Assembly (NCBI RefSeq): GCF_900112415.1
Contig: NZ_FOLV01000024.1
Location: 1 to 54,034, forward strand
Direction: 5' to 3'
DNA: 54,034 nt
Source: Bacillus sp. 491mf
GTDB lineage: Bacteria; Bacillota; Bacilli; Bacillales; Bacillaceae_G
A program made the translations under genes and the position numbers. Shown piece by piece: positions 1 through 54,034 of this stretch (the stretch's first letter is position 1; the number at the start of each line of letters is the position of its first letter). A model generated the notes under the pieces. The model had not been told where the DNA came from. It saw only the letters and a list, made by a program, of their open reading frames with translations, and ran no database searches.

Positions 1-117
1 GCTGCGGCTAATATTTTACGAAAAGTAGTCCCGAATGCATGGACAAACGGGATAGAGGGGTTAGGCGTGGAACAGCTCGCTAGTGTGTTAACTCCACTGA
101 CGTTAATCGTCCGTTAG
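1..117 (+). pseudogene. tnpB: C-terminal end of an IS200/IS605-type TnpB (cut by the window edge)
   Basis: The first 38 codons are open from base 1 and end at TAG 115-117. The visible residues begin AAANILRKVVPNAW and end LTPLTLIVR. The AA-NIL segment resembles the last helix after the zinc finger and RuvC-III motif of IS605 OrfB/TnpB proteins, the RNA-guided nucleases of these transposons. The catalytic part lies outside the window, so intactness cannot be judged. A G-rich imperfect hairpin follows at once, as expected of the element's right end, where the guide RNA is usually encoded. Confidence 0.6.
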
Positions 118-175
118 GTCGAAACGTTAGAAACCTTCACTTCAAGCTTTGCTAAGTGGGGGAGTATTCATAAAG
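118..175 (+). mobile_element. Probable right end and guide-RNA scaffold of the IS200/IS605 element
   Basis: Directly after the tnpB stop lies an imperfect hairpin, CTTCACTT pairing with AAGTGGGGG, followed by AGTATTCAT. IS605-type right ends carry such a subterminal hairpin a few bases before the cleavage site, and the same stretch forms the 3' scaffold of the guide RNA. The exact element boundary cannot be fixed without the partner end. From 176 to 343 nothing recognisable is seen. Confidence 0.4.
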
Positions 176-343
176 AAATCTTATCAGATATTTTGATGAA
201 AATTTATTAGTGACTATTTCCATAAAACACCTCAATTTACAACACCTTGTTCCTCTGTTTTATAAAAAGTTGGTTTTAACAAAAGACTTGCCAACAAAAG
301 TTAATAATAGTGAAACTTTAATCATCAATTCACCTCATAACAT

Positions 344-370
344 GAAAAACGAGAGTTACTCTCGTTTTTA
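344..370 (+). terminator. Orphan rho-independent terminator
   Basis: AAAACGAGAG and CTCTCGTTTT form a stem around a TTA loop, with a T-rich tail. No intact gene precedes it, so it probably served a gene lost on the left. Confidence 0.7.
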
Positions 371-440
371 TTATTTCGGTTCTAAATGATATACGTTTTG
401 TTGTGTGGTTTTCTCTGAAGGTTTTTAACTAACAACTAAA

Positions 441-456
441 TATGTATAATTGCATA
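441..456 (+). promoter_or_regulatory. PlcR box
   Basis: TATGTATAATTGCATA matches the PlcR consensus TATGNANNNNTNCATA at every fixed position. It lies 117 bases before the phospholipase start codon, a usual distance for PlcR boxes. PlcR with its peptide PapR is the quorum-sensing activator of secreted virulence factors in the B. cereus group. This site predicts stationary-phase, cell-density-dependent expression of the phospholipase and probably the nuclease behind it. Confidence 0.8.
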
Positions 457-572
457 AATAAATTGAGAAATATAGGTTATTATTAAACTACATTTTTAAT
501 GTAGATGAGTATTCTCACTTAAATGTGAAGTCGTTTGCATTTTTGATGAAACTTTTGTATAGGAGAATAAAT

Positions 573-1994
573 ATGAAAAAGAAATTATGTACATGGGCTC
601 TCGTAACAGCGATATCTTCTGGAGTTGTTGCGATTCCAACCGTAGCATCTGCTTGCGGAATGGGTGAAGTAATGAAACAGGAGGATCAAGAGCACAAACG
701 TGTGAAGAGATGGTCTGCGGAGCATCCGCACCATTCTAATGAAAGCACGCACTTATGGATTGCTCGAAATGCGATTCAAATTATGAGTCGTAATCAAGAT
801 AAGACGGTTCAAGAAAATGAATTACAATTCTTAAAAATACCTGAATATAAGGAGTTATTTGAAAGAGGGCTTTATGATGCCGATTATCTTGATGAGTTTA
901 ACGATGGAGGTACAGGTACAATCGGTATTGATGGGCTAATTAAAGGAGGCTGGAAATCTCATTTCTATGATCCTGATACGAAAAAGAACTATAAAGGAGA
1001 AGAAGAACCAACAGCCCTTTCGCAAGGAGATAAATATTTTAAATTAGCAGGAGATTATTTTAAGAAAGAAGATTGGAAACAAGCTTTCTATTATTTAGGT
1101 GTTGCGACGCATTACTTCACAGATGCTACTCAGCCAATGCATGCTGCTAATTTTACAGCTGTCGACATGAGTGCAATAAAGTTTCATAGCGCTTTTGAAA
1201 ATTATGTAACGACAGTTCAGACACCGTTTGAAGTGAAGGATGATAAGGGAACATATAATTTGGTCAATTCTGATGATCCGAAGCAGTGGATACATGAAAC
1301 AGCGAAACTCGCAAAAGCAGAAATTATGAATATTACTAGTGATAATATTAAATCTCAATATAATAAAGGAAACAAAGATCTTTGGCAACAAGAAGTTATG
1401 CCAGCTGTCCAGAGGAGTTTAGAGAAAGCGCAAAGAAACACGGCGGGATTTATTCATTTATGGTTTAAAACATATGTTGGCAAAACTGCAGCTGAAGATA
1501 TTGAAACTACACAGGTAAAAGATTCTAATGGAGAAGCAATACAAGAACAAAAAAAATACTACGTTGTGCCTAGTGAGTTTTTAAATAGAGGTTTGACCTT
1601 TGAGGTATATGCTTCGAATGACTACGCACTATTATCTAATCACGTAGATGATAATAAAGTTCATGGTACACCTGTTCAGTTTGTTTTTGATAAAGAGAAT
1701 AACGGAATTGTTCATCGGGGAGAAAGTGTACTGCTGAAAATGACGCAATCTAACTATGATGATTATGTATTTCTTAATTACTCTAATATGACAAATTGGT
1801 TACATCTTGCGAAACGAAAAACAAATACTTCACAGTTTAAAGTGTATCCAAATCCGGATAACTCATCTGAATATTTCCTATATACAGACGGATACCCGGT
1901 AAATTATCAAGAAAATGGTAATGGAAAGAGCTGGATTGTGTTAGGAAAGAAAACGGATAAACCGAAAGCGTGGAAATTTCAACAGGCGGAATAG
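573..1994 (+). CDS. Secreted zinc-dependent phospholipase C with an extra C-terminal domain
   Basis: This secreted enzyme (473 aa) is expected to hydrolyse phosphatidylcholine-type lipids outside the cell. The start at 573 is set by AGGAG at 561-565. Residues 1-27 are a signal peptide ending ASA; a short propeptide ends KR before Trp47. All nine zinc ligands of B. cereus PC-PLC can be placed: W47, H60, D104, H130, H180, D184, H190, H205 and E209. The spacing W47-H60 equals Trp1-His14 of the mature enzyme, so W47 is probably the mature N-terminus. The classical B. cereus enzyme is about 283 residues; here about 165 residues follow the catalytic domain, rich in aromatic and beta-prone segments. 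This resembles the two-domain plan of clostridial alpha-toxin, but I do not recognise the domain as PLAT. A residue stretch near 110-126 is also an insertion. A PlcR box precedes the gene. Confidence 0.9.
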   Translation: MKKKLCTWALVTAISSGVVAIPTVASACGMGEVMKQEDQEHKRVKRWSAEHPHHSNESTHLWIARNAIQIMSRNQDKTVQENELQFLKIPEYKELFERGLYDADYLDEFNDGGTGTIGIDGLIKGGWKSHFYDPDTKKNYKGEEEPTALSQGDKYFKLAGDYFKKEDWKQAFYYLGVATHYFTDATQPMHAANFTAVDMSAIKFHSAFENYVTTVQTPFEVKDDKGTYNLVNSDDPKQWIHETAKLAKAEIMNITSDNIKSQYNKGNKDLWQQEVMPAVQRSLEKAQRNTAGFIHLWFKTYVGKTAAEDIETTQVKDSNGEAIQEQKKYYVVPSEFLNRGLTFEVYASNDYALLSNHVDDNKVHGTPVQFVFDKENNGIVHRGESVLLKMTQSNYDDYVFLNYSNMTNWLHLAKRKTNTSQFKVYPNPDNSSEYFLYTDGYPVNYQENGNGKSWIVLGKKTDKPKAWKFQQAE

Positions 1995-2045
1995 GATTTT
2001 CTATTATATATAGAGAAAATTAAATTTTAAAGGGGATTGGTGTAT

Positions 2046-2882
2046 ATGATGTTCCGAAATACAAAACTTGCTATTTTTACTATTTCTTCATTTTTTATTT
2101 TAGGTTCTGCATCCTTATCATTTACAGATACCGTGTATGGTGAAGGAGCTTCTACATCTTCAAAAGTAACTCAAGGGATAACTTCAACTAATTATGATGA
2201 TACATATTATAATAGTGTGAAGGGGAAAACAGGCCTAGAGCTAAAAAAGGAACTTCATAATATTATTGATAATCATACAAAGATATCATACAGTGCAGTT
2301 TGGGAAGCGCTAAGAGATACTGATGAAGATCCAAATAATAAAAATAATGTACTTCTCTTATATACAGGGCGTTCGCAAGGGAAATTTACAAATGGTTCAG
2401 GGGTCGATAATTGGAACCGAGAGCACGTTTGGGCAAAATCTCATGGTGAATTTGGAACGGCTGCAGGACCTGGAACAGATCTTCATCATTTAAGAGCTAC
2501 AGATGTATCTGTAAATAGCTCACGTGGAAATTTGGATTTTGATAACGGTGGTGTGAATCATTCAGAAGCAACAGGATGTAAATATGATAGTGATTCCTGG
2601 GAGCCTCGTGATAGTGTAAAAGGTGATATTGCTAGAATGTTATTTTACATGGCTACTCGTTATGAAGGGGATAACGGTGAAGTAGATTTGGAACTAAATG
2701 ATAAAGTAAATAATAACAAAGCTCCGTATATGGGGAAACTATCTGTATTATTAAAATGGAATGAACAAGATCCTGTTGATGATATTGAGAGAAAGCGTAA
2801 TGAAATCATTTATACAAAGTATCAACATAACCGGAATCCATTTATTGATCATCCGGAATGGGTAAATGCAATTTGGAAATAA
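2046..2882 (+). CDS. Secreted endonuclease I family nuclease (Bsn/NucM-like)
   Basis: This protein of about 278 aa has an N-terminal hydrophobic signal segment and then an endonuclease I domain, recognisable by NREHVWAKSHG and DLHHLRA, the paired His motifs that bind the catalytic metal, and by RGNLDF and PRDSVKGDIARM. Relatives are extracellular nucleases (B. subtilis Bsn/YurI, NucM) that degrade RNA or DNA non-specifically. The ATG at 2046 is used here; GTG at 2040 has better spacing from AAGGGG (2029-2034) and would add two residues. It lies about 50 bases after the phospholipase with no terminator between, so read-through from the PlcR-type promoter is likely. The pair would release phosphate and nucleotides from lysed host material. 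Confidence 0.88.
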   Translation: MMFRNTKLAIFTISSFFILGSASLSFTDTVYGEGASTSSKVTQGITSTNYDDTYYNSVKGKTGLELKKELHNIIDNHTKISYSAVWEALRDTDEDPNNKNNVLLLYTGRSQGKFTNGSGVDNWNREHVWAKSHGEFGTAAGPGTDLHHLRATDVSVNSSRGNLDFDNGGVNHSEATGCKYDSDSWEPRDSVKGDIARMLFYMATRYEGDNGEVDLELNDKVNNNKAPYMGKLSVLLKWNEQDPVDDIERKRNEIIYTKYQHNRNPFIDHPEWVNAIWK

Positions 2883-2904
2883 GTAAAATCATAGTTTGAA
2901 AAAA

Positions 2905-2953
2905 ATAAAGTGGAAAGGAGTGGTCATTTTGATCACTCCTTTCCACTTTATTT
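2905..2953. terminator. Strong rho-independent terminator
   Basis: A nearly perfect stem of about 20 bp (AATAAAGTGGAAAGGAGTG with its complement around GGTCATTTTGATC) ends in T-rich sequence and closes the phospholipase-nuclease unit. A-rich sequence on the left could make it bidirectional. Confidence 0.85.
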
Positions 2954-3081
2954 TGTAACTATTTATGATAGGTTTTAATAAAATTCATTAGGAAAGTAAA
3001 AGATTTTTATACTTAACTTTCATTATTATGTATAATTGAATTGTCTGAAAGTTATAATTGCATGCTAATGGAGACGGTATT

Positions 3082-3951
3082 ATGAATGGTATGGATTCTA
3101 CTAATTTTGCTTTACATGAAAAAAGTAAGCAGTTCTATTGGGAAGGGAATGGCCAATTATCTATTAAAACATTTTCTAATGGAAAAGCACATTACAAGAC
3201 TACTAAAGGTTTTTTTGCTGTCGAGGAAAGCAGATATTTACTTCTTAATGAAGGGTCTTATACAATTTCAATTGATGAAAATAAGGAAGTTGAATCTTTT
3301 TGCATCTTTTTTAAAGACGGATTTGCAGCGGGAATTTTAAACTCATTACGAGAATCAAATAATAGGCTTCTTAACGATCCTTTTAAGGATAGGAACGATA
3401 TCGGATTCTTTGAAAAAACTTATGATACAAGTAAAGCTTTATTGTATCAAATAACAAAATTTAAAGAGAAATTACCTATTCTTGAGAATGACCCAGTTGG
3501 TTATGAAGAACAATTTCACAAGTTAATGCAAATCATTCTCTTTGAACATTTTGACGCATGGAAAGAAGTTGAATCATTAAGTGCAATACGTAATTCGACA
3601 AAAGAAGAATTGTATAGAAGGATTAGTATTGCACATGAATATATAAGGGCCTATTATGACAAACCGATTAAATTAAATGAAATTGCCCAAGTTGCTTGTT
3701 TATCGCCAAACCATTTGTTAAGAACATACTCACAAATATATGGTAAAACACCTCATCGACATATATCAGAGTTTAGAATTCAGAAAGCGAAAAAGCTTTT
3801 AACACAACTAGATTTCAATATGACTGATATAACATTTGAACTAGGATTACAAAATCCTGTATCTTTTAGCAAAATGTTTAAACAACATGTTGGGATTTCT
3901 CCTATTGAATTTCGAAAAAAGGTGATTTTGGATAAGAAATACAAAGTATAA
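3082..3951 (+). CDS. AraC family transcriptional regulator
   Basis: This 289-aa protein has a C-terminal AraC/XylS domain with two helix-turn-helix units: the first around KLNEIAQVACLSPNHLLRTY, the second around MTDITFELGLQNPVSFSKMF, ending in the usual KxxGxSPxEFR. The N-terminal half is a cupin-like effector domain typical of sensors of small molecules or surface stress. ATG 3082 follows GGAG at 3069-3072; an upstream TTG at 3058 has no ribosome site. The VOC gene begins 45 bases later and is probably co-transcribed and a target. A degenerate PlcR-like sequence (TATGTATAATTG at 3027-3038) lies upstream but misses two consensus bases. The inducer is unknown. Confidence 0.88.
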   Translation: MNGMDSTNFALHEKSKQFYWEGNGQLSIKTFSNGKAHYKTTKGFFAVEESRYLLLNEGSYTISIDENKEVESFCIFFKDGFAAGILNSLRESNNRLLNDPFKDRNDIGFFEKTYDTSKALLYQITKFKEKLPILENDPVGYEEQFHKLMQIILFEHFDAWKEVESLSAIRNSTKEELYRRISIAHEYIRAYYDKPIKLNEIAQVACLSPNHLLRTYSQIYGKTPHRHISEFRIQKAKKLLTQLDFNMTDITFELGLQNPVSFSKMFKQHVGISPIEFRKKVILDKKYKV

Positions 3952-3996
3952 TCGTATATTCTGAGAATGAAATGATATTTGAAAGGGGAACTCTCA

Positions 3997-4377
3997 TTGA
4001 AAACTACTATGATTCAAAAAATCGGACAAATTGGGGTACCGGTTAAAGATTTAGATAGGGCAATTCATTTTTATAAAGACAAGCTTGGGTTATCACTTCT
4101 ATTTAATAATGATAGTATGGCATTCTTTGAATGTAACGGGTTACGTCTCTTTTTAAGCCTTCCAGAAAAAGAGGAATTTGCTCAATCTAGTTCAGTCATT
4201 TATTTTCAAGTTGAAAACATGAAAGAGACTTACGAAGATCTATTAAGCAAGGAAATTATTTTCATCGATGAACCACATATTGTAGCGAAAATGGGACAAT
4301 TAGAAACATGGATGACATTCTTTAAAGATATGGAAGGTAATACACATGCTTTAATGAGTGAAGTACAATGTCAATGA
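3997..4377 (+). CDS. VOC (glyoxalase/bleomycin resistance fold) family protein
   Basis: This protein of about 126 aa has the VOC beta-alpha-beta-beta-beta fold: QIGVPVKDLDRAIHFYKDKLGL at the start and FFKDMEGNTHALM at the end. The final Asp/Glu-Gly-Asn segment and an early His/Gln are the usual metal positions in this superfamily, which includes glyoxalases, dioxygenases and antibiotic-binding proteins. TTG 3997 is chosen because AAAGGGGA (3982-3989) lies 7 bases before it; a TTG at 3979 overlaps that site. It sits directly after the AraC gene. The substrate cannot be told from the sequence. Confidence 0.8.
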   Translation: MKTTMIQKIGQIGVPVKDLDRAIHFYKDKLGLSLLFNNDSMAFFECNGLRLFLSLPEKEEFAQSSSVIYFQVENMKETYEDLLSKEIIFIDEPHIVAKMGQLETWMTFFKDMEGNTHALMSEVQCQ

Positions 4378-4406
4378 AAGAGGCCGTTGATAACGGTCTC
4401 TTTCAT
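4374..4406 (+). terminator. Rho-independent terminator after the VOC gene
   Basis: ATGAAAGAGGCCGTT pairs with AACGGTCTCTTTCAT around a 3-base loop; the stem begins at the stop codon of the VOC gene. Confidence 0.8.
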
Positions 4407-4486
4407 TACTTTCAGTTTTATAGCTTTTCACAGTAATGAGAATAAGACATATAAAAGGATAGTATTAAAATCGGAGGGAGAATAAG

Positions 4487-5116
4487 TTGGCAATTGAATT
4501 GTTTGTCAAAGGATTAATCATTGGGCTCAGTATCGCTGCTCCTGTTGGACCTATTGGAGTTTTATGTATACGACGCACATTGGAGTACGGAAAATTTATC
4601 GGTTTTATGTCAGGTTTAGGTGCAGCGACAGCTGATGGTCTATATGGGCTGATTGCTGGACTTGGTTTAACATTTATAACTAATTTTTTAGTTGAACAAC
4701 AAGGATGGATTCATTTAATTGGTAGTGTGTTTTTATTATATCTAGGATTAAAAATTTTCGTTTCGAAACCGTCAAAAATAGCAGCTAAAGCCAATGGTAA
4801 TAATGTTTTTAGTGCATACGCTTCAACCTTTTTTTTAACCATTACAAATCCAGTAACCATATTGTCTTTCTTGGCCATTTTTTCTGGACTTGGAATATCT
4901 AATTCGAATGATGATACGATAACTAACTTGGTCGTAGTATTAGGAGTATTTTTAGGTTCTGCATTATGGTGGTTCTTTCTTAGCGGTGTAACAGGAATAT
5001 TGATGAATCGAATGGGAAATTTCCCTTTTAATATTGTGAATCGTATTTCTGGATTTATTATATTAATGTTTGGTTTATGGTCTATGTACAATTTAATGAA
5101 GGACCTTTTTACATAA
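4487..5116 (+). CDS. LysE/RhtB family amino-acid exporter
   Basis: This 209-aa integral membrane protein has about six hydrophobic segments. The first helix carries the LysE/RhtB signature (GLSIAAPVGPIGVLCIRRTL) and helix 3 is GSVFLLYLGLKIF. The family exports amino acids or related metabolites using the proton gradient. TTG 4487 follows GGAGGG at 4473-4478. The gene stands alone between terminators. Lys, Thr or homoserine lactone-type substrates are known in the family, but nothing here distinguishes them. Confidence 0.87.
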   Translation: MAIELFVKGLIIGLSIAAPVGPIGVLCIRRTLEYGKFIGFMSGLGAATADGLYGLIAGLGLTFITNFLVEQQGWIHLIGSVFLLYLGLKIFVSKPSKIAAKANGNNVFSAYASTFFLTITNPVTILSFLAIFSGLGISNSNDDTITNLVVVLGVFLGSALWWFFLSGVTGILMNRMGNFPFNIVNRISGFIILMFGLWSMYNLMKDLFT

Positions 5117-5251
5117 AATAAGAGGTTTTAAGCTACTGGTTCTTGTTTTTGCTAGATTTTAATATATGAGTTAGTTAAAGATAGATAAGTTTGTAAAGAG
5201 TTATATTACAATATAACGAATTATTGACAGTTATGTATTGGTAACATATAA

Positions 5252-5263
5252 TTCATATATGAA
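5252..5263. promoter_or_regulatory. Operator palindrome upstream of the MarR gene
   Basis: TTCATATATGAA is a perfect 12-bp palindrome about 140 bases before the MarR start. Two more copies precede the downstream MFS gene (6066-6077 and 6098-6109). This distribution marks it as the probable MarR-binding site, allowing autoregulation. Confidence 0.65.
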
Positions 5264-5400
5264 ATATTTGTCAACTTTTAGAGAAATAAGGAAGATACAT
5301 AGAAATAGTTGTATAACTTCAGATGAACGATTAGGAATAAATTTATTTCTATCTGACTTGTTTAGTGTAGAATTTGTTCTCTGCAGAAAGGGTGTTTAAT

Positions 5401-5838
5401 ATGCAAATAACAGCAAGGGAATTATATGCTTTAATTAGAGATGTATATCATCAATTACAAAATAATCTCGAGAATCAATTGAAACAATTCGATATTAGTA
5501 TAGTTCAATTTGGAGTTATACAAGTGTTATCAGAATCAGAAAAAACTTCGATGTCTGAATTAAAACAAAAAATTGGTTGTGCTCCTAGTAATGTTACTAC
5601 TATGATTCAACGGATGAAGAGAGATGGCTTTGTAACAACTACTAAAAACCCAGCAGATCAAAGAGAAACATTCGTATATTTAACTAAAAAAGGTAAAGAA
5701 ACGAAAGAAAAAGTAAATGTTCAATACAAAGCATTTCTTAAAGAAAATTTTTCTTATTTTGATGAAGAAAAATTTATAACATTATCAGAAATTCTTGAAG
5801 ACTATAAACGTCATTTATTAAACGTTGAAAAGAAATAA
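5401..5838 (+). CDS. MarR family transcriptional regulator
   Basis: This 145-aa winged-helix regulator has the recognition helix around GCAPSNVTTMIQRMKRDGFV and the wing PADQRETFVYLTKKG. ATG 5401 follows GAAAGGG; upstream in-frame codons lack a ribosome site. No redox-sensing cysteine pattern like that of OhrR is evident. The adjacent MFS gene lies 300 bases downstream on the same strand, and identical palindromes occur before both genes, so this protein probably represses itself and the exporter and is released by the exported compound. Confidence 0.87.
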   Translation: MQITARELYALIRDVYHQLQNNLENQLKQFDISIVQFGVIQVLSESEKTSMSELKQKIGCAPSNVTTMIQRMKRDGFVTTTKNPADQRETFVYLTKKGKETKEKVNVQYKAFLKENFSYFDEEKFITLSEILEDYKRHLLNVEKK

Positions 5839-6065
5839 CAAAAGTGTAACTATATAAATCCAAATTAAAAAAACGCCATAAAACCATTCTTTTTAGGTGG
5901 AAGAAAGCATCTGGCCATGCATAGAAGTTCTGCCACATGCGAAGTAAAAATAAAGGGAGAAAGCAAGTGTGGGCTCTTTTTTTTCTGCATAGCAGCAATG
6001 TATATGCTGAAAAATCAAAATGGATTTATATAATATAATAGTTGTATTTTTGTTCACATAAATAT

Positions 6066-6077
6066 TTCATATATGAA
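6066..6077. promoter_or_regulatory. MarR operator copy 1 before the MFS gene
   Basis: TTCATATATGAA is identical to the copy at 5252-5263. Its centre is 32 bases from the next copy, about three helical turns, so two dimers could bind on the same face of the DNA. The rest of the 5839-6139 interval shows nothing else recognisable. Confidence 0.65.
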
Positions 6078-6097
6078 GTATATTTTCGGGAATTTAT

Positions 6098-6109
6098 TTC
6101 ATATATGAA
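6098..6109. promoter_or_regulatory. MarR operator copy 2 before the MFS gene
   Basis: The palindrome extends here to ATTTCATATATGAAAT (6096-6111). It lies about 30 bases before the MFS start codon, where bound repressor would block the promoter or the initiating polymerase. Confidence 0.68.
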
Positions 6110-6139
6110 ATAAAATTAGAAGCTAAGGGAGAGATTTAA

Positions 6140-7339
6140 GTGAGTGATAATGGAATGAGACCTATGTTAATTCTACTAGCAATTGTAGCATTTTTTATTG
6201 GAATGGATTCTTTAGTGGTATCACCTTTAATTCCTGATATTGCTAAAGCTACTGCAACACCAATGGAAAGGGGAGGGTGGTTAATTACCTCTTATGCGTT
6301 ATTCTATGGATTAACTGCTCCATTTTTTGGCCCGATTTCTGATAAATTTGGGCGCAAACAAATGATTGTGACAGGAATGATTATATTTTCAATTGGAACT
6401 TTTTGTACAGGACTATCAGAAAATTTTAATACAATCTTAGTTTTTCGTGCATTAACAGGCTTATCAGGGGCTATGGTGATGCCAAGTATATTTGCGTTAA
6501 TAGGTGATAAAATACCTTATAACATGCGGGGCAGTGCAATGGGAATGATTATGGGGGCTATGGTTGGTTCTACCGTGTTAGGTGTACCAATTGGGGCTTT
6601 TTTAACTTCTGTTGGTAATTGGCAGTGGACTTTTTATGGTATAGGGGTTTTAGCAATGTTGGTTGCCTTTATTATAATGGGCATCTTGCCTAAAACGCCA
6701 CCAACAAATGAAATTCCAGTTTCTGCACCAGCGGCAATGGTTTCCGGGATAAAGACAGCCTTTACAAATACATCTGTGTTCTTTGCATTATTATCTACTT
6801 TCTTATGGACTGTTAGTTTACAAGGTATATTTTCTTATATTGGAGTTTACTACAAAGAGAATTTTGATTTTAGTGTAGAAAAAACAGGAATGGTAATTTT
6901 TTTGGCAGGAGCCGGTAGTATTATAGGCAACGTCATAGGTGGTAAATTAGCGGATCAAATCGGTAAAAAAGCAGTTGTTTCAATTGCTACTATTATTGCA
7001 GCAATTGGAGTTGTTAGTTTCACTTTGTTAACTGAACATGTAATATTTGTAATGATTGTACATGTATTATGGAGTACATCAATTGGGTTTGGTCAATCTT
7101 CATTAACAGCATTAATTTCAGAATTAAGCCCCAAAGTAAGGGGGACCGTAATGGCTCTGAATAGCTCAGCAATGTATATGGGAATGATGTTTGCCTCTGC
7201 AGGTGCTTCTTGGCTATTGGTAGGCGGACAAACATTTTTAGATATTGGTATATTGTGTGCAATTGCTAGCTTCTTAGTACTGCCAATTATTCATTTCTCA
7301 ATAAAAGAGAATTCGATTATGAGGGAAAGAAGTTATTAA
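6140..7339 (+). CDS. MFS transporter, DHA1-type drug efflux
   Basis: This 399-aa protein has about 12 hydrophobic segments. Loop 2-3 has the MFS signature A (GPISDKFGRKQM), and helix 5 is a glycine-rich antiporter-type segment (GAMVGSTVLGVPIGAFL). Proteins of this type expel drugs or metabolites in exchange for protons. GTG 6140 follows AAGGGAGA. It is controlled, by inference, by the MarR protein encoded upstream through two TTCATATATGAA sites. The substrate is unknown. Confidence 0.87.
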   Translation: MSDNGMRPMLILLAIVAFFIGMDSLVVSPLIPDIAKATATPMERGGWLITSYALFYGLTAPFFGPISDKFGRKQMIVTGMIIFSIGTFCTGLSENFNTILVFRALTGLSGAMVMPSIFALIGDKIPYNMRGSAMGMIMGAMVGSTVLGVPIGAFLTSVGNWQWTFYGIGVLAMLVAFIIMGILPKTPPTNEIPVSAPAAMVSGIKTAFTNTSVFFALLSTFLWTVSLQGIFSYIGVYYKENFDFSVEKTGMVIFLAGAGSIIGNVIGGKLADQIGKKAVVSIATIIAAIGVVSFTLLTEHVIFVMIVHVLWSTSIGFGQSSLTALISELSPKVRGTVMALNSSAMYMGMMFASAGASWLLVGGQTFLDIGILCAIASFLVLPIIHFSIKENSIMRERSY

Positions 7340-7369
7340 ATAAGAAAGAGTAAATTTTTTTTGTTAAAA

Positions 7370-7421
7370 AAATAAAAGGAGAGCGTATATTATTTCATGT
7401 ATACTATGTGTTCTCCTTTTA
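7370..7421. terminator. Terminator hairpin after the MFS gene
   Basis: AAAAGGAGA and TCTCCTTTT pair at the outside, with additional inner pairing (GTATA/TATAC). It separates the MFS gene from the convergent hydrolase gene. Confidence 0.6.
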
Positions 7422-7469
7422 CTAAACTAAAGAGCCTGAGAGATTAATAAAAAACATAACCAATTTAAG

Positions 7470-8222
7470 TTAGAAGTTATTAATTAATCGTTTTATTGCA
7501 TCAATTACTACAAATGGTTCATCATTTTGTATATAGTGGGCACTATCTTTTGCTATTATAAGCTCACTTTTTGTAGATATCTCAAGAATCTCTTTTTGCA
7601 TTTCATTCCATAATTCTTGAGATTTTTTAGAATAATGATCTTTTTTTCCTGCTGATAAAACAATTAAGGGAACATTTAATTGTTGTTTTGTTTGTTTTAG
7701 CTGCTTTAGACTTGCGGTGAATTCATCGTATGTACTTTCATAAATAAATTGGTTGTTATATGCTTGTTGAAATTCTTTTGACATTGTTGGAAGAAATCTT
7801 TCTTTATAATCTTCTGGTGTAGAATCAATTAAAAGTAATGCAGCGACGTTGTTAGGATGCTTTGTAGCATATATCCGCATGTTTACTCCACCAAAAGAAT
7901 GGCCTACTAATATGTATGGGGGGTGTATCTTCATTTTTATTAGAAGTTGGTTCAATTCTTCTACCATCTCTTGGCTCGTTCTAGGATTAGGACTTTTCTC
8001 GCTTTTTCCTAATCCGGCTCTATCATAGACAAGTACTTCCGTTAGCATAGAAATTTCAGTAATTATGGAACTCCAGGCTTTAGAATAGTCTCCATACCCA
8101 GCATCCATTACAATAGTAGGTTTGTCTGTTTTCTCCCCATACAACTTTGTAAATAATTTGAAACCACTAAATTGAACAAACTGCTCTTTCTCTTGAATAG
8201 ACATTTTTTCGCTACGTTTCAC
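7470..8222 (-). CDS. Alpha/beta hydrolase
   Basis: This 250-aa cytoplasmic protein has an alpha/beta hydrolase fold: nucleophile elbow GHSFGG, oxyanion segment MDAGYGDYSKAW, strand VLVYDRAGLGKS, and a late catalytic His in DSAHYIQ. The GTG start at 8222 follows a GGGGG-type ribosome site. The family covers esterases, lipases and epoxide hydrolases; no feature narrows the substrate. It is monocistronic and convergent with the MFS gene. Confidence 0.82.
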   Translation of the reverse strand: MKRSEKMSIQEKEQFVQFSGFKLFTKLYGEKTDKPTIVMDAGYGDYSKAWSSIITEISMLTEVLVYDRAGLGKSEKSPNPRTSQEMVEELNQLLIKMKIHPPYILVGHSFGGVNMRIYATKHPNNVAALLLIDSTPEDYKERFLPTMSKEFQQAYNNQFIYESTYDEFTASLKQLKQTKQQLNVPLIVLSAGKKDHYSKKSQELWNEMQKEILEISTKSELIIAKDSAHYIQNDEPFVVIDAIKRLINNF

Positions 8223-8421
8223 ATTAATCCCCCTAGTAATTAACAGTATATTTTTTCTTTCTAAGACAGTATTAAAAATAAATGCATTTGACTAGAATCT
8301 CTAAATAGAATTGTAGCATATGCAAAAAAGATGTTAATTTTTATACTGGTTTAATCCTTCTTTAATAATCGTTGTTCAAGTCATTTGGAAAAATTAAACT
8401 GTTTGTAAGAAGAGGAGAATT

Positions 8422-8544
8422 GGAATTACTAAAGGACGTCTCTGTTATGATTTAAATTTAGAACGATTGAGGACAGAGAATTTGGATAGCGGTCAGTTGG
8501 TGTTATCCAGTTCAGATTTAGAAAATATTATGCAAATAAATTAA
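8422..8544 (+). pseudogene. Fragment resembling a DUF5348-type small protein
   Basis: About 40 codons are open to TAA 8542-8544, reading ITKGRLCYDLNLERL and later DSGQLVLSSSDLE. The GRLCYDLNLER segment recalls the start of DUF5348 small proteins, but the usual following part is altered and there is no clear start codon. I treat it as a remnant. Bases 8223-8410 before it show nothing recognisable. Confidence 0.3.
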
Positions 8545-8575
8545 TAAGAAACAAGCCTCAATAAGCTTGTTTCTT
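8545..8575. terminator. Terminator overlapping the end of the DMT gene
   Basis: TAAGAAACAAGC pairs with GCTTGTTTCTTA. The stem includes the last codons of the minus-strand DMT gene and is followed by T-rich sequence on both strands. Confidence 0.7.
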
Positions 8576-9022
8576 ATTTTGAACAGGTATATCCGCCCGA
8601 TCAATGACTAAATTATATGTCAGTCCCATTAATACTAACAGTCCACCTATTATTTTACCAATTGATATTTCATGTGAATTGAAAAAATCAAGGATAACAC
8701 CCATACCTAATTGACCGATAAAAATGAGTAATGTCAAATAGAAGGAAGATATTTTAGGAATAATATAGTTCGATAACCCAATTACTACAACACCTACTAA
8801 ACCACCTAAATAAGCAAGAAACGGTATGGACTGCAATGTGGTGTAGGACATGTTAAAAGATTCATTACTAAAAACTAAAAACAGCAGCGAAAAAGCGAGA
8901 CCAGTAACATAGTTGAAAAAAGTACCTTGGAAAATTCCGATTTGAGTTGCTAAATTTGCATTTATCACTCTAGCAATTACAATAGAGCAGCCAGCTAAAA
9001 TCGCAATACATATATATAACAT
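8558..9022 (-). CDS. DMT transporter subunit, DUF606/YdcZ family
   Basis: This 154-aa protein has about five hydrophobic segments and the DUF606/YdcZ pattern of half-size drug/metabolite transporters (LVLMGLTYNLVIDR at the end). ATG 9022 follows GGAGGAG. Its ribosome site overlaps the end of the neighbouring 9036-9458 gene of the same family. Two adjacent half-size DMT proteins usually form a heterodimer with dual topology. The operon is divergent from a Crp/Fnr regulator. Confidence 0.85.
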   Translation of the reverse strand: MLYICIAILAGCSIVIARVINANLATQIGIFQGTFFNYVTGLAFSLLFLVFSNESFNMSYTTLQSIPFLAYLGGLVGVVVIGLSNYIIPKISSFYLTLLIFIGQLGMGVILDFFNSHEISIGKIIGGLLVLMGLTYNLVIDRADIPVQNKKQAY

Positions 9023-9035
9023 CTTTTCTCCTCCA

Positions 9036-9458
9036 TTAATAAATATTCATTACAATAATTCCAAAAGCGATCAGTAATAAACCGACCATTTTCTTTTTTT
9101 CAAACTTCACAGCCTTCATTCCTAATAATCCGAAATGATCGATGACAATAGAAGTAATCGACTGGCCGAGTAAGCCTAAAGCGATTGTTAAGGATACACC
9201 GAGTGTTGAAAAGCTAACATTGGTAAACAATACGGTGAATACACCGATAGCTCCCGCGCTATATAAGTAAAGCGGAATTCCTTTACGAATCTTAATTTTA
9301 AATTTACCCACTAATAAAATGATAATAACCGCAATTAATCCAACGATATGAATGAGAACACTAGCGTTATAATTTCCTATAACTTCTGCTAATATGCCAT
9401 TTAGTGGAATCATCAGCGCGATGAGAGCACCGATAAATGCGGAAAGTAATTTATACAT
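9036..9458 (-). CDS. DMT transporter subunit, DUF606/YdcZ family (partner)
   Basis: This protein of about 140 aa has about five membrane segments, with the family pattern GLLGQSITSIVIDHFGLLG. The start is the internal ATG at 9458, because AGGGGG lies just before it; an earlier ATG at 9476 precedes that site. It is the first gene of the pair. A 16-bp palindrome lies between it and the divergent regulator gene, suggesting that regulator controls the pair. Confidence 0.85.
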   Translation of the reverse strand: MYKLLSAFIGALIALMIPLNGILAEVIGNYNASVLIHIVGLIAVIIILLVGKFKIKIRKGIPLYLYSAGAIGVFTVLFTNVSFSTLGVSLTIALGLLGQSITSIVIDHFGLLGMKAVKFEKKKMVGLLLIAFGIIVMNIY

Positions 9459-9514
9459 AGCATTTCCCCCTTGCATTTTTAAAGTTAATTTATCATGATT
9501 GAAGTATCGTGTAT

Positions 9515-9530
9515 TATGACATATGTCATA
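9515..9530. promoter_or_regulatory. 16-bp palindrome, probable Crp/Fnr-type operator
   Basis: TATGACATATGTCATA is a perfect palindrome with the arm spacing of Crp/Fnr sites (TATGA-N6-TCATA, compare TGTGA-N6-TCACA). It lies in the 96-base divergent region between the DMT pair and the Crp/Fnr gene. Its outer arms also resemble a PlcR box, but two fixed PlcR positions differ. Confidence 0.6.
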
Positions 9531-9554
9531 GTAAAGAGGGGATTTGGAGAATTT

Positions 9555-10253
9555 ATGAAAAAAATATATGATTCAAAGAAGTTAGATGAGTATATTCAAA
9601 AGAATAATATTGAAGATTTTTTTAGTCATGACATAAAGTCTGTGATGGAGTTGCTGTTATTTAAAAAGAATGAATATATATGTAGAGAAAATGAAACGCT
9701 TCATCATCTTTACTTTTTTGTAGATGGAAAAGCAAAGGTATATACGACTTTAAGTAACGGTAAATCGTTATTATTAACTTTTTATAATGGGTTTGAAGTT
9801 ATGGGAGATGTTGAATTGGTTCGTTCTCAAAAAACGTTTTCGAATGTCCAAGTAATAAAGGACTCTTATTGCATTGGAATTCCATTAGAAAAAATTAGAT
9901 TGCGTTTACTTCATGATGCAACCTTTTTAAGTTTTATTTGTGACTCTTTAGCACATAAACTTGCAAGACTTGCTCAAAATAGCTCCATTAATTTACTTTA
10001 TCCACTTGAGAATCGCTTAGCGAGTTATATTCTTGCGACAGGTGAAAGTGTTGAAAATGAAAAGAATACAATGGTATTTCAAGGGAATTTAACCGAGATA
10101 TCCGAGTTGTTAGGAACAAGTTACCGACATTTACTGCGAACATTAAATATTCTTTGTGATAAAGGAGTGTTAGAAAAGAAGGGGAGTTATTTTGAAGTAA
10201 TAGATAAGCTTTTACTACAAGAGTTGGCGGCAGATGTTTATAAACAAAATTAA
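9555..10253 (+). CDS. Crp/Fnr family transcriptional regulator, YeiL-like
   Basis: This 232-aa protein has an N-terminal cyclic-nucleotide-binding-type beta-roll (about residues 20-130) and a C-terminal winged helix around NLTEISELLGTSYRHLLRTLN. No Fnr-type N-terminal cysteine cluster is seen, and the cAMP-binding residues are not evident, so the ligand is unknown. The layout resembles E. coli YeiL. ATG 9555 is chosen with TTGGAGA upstream rather than the earlier in-frame codon at 9495. It is divergent from the DMT pair, sharing a palindromic operator. Confidence 0.82.
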   Translation: MKKIYDSKKLDEYIQKNNIEDFFSHDIKSVMELLLFKKNEYICRENETLHHLYFFVDGKAKVYTTLSNGKSLLLTFYNGFEVMGDVELVRSQKTFSNVQVIKDSYCIGIPLEKIRLRLLHDATFLSFICDSLAHKLARLAQNSSINLLYPLENRLASYILATGESVENEKNTMVFQGNLTEISELLGTSYRHLLRTLNILCDKGVLEKKGSYFEVIDKLLLQELAADVYKQN

Positions 10254-10257
10254 ACAT

Positions 10258-10600
10258 ACAATGGAAGTTTTTAGTTTGTAAGGAGTCGTCACTTTTTTAC
10301 CTAGTCAGTGAATCTTGAATTGCTGTTTTAAACGGGGCTAATTAGTTATATTTTGAAAAACGTTATGAGTCAAGACAAAAATGAGATCAAAGTCGTTAGA
10401 GGTTTACTAAAAGCCGGCCATTACCGATGTTAGTACTAACCTTTAAAAGAGGAATACAACAATTAGAATAATAAAAAGCCGATTTTCCTTAATGTACAGA
10501 AAGTCGGTTTTTTTCTTGTCAAATATGCTTAGCGTACACTAGTCATGTATTTTTCAGAATAACAGGAGAATATATAGAAAATGCTACATAAATAGGAAGT
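10258..10600. other. Gap without a gene; contains an orphan terminator
   Basis: No open frame of interest is seen. Around 10475-10515, AAAAAGCCGATTTTCC and an AAGTCGGTTTTTTT arm form a terminator-like hairpin with a strong T tail. It may end the Crp/Fnr transcript or be left from a lost gene. Confidence 0.5.
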
Positions 10601-10624
10601 TTGATCAACTTAGGAGGGACAACT

Positions 10625-11116
10625 TTGTACAATTGGATAGTAAAATCTGTACCTAATTTATTTACAATTGGAAATTTATTGTGCGGTGTTTTTTCAATTA
10701 CCTTAAATATGAGCGGCTTTTTGGAAACGGCCTCCATTTTTATTTTCTTTTCGGCTGTTTTAGATCTCTTAGATGGAAGGATTGCAAGAAAATTAAAAGT
10801 GAATAGTGAGTTTGGCGTAGAATTGGATTCTTTAGCTGATATTGTTAGTTTTGGAGTTGCTCCTGCACTTTTATTTCATTCGATAGCGGCACCATCTATT
10901 TTAACTTCTTTGGCATTTATCCTTTTCCCAACGATGGGTGCTTTAAGATTAGCTAAATTTAGTGTTAAACCAACCATTGGATATTTTAAGGGGTTACCTA
11001 TTCCAGCTGCTGGATTACCATTGGCTGGTATGGCATTTTTTTCATATAGCAATGCGTGGATTACCTTAATCCTCGCTTTCTTAATGGTGAGTCCAATTAG
11101 GTTTAAAAAATTTTAA
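10625..11116 (+). CDS. pssA: CDP-diacylglycerol-serine O-phosphatidyltransferase (PssA-like)
   Basis: This 163-aa membrane enzyme makes phosphatidylserine from CDP-diacylglycerol and serine, the first step to phosphatidylethanolamine. The CDP-alcohol phosphatidyltransferase motif DG-x2-AR-x8-G-x3-D-x3-D is intact in DLLDGRIARKL and EFGVELDSLAD. Several hydrophobic helices follow. TTG 10625 follows AGGAGGG at 10612-10618. A phosphatidylserine decarboxylase gene is not adjacent, and the protein is slightly shorter than usual at the C-terminus, so it may be a second copy. An IS231-type repeat unit follows within a few bases. Confidence 0.85.
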   Translation: MYNWIVKSVPNLFTIGNLLCGVFSITLNMSGFLETASIFIFFSAVLDLLDGRIARKLKVNSEFGVELDSLADIVSFGVAPALLFHSIAAPSILTSLAFILFPTMGALRLAKFSVKPTIGYFKGLPIPAAGLPLAGMAFFSYSNAWITLILAFLMVSPIRFKKF

Positions 11117-11118
11117 TA

Positions 11119-11216
11119 GGGGTACAGTCCCATGCCGATTGAGTTAAGAGCTTTTAATACCCCAAACCTTTGGGATAACTCGTTCTTTTAGCTTGATGGC
11201 AATATGGCAGACCCCC
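11119..11216. repeat. IS231-type MITE unit (degenerate)
   Basis: The unit starts with GGGGTACAGTCC and CATGCCGATTGAGTTAAG, a variant of the IS231 end CATGCCCATCAACTTAAG, and ends with TTAGCTTGATGGCAATATG and GACCCCC. The interior resembles that of the 38429-38523 unit (ATACCCCAAA, TAACTCGTTCTTTTAGCTTGAT). There is no coding content. The rest of the interval to 11379 shows nothing else. Confidence 0.6.
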
Positions 11217-11379
11217 TATAAGCAAACCAAAGATGTAGCCATGTTATAAGAAATATTGAATCGTAGTACATCCCAAATTACACTTAAATATACTGTTAAT
11301 GAACAAAGAAGAAAAAGATAATTTCTTGGCTACATTTTTAATCTAACGTTAAAGCTTTTAAAAATACGTAATAGGATAG

Positions 11380-12561
11380 TCATGCTTGTTTTTTTGTTTT
11401 CCAAAAATACAGTCCAAGATAACATAGGAGAATAAGACTAAAGATGTATAGTGTGTTTGTTAATCCGAATAAATCCGATAGACTGCCGCTTAACGTTGGA
11501 CCGCAGAACATGCCAATTGAGTATGCCGTATTATAGATTGCAAAGAGTGTACCGTATGCACGAATTCCATTTTTGTCTGCGATGTATGTCAGTTCTGGCA
11601 AGGCAGGTGCTAGTAAGAAACTGAAGCTAATTCCTAGGACAGCCAAAACAATTATTTCAGTGATTATATTAGGAGCAAGTGTTGTAAATGGAAAGCAAAG
11701 AGCAGCAATTATAAGTCCAATAATCATTGTTTGATTTCTGCCAAGCTTGTTTGAAAGTGTTCCTATTACAGGAGCAGTAAATCCATAAGCGAGTGTGGGA
11801 ACAGCAAATAAAAGTCCGATTGTTCCTGAATTTGCGTTTAAAACATTATGTAAATATAAAGGAAGAGTCGGCTCTAAAGCGCTAGGCAAGGCAGATCCAA
11901 TTATAATAATTCCGATAATCATAAATAAAGAGTGCATCTTTAAGATGGAACGATAAGAAATGCGTTGGTCAGTATCCTGTTTCGGTTCATCATGAAGCAA
12001 TGTGATTCGTAATATACCATCAATAAGTGCGATTCCTGCTGCGAAGATAAATGGTAAGTGATAGCCACCCCATTGGTAGAGAAAACCACCGATAGTTGGA
12101 CCTAATAGCATTCCAATTGCTTGGCCAGATAGAGCAATCCCCATTGCTTTCCCGCGCTCTTGCAGTGGGAATACATCAGCAAGAAGGGCTAACCCAGCTG
12201 TCCATGTTGCAGCGGCTGATATACCTTGTAGCATTCGTGCTAGAACCAATAACCAAAAATTGTTCGCAAATCCAAATAACAAAGTTGCAGCTGCTAATCC
12301 AAATAAACCTAGAATCATAGGGAGTCTTCTTCCTACTTTATCAGAGAGTACCCCTAATATTGGAGTTGCAAGAAGTAACGTAATGGCATAGCTGCCGAAT
12401 AAAAAGCCAATTTCAGCTTGTGTGGCCCCAAGTGTTTTTGCATAGCTTGGAATGATCGGCACGATCATTCCGTAAATAAGCATGTCAGTAAAGACAGCTA
12501 CTGCGACAACCCATAAAGCAGCTTTTTGTATTCGAGACATTTTTATTTGAGATTCCATCAT
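11380..12561 (-). CDS. MFS transporter, DHA1-type multidrug efflux
   Basis: This 393-aa protein has about 12 hydrophobic segments; motif A is GVLSDKVGRRLPM and the antiporter motif C lies in IALSGQAIGMLLGPTIGGFLY. It is a proton-driven efflux pump by family. Its ATG overlaps the stop of the PadR gene by 4 bases (12558-12561), so the two are translationally coupled. The pump is probably induced when its substrate inactivates the PadR repressor. Confidence 0.88.
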   Translation of the reverse strand: MMESQIKMSRIQKAALWVVAVAVFTDMLIYGMIVPIIPSYAKTLGATQAEIGFLFGSYAITLLLATPILGVLSDKVGRRLPMILGLFGLAAATLLFGFANNFWLLVLARMLQGISAAATWTAGLALLADVFPLQERGKAMGIALSGQAIGMLLGPTIGGFLYQWGGYHLPFIFAAGIALIDGILRITLLHDEPKQDTDQRISYRSILKMHSLFMIIGIIIIGSALPSALEPTLPLYLHNVLNANSGTIGLLFAVPTLAYGFTAPVIGTLSNKLGRNQTMIIGLIIAALCFPFTTLAPNIITEIIVLAVLGISFSFLLAPALPELTYIADKNGIRAYGTLFAIYNTAYSIGMFCGPTLSGSLSDLFGLTNTLYIFSLILLCYLGLYFWKTKKQA

Positions 12562-13124
12562 TTTTCCTCCTCTCTGTTCTTTTCTTCTAATATAGATAAC
12601 TTCTTTTCTAGCTTTTCGATAAAATGAAGCTGCATCTCACATTGTTCATAAATATTTTCAAAAATAAGAGTTACATGCTCAGGAACGTCGATCATTTTCT
12701 CTTTAATCGATTGTCCTGCTTTCATATTTTCGTACACGTCTACAATTCCTTTTTTTTGCTCCTGCAAAGCAACTATGATTTTCTCGACAGAAACTGCATC
12801 AGCTGTGAAAAAAGTTAGTGCTGTGTATAGATGAGTTGGGAAAGTTACCGAAGATTGCTGAAAAGATTCAATCATTAGCTTGTGAAATTCATCTTTTCCA
12901 GCAGGTGTGACACTATAAATTGCCTTGGAACGATTTCCTGTTTTTTCAACAGTATCTAATTCTACTAACCCTTCTTTGTCCATTTTTTTTAAAGCGTGGT
13001 AAATAGAAGCGGGGAAAACACCTGCCCACGTATCAGTTTGCGCAGATTGCATTGCTTGCTGTAATTCATAGCCGGACATAGGACCGTACTGCATTAATAA
13101 ACCAAGTACCATTAATCTTGTCAT
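12558..13124 (-). CDS. PadR family transcriptional regulator
   Basis: This 188-aa regulator has an N-terminal PadR winged helix (LGLLMQYGPMSGYELQQAM, then VFPASIYHALKKMDKEGLV) and a C-terminal helical Vir_act_alpha_C-type dimerisation region. It is the first gene of a two-gene unit with the MFS pump, typical of PadR-controlled multidrug systems such as LmrR. A perfect 20-bp palindrome lies 31 bases before its ATG and is the probable autoregulatory operator. Confidence 0.88.
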   Translation of the reverse strand: MTRLMVLGLLMQYGPMSGYELQQAMQSAQTDTWAGVFPASIYHALKKMDKEGLVELDTVEKTGNRSKAIYSVTPAGKDEFHKLMIESFQQSSVTFPTHLYTALTFFTADAVSVEKIIVALQEQKKGIVDVYENMKAGQSIKEKMIDVPEHVTLIFENIYEQCEMQLHFIEKLEKKLSILEEKNREEEK

Positions 13125-13155
13125 TAGTATCCCTCCGTTAAAATAGAAAACATTT

Positions 13156-13175
13156 AATACTAAACGTTTAGTATT
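13156..13175. promoter_or_regulatory. 20-bp palindromic operator of the PadR/MFS unit
   Basis: AATACTAAACGTTTAGTATT is perfectly symmetrical. The core ACTAAACGTTTAGT is identical to a palindrome before the TetR/MFS pair at 21161-21174, although the two regulators belong to different families. Confidence 0.7.
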
Positions 13176-13278
13176 GATGTAAGCATATTGAATAAGTTCT
13201 GTTTTGTCAAGATTTGGTACGTAATTTTTTATTCAACTTAAGTACGCCACTGGTGAAGCGATGCAGCTTGATACAAAT

Positions 13279-13324
13279 AATAATCAGAAAGATGATTGAC
13301 AATAATCATTTTTCTGATTATTAT
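13279..13324 (+). promoter_or_regulatory. lysK promoter with a flanking inverted repeat
   Basis: TTGACA (13296-13301), a 17-base spacer and TATTAT (13319-13324) form a near-consensus vegetative promoter about 30 bases before the T-box leader. AATAATCAGAAA (13279-13290) and TTTCTGATTATT (13311-13322) are a perfect 12-bp inverted repeat bracketing the -35 box. This could be an operator or, less likely, chance in AT-rich DNA. Confidence 0.55.
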
Positions 13325-13354
13325 TAATGCAATTAAAAAAATGAAAATATTAGC

Positions 13355-13640
13355 AGCAATGAAGAGAAGAGTAATTAAGAATTGATATGTAACAGAGAAC
13401 TCCGATAGCTGAGAAGGAGAGATAGCGATCTTAATGAAAAAAGACTTGGAGCTTCGTATGGAACTAAGTTGATTAGGGATAATACGACGGATTCTCCCGT
13501 TATAGAGATAGGGTATACGCAATTTGCCGTACCCGAAGAGATTGGTATGGTGACATATCAATAAACTGAGGTGGTACCACGATGAGCACAACTCTCGTCC
13601 TCAAGATGTATAGTCTTGGGGGTGGGAGTTTTTTTATTTG
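13355..13640 (+). ncRNA. T-box riboswitch, lysine specifier
   Basis: The leader shows a stem I (GAAGAGAAGAGTAATTAAG pairing through ATTAAG with CTTAAT at 13430-13435), an A-rich specifier region GAAAAAAG consistent with codon AAA (Lys), the T-box core GAGGTGGTACCACG (13568-13581), and a terminator made of AACTCTCGTCCTCAAGA and TCTTGGGGGTGGGAGTT followed by seven Ts. Uncharged tRNA-Lys would bind specifier and T-box and favour the antiterminator, allowing transcription into lysK. The downstream gene agrees with the specifier. Confidence 0.88.
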
Positions 13641-13688
13641 GGAAAAAGGAAAAAGAGAATTGAAATGATTTTATGAAGAGGTGATAGT

Positions 13689-15239
13689 ATGCACTGGGCA
13701 TATAAAATAGCAAATGAATTAATTAATACGTATCCAAATAAAGATACTTTTGTGTGTGCGTCAGGAATTAGTCCTTCGGGATCAGTTCATATAGGGAACT
13801 TTCGGGAGATTGTAACAACACATTTTGTAGTGAAGGCGCTGCAAGACTTAGGGAAGAAAACACGTTTTATTTTCTCTTGGGACGATTATGATCGTTTTAG
13901 GAAAGTTCCTAAAAATGTTGATCCCTCTTTTGAAAAATATATTGGTTTGCCGTATTCAGATATTCCGGATCCTTTTGGGTGTCATACGTCGTATGCAGAA
14001 CACTTTGAAAAAGAATTTGAAAAGTCTCTAGCAGCCTTTGGGATTGAAGTGGAGTTTCTATATCAGAGTAAGGAATATAGAACTGGTAGATATAACAAAC
14101 ACATTCTTCATGCATTACAACAAAGAAAAGAAATATATGACATAGTCATGAAATTTAAAACGAGTGATATTTCAGAAGAAGAGAAAAATGCTTTCTACCC
14201 AATTGCACTATATTGCGAGAATTGCGGAAAAGATCATACAGAAATAAAAAAGTTTGATGAAGAAAATAAAACGATTGAATATGTTTGTAGTTGTGGAAAC
14301 CATTCAATATTATCAGTGATGAGTGCAAATAATATGAAACTGAATTGGAAAATAGATTGGCCAATGAGATGGATGGTTGAAGATGTCATTTTTGAACCTG
14401 GAGGAAGAGATCACTCATCAGAAACAGGAAGTTATAACGTATCAAAAGAAATTGCTAGGAGGATTTTTAACTATGAAGCCCCTAGCTATGTAGCTTATGA
14501 ATTTATAGGAATAAAAGGCGATCATAAAAAAATGTCTAGCTCAGCTGGAAATATTATAACGCCAAATGAGCTACTGAACATATACTTACCTGAAATCATT
14601 CTATTTATGTTTTCGAAGTATAAGCCCAATGCACCTTTCAATATTGGCTTAGATGAAGATGTGATTAGAAATTACTCTGAATATGAAAGATTTAGAGACA
14701 GTTACCGAAATGGAACGTTACAAGATAAAGATATATGTTCGGCACTTAAGTTATCAAAAGTGAACGATGAAAATGAGATGTTACCGAAATTTAACCAAGT
14801 AGCAGGTGTCTTACCATTAGTAAACTTTCATGTGCAGGCATTACAAAGTGTGCTTAGTAAAACAGATGAAGAATATACCGTCACAGACATCAAGCAAATA
14901 AGCGATCGAGTAGAATTTTGGATTAAAAATTGGTATCCACAAAAAATGATTCGTATAAATGATAGGAAAGATAACGAATACTATGAAACATTAAATGAGA
15001 TTCAGAAAAATTGGTTAAAAGAATTTTGTGACGTAATTCGTAAAAGTTGGCAGGCTGATCAATTAATGGAGAAAATATATGCAATTTGTCATGATGATGA
15101 CAAGAAAACTATGAGAGCGAATCAAAAAATATTATTTAATATGATATATAAACTCGTTTTGAATAGTTCAAATGGACCGCGGTTGCCGATGTTGATTCAA
15201 GCGGTGGGGGTTGAGCGAATGCTTACTTTATTGGATTAG
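13689..15239 (+). CDS. lysK: Class I lysyl-tRNA synthetase
   Basis: This 516-aa enzyme charges tRNA-Lys with lysine. It is the class I (LysRS1) form found in archaea and few bacteria, not the class II LysS. The class I signatures are HIGN at residues 34-37 and KMSSS in GDHKKMSSSAGN. A CxxC pair (CENCGKD, then CSCGN) may form a zinc site in the middle. B. cereus is known to carry both LysRS forms, with LysRS1 acting with LysRS2 on an unusual tRNA and expressed late in growth. ATG 13689 follows GAGGTG. Its own lysine T-box and promoter lie upstream. Confidence 0.95.
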   Translation: MHWAYKIANELINTYPNKDTFVCASGISPSGSVHIGNFREIVTTHFVVKALQDLGKKTRFIFSWDDYDRFRKVPKNVDPSFEKYIGLPYSDIPDPFGCHTSYAEHFEKEFEKSLAAFGIEVEFLYQSKEYRTGRYNKHILHALQQRKEIYDIVMKFKTSDISEEEKNAFYPIALYCENCGKDHTEIKKFDEENKTIEYVCSCGNHSILSVMSANNMKLNWKIDWPMRWMVEDVIFEPGGRDHSSETGSYNVSKEIARRIFNYEAPSYVAYEFIGIKGDHKKMSSSAGNIITPNELLNIYLPEIILFMFSKYKPNAPFNIGLDEDVIRNYSEYERFRDSYRNGTLQDKDICSALKLSKVNDENEMLPKFNQVAGVLPLVNFHVQALQSVLSKTDEEYTVTDIKQISDRVEFWIKNWYPQKMIRINDRKDNEYYETLNEIQKNWLKEFCDVIRKSWQADQLMEKIYAICHDDDKKTMRANQKILFNMIYKLVLNSSNGPRLPMLIQAVGVERMLTLLD

Positions 15240-15358
15240 TAATACAAAGAAGGTTTGAATAGATAAGGGTGTATCTAAAGATATTTTTTTCAATTTATAA
15301 TGATTGCTGGAGATTATTCCCCAGTTTCGGAAAAACTTTTATGAAATTAATACAATTC

Positions 15359-15408
15359 AAAATGACAGTTCCACCTATCTCGCGAGATATGGAGGAACTG
15401 TCATTTTT
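15359..15408 (+). terminator. lysK terminator
   Basis: AAAATGACAGTTCC pairs with GGAACTGTCATTTT, with further pairing around TCTCGCGAGA, and a T tail follows. Confidence 0.85.
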
Positions 15409-15468
15409 ATGTAACTTATACTTTACATAAAGGAACATATATATTACATTTTAAGTGGAGGGTGTTAA

Positions 15469-15675
15469 ATGAAAAATCATGTAAAGGTTGCTCGTGTAAA
15501 AGCAGACTTGACACAACAACAGCTTGCTGATGCAGTCGGTATTACAAGACAAACGGTTAGCCTTATTGAAAAAGGGAAATATAATCCGTCATTAAAGCTA
15601 TGTTTACAAATTTGCTATACCGTAAATGCCAAACTCGATGAAATATTTTGGGTGGATAAGGAGGATTTTGAATGA
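15469..15675 (+). CDS. XRE family helix-turn-helix regulator (small)
   Basis: This 68-aa protein is a single HTH_3 domain: LTQQQLADAVGITRQTVSLIEKG is the helix-turn-helix (written over residues 14-36), ending with the DEIFWV segment typical of YozG/YgzD-like small regulators. It overlaps the downstream membrane gene by 4 bases, so the two are coupled. Such HTH/membrane protein pairs are common in Bacillus; the DNA-binding partner probably represses the pair. Confidence 0.87.
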   Translation: MKNHVKVARVKADLTQQQLADAVGITRQTVSLIEKGKYNPSLKLCLQICYTVNAKLDEIFWVDKEDFE

Positions 15676-16103
15676 AAAAAATTACAGATGAAAGACTGAT
15701 TGTAAGGAATTTGCAAAATATTAAAATTGCATATATCGTCCAAACAATAGGGGTTTTATGTATTCTTGGCTACGACTTCATTCAAGGGGGAATGGAGAGA
15801 ATGCGTGAAAATCCCCTTTGGATGGTATTTATGTTAACCGCTATTGTAGCTGCCTATTTATCGATGAGTATTAGTGTAGAACACGAAAAAGAAATAAAAG
15901 ATCCTAAGAAATCATTTATTATTAGCATGGTAGTACTAACTGTATTTGGAACAGGTGTTGCATATCTTACTTCCATTACACCAAACTTTGGCTGGAAAGA
16001 TGGTCTATTATTAGGAGCTATTCTATTTATTTGTGGTTTAATACCAGTTTACTATGTGTATAATTTAAGAGTGAAACAAGGACAAGATCTAGAAGATGAG
16101 TAG
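15672..16103 (+). CDS. Small integral membrane protein paired with the XRE regulator
   Basis: This 143-aa protein has four hydrophobic segments (about residues 18-38, 50-67, 82-104 and 112-132) and charged ends; the C-terminus KQGQDLEDE is probably cytoplasmic. I do not recognise a catalytic motif. Its ATG overlaps the stop of the XRE gene. It may be a sensor or immunity-like partner of the regulator, but the function is unknown. Confidence 0.75.
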   Translation: MKKITDERLIVRNLQNIKIAYIVQTIGVLCILGYDFIQGGMERMRENPLWMVFMLTAIVAAYLSMSISVEHEKEIKDPKKSFIISMVVLTVFGTGVAYLTSITPNFGWKDGLLLGAILFICGLIPVYYVYNLRVKQGQDLEDE

Positions 16104-16348
16104 AATGTGTAAAAGCTAGGTGAACTGTATCCCGAAGCGTGGACACTTAAAAAATTCCATGATGCAGGGTACAGTTCAGCGCTTCTTGCGCGCTTGAGGT
16201 GGGGGTCTTCTCACCAGATATGATAAAAGAAGGATTCTACATTTCATTCATAGAACAAGTAGTATGGCCAAAAGAGAAAATCAATATAAGTAACATAATA
16301 TAATTATGTTGATGAATTTGATAGATATTTTGATAAGGGGAATTACAA
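16104..16348. other. Intergenic region with an unassigned long inverted repeat
   Basis: TGAACTGTATCCC (16121-16133) and GGGTACAGTTCA (16167-16178) pair around a 33-base loop without a T tail, more like a small insertion end pair than a terminator. A 27-codon open frame (16220-16303, starting MIKEGFYISFIEQVVW) follows a G-rich stretch; it may be the tail of a lost gene. Neither is assigned. Confidence 0.35.
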
Positions 16349-16588
16349 TTGAAGTATATCGAATTTGGAATCGGAAATAAGTGGCTTGTTAGAACAGAAA
16401 TTGAACATGACGATGGAACTGAAACGGAGCAGCGTGGTATTGTGAAGCCAATTCATTTTGAATCGGCGTATATGAGATGTTGGGTAGGAAAAACATGCTT
16501 TATTGTAGATACAAAAGAAGGTTTTAAGAAAATGACAAAGAACCGAAATGAACTCAAATTCATTTTTGGAATTGTAAGTAGGAAATAA
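16349..16588 (+). CDS. DUF3977 family small protein
   Basis: This 79-aa soluble protein has the pattern KYIEFGIGNKWLVRTE, RGIVKPI and WVGKTCFIVDTKEGFKK that I associate with the DUF3977 family of Bacillus. TTG 16349 follows AAGGGG. No catalytic motif or membrane segment is seen; the function is unknown. A terminator follows. Confidence 0.7.
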   Translation: MKYIEFGIGNKWLVRTEIEHDDGTETEQRGIVKPIHFESAYMRCWVGKTCFIVDTKEGFKKMTKNRNELKFIFGIVSRK

Positions 16589-16607
16589 GTAGAGAGTGAG
16601 AGATATA

Positions 16608-16650
16608 AGGGCTTTAACATATTAGTCATGTATAATATGTTAAAGCCCTT
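16608..16650. terminator. Terminator after the DUF3977 gene
   Basis: AAGGGCTTTAACATATTA pairs with TAATATGTTAAAGCCCTT; TGTTTTT follows. Confidence 0.85.
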
Positions 16651-16721
16651 TGTTTTTGGCAATAAATTTTGAAACTAGATTTGAATAGTATTTTGCTCTA
16701 TTTGAGTAGAAATAAATAAAA

Positions 16722-16744
16722 TTCCATAAACGACCGTTTATGGA
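16722..16744 (-). terminator. Terminator of the M3 peptidase gene
   Basis: TTCCATAAAC and GTTTATGGAA pair around GACC. On the minus strand the stem is followed by TTTTATTTATTT, placing it 65 bases after the peptidase stop. Confidence 0.75.
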
Positions 16745-16808
16745 ACTTGGAAATTTACTATCTTGGGCACAAAAAAATTATGCTACCTTTGAAATGAACT
16801 GGATTAAA

Positions 16809-18578
16809 TTAACTATTTGAAAGATGAATATATTCTTCTATATCCTTAATAATTTGATTAATAGATTGCTGCCAAAATTTTGGGTTAGAAAGATCAATAT
16901 TAAAGTAGTCGTATACTAATTCTTCAACTGGCCTTTTTTCAGTTTCACCTAAGAACCTTTTATATTTCGAATTAAATTCACTACCATCCTGTTTTGCAGT
17001 GGCTAACAGACCTAGACTTAATAGATAGCCAAAAGTATAAGGATAATTATAAAAAGGAATGTTAGGTTCATAAAAATGCCCATATTTTATCCAAACAAAA
17101 GGTTGATACTGTTCTAGGCTATCACCATAGGCTCTTTTCTGAGATTCGATTGATAATTCCTCTATCTGAATAGGACTTAATGGACCACCTTTACTTTCTT
17201 CATAGAAAAGTTGTTCAAATATAAATGATCCTCGAATTGCCATTAAATAATTTAAGCTACTTTGTATTTTATAGTTAAGCAAAGATTGTTTAACTTCCAA
17301 ATCACTCGTAACGGTAATTAAATGATCTACAAAAATTAATTCAAATAAAATAGATGAACACTCTGCGATACTCATTGGAAAATGTTCTTTTAAAAAAGAA
17401 AGTGAAGGAGCATCTTTTAACTGTTTAAAATGCCATGCATGTCCGATCTCATGTGCTAGTATCCTTGCACTCTCTATCGTTCCGTCGTATCGTAAAGAAA
17501 TTCTAGATTCTCCCTCACTTAGAAAAGGAGCACAAAAACCTCCAGGAGGTTTATTCGCTCTTGGCTCTGCATCTACCCAACCATCTGTTATTACATGAAG
17601 TGCAAATTGAGCAATTTCATCGTCAATAATTTTAAATGAATTGAATATTTCTTCTACGGCTTTTGAAAAAGGCATTTTTCTTTGCTCATTTTGTTGAGAA
17701 GTCATTAATTGATGCCATGTTAGCTTTTCTACATTATTCTTTTTAAAGTCTAGAAAACGAGTTAAATTTTTAAAATTCTTATCTATTGTCTCCCACATTG
17801 TAAAGAGTGATTTTCGAGAAATTCCATTTAAATGAAGAGAATCTGATAATATATCGTCTTTTTGTAGGGCATCGTTTTGAGACAACCGTAATCGTGCAAA
17901 GTTATTAAAAACGGTACCAAAAAGATCCTTTTCCTTGTCCAATTTACTTGTTAGAAGCTCAAACGCTTTCATTCTATTGATAGGGTCATCATGATTCATA
18001 GCTAAATCATTCACTTCACTAAAAGAAACTACTTTTTTATTATCATCATCAATAAATTCAATCTCTAATTTGTTTTTAAGCTGAGTGTACATGTCTTTCC
18101 AATGATTCAATTCATTTCTTGTAAAGTTTATCACTTGTTCTTCAATACCAGTATAAATGTTAGTAGATAAATCAGAAATAAAGGGTTGCACAAAAGGAAG
18201 GCTATACCATTCCTTTTGGATTTCAGCAGGAAGTTTATTTATATATTTTTGCCAATCTGATAATAAAGAATGAGCTTCATCTTTGAGGGAAGTTATTTTG
18301 TTATGCAATGAAGTAGGAGTAGAATAATCTTTTGATTCGGACATAAGACAGTAACAATAGTATTCCGCTTTTTTAAGCCTACTGCGGACATCGGAGAAGC
18401 TCTGCAGCATTTTTTTATCAATAAAACTTTCAGTGTTAAATTTTGAATACGTTTCTTCTTTTAAATAATGAATTAAAATTTTAATTTCATTTAATTCATT
18501 AGATAAAGTTTGATCACATTCATTTGGATATAATCTTTGTAAGTCCCAGCGTGTAGGTTTATGAGGAATTTGATTCAT
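16809..18578 (-). CDS. M3 family oligoendopeptidase (PepF-like)
   Basis: This 589-aa cytoplasmic zinc peptidase has the HEIGHAWHF motif (HExxH) and the third ligand region SIAECSSILFELIF about 25 residues later, as in thimet/PepF enzymes. The N-terminal helical part caps the active-site channel, limiting substrates to short peptides. The start is ATG 18578, with GGAGGT before it; an earlier in-frame codon at 18593 overlaps that site. It is divergent from the ArsR-like gene at 18774. It probably recycles peptides or degrades signal peptides. Confidence 0.9.
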   Translation of the reverse strand: MNQIPHKPTRWDLQRLYPNECDQTLSNELNEIKILIHYLKEETYSKFNTESFIDKKMLQSFSDVRSRLKKAEYYCYCLMSESKDYSTPTSLHNKITSLKDEAHSLLSDWQKYINKLPAEIQKEWYSLPFVQPFISDLSTNIYTGIEEQVINFTRNELNHWKDMYTQLKNKLEIEFIDDDNKKVVSFSEVNDLAMNHDDPINRMKAFELLTSKLDKEKDLFGTVFNNFARLRLSQNDALQKDDILSDSLHLNGISRKSLFTMWETIDKNFKNLTRFLDFKKNNVEKLTWHQLMTSQQNEQRKMPFSKAVEEIFNSFKIIDDEIAQFALHVITDGWVDAEPRANKPPGGFCAPFLSEGESRISLRYDGTIESARILAHEIGHAWHFKQLKDAPSLSFLKEHFPMSIAECSSILFELIFVDHLITVTSDLEVKQSLLNYKIQSSLNYLMAIRGSFIFEQLFYEESKGGPLSPIQIEELSIESQKRAYGDSLEQYQPFVWIKYGHFYEPNIPFYNYPYTFGYLLSLGLLATAKQDGSEFNSKYKRFLGETEKRPVEELVYDYFNIDLSNPKFWQQSINQIIKDIEEYIHLSNS

Positions 18579-18723
18579 AAATACAACCTCCAATAGTATT
18601 ATAGTATCAGTTCTTCAAATTAAGAACTGAATTACAGTTCAATATTATCAGAAAAATATAAAAATGAAAATAAATTCAGAATGATTATTCTTGTTCGAAT
18701 GTTGTATATTCTGATATTCTATA

Positions 18724-18763
18724 CTTAATAGCTTAATAGCTTAATAGCTTAATAGCTTAATAG
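18724..18763 (+). repeat. Five tandem copies of CTTAATAG before a ribosome site
   Basis: Five exact 8-base units run directly into the AGGAGG of the ArsR-like gene; the last unit's AG forms part of that site. Slippage would change the leader length by 8 bases, altering promoter or leader geometry without touching the coding frame. Confidence 0.9.
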
Positions 18764-18773
18764 GAGGTAAATA

Positions 18774-19679
18774 ATGTCATATCGTGTAGCAGTGGATGAT
18801 TCATTAGTTTATGAATTACTTTTAAGTTTTTTATTATATAAAAGAAGGAAAAATCTAAAATATTTGTATAAAGGTACTAGTTGGATTGAAACAGTTAATG
18901 CTAAACTAACTGATCAATATAAAAATAAACTTGAACAATTTGAAGATGTATCGTTTGGGGATGTGCTATGCTTGATAATTGAAGGATGTCCTCAAAAAGA
19001 GGATATTCATTCATTTTTAAATTGGTTCCAGAAAGCATCAATAACCACATTGTATGCATTACTAGCGCCACACTTAAAAAAAGAGGATTCTCATCTTTTG
19101 CTTGATTTAGAAAATCAAAAAAAAAATTATTTTTATTTCCTGTCGGAGTGGTATAACCAGTACTTTAAATTTGAGAATATAGAGAAAAAAATAGTTAACG
19201 AGGCTTCAAAATTTAGTGAAAAAGCTGAAACATATTCACCAGAAAAATTGGTAGAAGAGTTTGCGACTGGCCTTAAAATAGAAATTCCAACAATTAAGCA
19301 CGTTGTTCTAATTCCTTCTCTTCACTTTTGTCCGCTCCATACTTTTAGCATTTTTAAAGAGAAAATGTTTGTGTGGTATCCTGTAAGTTTTGAAGAATCA
19401 AGAGAAAAAATATGTAACATTTCAAAAGCCCTTGCAGATCAAAAACGTTTAGATATACTCCAGTTTCTTTCAAGAGATAAATATAAATTTACGGATATTT
19501 TAAATTATATAGGCGGAGCTAAAGGAAACCTCCATCATCACCTGATGATATTGCGATCAGCAAACCTTATACGTGTACATCTATCTAGTAATAATCAATT
19601 TTATCTCAGTACACGTACAGAATTTGTTTCTGAATTAAAGGAGAAAATGATAGATTTTATTCAATATGCTGATGCATAG
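18774..19679 (+). CDS. ArsR-like winged-helix regulator with a long N-terminal region
   Basis: In this 301-aa protein, residues 1-220 form a helical, effector-like region with no recognised motif; the last 80 contain an ArsR-type winged helix (ISKALADQKRLDILQFLS, then GNLHHHLMILRSANLI). The HHH run at the start of the recognition helix is a common ArsR feature and need not bind metal. ATG 18774 follows AGGAGG. It is divergent from the M3 peptidase, which is a candidate target. The 5x8-base repeat sits in its leader. Confidence 0.8.
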   Translation: MSYRVAVDDSLVYELLLSFLLYKRRKNLKYLYKGTSWIETVNAKLTDQYKNKLEQFEDVSFGDVLCLIIEGCPQKEDIHSFLNWFQKASITTLYALLAPHLKKEDSHLLLDLENQKKNYFYFLSEWYNQYFKFENIEKKIVNEASKFSEKAETYSPEKLVEEFATGLKIEIPTIKHVVLIPSLHFCPLHTFSIFKEKMFVWYPVSFEESREKICNISKALADQKRLDILQFLSRDKYKFTDILNYIGGAKGNLHHHLMILRSANLIRVHLSSNNQFYLSTRTEFVSELKEKMIDFIQYADA

Positions 19680-19735
19680 TATTGTCTGTGAGACCAAGTG
19701 CTAAATATGTGGATTTTAAATAAAGTTTAATCAAA

Positions 19736-19778
19736 AATAACCTCTTCGGATGTGATATCCGTAAGAGGTTATTTTTTT
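19736..19778 (+). terminator. Terminator of the ArsR-like gene
   Basis: AATAACCTCTTCGGAT pairs with ATCCGTAAGAGGTTATT around TGTGAT; seven Ts follow. Confidence 0.85.
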
Positions 19779-19890
19779 GGAAAACAGGTGTATTTCATGC
19801 ATGAAGTTAAAAGGTTGCTTTGCTCAATCTTTTTCAAAGTGAGCGCTTTTTGTTTTTGGAGGTGCTATAAAATTTGAAGTTAATGGAGAT

Positions 19891-19930
19891 GAGGTACCGC
19901 CCCATGCCCATCAACTTAAGATAAATTTGT
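19891..19930. mobile_element. Solo IS231 left end
   Basis: CATGCCCATCAACTTAAG (19903-19920) is an exact IS231 terminal repeat, preceded by GAGGTACCGCCC, which resembles the outer end of Tn4430 (GGGGTACCGCC), a known target of IS231. After about 10 more bases IS231 similarity stops and a different element begins. Confidence 0.7.
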
Positions 19931-19949
19931 ATCCGTATAATGCTCCTCA

Positions 19950-20290
19950 ATACTCTGTGAACTACATCTCCATTAAAATGGAGAGCTTCGGATTCCCAAC
20001 AAAAGTCGGTACATCACGGGCGTACCCAACACCACTACTGGTTGTCACAAGACTTCCAGATACTTGGGATTCTCACAGGCTGAATATTTTACATGGTAGA
20101 CCATTTCCTACAACAACCTCATATATTCAGTTTGTCGAAGAACAAATAGAATGTAGCTACCCAACTATTTAGCCTGTACCATGATAATCCATGCACGAAT
20201 CATGATAAGAAGCACCTATGCATAGGCTGTTGGACTACAAGTACAGTATAACCTTTTCAGATGCTTGATAGGTAGTAAATACCTACCGCA
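19950..20290 (-). mobile_element. Remnant right end of an IS200/IS605-type element
   Basis: On the minus strand the tract ends GGGAATCCGAAGC, then the hairpin CTCCATTTTAATGGAG (19969-19984), then TGTAGTTCAC, the layout of IS605/IS1341 right ends where tnpB ends and the guide RNA is encoded. No intact tnpB frame is visible upstream to 20290, so it is a degraded fragment. The call rests on pattern memory of such ends. Confidence 0.45.
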
Positions 20291-20293
20291 TCT

Positions 20294-20341
20294 ACCCGAA
20301 CTTTCATCTCCTCAATAAATTGAGGAGATGAAAGTTCGGGT
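20294..20341. terminator. Very strong symmetrical hairpin, probable terminator
   Basis: A 22-bp perfect stem (ACCCGAACTTTCATCTCCTC with its complement) closes on a 4-base loop. It lies 120 bases after the TetR stop on the minus strand and could terminate that gene or insulate the IS remnant. Confidence 0.65.
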
Positions 20342-20463
20342 TTCCTAAATTCACACCATCCAATTCATTAATATGGTTGGAAACTCAGTTTATCGGTCAG
20401 GTATAAATTCAAAAAGTGCTCTTCGATGCTCCGGTGGTAAATAAATTTTTGTTCGAATGTTAT

Positions 20464-21042
20464 TCAGGTCAATCGGATTCCTTCAAATGCGTTCATCACC
20501 AAATGATGCACATAGGAATCATCCAATTTGTCGCCAGTTACGAGCAAACGATAGAAAATCGGTCCGTAAATGAGATCGATGCTTAATTCAATATCGAGAG
20601 TTTCTTTCAATTCTCCTCTCTGAATTCCCTTCTCCAGAAGATGCCTAGCTTGGAGTCGACGGGGCTGAAAATATCGGGTGCGATATTCCTCCGCCAATTT
20701 TGAATCAAACTGCCCTTCGCCTATTAACTCTGTAATAATGGTCCCTTCCCGACTTGTCAAAAACCTGGCTAAACTCGTGGCGTGAATTAGAATATCATTC
20801 AATGCCGAGCCCGTATCAGGCACAGGCAATTTGGCAGCGGCAACAGAAAGAAAACCATCCATTACCACGGCTGCCTTGTTAGGCCACCATTTATAAATCG
20901 TGGCCTTGCTAACTTTAGCACGATCTGCAATTTTATCGACCGTGACCGCTTTAAAGCCCTTTTCCAACAATAACTCATAGGATGCGGAAAGGATAGACTT
21001 ATGCGTTTCGACATTACGCGGCCGACCTCTTTTACTTTGCAC
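20464..21042 (-). CDS. TetR family transcriptional repressor
   Basis: This protein of about 192 aa has an N-terminal TetR helix-turn-helix (TVDKIADRAKVSKATIYKWW) and a C-terminal TetR_C_11-like ligand domain. GTG 21042 is favoured because GGAAGGA lies 9 bases before it; ATG at 21051 overlaps that site. It is divergent from a small open frame and an MFS pump, with three copies of an ACGTTTAGT-centred palindrome between them. It probably represses itself and the pump. Confidence 0.87.
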   Translation of the reverse strand: MQSKRGRPRNVETHKSILSASYELLLEKGFKAVTVDKIADRAKVSKATIYKWWPNKAAVVMDGFLSVAAAKLPVPDTGSALNDILIHATSLARFLTSREGTIITELIGEGQFDSKLAEEYRTRYFQPRRLQARHLLEKGIQRGELKETLDIELSIDLIYGPIFYRLLVTGDKLDDSYVHHLVMNAFEGIRLT

Positions 21043-21068
21043 ATGAATCATTCCTTCCAAAAATATAA

Positions 21069-21176
21069 ACTATACGTTTAGTATACTTAATTTGAATAAA
21101 AAATAAAATAACCCATTTACAAAACTGAACGTTTAGTATATTATTTATTTTAATTAATGAACTAAACGTTTAGTAT
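21069..21176. promoter_or_regulatory. Three operator palindromes between TetR and its MFS target
   Basis: Copies read CTATACGTTTAGTATAC (21070-21086), CTGAACGTTTAGTATA (about 21125-21140) and ACTAAACGTTTAGT (21161-21174, perfect). They cover the divergent promoter region, so the repressor could control both directions. Confidence 0.75.
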
Positions 21177-21275
21177 TTAATTGTTAAGAAATCTTGCAAT
21201 GTTAACTGATGTAACTAAGCCTAAGACTTCACAAGAACTTACTACTAAAAATACATGGAAAGGGAGAAGAAAGAG

Positions 21276-21419
21276 ATGGCCCAATTGAAAGTCTTGAAAG
21301 AAGAGTGGGATGCAGTTCAGACTCAATTTAGTACAATGGCCACTGATGTTGCCGTAGCATTTGCCAAGATGATTCAAGAACTTCGGGATAATGGTATAGG
21401 AGGAGTTAACTATGTCTAA
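21276..21419 (+). CDS. Small protein overlapping the MFS start
   Basis: This 47-aa open frame begins [15 protein letters not shown] after an AAGGGAGA ribosome site and ends at TAA 21417-21419, 8 bases inside the MFS gene. AGGAGG, the ribosome site of the pump, is within its last codons. The product is amphipathic and soluble, with no motif I recognise. It could be a genuine small protein or a leader cistron that couples translation to the pump. Confidence 0.55.
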
Positions 21420-22602
21420 TTTAAAAAATCAAACAATTGATAAAGATATTTCAGCAGGGTTAACCATATTTCTAGCAACTGCATGTGGTATCATTGTAGC
21501 TAATCTTTACTATGCACAGCCCTTGGTTGGGTTAATTAGCTCTGCAATTGGGCTTTCTACTAGTAGTGCTGGGTTGATTGTAACGCTAACCCAGATTGGA
21601 TATGTTGTCGGTTTACTATTTCTTGTACCTTTAGGAGATATTGTTGAAAACCGAAAGCTGGTAGTTATATCGTTACTTCTAAGTGCAGTCGCTTTGACTG
21701 CCATAGTATTTGTGAAACACGGAATACTGTTCTTAGCGGCTTCATTCTTCATCGGGTTGGGATCGGTCGCAGCACAAGTGCTCGTACCTTTTGCATCATA
21801 CCTTGCATCAGAAGCTACACGTGGCCGCGTTGTTGGCAATGTTATGAGTGGTCTGTTACTTGGCATCATGCTTTCTCGTCCGATATCAAGCCTAGTAGCT
21901 GAGATCTGGGGATGGAATGCAATATTTGCCTTGTCTGCAGCAGTAATCGTTCTCTTAGCGATTATATTATCAAAAGTACTTCCTACTAGGAGGCCAATGG
22001 CAAACACAACCTATACCGCCTTACTCGGTTCAATGTGGCAACTGCTGCGAACTACTCCGGTCTTACGCCGTCGCGCGATTTATCATGCGTGTGTATTCGG
22101 GACTTTCAGCTTATTCTGGACTACTGTTCCGTTATTATTGTCTAGCCCTACTTTTCATTTTTCTCAGAAAGCTATAGCACTATATGCACTTGTCGGGATT
22201 GCGGGTGCGATAGCTGCGCCAATTGGTGGACGTCTAGCTGATCGTGGATGGACTCGGATGGCCACTGGGATAGCTCTCGCTGTTATCATCGCTTCTTTAT
22301 TACTACCACTCATGATTCGGAGTAGTTCGCCTGTCGGAATAGCTGTTCTAGTAGTTGCAGCTATTCTGTTGGATATGGGAGTATCCGCAAACCTTGTGCT
22401 TAGTCAACGTTTGATTTTCTCTTTGGAGCCGGAAATTCGTAGTCGATTAAATGGATTATTCATGGCTATTTTCTTTTTGGGTGGTGCTATTGGATCCTCT
22501 GTTGGAGGATGGGCATACGCCTCAGGTGGATGGAGTGCAGCATTATGGATGGGAATCGCTTTTCCGGTCATAGCACTGCTTTATTTTGCCACAGAAAAAT
22601 AG
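21412..22602 (+). CDS. MFS transporter (TetR-controlled efflux)
   Basis: This 396-aa protein has about 12 hydrophobic segments, with [14 protein letters not shown] in place of canonical motif A and RISSLVAE-like [18 protein letters not shown] at motif C. It is related to arabinose-efflux-type permeases. GC content and codon use look somewhat higher than in neighbouring genes, suggesting arrival with the TetR gene as a unit. ATG 21412 follows AGGAGG. It is flanked by IS605, IS231 and IS6 remnants. Confidence 0.86.
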
Positions 22603-22639
22603 TTCTTTAATTAAACTTTAGAGATTAATTGCAATTGTT

Positions 22640-22780
22640 TTGAGGTTTTTGCACCAGAACCAGATTTTTTGTCTCTATCACTGTAAGGGTACAAAACTCA
22701 CCATATAAAATGTTTCTGAATTCTATGTAGGCTATGATAAAAAAGAGCTTGTGTCAGAAAACAAGCTCTCTTTAAAAGAA
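22640..22780. other. IS6/IS240-type end remnant and terminator
   Basis: TTTTTGCACCAGAACC near 22650 is the complement of an IS240-type terminal repeat (GGTTCTGGTGCAAA). AGAGCTTGT and ACAAGCTCT (about 22743-22771) form a terminator-like hairpin for the MFS gene. Nothing else is seen up to the MarR operator at 22919. Confidence 0.55.
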
Positions 22781-22918
22781 ATAACGCAATTGAGATTTCT
22801 ATATATTACCAATTGATTTATTACGCCTCCGTACGTCTCATGTTGAGAAATAAATTATAAGTGGTTTGATCAAACTAAACTGAATTATTGACATAATATT
22901 TTGATAATCATATAATAA

Positions 22919-22934
22919 ATCTTGAATTCGAGAT
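22919..22934. promoter_or_regulatory. MhqR-type operator before the MarR gene
   Basis: ATCTTGAATTCGAGAT is an almost perfect palindrome close to the B. subtilis MhqR box (ATCTCGAATTCGAGAT). It lies 23 bases before the MarR start. A half copy, ATCTCGAATT, follows the gene near 23414. Confidence 0.6.
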
Positions 22935-22956
22935 ATTTTGTAAATGATTGGTAATT

Positions 22957-23400
22957 ATGAGTTTGATTAATGATGAGAATTTATCTTTAAAGTTATTTGT
23001 TATATTATCACGAGCAGCACAGTCAATCACAAAGCGTATTGAAGAAGATATAAAAAGTTATAGGCTTAATCCAACTGAATTTGCAGTTCTTGAGTTACTA
23101 TACAATAAAGGCGATCAGCCTATACAAAAAATTGGAGACAAAATATTACTTGCAAGTAGCAGTATCACGTATGTAGTTGATAAGTTGGAAAAGAAGAGGT
23201 TATTAATACGAAAACCATGTCCTAAAGACCGCCGTGTCACGTATGCGTCAATTACTCCAGAAGGTATTGAATTGATGGATACTATTTTCCCTAAGCATAA
23301 ACAGGCGATTCGACAAATATTTGGTGGTTTGGACTCTGGTGAGAAAAAAGTGATGATCGAACAGTTGAAAAAATTAGGCTATTATGCGCAAGAACTATAA
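22957..23400 (+). CDS. MarR family regulator, MhqR-like
   Basis: This 147-aa protein has the MarR winged helix (KIGDKILLASSSITYVVDKLEKKRL, then the wing CPKDRRVTYASITPEG). MhqR represses dioxygenases and reductases that detoxify methylhydroquinone and catechols. The sequence and the operator suggest that type. No target enzyme gene is adjacent: the downstream half-site may mark a target lost by deletion. The ribosome site is weak. Confidence 0.8.
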   Translation: MSLINDENLSLKLFVILSRAAQSITKRIEEDIKSYRLNPTEFAVLELLYNKGDQPIQKIGDKILLASSSITYVVDKLEKKRLLIRKPCPKDRRVTYASITPEGIELMDTIFPKHKQAIRQIFGGLDSGEKKVMIEQLKKLGYYAQEL

Positions 23401-23631
23401 ATTTTTTGATAAATATCTCGAATTAGTAATATCCTAATTAAATATAAATTAATTAAAAATAAATGAACAGGAGGGGGGAAATCAAGAAATATAGTATATT
23501 TAATAGTATCCAAAATAGAGAAATCATGGAATTACAATTAGTATAAGAAGAAAAGATAATTGTTATAACAATGCATACATAGTGTTCTTTTAAGTGTGAA
23601 TCTTTCATAAAGCGGAAGGTGGATATTAAGA

Positions 23632-24510
23632 ATGGAACTACGTCATTTAGAGTATTTTATTCAAGTTTGTAATAATGGTAGTTTTACTAAAGCTGCGGAA
23701 GTTCTAGGTATTTCACAGCCAACTTTAAGTCAACAAATACGTGTGTTAGAAGGTGAAATTGATACACCTTTATTTCATCGAGTTGGAAGGGGTATCAAAA
23801 TTACAGAAGCAGGTAAGTTACTATTGGATAAAGGTAAATTTATCATGCAGCTATTTGATGAGGTTCATAATGAGATCTTTGAATTAAAGGGTGTGAAAAG
23901 AGGCGTGATTACTATAGGAGGGTTATTAGAGGACCTCACCTATTTAACACCTTATATTATGCAATTTCAACAACATTATCCCAACATCTTAGTAAAAATC
24001 ATAGAATCAGAAGTTACTGTAAATCAGATCGTTGAAAATAATATTGATATAGGGATCACACGTAGTTTTCAAACTCCAGACACATTAACAAGCACTCTTT
24101 TGTATAGCGAAGAGCTTGTCCTTGTGATTCCAAAAAATCATCCTTTGAATAAAAAATCATTTGTTTCTTTTCGAGAATTAGTAGGGCTGAGTAGAATAAT
24201 GACTTCAAGCAGTTGTCGTGAATCAATTAAGATATATTGTGAAAATTTAGGGTTATCTTTATCTGTAGCAAATATAGAAACAAAATCTTCTATTTCTCTA
24301 TTGAGTCTTGTATGCAATGGACATGGGGTTGCCATAATACCACTCTCACTGGTTGATTTTGTTAATAATGATTCCTTGAGCATAGTTCGTATTGTTGATC
24401 CAACACCAAGTCAAGATATTAATCTTATTCACTTTGATGATAAATTTTTAAGTTTTGCAGCACGTATCTTTATGCAGAAGTTAAATGATCCTGAAAAAGT
24501 ATCAGTATAA
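23632..24510 (+). CDS. LysR family transcriptional regulator
   Basis: This 292-aa protein has an N-terminal LysR helix-turn-helix (SFTKAAEVLGISQPTLSQQI) and a periplasmic-binding-protein-like effector domain from about residue 90. It resembles CysL/CynR-type regulators. Normally the target lies divergent or adjacent, but MarR lies before it and IS6 debris after it, so the regulated operon has probably been lost. ATG 23632 follows GGAAGGTGG. Confidence 0.86.
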   Translation: MELRHLEYFIQVCNNGSFTKAAEVLGISQPTLSQQIRVLEGEIDTPLFHRVGRGIKITEAGKLLLDKGKFIMQLFDEVHNEIFELKGVKRGVITIGGLLEDLTYLTPYIMQFQQHYPNILVKIIESEVTVNQIVENNIDIGITRSFQTPDTLTSTLLYSEELVLVIPKNHPLNKKSFVSFRELVGLSRIMTSSSCRESIKIYCENLGLSLSVANIETKSSISLLSLVCNGHGVAIIPLSLVDFVNNDSLSIVRIVDPTPSQDINLIHFDDKFLSFAARIFMQKLNDPEKVSV

Positions 24511-24529
24511 TAGAAACAATAATGATTCT

Positions 24530-25165
24530 AGTGTAAAAATTTCAGGAAAATTGAAAATAAACTATAAGTCTTGGGATGAGGACTATATTAAAGTCAAAGG
24601 GCAGTGGATTTATATGTGTGGTGTAGTCGATTCAAAAGGGAATATCATTGACTTTTTATTTAAGGAAAAATGGAAAAATCAAATCAGCCAAGTATCTTTT
24701 CATATGCACCTGTTCCTCATTTTATTAAGAGCTGAGCCCTTCCAATGTTAAGGTTCAAGTCTTTTGACACGGCTACATCTATTATTTTGAGATTAGCAGT
24801 CATGCATATGATCAAAAAAGAACAGATTAATTTACGAGATCAGTCTGTTCAAAATCAGAAAGCATTCATCCATCAATTATTGGGGTTTCAGCATAAAGTA
24901 CAATCCCCTTTAGGGGGGCGGGGTCGCTAAAACATATATTAAAGTAAAAGGTCAATGGATGTACCTGTATCGTGCTGTTGATTCGAGAGGAAACACAATC
25001 TATTTTTTCCTAAGCAAAATAAGAGACTAGAAGGCTGCAAAGCGCTTTTTCAAGAAAGCTTTGCGGTCTTTTCATGTTTCAAAGCCTCGTGTTATAACAG
25101 TCGATAAGAATCCAGCTAGAAATATATAAGCTATATTCTCTTTTATTTTATCTTTGCACCAGAAC
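24530..25165 (+). mobile_element. Degraded IS6/IS240 family transposase fragments
   Basis: Three pieces of an IS6 transposase are visible in different frames: WDEDYIKVKGQWIYMCGVVD (24571-24630 region), MHMIKKEQINLRDQSVQNQK (24805-24860 region) and TYIKVKGQWMYLYRAVDSRG (24935-25000 region). The repeated YIKVKGQW segment shows two copies are involved. TTTGCACCAGAACC at 25153-25166 is an IS240-type terminal repeat. Frameshifts and stops make all pieces inactive. Confidence 0.75.
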
Positions 25166-25218
25166 CATTTATGTAGTTGTTAATTTAGCATAGATGATAA
25201 AAAATAGGGTTAATTGTC

Positions 25219-26252
25219 CTACACAATATTTGGTACTACTACAATCAAATTAATAACAAAAAAGACTGCTAAAATCCCTAAAAACAAGCATAAATGATAA
25301 ATTTTCAAACGGTGTTGTTCAAACCTGTATTGATGAAAAACAATTGTAGTTGACAGGAAATAGAGCAATACAGAACCAAAAACAAAATATAGGATAAAAG
25401 AATAATAGACCTCATGTAAAAATAATAGTCTAATGGATGCTGCAACCATACTCAAAGATATTAAAATAAACAGATGATCGTAAATAATAATTTGACCGGA
25501 AGTTTGTCTAGACTTGTCGAGTTTCTTCTCCATGTTATCGAAATATTGCCACCACATCGAAATAATGAGGATAAATGAAATGATCGCAAAGCTTATTGAA
25601 TCCTAATTTCCTTGTTTGGGTTGAATGACCACAAGAGTGCTTATAAGAGCTTCCCCAAAGAGAATAATGGAAAATAGACCAAATCTCTCTAACAAGTGGG
25701 CTGTATTTGTCGGAACCTTTTCTAAACACTTTCTTCCAAGCAGTGGGACAATAATATCGATAAGAATTCCCAAATACAACGCAGCATATCGAATCCAAGA
25801 ATCAAAAAAGACGGATAATAATGAAATAACGACTCCAATCCAAAAATATCTTCCTAAAAAGAGTGCTGCTTTTTTTCGAGCTCCCTCTTCTATACGCTGG
25901 ACAACAAGATATTGGATTGCAGTCACGGCCCTTAAGCCAATATAGCCAATTAAGAAAGATAATAAGGATCAAAATCAGCTGATAAGCTTGATGTCATTAT
26001 TAGGACAAAAAACATTTGCAGGATCAAAAAGATTCGTTGATGAAATAAATCCTTTCCAAACCGGTTAACAAAGATGGTTTGTCCTACCCAAGCCCACCAG
26101 ATCGGAATAAAAATTAAGACAAACTTTACTAAATACTCTGCATGGATATGACCATCTTCAACATGAAGTAAAACATGAGTCGCAGCCGTCACCGCCGCCA
26201 CAAATAACAAATCATAAAAGAGTTCTAACCACGTCACTTTCTTTTCTTCCAT
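25219..26252 (-). pseudogene. ltrA: Low temperature requirement protein A (LtrA), broken
   Basis: The gene reads from ATG 26252 (MEEKKVTWLELFYDLLFVAA, the LtrA start) through several hydrophobic helices. A one-base indel near 25945 shifts the frame at PYYLS/FLIGYIGLRAV, and an in-frame TAG near 25586 (after PKQGN) interrupts it again before the last helices. The intact family member is an integral membrane protein of about 350-400 aa of unclear function. It lies between two IS6-type ends (25153 and 26577). Confidence 0.8.
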
Positions 26253-26690
26253 TTCTGCACTCCCTCCTTATAGTTAATAGTACACTAGAAATATATGGTG
26301 ATTGGAAGAGGGAATAATATAGCAAATAGGTAAGTCTTTTTTATTAAATATTACTCCAATTTTAATAAAACAAGAGAAAACAGATCCTTCAGGTTTCTTA
26401 TTTGCATCCCTTGGTATAAAATAGGCGATTAAGATAGTGGATATAAAAAGGATAGACTTTGCAAGGAGCGAAGTCTGTCAAAAAACAAATCAAGTTAATC
26501 AATCAACTCTTCGGTCTTACCGTATAGTAATAGATTCCGTTAGGGATACACTGCTATTTCAGATCTACATATTATTTGCACCAAGACCCATATTACCATT
26601 ATGATCTTAATACCATTACTATTTGGGTCCGTCCTCGGCCCCAAACCCTTATTGTAGAAAGAAAACCACCGGCATTAGACCGGTGGTTCT
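26253..26690. other. Intergenic region with an IS6 end and a terminator
   Basis: TTTGCACCAAGACCC near 26577 is a degenerate IS240-type end. AACCACCGG/CCGGTGGTT (26662-26688) forms a strong stem directly after the amidohydrolase stop on the minus strand. AGACTTTGC/GCGAAGTCT near 26453-26476 is another hairpin. No gene is seen. Confidence 0.6.
26662..26688 (-). terminator. Terminator of the amidohydrolase cluster
   Basis: Nine GC-rich base pairs around CATTAGA, followed on the minus strand by TTTCTTTCT. Confidence 0.75.
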
Positions 26691-26693
26691 GAC

Positions 26694-28529
26694 TTAGAAA
26701 GCAAAGCAAGTACAACCAATACCCCATTTAGTTCCATCTTTTCCTATTACGGTATGAGTATGTTGATGGAGAGGGTTACTGCAACTATGTAACTTGTGAT
26801 CATGAGCATCGTGAGAAAGTATATTGTGGGCTAGGTTGGCACCACCATAACCATAAACTCCCGTCGGTGCCCAGTCAGGTGATGCTGGCGGCAATTCAGG
26901 TGATAAATTTTTAAATTCATCATTTCCATAAACAACCTGCCCACCCATAATGGTGAGTAATGATTCAAGGTCCTTGATTTCTTCTTCTGACACAGTAAAG
27001 TAGTCAGCAGACAATACAGCAATATCAGCAAACTGACCTACTGCAAGGGTTCCCTTTTTACCTTCATCACCAGAGAACCACGCACTTCCTTTGGAATATA
27101 GTTCCAGGGCTGCTTTTCTGTCAAGTCTATTCTTTTCATCGTATATTGAAAGACCACCAATGGTTTTTCCGGCAACCATCCAGTAAAGAGCAACCCAAGG
27201 GTTATAGCTGGAAACCCTGGTTGCATCACTACCGGCGCCAACAGGTATACCCAGGTCTAGCATACGATAAATCGGAGGAGTACGCTTTGCAGCTTCCTTT
27301 CCGTATAAATCAACAAAGTATTCACCTTGGAAAGCCATGCGGTCTTGGATGGCAATACCGCCATTTAAAGCCTTAACACGTTCCATACTACGATCTGAGA
27401 TTGTTTCTGCATGGTCAAACCACCAGCGTAGACCATTAAAAGGAATTTCTCTGTTGACTTCCTCAAAAACATTTAAGAAACGTGTTATTGACTCGTCATA
27501 AGTTGCATGTAAACGGAATGGCCAACGGTTTTCTACCAATAGAGAAATTACTTTCTTTAAGTCAGCTTCCATCACCGTAGCTAGTTCGGGCCGCGGCATT
27601 TGAAATTTTTCAAAATCGGCTGCCGAGAATACTAACATTTCTCCGGCACCATTCATTTTATACTTATCATTTCCTTGACCCGGAGAAATAATTTTTGCCC
27701 ATGAAGCAAAGTCTTCATATTCATGATTTGGATTTTGCGTAAATAGATTATACGCAATACGCAAAGTTAATTGATCCTTCTCGGCTAAATGTTCAACAAC
27801 TTTGTAATCATCAGGATAATTTTGGAATCCGCCACCTGCGTCAATGGCACTTGTGATACCTAATCTATTTAATTCGCGCATAAAATGGCGAGTTGAGTTA
27901 ATCTGGTCGTCAAAATCAAGTACTGGAGCTCTACCTAAACTTGAATAAAGAATAGAAGCGTTAGGGTTGGCAATTAAAAGACCCGTTGGATTACCTCGTT
28001 TATCCCGCTCAATTAAACAGCCCGGAGGGTCTGGAGTATCTTTTGTGTATCCCAGTGCACGCAGCCCTGCACGATTTACAAGTGCTCTATCGTAAAGATG
28101 TAGCACAAAGACAGGCGTGTATTCAGAAACAGCATTAATCTCTTCCAAAGTTGGCATCCGTCTCTCTTTAAATTGAAATTCAGACCAACCTCCAACTACT
28201 CTTACCCACTGAGGAGCAGGTGTACGCCTTGCCTGCTCTCTAAGCATTTCCAGAGCAATAGCAAGTGATGGCACACCTTCCCAGCGCAATTCCATATTAT
28301 AATGAAGACCGCCACGAATAACGTGTATATGAGAGTCATTCAAGCCCGGAATAGCTCTCTTTCTTTTAAGGTCTATTTTTTGGGTTTTTTCTGTGGCACT
28401 ATCAAGAAGTTCATCTCCACCTACTGCAGTGACTAAACCTTCAGTTATGGCGATAGCCGATACCTCAGGTTGAGATGGGTCAAGGGTAGTGATTTTTCCG
28501 TTATATAAGATCATATCCGGTAAATTCAT
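26694..28529 (-). CDS. YtcJ-type amidohydrolase with a His/Cys-rich tail
   Basis: This 611-aa metal-dependent hydrolase of the amidohydrolase superfamily (Amidohydro_3) has the metal motif HIH in GLNDSHIHV, later His in FRLHATYDE and WFDHAETI, and the catalytic Asp in GAGSDATR. The family cleaves amides or exo-enzymatic ring/ester bonds. The last 40 residues are unusual: they hold many His and Cys (DAHDHKLHSC, LHQHTH, GIGCTC), like a metal-binding or Tat/maturation tail. ATG 28529 follows GAGGTG. It ends a minus-strand cluster with an ABM-domain protein and hydrolases, suggesting a small catabolic or detoxification route. Confidence 0.85.
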   Translation of the reverse strand: MNLPDMILYNGKITTLDPSQPEVSAIAITEGLVTAVGGDELLDSATEKTQKIDLKRKRAIPGLNDSHIHVIRGGLHYNMELRWEGVPSLAIALEMLREQARRTPAPQWVRVVGGWSEFQFKERRMPTLEEINAVSEYTPVFVLHLYDRALVNRAGLRALGYTKDTPDPPGCLIERDKRGNPTGLLIANPNASILYSSLGRAPVLDFDDQINSTRHFMRELNRLGITSAIDAGGGFQNYPDDYKVVEHLAEKDQLTLRIAYNLFTQNPNHEYEDFASWAKIISPGQGNDKYKMNGAGEMLVFSAADFEKFQMPRPELATVMEADLKKVISLLVENRWPFRLHATYDESITRFLNVFEEVNREIPFNGLRWWFDHAETISDRSMERVKALNGGIAIQDRMAFQGEYFVDLYGKEAAKRTPPIYRMLDLGIPVGAGSDATRVSSYNPWVALYWMVAGKTIGGLSIYDEKNRLDRKAALELYSKGSAWFSGDEGKKGTLAVGQFADIAVLSADYFTVSEEEIKDLESLLTIMGGQVVYGNDEFKNLSPELPPASPDWAPTGVYGYGGANLAHNILSHDAHDHKLHSCSNPLHQHTHTVIGKDGTKWGIGCTCFAF

Positions 28530-28542
28530 GTTCACACCTCGT

Positions 28543-29136
28543 CTACTTCCTATTATTCTGTAACCATGGATGAAATATTTTACCGAGAATCGGCATTACT
28601 ACCCATGATAGCAAGGACACTATACATACAGAAACAAAAAAAGCTGAAATAATAGGATTCATATTTTTTATAATAGGTCCTATCACTTTAGGAACCAACA
28701 TGCTAAGAGGCCATACACCAAGAACGGTAACAATAGACATTTTCCATTTTGGCGGTGGAACTGGCGTTTTAGGAGTAACAAACCAATAAGCCAAACTGCT
28801 TTCAGTTTTGTAAGTTGGATTAGTAGCTTGAAATTGTTCTGCCTTTTTTAACAAATCTCGACGAATATCTGATTCTTGCCAAGTACGTAGATGCTCATAC
28901 GTATCAAAGCGAAAAATAACAGTATACTCTCTGGATCCGTTATTGGGGACTATTAGATTTACGCCTAAATGCCCTGGGAATTTAGTAGCGGCAGCTTCGA
29001 TTTCATGTCTCCATGTTTCAAACTGTTTTTCTCTACCTTCTTGAATTTCCCATGTAACAATCGTTGTTACTGGACCGCCAGCATTCATCGTGTTCCCTGT
29101 ATGAGTTTCTCCGGCAGTTACTTTTTCTTGTTTCAT
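28543..29136 (-). CDS. ABM-domain membrane protein
   Basis: In this 197-aa protein, residues 20-115 form an antibiotic biosynthesis monooxygenase (ABM) ferredoxin-like domain (VTTIVTWEIQEGREKQFETW, then HLGVNLIVPNNGSREYTVIF). Two hydrophobic helices follow (about 135-155 and 162-185), so the domain is anchored at the membrane. ABM domains act as cofactor-free monooxygenases or heme/quinol-handling dimers. Its ATG overlaps the stop of the upstream hydrolase gene by 4 bases. The substrate is unknown. Confidence 0.8.
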   Translation of the reverse strand: MKQEKVTAGETHTGNTMNAGGPVTTIVTWEIQEGREKQFETWRHEIEAAATKFPGHLGVNLIVPNNGSREYTVIFRFDTYEHLRTWQESDIRRDLLKKAEQFQATNPTYKTESSLAYWFVTPKTPVPPPKWKMSIVTVLGVWPLSMLVPKVIGPIIKNMNPIISAFFVSVCIVSLLSWVVMPILGKIFHPWLQNNRK

Positions 29137-29777
29137 ATTTTCCTGCTTGGAAGCGCACCATGTACCATAGTATATGCGTATTCCACGCCTTGACCATAAG
29201 CGCCAGTGTGTTCTTTTACAATTTCCATAACAGCATCATAAGTGTCTTTGCGTGCCCAGTCACGTTGGTATTCAAGTAAAACTTGAATTGCTGTCACTGG
29301 AATTGCTCCAGCTTGTTCTACACGACGCATAGCAGCGCTATGTGCTGTCAAACTAGTACCACCTGAAGCATCATCAACTGCATAAACTTCATAGCCAGCT
29401 TTAATTGCTTCAAGCACAGGGAATGCAAGGCAAACTTCAGTCCAAAGTGCTGCAAATATCAATTTCTTTCTACCTGTTGCCTTAACTGCCTCAACAAATT
29501 TTGAATCTTCCCAAGAGTTCATTGAACTACGTTCTATAATTTCATGGTTTGGGAATATATCAAGAATTTGTGGCCAAAAATAACCAGAAAAGCTACGTGT
29601 TTCAACTGTAGTAAGAATAGTAGGTACGTTAAAAGCTTTTGCTGATTTAGCAAGCAGCATAACGTTATTAATCAATGTTTGTCTGTCAATGCTTGCAACT
29701 CCAAAAGTCATTTGAGGCTGAAAATCGATCAAAATTAATGCACTGTTCTCCGGAGTTAACAATTCTAAATTACTCAT
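29133..29777 (-). CDS. Isochorismatase-like hydrolase
   Basis: This 214-aa cysteine hydrolase has the isochorismatase/nicotinamidase fold. The catalytic triad is visible: D18 (LILIDFQ), Lys in the ATGRKKL region and C116 in WTEVCLAFP. ATG 29777 follows AAGGAGA; an upstream in-frame codon at 29828 lacks a ribosome site. It is coupled to the ABM gene. The family hydrolyses amides such as nicotinamide, isochorismate or carbamoyl compounds, but the substrate here is unknown. Confidence 0.84.
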   Translation of the reverse strand: MSNLELLTPENSALILIDFQPQMTFGVASIDRQTLINNVMLLAKSAKAFNVPTILTTVETRSFSGYFWPQILDIFPNHEIIERSSMNSWEDSKFVEAVKATGRKKLIFAALWTEVCLAFPVLEAIKAGYEVYAVDDASGGTSLTAHSAAMRRVEQAGAIPVTAIQVLLEYQRDWARKDTYDAVMEIVKEHTGAYGQGVEYAYTMVHGALPSRKI

Positions 29778-29924
29778 AATAAAACTCTCCTTTTTTAAAA
29801 TTGTTTCAAATAAAGTTTTTTGAAACAATTATATTTTCTATTAGTTTTAGCTGTAATCGTAAAAATAAAAGCTTTGCAATATTTCTTAATTTAAAAAGGA
29901 GCGCTGATTTAGCCAGCGCTAAAT

Positions 29925-30569
29925 TTATGCATTTTGTTTACTAAGATCCCGCTGAGCTCCCATATAGCTTCCAATTATATTTTGATAACCTGGAAGATTA
30001 CTAGCAAGCAAATTGCCAAAACCTTCGACATCGTTGCGCCAATCGCGCTGTAATTCGCACGCTACGCTAAACCAGTTCATAAGTTGCACGCCACTATGTG
30101 CCATACGCGTATTGGCAGCATCTGCAACTTGTTTACTGAAAGTTCCTGAAGCATCAGTAACAGCAAATACTTCATACCCAGCTTTTATAGCGGAAAGTGC
30201 CGGGAAAGCAACGCAAACATCCGTAACTACGCCCGCGATGATAAGTTGTTTTTTTTCAGTTTCTTCGATTGCTTTTACAAAATCATCATTATCCCATGCG
30301 TTAATTTGTCCAGGTCGAGCTATTTTTGGTGCGTGAGGAAATAGATCAACCAATTCTTGCATTAAAGGTCCGTTAGGTCCGTGTTCAAAGCTTGTTGTTA
30401 AAATAACTGGTAAATCAAAAAACTTAGCAGTGTGAGCAAGAGCTAAAACATTGTTCTTGAATTCATCAACACCATAGTCACGTACTAGTCCGGACATAAG
30501 GCCAGTTTGATGATCCACTAAAAGAACGACAGCATCATCTTTGTTAATACGAGAATAGAGATCAGACAT
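29925..30569 (-). CDS. ycaC: YcaC-type isochorismatase family hydrolase
   Basis: This 214-aa protein is very close to E. coli YcaC: LLVDHQTGLMSGLVRD, ARPGQINAWDNDDFVKA and IIAGVVTDVCVAFPA. D20 and C119 are the catalytic residues, and YcaC is known as an octameric hydrolase of unassigned substrate. ATG 30569 follows AGGAGG. It is paralogous to the next gene and leads the minus-strand cluster, although the 147-base gap to that gene may hold a separate promoter. Confidence 0.9.
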   Translation of the reverse strand: MSDLYSRINKDDAVVLLVDHQTGLMSGLVRDYGVDEFKNNVLALAHTAKFFDLPVILTTSFEHGPNGPLMQELVDLFPHAPKIARPGQINAWDNDDFVKAIEETEKKQLIIAGVVTDVCVAFPALSAIKAGYEVFAVTDASGTFSKQVADAANTRMAHSGVQLMNWFSVACELQRDWRNDVEGFGNLLASNLPGYQNIIGSYMGAQRDLSKQNA

Positions 30570-30854
30570 TATGTATTCCTCCTAAAATTAAGTAATCGAA
30601 GAAAGTTTAAACAGTGGAACATTATCATAAATTCCTAGTTTCGTTATATTAGTTATAGCAGCATTCACAGAACATGAAGCGCTATACAAATTTATAGTAT
30701 TTGAAAACCAATTCGTTAATCAATTCTAAATTATCTATAATTTACATAGATGGTAACTATAGTTATTTTCACCATAAAATTGATTGGTTTTACCTATACA
30801 TTCTATAGATAGAACAATATTGATAGTCACCTATTTTTGTTATTAGAATTGAAT

Positions 30855-31054
30855 ATGAGGAATGTTCAGCAATTATTTCATGATGAAAAAGGTATTAGAT
30901 GGGGAATTGTTACAAAAACAGAAAATGAATTCAGCGGAACAATAGAGTTTCATGCTTAGAGTCCACAACATAGACGTGCATAAATAGGTTACGAGATTCA
31001 TCCGGATTATTGGAGAAAAGGATATATATCAGAATATTTCTTGGAGGTAGAAGA
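30855..31054 (+). pseudogene. GNAT acetyltransferase remnant
   Basis: The fragment reads MRNVQQLFHDEKGIRWGIV, then IEFHA, stop, SPQHRRA, stop, IGYEIHPDYWRKGYISE. The GYEIHPDYWRKGY segment is the acetyl-CoA-binding strand/helix of RimJ/RimL-type acetyltransferases. It has two in-frame stops, and the end runs into the hydrolase leader. Bases 30570-30854 show no gene. Confidence 0.6.
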
Positions 31055-31891
31055 ATGGCGAAAATTACTGTAGGAACCGAAAATCAAATACCCATTGAAC
31101 TATATTATGAGGATCATGGTACAGGAAAGCCAGTAGTATTCATTCACGGTTGGCCATTAAGTGGTCGATCTTGGGAATACCAAGTTCCTGCTCTCGTTGA
31201 GGCTGGATATAGAGTCATAACTTATGACCGTCGAGGGTTCGGGAACTCTTCTCAGCCATGGAACGGTTACGATTATGATACATTCGCTACTGATTTACAT
31301 CTGTTACTAGAGCATTTGGATCTCCAAAATGCGACACTGGTCGGATTTTCAATGGGGGGTGGAGAAGTAGCTCGCTATATCGGAACCTACGGAACAAATA
31401 GAGTAGAGAAGGCTGTATTTGCGGGAGCTGTACCACCATTCCTTTACAAGTCAGCAGATCATCCTGAGGGGGTATTAGATGATGCAGCAATTCAAGGATT
31501 TGAAAATGGAGTAAAAAATGATCGTCTAGCATTTCTTGATGAGTTTACGAGAGGATTTTTTGCTGCTGGAGATCGAACTGACTTAGTCAGTGAACCGTTC
31601 CGACTTTACAATAGGGATATTGCAGCGGGTGCATCGCCTAAAGGAACACTAGATTGTATCGCTGCTTTCAGCAAAACGGACTTCAGAGGAGATTTAGCCA
31701 AGTTTAATATACCTACCCTTGTTATTCATGGTGATTCAGATGCAACTGTTCCATTTGAATATAGTGGAAAACTGACACATGAAGCAATTCCTAATTCTAG
31801 GGTAGCTTTAATAAAGGGTGGTCCACATGGGTTCAATGCAACACATGCCAAAGAATTTAATGAGGCACTGCTATCATTTTTAAAGGGCTGA
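31055..31891 (+). CDS. Alpha/beta hydrolase, cofactor-free haloperoxidase type
   Basis: This 278-aa enzyme closely resembles non-heme chloroperoxidases/bromoperoxidases: VVFIHGWPLSGRSWE, YDRRGFGNSSQPW, nucleophile S99 in GFSMGG, acid Asp in VIHGDSDATVP and His in GGPHGFN. Such enzymes are serine esterases that also form peracids. ATG 31055 follows GGAGG. It is divergent from the ycaC cluster and could belong to the same metabolic context, but the intervening remnant argues they were separate. Confidence 0.86.
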   Translation: MAKITVGTENQIPIELYYEDHGTGKPVVFIHGWPLSGRSWEYQVPALVEAGYRVITYDRRGFGNSSQPWNGYDYDTFATDLHLLLEHLDLQNATLVGFSMGGGEVARYIGTYGTNRVEKAVFAGAVPPFLYKSADHPEGVLDDAAIQGFENGVKNDRLAFLDEFTRGFFAAGDRTDLVSEPFRLYNRDIAAGASPKGTLDCIAAFSKTDFRGDLAKFNIPTLVIHGDSDATVPFEYSGKLTHEAIPNSRVALIKGGPHGFNATHAKEFNEALLSFLKG

Positions 31892-32050
31892 TTACCAATG
31901 AATATTTTTTAACTGATAGAACAGGGGTATTTTACCTTCTCTGAAAAGGTTGTTGATAAGCGATTAGTTACACTTAATTCTCAAATGTTAATAGGTGCAA
32001 ACATACACTTTCATGAGGAAAATGATATCTTGGAAGGGAGGAGATACACA
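31892..32050. other. Interval with an unrecognised coding fragment
   Basis: From about 31914 a short frame reads IEQGYFTFSEKVVDKRL and continues to NDILEG near 32035 without a start codon. I do not recognise it. It abuts the IS231 derivative, so it may be the end of a gene interrupted by insertion. Confidence 0.3.
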
Positions 32051-32544
32051 CATCCATCAACTTAAGAATTTTATAAAGCTCCCAAAATGAAAAAATACGT
32101 TATTCTTTCTGTAGAATCATAGGAAAGGATGGCGTTTTTTGTATGTCTATTTCTATATCTGATGAATTACAACTATTTGCTCAAGAAATTCAAAGCTTTT
32201 TATCTCCAAATATCTTATGAGATCTTGCTAGAGATGTTGGTTTCATGCAACGAACCAGTAAATACCAAGCAAAAGATTTAGTCGCTTTATGTGTATGGAT
32301 GAGCCAAAATATCGCTACGACTTCTTTAACTCAATTATCTAGCTGTTTGGAAGCATCAACAGAAGTGCTCATCAGTCCTGAGGGATTGAATCAACGATTT
32401 AATCAATCGGCTTAATTCAAAAAAATGAAACTCGTTAGGGTTTATTTCGTATGCAAATCTTTAAATTCCCTACACGTAGCCTTTAGAAAAAAGAAGCAAC
32501 CTCTACTATGATTGACGTTGTGTGAACTTAGCTGGATAGCAATG
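32051..32544 (+). mobile_element. Internally deleted IS231 derivative
   Basis: The element runs from the left end CATCCATCAACTTAAGAA (32051-32068) to a degenerate right end CTTAGCTGGATAGCAATG (32527-32544). The transposase start (32143, MSISISDELQLFAQEI) has a TGA after 25 codons, continues to TAA 32413-32415, and is then joined to the 3' non-coding part (GGGTTTATTTCGTATGC) that ends the larger copy at 43750-43850. About 1.2 kb of the transposase gene is missing, so it can only move in trans. Confidence 0.8.
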
Positions 32545-32555
32545 AGATACGGCCA

Positions 32556-32690
32556 CATATCTATCCAGCTAAGATAAATTTGTACTCACATAAACAAAAA
32601 ATGCTATTCTTTTTGTAGAAATATACAGAAATGATGGTATTTTTGTATGAATCTATTGATGCAATAATTCTGATCAAACTTTGGTTTAGC
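32556..32690 (+). mobile_element. Second truncated IS231 left part, back to back with the first
   Basis: CATATCTATCCAGCTAAG (32556-32573) is a diverged left end, followed by TGCTATTCTTTTTGTAG and GATGGTATTTTTGTATGAATC, which parallel the leader of the IS231 copy at 32100-32150. It stops after the first few codons. Only 11 bases separate it from the right end of the previous element. Confidence 0.65.
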
Positions 32691-32710
32691 AACAAACCAA
32701 AAGCCTCCAT

Positions 32711-33908
32711 TTACAAGTATGTTAGTTGACTGACCACACTTTCTAAAAATTGCTCTACTTTTTCTTTTGATGTATCCGGCGTATGATAACCAATCGTAAA
32801 TGTAAGTCTTCCATTATAAGAACTTACCCCCATTGTAAAGAATGGGGCATACATAATAGGTGATGTCATATACCCGTCATCGGCTAGAACTTCACCAAAC
32901 TTAATAGGTTCATCTGCTATCACCCCGAAATTTGTAAGTAACGGCAACGCCATGCCCATTTGTAAAGCCTGTTCGTATTGCTGCTTATACATTTCTTTCA
33001 CCTCAGATAGCTTTAGACCTGCCAGTAGCTCCATTCCTGCGGCTGAAGAGAGACCTGGATTTTGAGATTTTATTTTATCCATTGATTGTTTGACTCGAAC
33101 TAGAGTCTGATTAAATAATTTCATTATCTTCCATTTTAATCACTGGCATTTCCATACCGGATAAATTGCAAATAGCACCAGTTGTATGATTGGGAAGATA
33201 TCGGCGTAAATCAATTGTTAAACCGATCATTTTTTCTGCAGTGCGAGGTTCTGCATACACAGTGAAATGTGATAAAGATTGGAAGTATGCAGTCATGATG
33301 ACATCATTCAAGGTAGCCTGTTGTGCTTGGCTAGGACGATACGCACTTTTTACGTCTGGTATTCCAGCATATTTGAAAACAGGTGATTGATCGCGAAACC
33401 CCTCATTCCTCGCACAAAATCCCTTTATAATTTGATCCTTAGACTGTCCTAGGGAAAGCTGAGTATAAATTGCTCCCAGCAAATTAATATATTCCTTGAC
33501 TCCTGCACCATCTGAACAAAGATGTGATAATTTAACAATTAACATATTTGTTGTAGTGCCTTGTAATAATTTTGTTTGAACCATTGGCCCCTGAATATGA
33601 TTTTCAGGTTCCTTAATAAAATCTATCGCCATCATTTCAAGTTCTTGATCATTTCCTTCTGCAAAAAAACAAGTCGTTGATTTAGTACTAGATGTATGTT
33701 CCTTCCAGTAAGGAATATCACTTTCTACAAAACGGCTGTTCAAAACTGGCTGTAATTGTAACGTTATCCTTACTGATTGTTCAAGTATTTTCATTGATAT
33801 ACCTTTAGAAAAATAAAGAACGGCATTAATTTGTTGATTTGCAGAATAAAGACCTAATATATAATTCATTCGATCTTGAGGTGTTACTGGATACTTTCTT
33901 TGTCCCAT
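32711..33908 (-). pseudogene. Condensation/acyltransferase-like gene, frameshifted
   Basis: From ATG 33908 (MGQRKYPVTPQDRMNYILG) the first 265 codons show a condensation-domain core: HLCSDGAG matches the HxxxDG acyl-transfer motif. The frame is lost near 33115, where the second part (LFNQTLVRVKQSMDKIK to the end at 32711) continues in another frame with a 14-base overlap. Between YRPS and QAQQATLNDV a stretch of about 40 residues usual in such proteins seems missing. Intact relatives are about 430-440 aa acyltransferases of unclear substrate. It is probably dead. Confidence 0.65.
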
Positions 33909-34690
33909 AATTTTATCCCCTTTTTAAAACTATTTTTGATTATAATCTCGTTCCTCGTATGGTTGATACTTTCTTCAAGGGCTAATAATGCTTCGTTTTC
34001 GATTTTTAGTATATCAATTTTGAAAGCATCTTTTCCGTACTGGTTCCATTATTTTGCAGCACTTTGTTGGTGGAATACCTATTCTTTTATTGTTATTAAT
34101 ATCCCCTATCAATTTAAAATATGAGTAAACATAAAATGATTTCGTTTGCATATATACAGACAGTTTATAATAATGTTTATGTATTATCAATAAAAACAAA
34201 CGGATCATTTTTATGACTGTTAATAAAAGAACAAAACTATTTTACGTTTAGAAAATTTTAACGATGTATTGTAAGAGTAAAGAAGAGATTTGTTTGATGT
34301 TAATACGGATTCTTAGAACGTGTCTATGGTTCTGTTGCAATACTTGAACATTCACAAGTACCGTCAAAAAATGCAGAGGAAATGCTAGTAGAGAATAATG
34401 AAGTGACAGTAAAACGAGAGCATAAACAGGCGAAAAGCACGCCATATACTCAGGAAATTTATAAGCAGTTACAAATGGTCATAGTTGATGGGCATGAACC
34501 TTTAGATACATTTTTTACTTTCATGTATTAAGTGTTAAGTGAATCTCTCAATTCATCTGTAAAAGTATACCTTTACAGATATATAGAAAACTATAAAAAA
34601 CCACATCTATAAATGTTCATTTCTACCTTTACAGACATCCGTTTATTTTATATATCTTTACAGACATAATTGTTATCATTATCAATGAGG
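33909..34690. other. Region of gene debris
   Basis: On the minus strand near 33940-34080 a frame reads WNQYGKDAFKIDILKIENEA, resembling a GIY-YIG nuclease segment, with a stop just before it. On the plus strand 34310-34530 a frame without a start reads FLERVYGSVAILEHSQVPSK and ends at TAA near 34532; I do not recognise it. No intact gene is seen. A serine recombinase remnant follows. Confidence 0.35.
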
Positions 34691-34698
34691 TGTAGCAT

Positions 34699-35318
34699 AT
34701 GAAACATAAAAAATTTGGATATGTGCGAGTTTCGAGTAAAGATCAAAACGAAGAACGACAAATTCAGAATATGAAGAATTTAGGGATAGAAGAACGGGAT
34801 ATTTTCATAGATAAAGAGTCTAGAAAAATATGGAGTGAGATAATTATCAAATGCTAAAACGTCTTGTTCGTACAGGAGATACCATTGTGTTTGATTCCTT
34901 GACAAGACTCGGAAGAAATATGAATGATACATTAGAAGAATTTAGATATTACGAAAAACATAAAGTAAATTTACAATTTATAAAGGAACCATACATTAAC
35001 GTCAATTACACTGGGGAAAGTACAAATGATGTCATTCAGAGCGCAATTCAAAAAGCAACACTGACAATATTATCTGCCTTTGCAGAAAAAGAGCGCATTG
35101 ATATTAAACAACGTCAAGCTGAAGGAATTGCTCTTGCCAGAAAGCAAGGTAAACGTTTAGGATGTCCTCCTGTCGAAATAACAGAAGAATTTACGGATGC
35201 TTACAAGGAATGGAAATCTGGTTCAATTACAGCGGTAGGAGCTATGAAAAAGTATGGCATCAAACGTTCTTCTTTTTATAAGCTCGCTAAACAACATGAG
35301 GAAAAAATAAAAGAATAG
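34699..35318 (+). pseudogene. Serine recombinase (resolvase type), broken near the N-terminus
   Basis: ATG 34699, after GAGGTG, gives KFGYVRVSSKDQNEERQIQN, with the catalytic Ser in VRVSS. After KESRK a missing base shifts the frame, and in the restored frame a TGA replaces an Arg codon. From 34851 the frame is open again: DTIVFDSLTRLGRN, SAFAEKERIDIKQRQAEGIA and a C-terminal helix-turn-helix (SITAVGAMKKYGIKRSSFY). It resembles Tn3-family resolvases or invertases. Translation from the internal ATG 34851 would lack the catalytic Ser. Confidence 0.8.
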
Positions 35319-35344
35319 TTTGCCTTGTTAACATTTTAATAGAA

Positions 35345-35374
35345 AGAACTTGTAGTGATTTCTACAAGTTCTTG
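35345..35374 (+). terminator. Terminator after the recombinase
   Basis: AAGAACTTGTAG pairs with CTACAAGTTCTT around TGATTT. Confidence 0.75.
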
Positions 35375-35467
35375 TTGTTAAACAATATGGTAGAATAAGC
35401 TGGAATGAAATCATATCAAGCCAAACCTAAAAAATAACAGGAAGTGATGATTTTGACTTTTTATATA

Positions 35468-35602
35468 ATGATAGAAACTTATGGTAATTTTGCAGAACCA
35501 ATGCAAAGAGTAGGAATGAAGAGTAATACATTTTATAGGAGAGTCAAAGAATACGAATACAGCTTAGAAAAAGCAAGCTTTCTTAAAAAGGAGGGGGAAT
35601 AA
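35468..35602 (+). pseudogene. Recombinase C-terminal helix-turn-helix remnant before vanR-like gene
   Basis: A 44-codon frame, starting MIETYGNFAEPMQRVGMKS and then NTFYRRVKEYE, matches the position and pattern of a resolvase DNA-binding helix-turn-helix. It ends 1 base before the response-regulator ATG, and its last codons contain the AGGAGGGGG ribosome site of that gene. It may be translated as a leader cistron, but its origin looks like a truncated recombinase. Confidence 0.5.
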
Positions 35603-35603
35603 A

Positions 35604-36302
35604 ATGAAGCGTATTTCAATTTTAATAGCTGATGATGAGGTGGAAATTGCTGAATTAATTGGGATACATTTAGAAAAAGAAGGTTATCATGTTGTGAAAG
35701 CTACTGATGGAGAAGAAGCAGTTCGTATCATTCAATCACAACCAATCGATCTAGTTGTTTTAGATATTATGATGCCCAAAATGGACGGTTATGAAGTAAC
35801 ACGACAAATTCGTATGAAACATCATATGCCTATCATTTTCTTAAGTGCGAAAACATCTGATTTTGATAAGGTGACAGGTCTTGTACTAGGCGCGGATGAT
35901 TATATGACGAAGCCTTTCACACCAATTGAATTAGTTGCGCGTGTAAATGCACAACTACGCCGATTTCTTATGTTAAATCAGCCGAAAGTAGAGGAGAATA
36001 AATCTGTTTTAGAAGTAGGTGGAGTTATTATTGATCCAGAGCAACGAACGGTAAATGTATACGGAGAGCAAATTGAATTAACCCCAAAAGAGTTTGATAT
36101 TTTATATTTATTAGCTAGTCATCCGAAGAAAGTATATAGTGTTGAAAATATCTTTCAGCAAGTATGGGCAGATGATTATTACGAAGGTGGAAATACAGTT
36201 ATGGTACATATTCGTACTTTACGAAAAAAACTTGGGGAGGATAAAAGGAAGAATAAGTTAATAAAAACGATATGGGGGGTAGGCTATACTTTCAATGGCT
36301 AA
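35604..36302 (+). CDS. OmpR/PhoB-type response regulator, VanR-like
   Basis: This 232-aa protein has a receiver domain with acidic D10-D11, phosphorylation site D54 (VVLDIMMP) and conserved Lys in DDYMTKPF; the C-terminal winged helix runs from about residue 130 (LTPKEFDILYLLASHP, GNTVMVHIRTLRKKLG). It overlaps the kinase gene by 8 bases. The order regulator-kinase-VanY matches van-like cell-wall systems, though resistance enzymes VanH/A/X are absent. Its likely targets are the carboxypeptidase gene or cell-wall stress genes. Confidence 0.9.
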   Translation: MKRISILIADDEVEIAELIGIHLEKEGYHVVKATDGEEAVRIIQSQPIDLVVLDIMMPKMDGYEVTRQIRMKHHMPIIFLSAKTSDFDKVTGLVLGADDYMTKPFTPIELVARVNAQLRRFLMLNQPKVEENKSVLEVGGVIIDPEQRTVNVYGEQIELTPKEFDILYLLASHPKKVYSVENIFQQVWADDYYEGGNTVMVHIRTLRKKLGEDKRKNKLIKTIWGVGYTFNG

Positions 36303-37401
36303 AATGATGAGAAGCTTTCGTTTTAAAATGATCGCCTTGTTTATGTTAAGTATGGTATTAGCAGCTGGCGTAACATATATGATTTATAAAGGATTACAGT
36401 TCTATTATAAAACGATGGTGCGCTATGAAGATCCTCTAGCTCAATTTAGGTCAATAGTAAGAGAGTTTGGAGATATTAATTTCTTTTTGATTTTCTTTAT
36501 CCCATTATCTATTTTATTCTTTTTCTTTTTAACAAAACCATACTTAAAGTATTTTAATGAAATTTCTAACGGAATTCATTATCTCGCTAACGGTGATTTT
36601 ACAAATAAAGTTCATATTTCATCAAATGATGAATTCGGAAATATTGCGCGTGAGATTAACTTAGCGAGCGAAAAGTTAAAAGAAGCGGTTGAAAGAGGAG
36701 ACTTTGCGGAAAGTAGTAAAGATCAGCTAGTTGTTAACTTAGCTCATGATTTAAGAACGCCATTAACATCTATTTTAGGTTATCTAGATTTAATTCTTAA
36801 AGATGAAAATTTGACAAAGGAACAGATTAAACATTTTTCTACGATTGCATTTACGAAATCGCAACGACTTGAAAGTTTAATTGATGAGTTATTTGAAATT
36901 ACGCGAATGAATTATGGCATACTAAAGTTAGAAAAAAAAACAATTGATATAAGTGAGTTACTTCTACAGTTAGATGAGGAATTATATCCGTTATTAGAGA
37001 AGCGAAATTTAGAAGCTAGATTGAATGTTGATTCGCATTTACTTATTAATGGTGACGGAAAATCGTTAGCTAGAGTATTTGAAAACCTTTTAACGAATGC
37101 TATTCGCTACGGATATGATGGGCAATTTGTTGATATGAATGGATATATTGATAATGGAGAAGTTGTCGTACAAATTATTAATTACGGAGATAGCATTCCA
37201 GAAGAAGATTTGCCATATCTTTTTGATATGTTTTATACAGGTGATAAAGCTAGAACGGAGCAACAAGACGGTACAGGCCTTGGTTTATTTATTGCAAAAA
37301 ATATTGTGGAACAGCATAATGGGACGATCTCTGCTGAAAGTAATGTAATAAGAACAATATTTGAAGTGAGATTGCCAAAAGAAGATAGCTCGAGAATTTA
37401 A
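36295..37401 (+). CDS. Sensor histidine kinase, VanS-like
   Basis: This 368-aa membrane kinase has transmembrane helices at about 10-32 and 61-81 with a short extracellular loop, a HAMP linker (about 82-135), a HisKA dimer helix with H151 in NLAHDLRTPLTS, and an ATPase domain with the N box NLLTNAIRYG and G box DGTGLGLFIAKN. The small external loop suggests sensing within the membrane or with a partner. ATG 36295 or the nearby ATG 36304 could start it; both overlap the end of the regulator gene. Confidence 0.9.
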   Translation: MAKMMRSFRFKMIALFMLSMVLAAGVTYMIYKGLQFYYKTMVRYEDPLAQFRSIVREFGDINFFLIFFIPLSILFFFFLTKPYLKYFNEISNGIHYLANGDFTNKVHISSNDEFGNIAREINLASEKLKEAVERGDFAESSKDQLVVNLAHDLRTPLTSILGYLDLILKDENLTKEQIKHFSTIAFTKSQRLESLIDELFEITRMNYGILKLEKKTIDISELLLQLDEELYPLLEKRNLEARLNVDSHLLINGDGKSLARVFENLLTNAIRYGYDGQFVDMNGYIDNGEVVVQIINYGDSIPEEDLPYLFDMFYTGDKARTEQQDGTGLGLFIAKNIVEQHNGTISAESNVIRTIFEVRLPKEDSSRI

Positions 37402-37483
37402 TAAAAATTTTAAGTTTACCCCACTTTTTATTTTAATAGTTTTTTCTATCCTATACGTATGTTAGATAAAGGAGGAACTAAGA

Positions 37484-38344
37484 ATGAAGAAGTGGGTATT
37501 TATTTCTCTTTTTATATTGTGCACAGTATGTGTTGGGATTTATATAGCACCGTTATTTCAAAAGGGGATAGATGTTAAAATCGTAGAAAAAGATGATAAA
37601 GTAAATACTGTGAATACTGAAAAGAAAGAGATTACAAAGGAACAAATTCATAAAGGGGATTTATTACTAGTTAATAAAGATTACCCTATTAAGAAAGATA
37701 GTATAAGGTCTGATATTATAAATGTATTTCAAAATGCTGAATTAGTAAGAGGGTATGTGATATTTGATAGAAACCTTCGCTTATCAATGGATATTGTGAA
37801 AAAATTTTTGAAGATTGTAGATGCAGCGGAAAAAGAAGGAGTACAGCATTTTTTGATGAATAGCGGTTATCGAGATTTTAAAGAACAAAGGAAGCTATAT
37901 GAGAAAATGGGCTCTGATTACGCACTTCCAGCAGGATATAGTGAACATAATTTAGGGTTATCACTTGATGTTGGGTCTACTCAAATGAAAATGGAGAAAG
38001 CTCCTGAAGGAAAATGGATTGAGGAAAATGTATGGAAATACGGATTTGTTTTACGCTATCCGAAAAATAAAAGTAATATTACAGGAATTCAATATGAGCC
38101 ATGGCATATACGTTATGTCGGTTTACCTCATAGTGCTGTTATGCAAAAAAATAATTTTACTTTAGAGGAATATTTGGATTTCTTAAAAGAGAAAAAAGAA
38201 ATTTCAACGTATATTGAAGGTGAAAAATATACGATTTCTTATTATAAAGTTTCAGAGAATATTAACGTGAATGTTCCAGTGAATAAGCATTACGAGATTT
38301 CAGGGGACAATATAGGAGGAGTTATTGTGACTGTTATGATGTAG
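37484..38344 (+). CDS. D-alanyl-D-alanine carboxypeptidase, VanY family
   Basis: This 286-aa protein has an N-terminal hydrophobic anchor (about 5-24) and a VanY zinc peptidase domain: SGYRDFKEQ, the zinc motif SEHNLGLSLDVG (SxHxxGxxxD) and EPWHIRYVG with the third ligand and catalytic Glu. It trims the terminal D-Ala of peptidoglycan pentapeptide outside the membrane. ATG 37484 follows AAAGGAGG; an 82-base gap after the kinase may hold a separate promoter. A C-terminal extension of about 60 residues follows the catalytic part. Confidence 0.9.
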   Translation: MKKWVFISLFILCTVCVGIYIAPLFQKGIDVKIVEKDDKVNTVNTEKKEITKEQIHKGDLLLVNKDYPIKKDSIRSDIINVFQNAELVRGYVIFDRNLRLSMDIVKKFLKIVDAAEKEGVQHFLMNSGYRDFKEQRKLYEKMGSDYALPAGYSEHNLGLSLDVGSTQMKMEKAPEGKWIEENVWKYGFVLRYPKNKSNITGIQYEPWHIRYVGLPHSAVMQKNNFTLEEYLDFLKEKKEISTYIEGEKYTISYYKVSENINVNVPVNKHYEISGDNIGGVIVTVMM

Positions 38345-38428
38345 ATTTAAAAGAAAATTATACCGTTTATAAAAAAGATAAACCGAATTGCTACTAACTT
38401 CTTTTTTTTCTTATTAGGGGTCACCTTA

Positions 38429-38523
38429 CATGCCCATCAACTTAAGATTTTGAAATACCCCAAAACGAAAATTTTGTGTAGTATGCTTTGAGGTAACTCG
38501 TTCTTTTTAGCTTGATAGCGATG
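38429..38523. repeat. IS231-type MITE, unit A
   Basis: Exact IS231 end CATGCCCATCAACTTAAG (38429-38446) on the left and TTAGCTTGATAGCGATG (38507-38523) on the right enclose a non-coding interior with ACCCCAAAACGAAAA. GGGGTCAC lies outside the left end. It touches the Tn3-type end that begins at 38528 and is the mirror image of unit B at 40010-40128. Confidence 0.75.
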
Positions 38524-38527
38524 GGGT

Positions 38528-38565
38528 GGGGTAACGCCAGCATTTTGGAAAAAACCCACGCTAAG
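38528..38565 (+). mobile_element. Tn3-family terminal inverted repeat, left, Tn4430-like
   Basis: The 38-bp sequence starts GGGGTAACGCCAGCATTTTG and ends CCCACGCTAAG, closely matching the Tn4430 terminal repeat. It points inward to the right. The best mate is the inverted copy at 45220-45257, with about 34 of 38 positions the same by eye. Confidence 0.75.
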
Positions 38566-38707
38566 AGTATGCAAGATTTTATACAGTTTTTCGGCTAATC
38601 CAGTAACAAACGGGAACCCTGAAACCCGCGCCAGGATAGGGATGTATAAAAAATGAATAGAGTCATAGAAAAAGAAAAATGCGGATTCTTTGTGAAAGTA
38701 GAGATCA

Positions 38708-38757
38708 TCCTTTTTCCTTGCTACCAATAATGAGACGTTATGTTAACCTGACATGAA
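38708..38757 (+). repeat. Terminator/promoter block, copy A
   Basis: CCTTTTTCCTTGCTACCAAT leads into ATGAGACGTTATGTTAACC. A second copy at 39227-39276 lies before the YbaK gene. Each copy follows a GGAT...ATCC hairpin with a T tail, so each gene appears to have arrived with its own upstream terminator and promoter. Confidence 0.6.
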
Positions 38758-38827
38758 TATCCTTTTAATCCAAAATTTTACAAAATCACCCTTACTGATG
38801 GTACAATTAAAGTCATGGAGGGATATT

Positions 38828-39181
38828 ATGGGGATTTATTATGTATCACTGTTTCTTATATTCGGCACTGCAATATTCTTATTTTTCTTGTCTAGTTCAT
38901 CAAAAATTAAGGCTAAAAACCTATCATTGATAATGGTTTGTTTAGGAATAAATCTACTCATAAGTCCAGTGGCTTTTTTTATAGGCGGGATAGCTGATTA
39001 TGCAGGTGTGGTGTCTAATTATGGAGCTTATGTTGCGGGCGATTCGGCAACAGCTCCTCCTCTAGTTAGTCATGTACTTTATTTTTTAGGAGGATTTCTC
39101 TTCATTCAGGGAATACCGCTCCTCATACTACTTTTAGCTGTTTGGAAGTTTACAAGAGCAAAGAAAACAAAACGAGTATAG
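38828..39181 (+). CDS. Small membrane protein of unknown function
   Basis: This 117-aa protein has three hydrophobic segments (about residues 2-22, 32-55 and 85-108) and a basic C-terminus ending RAKKTKRV. The loop YGAYVAGDSATAPPLVSH lies between helices 2 and 3. ATG 38828 follows GGAGGG. It sits inside Tn3-type ends with a YbaK gene. I do not recognise the family and infer no function. Confidence 0.7.
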   Translation: MGIYYVSLFLIFGTAIFLFFLSSSSKIKAKNLSLIMVCLGINLLISPVAFFIGGIADYAGVVSNYGAYVAGDSATAPPLVSHVLYFLGGFLFIQGIPLLILLLAVWKFTRAKKTKRV

Positions 39182-39226
39182 AAGCACATAACAAATAAGT
39201 GGATGCCTTTTTAGAGGAGGGATCCG

Positions 39227-39276
39227 CTTTTTTCTTACTATCAATAATGTTGCGTTATGTTAACCGTTCATGTATA
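39227..39276 (+). repeat. Terminator/promoter block, copy B
   Basis: CTTTTTTCTTACTATCAATA leads into ATGTTGCGTTATGTTAACC, matching copy A at most positions. The hairpin GTGGAT/ATCCGC lies just before it at 39199-39235. Confidence 0.6.
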
Positions 39277-39374
39277 CAGTATGCATGTGAAAAGGGTTGT
39301 TAGCTAACAATATTGATTTTCTTGCTAAACCAAAGGAGACGCATGTTAATATTTACCTTATAGGAGGGATAAAA

Positions 39375-39821
39375 ATGAGGAAATTACAAGAGATTCTGGA
39401 GAAAAGTAAATTCTTATTTGAACTAATCCCAAATGATAAACCTATCCTTTCAGTACAAGATGGTGCGGATTATTTTGGGATTGAAGTCGGACAAACAGCT
39501 CCTTCATTGATACTAAAAACAGATAAAGGATTCTTTGCTTTAGTCATATCTGGAAGTCGTGGAAAAGTTAATTTTGAGGAAATAGCTGATATTTTAGGTT
39601 GTAATAAAGTAAAATTAGCATCTCCAAAGGAAGTCCAGAAAGTTACAGGATTTGAAGTAGGAAGTGTATCTATGGTTGGTCTTGATTTACCTTGTGTGAT
39701 AGATAAACGACTTTTCCATTATGATTTTATTTACGGGGGTATTGGTCAATCAACCTTTACATTAAAAATTGAGCCGGAAGCCTTAAATGAATTAAATCAA
39801 GTCATAGCAATATTCGACTAA
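39375..39821 (+). CDS. YbaK/ProX-type aminoacyl-tRNA deacylase
   Basis: This 148-aa single-domain protein belongs to the YbaK/EbsC/INS superfamily that hydrolyses mischarged aminoacyl-tRNA in trans. Recognisable are TAPSLILKTDKGFFALVISG, KVKLASPKEVQKVTGFEVGS and the glycine-rich YGGIGQSTFTLKIEP, where the family binds the substrate. ATG 39375 follows AGGAGGG; upstream in-frame codons lack a site. It is carried within Tn3-type ends, so it may be mobile cargo. Confidence 0.87.
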   Translation: MRKLQEILEKSKFLFELIPNDKPILSVQDGADYFGIEVGQTAPSLILKTDKGFFALVISGSRGKVNFEEIADILGCNKVKLASPKEVQKVTGFEVGSVSMVGLDLPCVIDKRLFHYDFIYGGIGQSTFTLKIEPEALNELNQVIAIFD

Positions 39822-39900
39822 CAAAAAATACTACTTTTTTTCAACAAACCAGTGCTAATAATAAACCACATGTAATTACTTCCGCTAACGAATTTTACGT

Positions 39901-39937
39901 CAACTAGCCCCTCGCAAGAGTGGCTAGTTGTTTTTAC
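39901..39937 (+). terminator. Terminator of the YbaK gene
   Basis: AACTAGCC pairs with GGCTAGTT; GTTTTTA follows. Confidence 0.8.
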
Positions 39938-39972
39938 AGTAACAAAAATGAAGTTTTATTGTTAGAAAATGT

Positions 39973-40010
39973 CTTAGCGTATAAAATCCGCGTTTTACCG
40001 TCAGTACCCC
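39973..40010 (-). mobile_element. Second Tn3-family terminal repeat, Tn1546-like
   Basis: Read on the minus strand this 38-bp tract starts GGGGTACTGACGGTAAAACG and ends TATACGCTAAG, the length and end pattern of Tn3-family repeats. It points inward to the left, so with 38528-38565 it encloses a 1.48-kb cassette of two genes. The interior of the repeat differs from the left repeat, so the two need not be true mates. Confidence 0.55.
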
Positions 40011-40128
40011 ATCGCTATCAAGCTAAGATTTTAAAGTACCCCCTAAACGAAAACTTTGTGTTTTTTATGGCACCGAAGTTCATTTTTATCGTTTTGGGGC
40101 AACCTGTTCTGTTAGGTTGATGGGCATG
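40010..40128. repeat. IS231-type MITE, unit B
   Basis: CATCGCTATCAAGCTAAG on the left and GTTAGGTTGATGGGCATG (40111-40128) on the right enclose ACCCCCTAAACGAAAAC and TTATCGTTTTGGGGC, so the whole unit is an imperfect palindrome. GTGACCCC lies outside. It mirrors unit A and abuts the outer end of the Tn3-type repeat. Confidence 0.75.
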
Positions 40129-40164
40129 TCGTGTGACCCCTATATAAAAGATTTATTTGAAGTT

Positions 40165-40285
40165 ACAATAAGTGCACCACCTTGTTTGTATTATTGTGGA
40201 AGATATTGGTTCTTGATTCATCAAAGGGAAAATAGCCTAGTTCGTCAATGATAAGAAGATCTGGCCGACTCCAACGTTTAAGATG
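40165..40285 (-). pseudogene. istB: IS21-family IstB fragment
   Basis: On the minus strand a short frame reads WSRPDLLIIDELGYFPFDES, the Walker B region of the IstB ATPase helper of IS21 transposition. The flanking parts are missing, so only about 35 codons remain. It lies just after the MFS gene end. Confidence 0.75.
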
Positions 40286-40313
40286 TAATTTAGAATTTTA
40301 CAATGCAAACATT

Positions 40314-41567
40314 TTAGTCCAATTCACGTAATATAGGTATTTTAAAATAAAGAATAAGTGTAAATATTAATAAAGATAACGCCCCAATAAATATAATGAT
40401 TTGTATATGTATTCCAAGTGAAAGGAGTAATGATGTTAACCCATATGAGATTGGTGTAAGCCCCATAGAAGAAAGTGTTTGAATACTCATTACTCTACCA
40501 GTCATGTCTGAATCTGTTTCAGTTTGAATGAGTGAGACAGCGCATATGGAGGAAACAGTCATTGAAAATCCTAGAAAAATAGCAATAGTAATACTTTGCC
40601 ATGATTCAAAAGAAAAGCTAAACAATAAAAAACAAAGTGCTAGTAGCATTGGTGAATTAAGACTTACAATACCTCTTTTTTTCTTAAGATTCAATATACT
40701 CAAAATGACAGATCCGATGACCATTCCTATAGCTAAACATGATTCAAGTAAGCTAAAATATAAAGTATTACCTTTGAGCACATTTTTAACGAAAATAGGA
40801 AGTCCAATAGTTAATGGACCTGTAAAAAAAAGATTTAAGAATAAAGTTTTTAAAACAAAAGCTTTTAAAACGGGTTTTTTTTGTACATAACTAATGCCTT
40901 CTTTTAAACTTTGAAGAATTGGTTGCTTATTTTCTATATTAGTATTTTTGCTACCAATCTTAATGAATAATACAAAAATACTCCCTAATAATAAAAAGCT
41001 AGCAACTAATCCAAAAATGCCTTTATAGTCAAAATTTACAATAATAATTCCGCTTACCATTGGTCCAAAAATAGAAGTGCATTGGCTAGTAGTCTGAATA
41101 ATTGAATTAGCTCTTGTTAGAGAGTTTTTGGGAACAATTGCAGGAATAATTGAACTCGAAGCTGGCCAAAAAAAAGCATCTAGTACGCCAAAAATTAATG
41201 CAAAAAAGATTAAAGTCCACAAATGTATCTCACCTGTTAACATTAATAAAATGACAAGTGCCCCAACAATTAGTGATTTCGTAAAATCTGAAAAGAACAT
41301 AACTTTGGATTGGCTCACTTTATCAGCCAATACGCCACCTAGCAACATAAGTGCAATCCTAGGAGTGGCACCTGCAATGTAAATGATTCCTAACGAAGAT
41401 TCTAAATTTAACATCTTTACTACATACCAGGCTTCAGCAAAATAAAACATGCTAAAACTTAATCCAGTAAAAAACGTGCCAATCCAAAGTAAGACGAAAG
41501 AGCGTTCTTTTACTAAAGAGGTACCTTTTATCTTAACTTTTGTTTTTTGAAGAACAGATTCACTCAT
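40314..41567 (-). CDS. MFS transporter, MefA/EntS-like efflux
   Basis: This 417-aa protein has about 12 hydrophobic segments. It belongs to the MFS_3 group (macrolide or siderophore exporters): LLWIGTFFTGLSFSMFYFAE, GGVLADKVSQSKVMFFSDF (motif A) and GVLDAFFWPASSSIIPAIVP. ATG 41567 follows AAGGTGAT, and its first codons overlap the stop of the ArsR-like gene by 8 bases, so it is translationally coupled to its regulator. The substrate is unknown. Confidence 0.87.
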   Translation of the reverse strand: MSESVLQKTKVKIKGTSLVKERSFVLLWIGTFFTGLSFSMFYFAEAWYVVKMLNLESSLGIIYIAGATPRIALMLLGGVLADKVSQSKVMFFSDFTKSLIVGALVILLMLTGEIHLWTLIFFALIFGVLDAFFWPASSSIIPAIVPKNSLTRANSIIQTTSQCTSIFGPMVSGIIIVNFDYKGIFGLVASFLLLGSIFVLFIKIGSKNTNIENKQPILQSLKEGISYVQKKPVLKAFVLKTLFLNLFFTGPLTIGLPIFVKNVLKGNTLYFSLLESCLAIGMVIGSVILSILNLKKKRGIVSLNSPMLLALCFLLFSFSFESWQSITIAIFLGFSMTVSSICAVSLIQTETDSDMTGRVMSIQTLSSMGLTPISYGLTSLLLSLGIHIQIIIFIGALSLLIFTLILYFKIPILRELD

Positions 41568-42168
41568 CTTTATCACCTTCCTTAAAATAAGGCTCGTCTA
41601 CTTGGAATCCAACTGTGGCTAAATAAAACCATTCCGCGTCACTATTCTCAATTTCATCAATATCATGGAGTTCTTTTAAAAGATTATGATATTTAGCAAC
41701 CCATTCTTCAAATCGATTTTTTGTTGTGCGAATTTCTATTTGACTTGATATTCTAGCCCATTCTTCTGGCTTTTCAGACTGTGTTAAAAAGGCACTTTCA
41801 GGAGCTTCTAAAGCACGACTCTTTGCTCTCTCTAAGGTTGCAATGGTTAATAACCTACGACTCTCTCCATATTCCGAATGAAAAGGTAATAAGTTATTAG
41901 AGGGGATAAAACTTTTAGCAACCGCTTGATATAGTTTTTGAGTCATATTTCTTTTTTTATTTTCCTCTACTATTTGGACTAAACCATTTTTTTCTAGATC
42001 ACGTAAGTGATAGTGAATTTTCGAACGAGATAAACCAATAATTTGTGACAACTGTTGTCCTGAACGAGGTTCTTCAATCAAAAAAGAAAGAATTTGAACT
42101 CTTAAAGGATCACTTAATGATTTTAATTGTTCATAATCATTTAGAATTAATATATCTTTTTGTGTCAT
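41560..42168 (-). CDS. ArsR-like winged-helix regulator of the MFS pump
   Basis: In this 202-aa protein, residues 8-80 are an ArsR-type winged helix (QLKSLSDPLRVQILSFLIEE, then SQIIGLSRSKIHYHLRDLEK). The C-terminal 120 residues are a helical effector-type region with no visible metal ligands. It is first in a two-gene operon with the pump. A perfect 12-bp palindrome lies about 20 bases before its start, in the leader. Confidence 0.86.
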   Translation of the reverse strand: MTQKDILILNDYEQLKSLSDPLRVQILSFLIEEPRSGQQLSQIIGLSRSKIHYHLRDLEKNGLVQIVEENKKRNMTQKLYQAVAKSFIPSNNLLPFHSEYGESRRLLTIATLERAKSRALEAPESAFLTQSEKPEEWARISSQIEIRTTKNRFEEWVAKYHNLLKELHDIDEIENSDAEWFYLATVGFQVDEPYFKEGDKDE

Positions 42169-42186
42169 TTAACATGTTCCTTTCAT

Positions 42187-42242
42187 CTGACTAGTCAGTT
42201 TTTGTTGACATGAATATAACAGTTTTTTCTGATTATTGTCAA
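42187..42242 (-). promoter_or_regulatory. Promoter and palindromic operator of the ArsR/MFS operon
   Basis: On the minus strand, TTGACA (42237-42242), an 18-base spacer and TATATT form a near-consensus promoter. CTGACTAGTCAG (42187-42198) is a perfect palindrome between promoter and gene, well placed for repression by the ArsR-like product. Confidence 0.7.
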
Positions 42243-42267
42243 TAAAGAAATGAAACATTTTCTAAAA

Positions 42268-43882
42268 AAATAAAAAACCGTTATCCTATTTCTAGAATTA
42301 TAGGAAAGGGTGGCGTTTCTTTATGAATCTTTCGATTCTTGACGAACTTCAACCGATTGCTGAAGAATTACAACGACATATGTCTCCTCATGCTCTAGAA
42401 CACCTAGCCAAAGAAAAAGGATTGGTTCAGCAAAAGAGTAAATATCAAGCACAGGAGTTAGTTGCTTTATGTGTATGGCTTAGTCAACAGGTTGCAAGTA
42501 CATCACTCACACAATTATGTAGCTGTCTTGAAGTATCTACAGGTGTTCTTATCAGTCCTGAAGGACTTAACCAACGATTTAATGCTTCCGCAGTACAGTT
42601 TCTTGAACAAGTGCTAGCTAAACTTCTAACTCAAAGAATTCATTCAACAAAAGAAATAATTCATCAATATACCACGACCTTTAAGCATATTCGGATCCTA
42701 GATTCTACAACATTCCAGCTTCCAGATAAGTTTTCTCCGCATTATCAAGGTTCAGGTGGAAGTAGCCATACGGCAGGAGTTAAAATTCAATTGGAGTATG
42801 ACCTGTTGAGTGGAAAGTTCTTGCACGTTTATGTAGGAGAAGGAAGAGAAAATGATAAAACCTTTGGTTCAACAAGCCTACAAACCATTCGACCAAAAGA
42901 CTTGTATATAAGAGATTTAGGCTATTTCGACTTACATGACTTACAGAATATCCATAATAAAGAAGCTTACTATATCTCACGTTTGAAATTAAATTCTCGA
43001 ATCTATCGTAAGAATGATAAGCCAGAGTATTTTCGAAATGGAACCGTGAAGAAAGGATCACTCTATATTCAGTTAGATATGGAAGAACTCATGGATCAAT
43101 TGCTCCCTGGTCAAACAATAGAGATTTCAGAGGCATACATTGGACAGTGTCAAAAATTACCAGCTCGTGTTATTATTCATCGATTAACAAAGGAACAAAC
43201 AGAGAAGAGGCTGAAGGAACAAGCCAAAAAAGAAAAAAAGAAAGGTATTACCTACAAAGAACGAAGTAAACGGTTGAGTGGAATCAATGTGTATATTACG
43301 AATCTTTCTGTAGAAAATGTCCCAACGGAACATATCCATGACTTGTATTCATTACGCTGGTAAATTGAAATTTTGTTCAAAACATGGAAATCTTTCTTTC
43401 AAATTGACAAGTGCAAGGAAATCAAGAAGGAACGTTTAGAATGCCATTTATATGGGCAACTCATTAGTATTTTACTCTGTTCATCGACGATGTTCAAAAT
43501 GCGTCAGTTACTCTTGGATAAGAAAAAGAAAGAGCTAAGTGAATACAAATCCATCTATATGATAAAGAATTATTATCTATTGTTTTATGAAGGATTACGG
43601 AAGGGCATCCATGAATTATTAAAAGTTTTACTGCGTTTGTTTTATCTTTTAGAGAAAAACGGGAGAAAATCTCACCGGTACAAGAAGAAAACAGTCTTTG
43701 ATATTTTAGGCGTCGTATACGACTTTACTATGTCTCACAATCATGTAGCATAATCAAAAAAATTGAAACCCAATAGGGTTTATTTAGTATGCAAATCTTT
43801 AAAGAAGTTACACTGGACCTTTAGAAAAAAGAAAAAATCTCACCGGAAATTAAACTTATATAAGCTTAGCTTGATGGGCATG
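42268..43882 (+). mobile_element. IS231-family insertion sequence, left end missing
   Basis: The right end GCTTAGCTTGATGGGCATG (43864-43882) is a clear IS231 terminal repeat. The IS231 leader is recognisable from about 42268, but no left terminal repeat is found before it. The flank AGGCGATACCCC after the right end is the complement of GGGGTATCGCCT, a Tn3/Tn4430-like outer end. The transposase has a nonsense mutation (separate entry). Confidence 0.8.
42323..43753 (+). pseudogene. IS231 (IS4 family) transposase with an in-frame TAA
   Basis: The frame codes for a full-length IS231 transposase of 476 codons: MNLSILDELQPIAEELQRH, first Asp in IRILDSTTF, second Asp in YIRDLGYFDL. At codon 347 (43361-43363) TAA replaces the CAA of the conserved YSLRWQIE, within the Y-(2)-R-(3)-E-(6)-K signature. 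The frame then continues unchanged (IEILFKTWK to HNHVA), so the stop separates both Asp residues from the catalytic Glu. A single base change explains it; read-through would restore the protein. Confidence 0.88.
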
Positions 43883-44006
43883 AGGCGATACCCCTAAATA
43901 GAATTTTCACTCAACTATTGATAAAGTTGTTCTTTGGCAGGTTTATCCAAACATATATAGAAATATGAAAAAGTAAATTTTAATCTGACCAAAGGAGATG
44001 AAGAAA

Positions 44007-44930
44007 TTGTTTAAAAAAGTCGGTATAGGAGTATTTTCTACAGCAATTGTATTAAGTGCCAGTATAGGTTTTTCAGGTATTGTATCAGCAGATAGTCCAT
44101 CTGCAAATGAACAAGTTAAGAATGGAGATTTTGAGGATGGGCTAAATAACTGGATTTTATCTAATCCTAATTCTTCTACCGAGAATATCGGCACTTCTGA
44201 ACCAGGCAATCATTATCTGAAATTAATACATGCAGACACAGCCTATCAGCTTGTTACTGTAAAGCCGAATACAGAATATACATTAACATTTGATATAGCA
44301 GGAAGTATAGTTTCTCCATCAGAAGTAACAGTAGGTAATCTGAATGCCAATCAAGAAATCGTTCCATTAACAAAGAAGCAGTATACAGGATTTAAGCCCG
44401 AACATCATGAGATGAAGTTTAAAACAGGGGAAGACGTGTCAAACTTTGCTGTCAAACTTGCTTCTACAGCAAATGGGAGGGTTAAGTTTGATAATGTACA
44501 ATTAAAGGAAAAGGAGAAATCTTATATTTTAAATATTGATTTTGACCGCAATTCAAGTTTAGAGATTTTTAAACCATATGGCGATGTAAATTACAATATT
44601 GAAGAGCATGTAGGAATAAATAATTCTAAAGGACTTCATTTAAGTGGATCAGGCGGTCTGTTGATGGGGTCCGTAACTTTGAAGCCTAATACTACATACA
44701 TAATGTCTGTATTTGGAAAAATAACGACTCCTGGTAAAACAGTACTCGTGGGGGCAGCAACTAATGGAATGAGAACAGCTTATATGGAATTTACTTCCTC
44801 ACAGTATGAACAAAAATCGGTCGAATTTACTACTCCAAATAATAATTATCCAACTAACGTCTTCTTAGATCCTATTTCAATGAAAAGCTTTGATGCCTAT
44901 TTTGATGATATCGTACTAGTTGAAAAGTAG
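44007..44930 (+). CDS. Secreted protein with two carbohydrate-binding-like modules
   Basis: This protein of about 307 aa starts with a signal peptide (hydrophobic core STAIVLSASIGFSGIV, cleavage after VSA). Two tandem beta-sandwich modules of CBM4/9-type follow (about 35-165 and 170-307), each starting with NGDFEDGLNNW or an equivalent (NIDFDRNSSLEIF) and ending FDNVQL or FDDIVLVEK. No catalytic domain is present, so it may bind polysaccharide on the cell surface or matrix. TTG 44007 is favoured, since AAAGGAG is 9 bases before it; ATG 43998 touches that site. Confidence 0.78.
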   Translation: MFKKVGIGVFSTAIVLSASIGFSGIVSADSPSANEQVKNGDFEDGLNNWILSNPNSSTENIGTSEPGNHYLKLIHADTAYQLVTVKPNTEYTLTFDIAGSIVSPSEVTVGNLNANQEIVPLTKKQYTGFKPEHHEMKFKTGEDVSNFAVKLASTANGRVKFDNVQLKEKEKSYILNIDFDRNSSLEIFKPYGDVNYNIEEHVGINNSKGLHLSGSGGLLMGSVTLKPNTTYIMSVFGKITTPGKTVLVGAATNGMRTAYMEFTSSQYEQKSVEFTTPNNNYPTNVFLDPISMKSFDAYFDDIVLVEK

Positions 44931-44992
44931 CCATAATAAAAAATATATTTCTATCATTGACACATAAAAACAATTCTAAAAATGAGCCGCCA

Positions 44993-45117
44993 TATGCCTA
45001 TCGACTTGAGACTTTGAAATGTATCTACAACGAAGTTTGTTCTTTCTACATTTATTTATGGGAATTCAGCTCGTTTTTCATTTTGGGGTATTTGCTATTC
45101 TTAGATTGATAGTGATG
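44993..45117. repeat. IS231-type MITE, unit C
   Basis: TATGCCTATCGACTTGAG on the left and CTTAGATTGATAGTGATG (45100-45117) on the right enclose a 90-base non-coding interior with a TTTTGGGGTA arm. Outside are GAGCCGCCA and TGGCGAGACCC, again resembling Tn3-type outer ends in inverted orientation. Confidence 0.65.
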
Positions 45118-45219
45118 TGGCGAGACCCTATAATAGATAAATTATAAGTTTAAATGACTGCCAAAAACGATCATTATGTCAATCAGCTGTCCATATGGGC
45201 ACTGATTGTATTTTTTTTG

Positions 45220-45257
45220 ATTACCGTGGGGTTTTTCCAAAATGCTGGCGGTACCCC
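45220..45257 (-). mobile_element. Tn3-family terminal inverted repeat, right, Tn4430-like
   Basis: Read on the minus strand it begins GGGGTACCGCCAGCATTTTG and continues GAAAAACCCCACGGTAA, the inverted partner of 38528-38565. The pair brackets 6.73 kb with five genes, an IS231 and no Tn3 transposase. Confidence 0.75.
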
Positions 45258-45258
45258 A

Positions 45259-45370
45259 CATCCATCAAGTTAATATTGTAAAGTAACCCAAAAACGAAAA
45301 TTTTCAATTTCTACAGTTAATGAATTAAAAAGTATCAACTGTTTTTTCGTTTTGAGGAGAAATACATTTC
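45259..45370. repeat. IS231-type MITE, unit D (right part lost)
   Basis: CATCCATCAAGTTAATAT directly follows the outer end of the Tn3-type repeat. The interior AGTAACCCAAAAACGAAAA and a distant TTTTTTCGTTTTGAGG arm match the other units, but no right terminal repeat is recognised before the Lrp gene. Confidence 0.6.
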
Positions 45371-45443
45371 TTAACGTATTAATCATTCGTTCAATAACAA
45401 AAACCTGAATTTATAGAGTGATACCTTTCAATTTAAATGAAAC

Positions 45444-45887
45444 TTAGCAATCATGAACAGGGAGTAAAGGGCGATACATAATAGGTGATGAAAGTACTAC
45501 AGATGTGTTTAATTGTCCGAAAGGAATAAGTCGATCTACGAGGGCTGTTACATCTTTCATTGAGGCAACTGCCACCTTCATAAAATAACTATTTGTTCCA
45601 GTCACTCTATGACACTCTAGAATATCCATTTCCTCTTTAATTATCTCCTCAAATCGGTGGCACTCTATTTTTAAGTTTCCTATTTGAATGATTACAAGTG
45701 TGTCTTTTCCAATTGCCTCATGAGAAATACGTGCTGTAAAACCTTGAATGACCCCATTTTCTTGTAATCGCCGCAATCGCTCATTTACACTAGGGCGACT
45801 AAGATTCAATTTTTTCGATAACTGAATAATTGTTATTCGGCCATCCTCCTGAAGGAGTTCTACTATTTTTCGGTCAATGTTATCCAA
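45444..45887 (-). CDS. Lrp/AsnC family transcriptional regulator
   Basis: This 147-aa protein has an N-terminal helix-turn-helix (TIIQLSKKLNLSRPSVNERL) and a C-terminal RAM ligand domain (DILECHRVTGTNSYFMKVAV). It binds an amino acid and assembles as dimers to octamers. The TTG start follows AGGAGAGG. It is divergent from the amino-acid permease at 46042, which is the probable target. Confidence 0.88.
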   Translation of the reverse strand: MDNIDRKIVELLQEDGRITIIQLSKKLNLSRPSVNERLRRLQENGVIQGFTARISHEAIGKDTLVIIQIGNLKIECHRFEEIIKEEMDILECHRVTGTNSYFMKVAVASMKDVTALVDRLIPFGQLNTSVVLSSPIMYRPLLPVHDC

Positions 45888-46041
45888 AGTTATCCTCTCC
45901 TCTTCCTAATTGTAAATAATTATATTGTTATTTATTCAAAATATAAAGTTTAAACAGTCTAAAATATTCAATAGTTTATATAAAATAAGGAAATAACTTT
46001 CTATAATGAAATTATACATAAATAGTAAGGAGAGGATGATT

Positions 46042-47340
46042 TTGTCACAATTATTGAAGCAAACCATTTCAGTTCCACAAGGCATCGCCTTATATGTGGG
46101 AGCTGTTTTAGGATCAGGAATTTTGATATTGCCCGGTATGACAGCGGGTATTGCGGGTTCAAATGCATTAGTTTCATGGATAATAATGATACTTCTTAGC
46201 ATTCCATTAGCCTGTACATTTGCTTTTCTTTCAATCGATTTCCCTAGTTCAGGAGGAATATTGACTTTTGCAAACAAAGCTTTTGGGCATTATGCAGGTG
46301 CTCTCTCTGGATGGTTTTTTTTCATTGCAGGAAGTGTAGGACAAATCATTGTCTCATTAACAGGTGGGACTTACATAGCTTTTGCATTTAACTTGCCACA
46401 TTTTGCTGCTTATGTCATTGCAAGTGTATTGCTCATCATTGCGGTTATCGGAAACTATGTGGGATTACAAACAAGTGGGAAAGTTCAATTATGTTTGGCC
46501 GGGCTTACATTTTTCATTCTATTGAGCACATCAGTGTTAGCTTTTCCAGTTATTAACCTTGAGCGCATAACACTCCATATTACAAAAAGTAGCCTCATTC
46601 CAATTGGTCAATCTGCAATGCTCATTTTTTGGTCATTTTTTGGATGGGAAGCTATCTCCAGCTTAGCACCAGAATTTAAAAATCCAAGAAAACAAAACAT
46701 CATGCGATCTACATGGGGAGCTATTGTTATAATCGGTGTTTTGTACTTTGGCATTATTTTGGCTGTAATTGGTACGGAATCCTATTCAACAGGAGAACAA
46801 ACTGTTAATCAGGCTATGAATAATGCAGCACTAGCCCAAGTTGTGGAAAAAGTTGCAGGGGTAAATGGTGCCTGGGTAACAGCGATTCTCGCTTTTATTA
46901 TATGTTTAGGAACAAACAACGCGTTTGTTGCAAGTATGAGTCGGTTAGGTTATTCCTTATCTCATGAACACCTAGCACCCTCATGGTTGGATCACATGAA
47001 TAAAAAATATTCAACCCCTAGTCGTGCGGTTTTATTAGTAGGATCGATTGCAGCAATGGGTTTATTGTTAAGTTTTATTTTTGACATTGGGTTAGAACAG
47101 TTAGTATTTATTCCTAACTCATTAGCAATCGCCACTTATGTTGTTGGCACGGCAGCTGGAGTGAAGTTGATTACAAATGTCTTGGGGAAGGTGTTAGCTG
47201 TAATAGCTTGTATACTTTGTCTTGCGGCTTATCCTTTCATCGGTTCTTTTATCGCGATTCCAATCATTGTAGCCGTTTCATGTATTGTATATATCACTTG
47301 GAGAGAAAAAAGGGAGAAATATCGTGAAGAAGAAGCGTAG
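46042..47340 (+). CDS. APC family amino-acid permease, YjeH-like
   Basis: This 432-aa protein has about 12 hydrophobic segments; the first helix has the APC signature GAVLGSGILILPGMTA, with SSLAPEFKNPRKQ in the mid loop. YjeH-type members export branched-chain amino acids and methionine; other relatives import. TTG 46042 is chosen because AAGGAGAGG lies before it; the earlier in-frame ATG at 46006 precedes that site. The divergent Lrp gene suggests control by amino-acid level. Confidence 0.87.
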   Translation: MSQLLKQTISVPQGIALYVGAVLGSGILILPGMTAGIAGSNALVSWIIMILLSIPLACTFAFLSIDFPSSGGILTFANKAFGHYAGALSGWFFFIAGSVGQIIVSLTGGTYIAFAFNLPHFAAYVIASVLLIIAVIGNYVGLQTSGKVQLCLAGLTFFILLSTSVLAFPVINLERITLHITKSSLIPIGQSAMLIFWSFFGWEAISSLAPEFKNPRKQNIMRSTWGAIVIIGVLYFGIILAVIGTESYSTGEQTVNQAMNNAALAQVVEKVAGVNGAWVTAILAFIICLGTNNAFVASMSRLGYSLSHEHLAPSWLDHMNKKYSTPSRAVLLVGSIAAMGLLLSFIFDIGLEQLVFIPNSLAIATYVVGTAAGVKLITNVLGKVLAVIACILCLAAYPFIGSFIAIPIIVAVSCIVYITWREKREKYREEEA

Positions 47341-47405
47341 TTCCTTTCCTTTCATTTTTAAGAACGTTTGAACTCAGCTACACGAAAGTTCAGTTTATTT
47401 CCATC

Positions 47406-47423
47406 CTTAAGTTGATGGGCATG
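47406..47423. mobile_element. Solo IS231 right end
   Basis: CTTAAGTTGATGGGCATG is an exact IS231 terminal repeat in right-end orientation. No transposase or left end accompanies it, so it is a leftover of a deleted copy. Confidence 0.75.
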
Positions 47424-47529
47424 AGTAGAAGAACAAGAAAGAAATTATGAGACATTTTATGTTTATTGGAATATTTGATAAAATCATTATTATGGTAATA
47501 ATTGAGAAGAGTTTAGGGGGATATATTCG

Positions 47530-48195
47530 ATGAGTTCATTAGCATTATATGAAACATTTCGAAGTGATACGATTCATTCCGAATTAAAGTGGTATTGTCA
47601 ACCAAAGAATTGGAACATAAAAAAGGAAAATGCGGGCCTTATCATTGAACCTAATAAGAGGACTGATTATTGGCAAAAAACTCATTATGGCTTTGTTGTT
47701 GATAATGGGCATTTTCTTTATACAGAAATGAATGAGGATGTCATTATTACGACTAGAGTACGATCATATCCTGTGCATCAATATGATCAAGCGGGACTAA
47801 TGGTTCGCTTTTCTAAAGATTGTTGGATCAAAACATCCATTGAATACGAACCAAATGGCTCATGTAAACTTGGAGCAGTTGTTACAAATCATGGATACTC
47901 AGATTGGTCTACTCAAAATTATACTCAGGGGCCATTAGATTTATATTTTCGTATTCGTAGGGAATCTGGAGATTATATCGTCGAATTTTTGGAAGTTGAA
48001 GATGATAAAACGCCTTCTCTAAGTGAACTAATGGAACGAGAGTGGAATCAACTACGAATTGCTAGATTAATGGAAGATACAGAGGGACAAGTATTTCAAT
48101 GTGGGGTATATGCTTGTAGTCCACAAGGAAAAGGTTTTGTGGCCGAATTTGACTTTTTATCTATCGAAAAAGGAGTTCTGGTACAAAAAATATGA
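47530..48195 (+). CDS. DUF1349 family protein
   Basis: This 221-aa soluble protein has the DUF1349 concanavalin-like beta-sandwich pattern: FVVDNGHFLYTEM, DQAGLMVRFSKDCWIKTSIEY, GYSDWSTQ and QCGVYACSPQGKGF. Relatives are cytoplasmic proteins of unknown role, sometimes linked to sugar metabolism (yeast YMR099-like regulators). ATG 47530 follows TTAGGGGG. It is monocistronic. Confidence 0.85.
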   Translation: MSSLALYETFRSDTIHSELKWYCQPKNWNIKKENAGLIIEPNKRTDYWQKTHYGFVVDNGHFLYTEMNEDVIITTRVRSYPVHQYDQAGLMVRFSKDCWIKTSIEYEPNGSCKLGAVVTNHGYSDWSTQNYTQGPLDLYFRIRRESGDYIVEFLEVEDDKTPSLSELMEREWNQLRIARLMEDTEGQVFQCGVYACSPQGKGFVAEFDFLSIEKGVLVQKI

Positions 48196-48484
48196 AAGAA
48201 CAAGAATAAGGTATACTTGTACTGAAATGATACCTTATGTTATAAGTCAAAACACTGGATACATAAAAACTTCGTGTTATTTGAATATGAAATGAATATA
48301 AACATGCATAAAGACAACCGGTTATTCGAATGTTTGTTCAATCGTTGTACTGAAAAAGCAGAAGTAAATTATTTCATTAAACGACGTAGAATGTATATTA
48401 AATGTACAATGGGCTAATACATGGAAAATCGAAGCTACATGTATTAGCCATATGTACGAATACAGGTCTAGAGGTTAGTTATAT
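48196..48484. other. Intergenic region with a bidirectional terminator
   Basis: GGCTAATACATG (48412-48423) and CATGTATTAGCC (48438-48449) form the only notable structure, between the converging DUF1349 and DUF2809 genes. Confidence 0.7.
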
Positions 48485-48892
48485 CTATATCAGTTTGCTA
48501 GGTTTTCGAATCCATATAAATAACATTTCGCTTATCACACCTACTCCAATGCCTATCGCATAAGCTAATAAGTCACTCCATAAAAATCCATAACCTAATA
48601 TCAATCCACCTAAAGTTGTTTCGCGAATATGGTCAATCCAACTAGCGTGATACAATTGGCTGAACTCAATGATATAACAAAATATTAAGGCGAGTAACGC
48701 AATAACTTTTGTTTGAGCACTTTTAAAAATAAAACCAAAACCAACAAAAATCATTAACGCCCACAGTGCATCTCCTAAGTATGTATTCAAAATATGTGGT
48801 AACACATGCGCTATTTTTCTTGATGTTAGCCCTAATATAATTACAATGATGGTCATCATTGCGTATAATAATCGATTGCGTTTAAATGTCAT
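48485..48892 (-). CDS. DUF2809 family membrane protein
   Basis: This protein of about 135 aa has four hydrophobic segments and the DUF2809 pattern: GLTSRKIAHVLP, GDALWALMIFVGFGF, FSQLYHASWIDHIRETTLGG and GYGFLWSDLLAYAIGIGVG. The function is unknown; VanZ-like antibiotic tolerance proteins share the general layout. ATG 48892 is 10 bases after AAGGAG. Confidence 0.82.
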   Translation of the reverse strand: MTFKRNRLLYAMMTIIVIILGLTSRKIAHVLPHILNTYLGDALWALMIFVGFGFIFKSAQTKVIALLALIFCYIIEFSQLYHASWIDHIRETTLGGLILGYGFLWSDLLAYAIGIGVGVISEMLFIWIRKPSKLI

Positions 48893-49115
48893 ATGCAAAT
48901 TGCTCCTTAAAGTATTTTTTCAAAAATGAATAGATGAATGATTTATATTTTTTGCTTATACATTAAAATGGTGCACGTGTTGCAAATATGTTCTTTTTAT
49001 GAATACAGATTGTAGTTTATATCGTTTCTGTAATGAGAGGATTTTTATATAGTATAAGATGAATAACAATAAAAGGAAATGTTCGATCGTTGTTTCTATA
49101 TAGTGGATTAGTGGT

Positions 49116-49196
49116 GTGGAACGTATAAAAGGAGTTGCTTCGTTATTTTTTGCAGTTGTATTTTTTTCTGTGGTTTGGATATATCTTCTTTATTGA
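49116..49196 (+). CDS. Possible small hydrophobic peptide
   Basis: A 26-codon frame from GTG 49116 gives a basic start (MERIKG) and a single membrane helix (VASLFFAVVFFSVVWIYLLY). No good ribosome site precedes it, so expression is doubtful. The rest of 48899-49309 shows nothing else. Confidence 0.25.
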   Translation: MERIKGVASLFFAVVFFSVVWIYLLY

Positions 49197-49309
49197 AAGA
49201 ATTAGCAACAAGTTTCTTTAGGATCTGTCCTAAAGAATATTTTTCATAAAAATAGAATCAACTATAATCTGATTTGAACACATTTGTTTGGAAAAATGGA
49301 GGTTTATTT

Positions 49310-50374
49310 ATGTTAAGGCAAAAAAGAATAAGAGATTATGGTGTGAAAATAGGACGCTTAGAAACAGGCTACTATAACTCTATTACAGATGTTGAAGGAG
49401 TTACTGTTGGGCATGTAACTCTTAGTGATAAGGATATACAAACAGGTGTCACAGCTATTCTTTCTCATCAAGGCAATATATTTAAGGAAAAACTAATTGC
49501 CTCAAGCCATGTAATTAATGGGTTTGGCAAGACTATGGGGACCATACAAATCAATGAGCTAGGTACATTAGAATCTCCCATAATTTTAACGAATACATTA
49601 AGTATCGGAACAGCTGCAGATGCATTAATTGAATATATGCTAGAACATAATCCAGAAATTGGACGAACGACTGGAACCGTTAATCCAATCGTATGTGAAT
49701 GCAACGACATGCTATTAAACGATGTTCGAGCTAGATTTATAACTAAAGAACATGTTATGCAAGCATTAAATAATGCCTCATCCGAAGTTCAAGAGGGCAC
49801 TGTTGGAGCAGGTACTGGAATGCTGTGTTATTCATTAAAAGGTGGTATTGGTACTGCCTCCAGACGAATGAGAATGGAACATGGAACTTATACGATGGGT
49901 GTTTTAGTGTTGTCTAATTTTGGAGTTTTGAGTGATTTAAAAGTGAATGGAAAAGCTGTTGGAGAAGAATTGAGAGATGCTATCCTTCAGTCACGCGAGG
50001 AACAAGATAAGGGTTCAATTATCATAATTGTTGGAACAGATCTTCCCGTATCAGAAAGACAGCTAAACCGGATTATAAAAAGAACGATAACAGGCTTATC
50101 ACGTACTGGTTCTATCATTACAACCGGAAGTGGTGAGGTGGTAATTGGTTTTTCAACAGCTACAAAAATATCCCATGAAAAAACTGCACATTGCATTTCG
50201 GTTCCAATGATTCACGAAGAAGATATAGATGTAGCATTTCGAGCTATTGGTGAGGCTACTGAAGAGGCTGTTTTGAACTCATTAGTGACTGCTACACATG
50301 TTATTGGACGAAATGGAAATGAAAGACCCGCTTTCAAAGATTTATTAGATAAATACGACATTCAGTTAACGTAA
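49310..50374 (+). CDS. P1/S58 family aminopeptidase (DmpA-like)
   Basis: This 354-aa N-terminal-nucleophile hydrolase shows DmpA/BapA landmarks: SITDVEGVTVGHVTL, GTVNPIVCECND, GTVGAGTGMLCYSLKGG, VLVLSNFG, and the self-cleavage site Gly-Ser in DKGSIIIIVGTDLP, where Ser becomes the N-terminus of the beta chain. These enzymes release N-terminal D- or L- or beta-amino acids from peptides. ATG 49310 follows TGGAGG. Confidence 0.9.
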   Translation: MLRQKRIRDYGVKIGRLETGYYNSITDVEGVTVGHVTLSDKDIQTGVTAILSHQGNIFKEKLIASSHVINGFGKTMGTIQINELGTLESPIILTNTLSIGTAADALIEYMLEHNPEIGRTTGTVNPIVCECNDMLLNDVRARFITKEHVMQALNNASSEVQEGTVGAGTGMLCYSLKGGIGTASRRMRMEHGTYTMGVLVLSNFGVLSDLKVNGKAVGEELRDAILQSREEQDKGSIIIIVGTDLPVSERQLNRIIKRTITGLSRTGSIITTGSGEVVIGFSTATKISHEKTAHCISVPMIHEEDIDVAFRAIGEATEEAVLNSLVTATHVIGRNGNERPAFKDLLDKYDIQLT

Positions 50375-50569
50375 GAAAGTGTAAAGTTTTTTTATAAGTG
50401 ATATTCCTTCCTAATTACCGATAACACTTATTATGCGAAGGGACTTTTAAAGATTTTGTGATACTTTGGTTTTTCGTTAGCAAAAAGTGTTTTCATGTAC
50501 AGTAAACATCTTTCAGTCTAATGCTTTTTTTCTATAGTTTAAAACATTTTTATCAGACAATTTGATGAG

Positions 50570-51219
50570 ATGGTTTCTTGGCAGATTGATATAAAATATG
50601 ATTTCGAAGTTCTAACTGGAAAAACTGGAAAGTATTTTAAAAACTTTCTTCTTGAATCGTATGGGGGGATGCAGGAGATGAATCAGCTATATTAGATTAT
50701 GGATGTGGATATGGAAGAACGTTACTTGGGCTAAAAGAAAATCAATTTATAAATTTGTACGGTGTAGATTTTTCAGAAGAAATGATTAAGCGAGCAAAGT
50801 TACATAATAATGACATCCATTTTGAGATTATTGAGAGTGGGAAAATTCCTTTTCCGGATCATTCCTTCGATGCCGTACTGTTATTTGCGGTATTAACTTG
50901 TGTCTATAACAATGAAGAACAAGAATCCATATTGCAAGAAGTGAAAAGAGTATTAAAGCCTGGTGGAATTATTTATATTAACGATTTCTTATTGAATGAT
51001 GATGAAAGAAATATAAATCGATATGACAAATACTTTGAAAAGTATCATACATACGGTGTATTTGAATTACCTGATGGAGCTGTGTTACGTCATCATACTG
51101 AGGAACGAGTAAAAGAATGGACAAGTGATTTTCAACAATTAGAATTTGAAAAAGTAGAATATGTGACAATGAATGGAAATCGCTCTAACGGATTAGTATA
51201 TATGGGAAGTTTGACGTAA
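50570..51219 (+). pseudogene. Class I SAM methyltransferase, frameshifted in a G run
   Basis: The first part from ATG 50570 (MVSWQIDIKYDFEVLTGKTG to LLESYGG) breaks at a run of six Gs at 50660-50665. The rest resumes in another frame: AGDESAILDYGCGYGRTLLG is motif I for S-adenosylmethionine, GVDFSEEMI motif II and VLKPGGIIYINDF motif IV/V. A seven-G run would restore one protein of about 215 aa. It is either a pseudogene or a gene switched by a length change in the G tract. Confidence 0.75.
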
Positions 51220-51258
51220 TAGATTTTTTGAATTTTATGTGATGAAGGGATGAATCTA

Positions 51259-52155
51259 GTGAATATAGTAACTGTCTATCATTATGATGCATTTAGCGAT
51301 AAACCAAATAAGGGAAATCCGGCAGGTGTTGTTTTACAGGCTGACAAGTTAACTGATGATGAGATGCAGAGTATAGCTTATAAAGTCGGATTTAACGAGA
51401 CTGCCTTTTTAATGCAGTCAAGCGTAGCAGACTGGAGAATTCGTTATTTTACGCCGGGATATGAAATGGATCTTTGTGGTCATGGAACTGTAGCTGCTAT
51501 TTACGCATTGCAAACTAGAGGCTTAATCAAAGAGACAGGAAACTTTACAATCGAAACGAAAGCAGGTGTTTTACCAATACAAGTGGAGCTAGATCCCGAT
51601 AGAAGACCATACATAACGATGAAGCAAGCAAATCTACAGTTTCAAAAGTTTGATGGTTCAAGAGAAGAGTTAGCTGCTTCCATAGGTCTACATGAGAATG
51701 ATTTAGAAGAAAACTTACCGATTGTATATGGAAGTACAGGGAATTGGACTTTATTGGTTCCTGTGAAAAATCTAGCGTCGTTTAAAAAGATGAAACCGAA
51801 TAATAAGATATTTCCATCTATCTTAAAAGAAATGCCTCGAGCTTCCATTCATCCGTTCTGTTTCGAAACATACGACTCAAATGCTCACATGCATGCACGT
51901 CATTTTTCATCAGCATATGCGGGTACAATAGAAGATCCAGTAACGGGCACAGCTTCCGGAGTTATGGGGGCATATTACGTTACATTTATTGATGAAGAGT
52001 TTAAAGAGAAAAAAGAACTTTTAGTAGAGCAAGGGCACGAAATAGGGAAAGATGGACGAGTGAAAGTAGTGGTGAGAAAAGAATGGAATGATAGTTTAGA
52101 AGTGGAGATTTCGGGAAGTGCGGTGTATGTGGACGGGTTTGAAGTTACTTTATAA
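51259..52155 (+). CDS. PhzF family isomerase/epimerase
   Basis: This 298-aa protein has two similar beta-barrel halves. PhzF landmarks are visible: [19 protein letters not shown], the catalytic Glu in [25 protein letters not shown], and [16 protein letters not shown]. Relatives isomerise phenazine precursors, but most, like this one in a non-phenazine context, have unknown substrates. GTG 51259 is 9 bases after GAAGGG; ATG 51250 touches that site. Confidence 0.9.
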
Positions 52156-52197
52156 AAAATGAATTATTTGATTTAAAAGAATGGAGGTATTCAGATA

Positions 52198-52701
52198 TTG
52201 AATGCATTATTGGGAATTTCGGAAATTGATGAAAGTAAAGTTAAGATCAACTACAGAGAAGCTGTTAGAGCTATTATCATTCAAGACAATAAAATCCTTC
52301 TCGTTCATTCTAACTTAGGAGATTATATATTTCCTGGAGGAGGGGTTGAAAAGGATGAAAGTCATGCAGAAGGATTAATGAGAGAGGTAACTGAAGAGAC
52401 GGGTTATCTTAACTGTGTAATTAGAGATAAAATGGGTGTGGTCGTTGAAAGGTATATAGATAAATATGATGAAAATGCTATCTTTCAAATGACTTCCCAT
52501 TATTATTTTTGTGAAGTGAATGGCGAGAAAATCGCTCAAAAATTAGAAGGTTATGAGATTGAACAAGAATATACACCTCAATGGGTGAAGCTTAATGATG
52601 CAATTAATCAAAATGAAAAAATCATTAACCAATGTGAACAAAATTGGTGGATACATCGAGAAAATTTTGTTTTGAAGGAACTGAAAAAAATCAAAAGATA
52701 A
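52198..52701 (+). CDS. NUDIX hydrolase
   Basis: This 167-aa protein has the complete NUDIX box G-x5-E-x7-REUXEE-x-GU in GGGVEKDESHAEGLM and REVTEETGYL. It cleaves nucleoside diphosphates linked to another group, with Mg2+ bound by the Glu residues. TTG 52198 follows GGAGG. The gene runs into the GNAT gene with a short gap of 20 bases, so the two are co-transcribed. Confidence 0.9.
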   Translation: MNALLGISEIDESKVKINYREAVRAIIIQDNKILLVHSNLGDYIFPGGGVEKDESHAEGLMREVTEETGYLNCVIRDKMGVVVERYIDKYDENAIFQMTSHYYFCEVNGEKIAQKLEGYEIEQEYTPQWVKLNDAINQNEKIINQCEQNWWIHRENFVLKELKKIKR

Positions 52702-52721
52702 AAGAAAGTGAGAGTGGAAAT

Positions 52722-53141
52722 TTGAATATTAGAGTAGCAAATGAATTAGATTATCCTGCTTTAAGAAAAATATATTTAGAATCACGTCGTAAAAGTTTTC
52801 ATTGGGCTGATATAGAAAAAATGACTCTAGAAGATTTTGATAAGGATACTGTGGAAGAATATATTATTTTAGTAGAAGAAAATAATCATATTCTTGGATT
52901 TGCTTCTTTATACTTGCCAGAAAACTTTATACATAATTTATTTGTTCATCCCGATTTTTTCGATAAGGGTGTTGGTGGTACTTTGCTTGGTGCCTCTATA
53001 GAAAAAATGAATAAGCCACTAAGATTGAAGTGTGTATCTGAGAATAAAAAAGCAATGAAATTCTATGAAAATAAAGGTTGGAAGAAAGTTGTTGAAGAAG
53101 GAGAACCCGGAGAACGATATTGGGTTATGGTATTTGAATGA
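52722..53141 (+). CDS. GNAT family N-acetyltransferase
   Basis: This 139-aa protein has the GNAT fold: acetyl-CoA site VHPDFFDKGVGGTLL, and NKKAMKFYENKGWKKV near the end. TTG 52722 fits the start of the family domain (NIRVANELDYPALRKIY). A frame extending upstream to 52644 overlaps the NUDIX gene and is probably not used. It acetylates an amine on an unknown substrate. Confidence 0.82.
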   Translation: MNIRVANELDYPALRKIYLESRRKSFHWADIEKMTLEDFDKDTVEEYIILVEENNHILGFASLYLPENFIHNLFVHPDFFDKGVGGTLLGASIEKMNKPLRLKCVSENKKAMKFYENKGWKKVVEEGEPGERYWVMVFE

Positions 53142-53153
53142 AAATATATAAGG

Positions 53154-53176
53154 AAGAGCCTGTTGATTAGGCTCTT
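53154..53176 (+). terminator. Terminator of the NUDIX/GNAT unit
   Basis: AAGAGCCT and AGGCTCTT pair around GTTGATT; TTTTG follows. Confidence 0.85.
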
Positions 53177-53179
53177 TTT

Positions 53180-53640
53180 TGTTGAACTTATGTTAACTAC
53201 GTAAGATGGAAACACAAAATTACACTGCTAATCCTTAATCACAAATAATTTAGGGGGGAGAGGCATTGATACATGCCATCAAGTCACGAATTTTTTATAA
53301 TCATTTGCTACTTTGTCCCAAGTTACAAGAACGCTGGTACTGGGCTAACAAAACAAAATCCCCCCTAAAACGTTAAAAATTTTTTTCAGGTGTTGCGGGT
53401 TATTCTTTGAATTGTTGCTGTCCACTTACAGGAAGCCAGTTAATTTATGCTCAAAATGTGTCTAAACGTGCACGATTTTCCTGAAATAATATGTGCCCTC
53501 AATAGACTAGGCACAAAAAACAATCTTTAACTCTTCTTTTCTCATAACCTAGTTGGTTTTAAAATTACGAATAGATATTATTTTTTAACTATTTTTTGAC
53601 AAAAAACATCTTTTGTGGAAAAATATACATTGTGATAAAT
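53180..53640. other. Intergenic region with a degenerate IS231-type end
   Basis: CATGCCATCAAGTCACGAA (from about 53272) is a diverged IS231 left end with an indel. No right end or coding frame accompanies it. The remainder is AT-rich and featureless. Confidence 0.4.
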
Positions 53641-53900
53641 TTCTAATTTAACATATTTCCAAAAGAATTCCCCTTCCTCAAGGAATGAGAAGGGTGAAGC
53701 CCAATGAGTAGGGAGGGGATGAATTTTGGTTGGCGTAAGCCAAAAGGTTGAAAAAGGAATTTCCTCAAATTAGATAGAATGTATGTAAAGAATACTTTTG
53801 ATCTCAAGGTTATTGTTTGCTGGCTGTGGGCAGTTCGCTATTAGAAATGCTAAAACAATACATCGAAACTTAAGGACAAAACTAACGGGGGGTGATGACA
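53641..53900 (+). mobile_element. Probable left flank of an IS200/IS605-type element
   Basis: CCCCTTCCTCAAGGAATGAG and AAGGG form imperfect hairpins within a structured GC-richer tract, as found near the subterminal ends of IS605-group elements. No tnpA lies before tnpB, so the element would be of the tnpB-only (IS1341) type. The exact boundary cannot be set. Confidence 0.4.
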
Positions 53901-54034
53901 ATGTTGTTGAATCAAAAATATGAAATCTTCCCAACAGAGGCACAAAAAGAAGTGTTAGACCGTTGGTTGCAATATTGTCGTCAAACCTATAATTCTGCCT
54001 TGCTAGACAAAGAACGGAAATATAAGCAAAACAA
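53901..54034 (+). CDS. tnpB: N-terminus of a TnpB (cut by the window edge)
   Basis: ATG 53901, after GGGGGGTGATG, opens a frame running to the window end: MLLNQKYEIFPTEAQKEVLD, then WLQYCRQTYNSALLDKERKY. This is the typical start of an IS605 OrfB/TnpB (N-terminal helix-turn-helix domain). The catalytic part lies outside, so intactness is unknown. Confidence 0.85.
   Translation, partial: MLLNQKYEIFPTEAQKEVLDRWLQYCRQTYNSALLDKERKYKQN

Follow-up and report, generated by a model that had tools for sequence, protein, structure and literature searches.

The 6.7-kb region at positions 38528-45257 of the window (the whole 54,034-nucleotide stretch of Bacillus sp. 491mf DNA analysed here) is probably a worn Tn4430-like cassette carrier, whose cargo would have been exchanged by site-specific recombination and which IS231-type elements would later have invaded. 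In relatives the same type of end carries interchangeable genes between two kinds of short recombination-like site, so the region resembles a degraded example of an integron-like system for swapping genes, and not just a transposon minus its transposase.

Terminal repeats and cargo

The left and right terminal repeats (WL, 38528-38565, plus strand; WR, 45220-45257, minus strand) are inverted, face inward and are identical at 34 of 38 positions in pairwise comparison, as the initial annotation had estimated by eye, and the pair was also returned by an unguided repeat search (39 nt, 92%). A 25-base core matched these two positions alone in the window and none in 100 dinucleotide shuffles. The Tn4430-like identity proposed for the ends was borne out. 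The type is rare, with a match (up to three mismatches) in 2 of 36 and 1 of 10 genomes searched, and at one locus (L093) perfect Tn4430-type ends enclose a Tn3 transposase. Chance pairing of WL and WR, which that annotation had kept as a possibility, was rejected because the repeat type is rare and both ends recur with their inner sequence around other cargo; by these comparisons, WL and WR are true ends and belong to a type of small transposon. A first pattern of WR had zero matches in IMG/VR. Another inward-facing pair (L060 of genome G300, 9074/10743) was dropped as a second carrier because decayed tnpA pieces lie inside.

The third repeat (WM, 39973-40010, minus strand), earlier suggested as a possible border of a smaller 1.48-kb unit, does exist, but agrees with WL at 20/38 and with WR at 19/38 positions and belongs to another Tn3 sub-type. 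We therefore discarded WL and WM as one ordinary transposon, a hybrid being possible, and the right-hand partner of WL, whether WM or WR, is ambiguous. As previously noted, no 5-bp target duplication accompanies either pairing in the window, and none was found at L103, a relative described below.

The cargo is as first described: a membrane protein, a YbaK protein, an ArsR/MFS pair, IS231 and a CBM-like protein. Gene 1 (38753-39181, plus strand; alternative start at 38828 possible) is a 142-aa ORF from the ORF list that had no match in the Pfam scan and appears by eye to encode a membrane protein; gene 2 (39297-39821, plus strand) encodes a YbaK/aminoacyl-tRNA editing domain (PF04073). The gene for the CBM_4_9-type protein (43998-44930, plus strand) is a possible member of the carrier's cargo. 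In a plasmid search the gene 1 protein had no match and the CBM protein one remote record, while empty-site searches with VanY and the flanks yielded either relatives alike at 53-71% or short fragments, with no shared flank pair. The reported lack of tnpA between the repeats held: no Tn3 transposase or integron integrase was found in the Pfam scan of 50 of the 74 window ORFs (at least 80 aa), and tblastn with a Tn4430-like TnpA gave no match in the window.

Dif-like sites and variable cargo in relatives

Two short sites of dif-like build lie in the inner ends. Site A, in the left one, has a 7-bp spacer; site B, in the right one, has a 6-bp spacer and precedes a hairpin. Pattern searches and comparison with dif placed A1 at 38720-38748, with a second copy, A2, in the same orientation at 39237-39265 (24 of 29 bases alike), and B at 45157-45184, all on the plus strand; the membrane-protein and YbaK genes are each preceded by a dif-like site, as cassettes are in relatives. 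A further, weak B-type site is possible at 39878-39905 (plus strand; spacer CGAATT, three mismatches, before a hairpin); a similar one occurs only in L090, and its pattern had zero matches in IMG/VR. A and B share one orientation, and sites in both orientations, as in dif modules, were not found. Site A occurs at two places in the window and none in 100 shuffles, although across 397 Bacillales genomes it was not enriched (9 matches versus 19 for a backward control). All 10 Bacillaceae genomes searched yielded a chromosomal dif, which has two 11-bp arms and a 6-bp spacer. Its arm bases are matched at 17-18 of 22 positions by A1, A2 and the 39878 site and at 16 of 22 by B; as the number of places with 17 or more ranged from 0 to 6 among 20 shuffled windows, likeness to dif within the window alone is weak. 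Site A as a mobilisation origin or a DUF3967 partition site was also considered and rejected, nearness being the sole argument for either.

Plasmids and one Bacillales chromosome share the inner sequence of both ends, for about 190 bp on the left and 100 bp on the right, around different cargo. The conserved inner left region (38566-38719, plus strand), a possible accessory sequence, is 90% alike to a B. arachidis plasmid (L089), 81% to the G044 chromosome (L103) and 79% to pAP3.9 (L091). WL/WR-type ends surround a NUDIX hydrolase on the first of these, a HAD hydrolase on pAP3.9 and a nucleoside hydrolase on plasmid pZL221. G044 carries a 760-bp unit with such ends, but in this unit the ORF is oriented from B towards A and the core of site B is damaged, which counts against a cassette reading. 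Prophage-type left and right ends, queried from L117 rather than from the window, had no match in a phage collection.

In IMG/VR, the exact site A core occurs in 29 stretches and site B with its hairpin in 64. Among the 39 B loci with at least 1.5 kb upstream, A lies on the same strand in 22 and on the other strand in none; leaving out B loci also found through A, 14 of 31 have an upstream A and 17 do not. Prophage contigs at one shared insertion site agree as far as A and again from B on, with different genes in between. In 136 pairs of such contigs, the common sequence has ended by 80 bases beyond the first base of A in 125 and continues in 11, which have the same first cassette, with none in between; on the right, similarity resumes in 135 of the 136 pairs at a point from -22 to +11 relative to B. 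Cassettes also appear stacked with the joint at A: L142 combines the L115 and L114 cassettes, L130 combines another cassette with that of L168, and L122 and L129 have a common first cassette and diverge after the second A.

Such coincident borders could also arise by homologous recombination between the shared ends, with A and B as mere regulatory DNA (parts of a leader and a terminator). At the prophage site these ends, about 200-350 bp and 82-97% alike, are long enough for it, and the hairpin after site B is terminator-like. Stacked cassettes, however, have only about 30-50 bp in common at their A-core joint, and neither the dif-like build of A and B nor their strand bias fits this explanation, which we regard as quite improbable. 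Site-specific recombination by a tyrosine recombinase other than the host Xer pair is a somewhat better, though still unlikely, candidate. Tn4430 resolution uses the tyrosine recombinase TnpI, and at the prophage site the left end has a gene for a phage-type integrase (PF00589, 180 aa) close by on its upstream side. This gene flanks the prophage copies only; upstream sequence differs in L121, L133 and L103, and among the 50 ORFs scanned no integrase adjoins the copy in the window.

IS231-type elements and the unity of the region

Three IS231-type miniature elements were recognised from their ends and repeats: one of about 95 bp outside WL (38429-38523), with IS231-type ends on both sides and copies of 110-115 bp elsewhere in Peribacillus-type genomes, a second at 40010-40128 and a third at 44991-45117 (left border by eye). 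The larger IS231-type unit (40314-43882) holds the MFS (40314-41576, minus strand) and ArsR (41560-42168, minus strand) genes, an interrupted IS231 transposase gene (42323-43753, plus strand) and a right end at 43865-43882. As ArsR/MFS/IS231 also occurs alone as an IS231-type unit on a B. arachidis plasmid, comparison identifies it as a separate IS231 unit. All three terminal-repeat tips (WL, WM and WR) have an IS231-type end on their outer side, with four bases between at the left tip. That this is a general rule for Tn3 tips was rejected: most loci showing it had been fetched through the IS231 miniature element, which biases the set, and of the three loci for which the terminal repeat was the sole query (L054, L055 and L056), such an end was recognised by eye in L054 only.

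IS231-type ends frame 38429-40128 with no transposase within, and arms of 31 nt (38415-38445 and 40112-40142) are 87% complementary, so that the membrane-protein/YbaK block could be a cassette of the MIC231 type, mobilised by IS231 transposase; this enzyme trans-activates MIC231 according to PMC1196294. We consider this very unlikely, since each arm is a complete miniature element found alone elsewhere, the flanks are inverted where a MIC231 would have direct repeats of about 11 bp, and WL, A and B would be left unexplained.

The initial annotation had proposed a non-autonomous Tn3-type carrier. The plain form of this idea, in which a trans-acting transposase moves the WL-WR block as one piece and the dif-like sites are irrelevant, accommodates the 34/38 repeats, which are of a single sub-type and have inner ends that match, and the absence of tnpA (Pfam scan, tblastn), and part of PMC1196294 records TnBt9727, a Tn3-family element with a single cryptic CDS. 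It is nevertheless unlikely, given the foreign right end and IS231-type units inside, the lack of a target repeat and the relatives in which cargo between A and B changes while the ends stay constant. What stands is that Tn4430-like ends enclose other cargo elsewhere; a single simple 6.7-kb block is not supported, because ArsR/MFS/IS231 is its own unit, IS231-type ends frame 38429-40128, and gene 1 and YbaK each follow a dif-like site.

Proposed cassette carrier and known systems

In the reading we prefer, the site-specific cassette carrier, the region would belong to a family of small Tn4430-like elements, non-autonomous and equipped with exchangeable gene cassettes, with WL as its left end and WR as its right. 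Across the relatives compared, cargo lies between A and B, with further cassettes after further A copies in the same orientation. The sequences suggest that A sites recombine with each other, as do B sites, which would let genes enter, stack up or be replaced without the carrier leaving its position; the most likely recombinase is the host XerC/XerD pair (CodV/RipX). Movement of the carrier itself would depend on a Tn4430-type transposase acting in trans, with the Xer site perhaps serving in cointegrate resolution too. The copy in the window would be an old one. Gene 1 and YbaK would be its two cassettes, WM would be a right end of foreign origin, and the IS231-type elements abutting WL, WM and WR would have inserted later.

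Integron cassette arrays consist of single-gene cassettes in one orientation, stacked by a fixed platform. The elements described here resemble them in their single-gene cassettes, one orientation and stacking beside a fixed platform, but no integron integrase was found in the 50 scanned ORFs of the window and the sites look dif-like by sequence rather than like attC. The Acinetobacter plasmid dif (pdif) modules likewise hold genes as modules between sites, of the Xer type there and possibly so here, and exchange among them follows identical or nearly identical spacers (PMC13141974); unlike pdif, with its C and D modules, sites here face one way, are of two kinds (7- and 6-bp spacers) and lie inside Tn3-type ends, in Bacillaceae. 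The 38-bp Tn4430-like ends with transposase absent are reminiscent of Tn4430, TnBt9727 (PMC1196294, in part) and TIMEs (PMC4133298, in part). What sets the present elements apart is that their inner ends are conserved and hold dif-like sites, and that their cargo appears exchangeable. Likeness to IS231/MIC231 extends to IS231-type ends, a transposase with passenger genes, miniature elements and insertion at Tn3-type repeats, the last as in part of PMC1196294, but here the IS231-type elements are insertions in or beside the carrier, not its own ends.

More broadly, and tentatively, Bacillus relatives may have an integron-like system without an integron, in which one-way dif-like sites with two mutually incompatible spacer kinds separate genes inside Tn3-type ends, Xer swapping and stacking cargo and a Tn3 transposase moving the platform. 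A limited literature search, at listing level, found no paper on such cassettes in Bacillus. If true, plasmids and prophages of Bacillus would gather and trade small metabolic genes with no need of an integron integrase, in a natural example of cassette exchange using two incompatible sites, comparable to laboratory cassette exchange, and this would account for the varied single genes in transposase-less Tn4430-type elements.

Inverted ends recurring around different genes

The initial annotation had proposed a non-autonomous 6.7-kb Tn3-type carrier, and the two Tn4430-like repeats that bound it, WL (38528–38565, forward strand) and WR (45220–45257, reverse strand), were confirmed with identity at 34 of 38 positions. 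A search with their 25-base core gave two matches in the window and none in 100 shuffles. The reported lack of a Tn3 transposase also held in a Pfam scan of 50 of the 74 window ORFs (at least 80 aa), a Tn4430-like TnpA used as query had no match in the window, and no 5-bp target repeat was found around the repeats, as had been noted. The third repeat, WM (39973–40010, reverse strand), is present but of a different sub-type, matching the other two at only 20/38 and 19/38 positions. WL could at present be paired with either WM (1.48 kb) or WR (6.7 kb), its match by family being WR. A broken small serine recombinase with a resolvase N-terminal domain, in two frames, lies at 34714–35318, ~3.2 kb to the left of WL.

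Sequence just inside WL recurs at the left end of an element that carries a NUDIX hydrolase gene on a B. arachidis plasmid (90% identity, 235 bp), in a 760-bp unit of the Bacillales genome G044 (81%, 221 bp) and in a pAP3.9 element with an HAD hydrolase gene (79%, 224 bp), and the inner right end is found again in these three and other elements (73–86% over 44–111 bp). In G044 the two ends frame a single small ORF. Recurrence of the inner end sequences around other genes identifies WL as the left and WR as the right end of a single family with varying gene cargo. Portions of the left-end region also adjoin genes annotated as DUF3967 (L098–L100) or MerR-like (L090), and an unannotated ORF (L104). 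Some plasmid records used in the comparison hold Bacillus-like DNA under unexpected names (Klebsiella, Pseudomonas, Streptomyces, an endosymbiont), possibly through mis-assignment; CP079755.1 (L093, L102), NZ_CP100662.1 and NZ_CP100661.1 (L004, L098), named Klebsiella or Pseudomonas, have for example spore germination genes. The genes flanking the left end (36295–38420) reach ~70% DNA identity with their best matches, so that the host probably belongs to a Bacillaceae species to which nothing in the searched sets is closely related; flank comparisons in these sets revealed no empty site.

Sites A and B at the cassette borders

Two 29-bp copies of a site, A, lie in the left end (38720–38748) and before the YbaK gene (39237–39265), alike at 24 of 29 bases and each followed by a gene; the pattern has two matches in the window and none in 100 shuffles. 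Site B (45157–45184), in the right end, precedes a hairpin, and the pattern of its right half plus hairpin has one window match at 3 mismatches and none in shuffles. Both have a dif-like architecture of two 11-bp arms and a spacer, in relatives mostly of 7 bp in A and 6 bp in B, with the same orientation; chromosomal dif itself was present in 10/10 Bacillaceae genomes with 0 to 2 mismatches. In the window alone dif likeness did not exceed shuffles, and the evidence for these putative dif-like sites is that of the family, not of the window by itself. Across 46 loci (550,408 bases), most of them picked for already holding a site, 143 dif-like matches with at most 3 mismatches were found, compared to 18 in the same DNA read backwards.

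The exact A core was found in 29 IMG/VR stretches and the B core with hairpin in 64. Among the 39 of these 64 with at least 1.5 kb upstream, A preceded B on the same strand in 22 and on the opposite strand in none, in loci that were not dereplicated; leaving out eight loci also found via A, the B-found loci had an upstream A in 14/31 and none in 17/31. An A-like match downstream of B occurred once (1/64), and the single ORF of G044 runs opposite to the A-to-B direction. Many copies occupy one prophage site, 3' of a phage integrase gene and 5' of packaging genes; these prophage-type ends matched nothing in the phage collection. For the left border, 28 loci, after removal of L114-like copies, yielded 20 with the integrase flank and 18 with an A core nearby, that is, 153 pairs, of which 136 were analysed (17 had too little sequence). 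Common sequence stopped at most 80 bases beyond the A start in 125 pairs and continued past 400 bases in 11, which have the same first cassette, with no pair intermediate. For the right border (83 loci, 53 with B core and shared flank, 17 distinct cassettes), likeness began at −22 to +11 relative to the B core in 135/136 pairs; the lone exception (−600) is probably the L131/L194 pair, whose printed cassette ends look alike.

Cassettes are also stacked. L142 carries the L115 cassette (93.3%) and then that of L114 (98.4%), joined at the A core; the first cassette of L168 is the second of L130 (95%); L122 and L129 have a common first cassette and diverge after the second A; and in L131 and L132 B is preceded by three A-type sites, two of the three at 3 mismatches. 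In the Priestia megaterium plasmid NZ_CP085445.1 (100 of 114 kb), a scan allowing 2 mismatches detected 16 dif-like sites, against none when the DNA was read backwards. Of the 16, 11 lie on one strand between small genes at 63.6–84.2 kb, with differing spacers, in what looks like a long cassette array.

The IS231 layer and the worn frame

IS231-type ends map to 38429/38523, 40010/40128, 43882, 45117 and 45257, and all three Tn3-type tips have one on their outer side, with a 4-base gap at the left tip. The ArsR/MFS pair and IS231 transposase, initially listed among the carrier's contents, form a separate unit that recurs in the same order on a B. arachidis plasmid (76.9% over ~3.56 kb), flanked there on both sides by IS231-type ends; in the window the transposase reading frame is interrupted. 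IS231 nesting within Tn3-type repeats is already described (PMC1196294), and hence this layer is ordinary. The frame in the window is worn, its right half holding a foreign right end (WM) and IS231-type insertions. Also in that half is the CBM_4_9-type protein gene (43998–44930), a candidate cargo gene.

Further IS231-type ends or remnants are dispersed at 19903–19920, 32049–32066, 32401–32593 and 47406–47423, and ~40160–40310 looks by eye like part of an istB gene of IS21 type. In Peribacillus-type genomes, solitary 38-bp repeats of Tn3 type, belonging to several sub-types, abut IS231-type ends (L029, L030, L044, L045, L048 and L054, all but L054 retrieved via an IS231 miniature element).

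Proposed exchange and distribution of the cassettes

Comparison of loci, at the sequence level, establishes family ends, two kinds of site, borders at these sites, a single orientation and stacking. We propose that cassettes would be exchanged by A × A and B × B recombination, with the host Xer pair as the likely agent, and that a Tn4430-type transposase could mobilise the frame in trans. Alternatively, exchange may run through homologous recombination in the shared ends or through a different tyrosine recombinase. The open-access literature searched, to which this claim is limited, yielded no account of cassettes like these from Bacillus. Site A was without enrichment in 397 Bacillales genomes (9 matches versus 19 in the control), and so the cassette system seems confined to certain groups.
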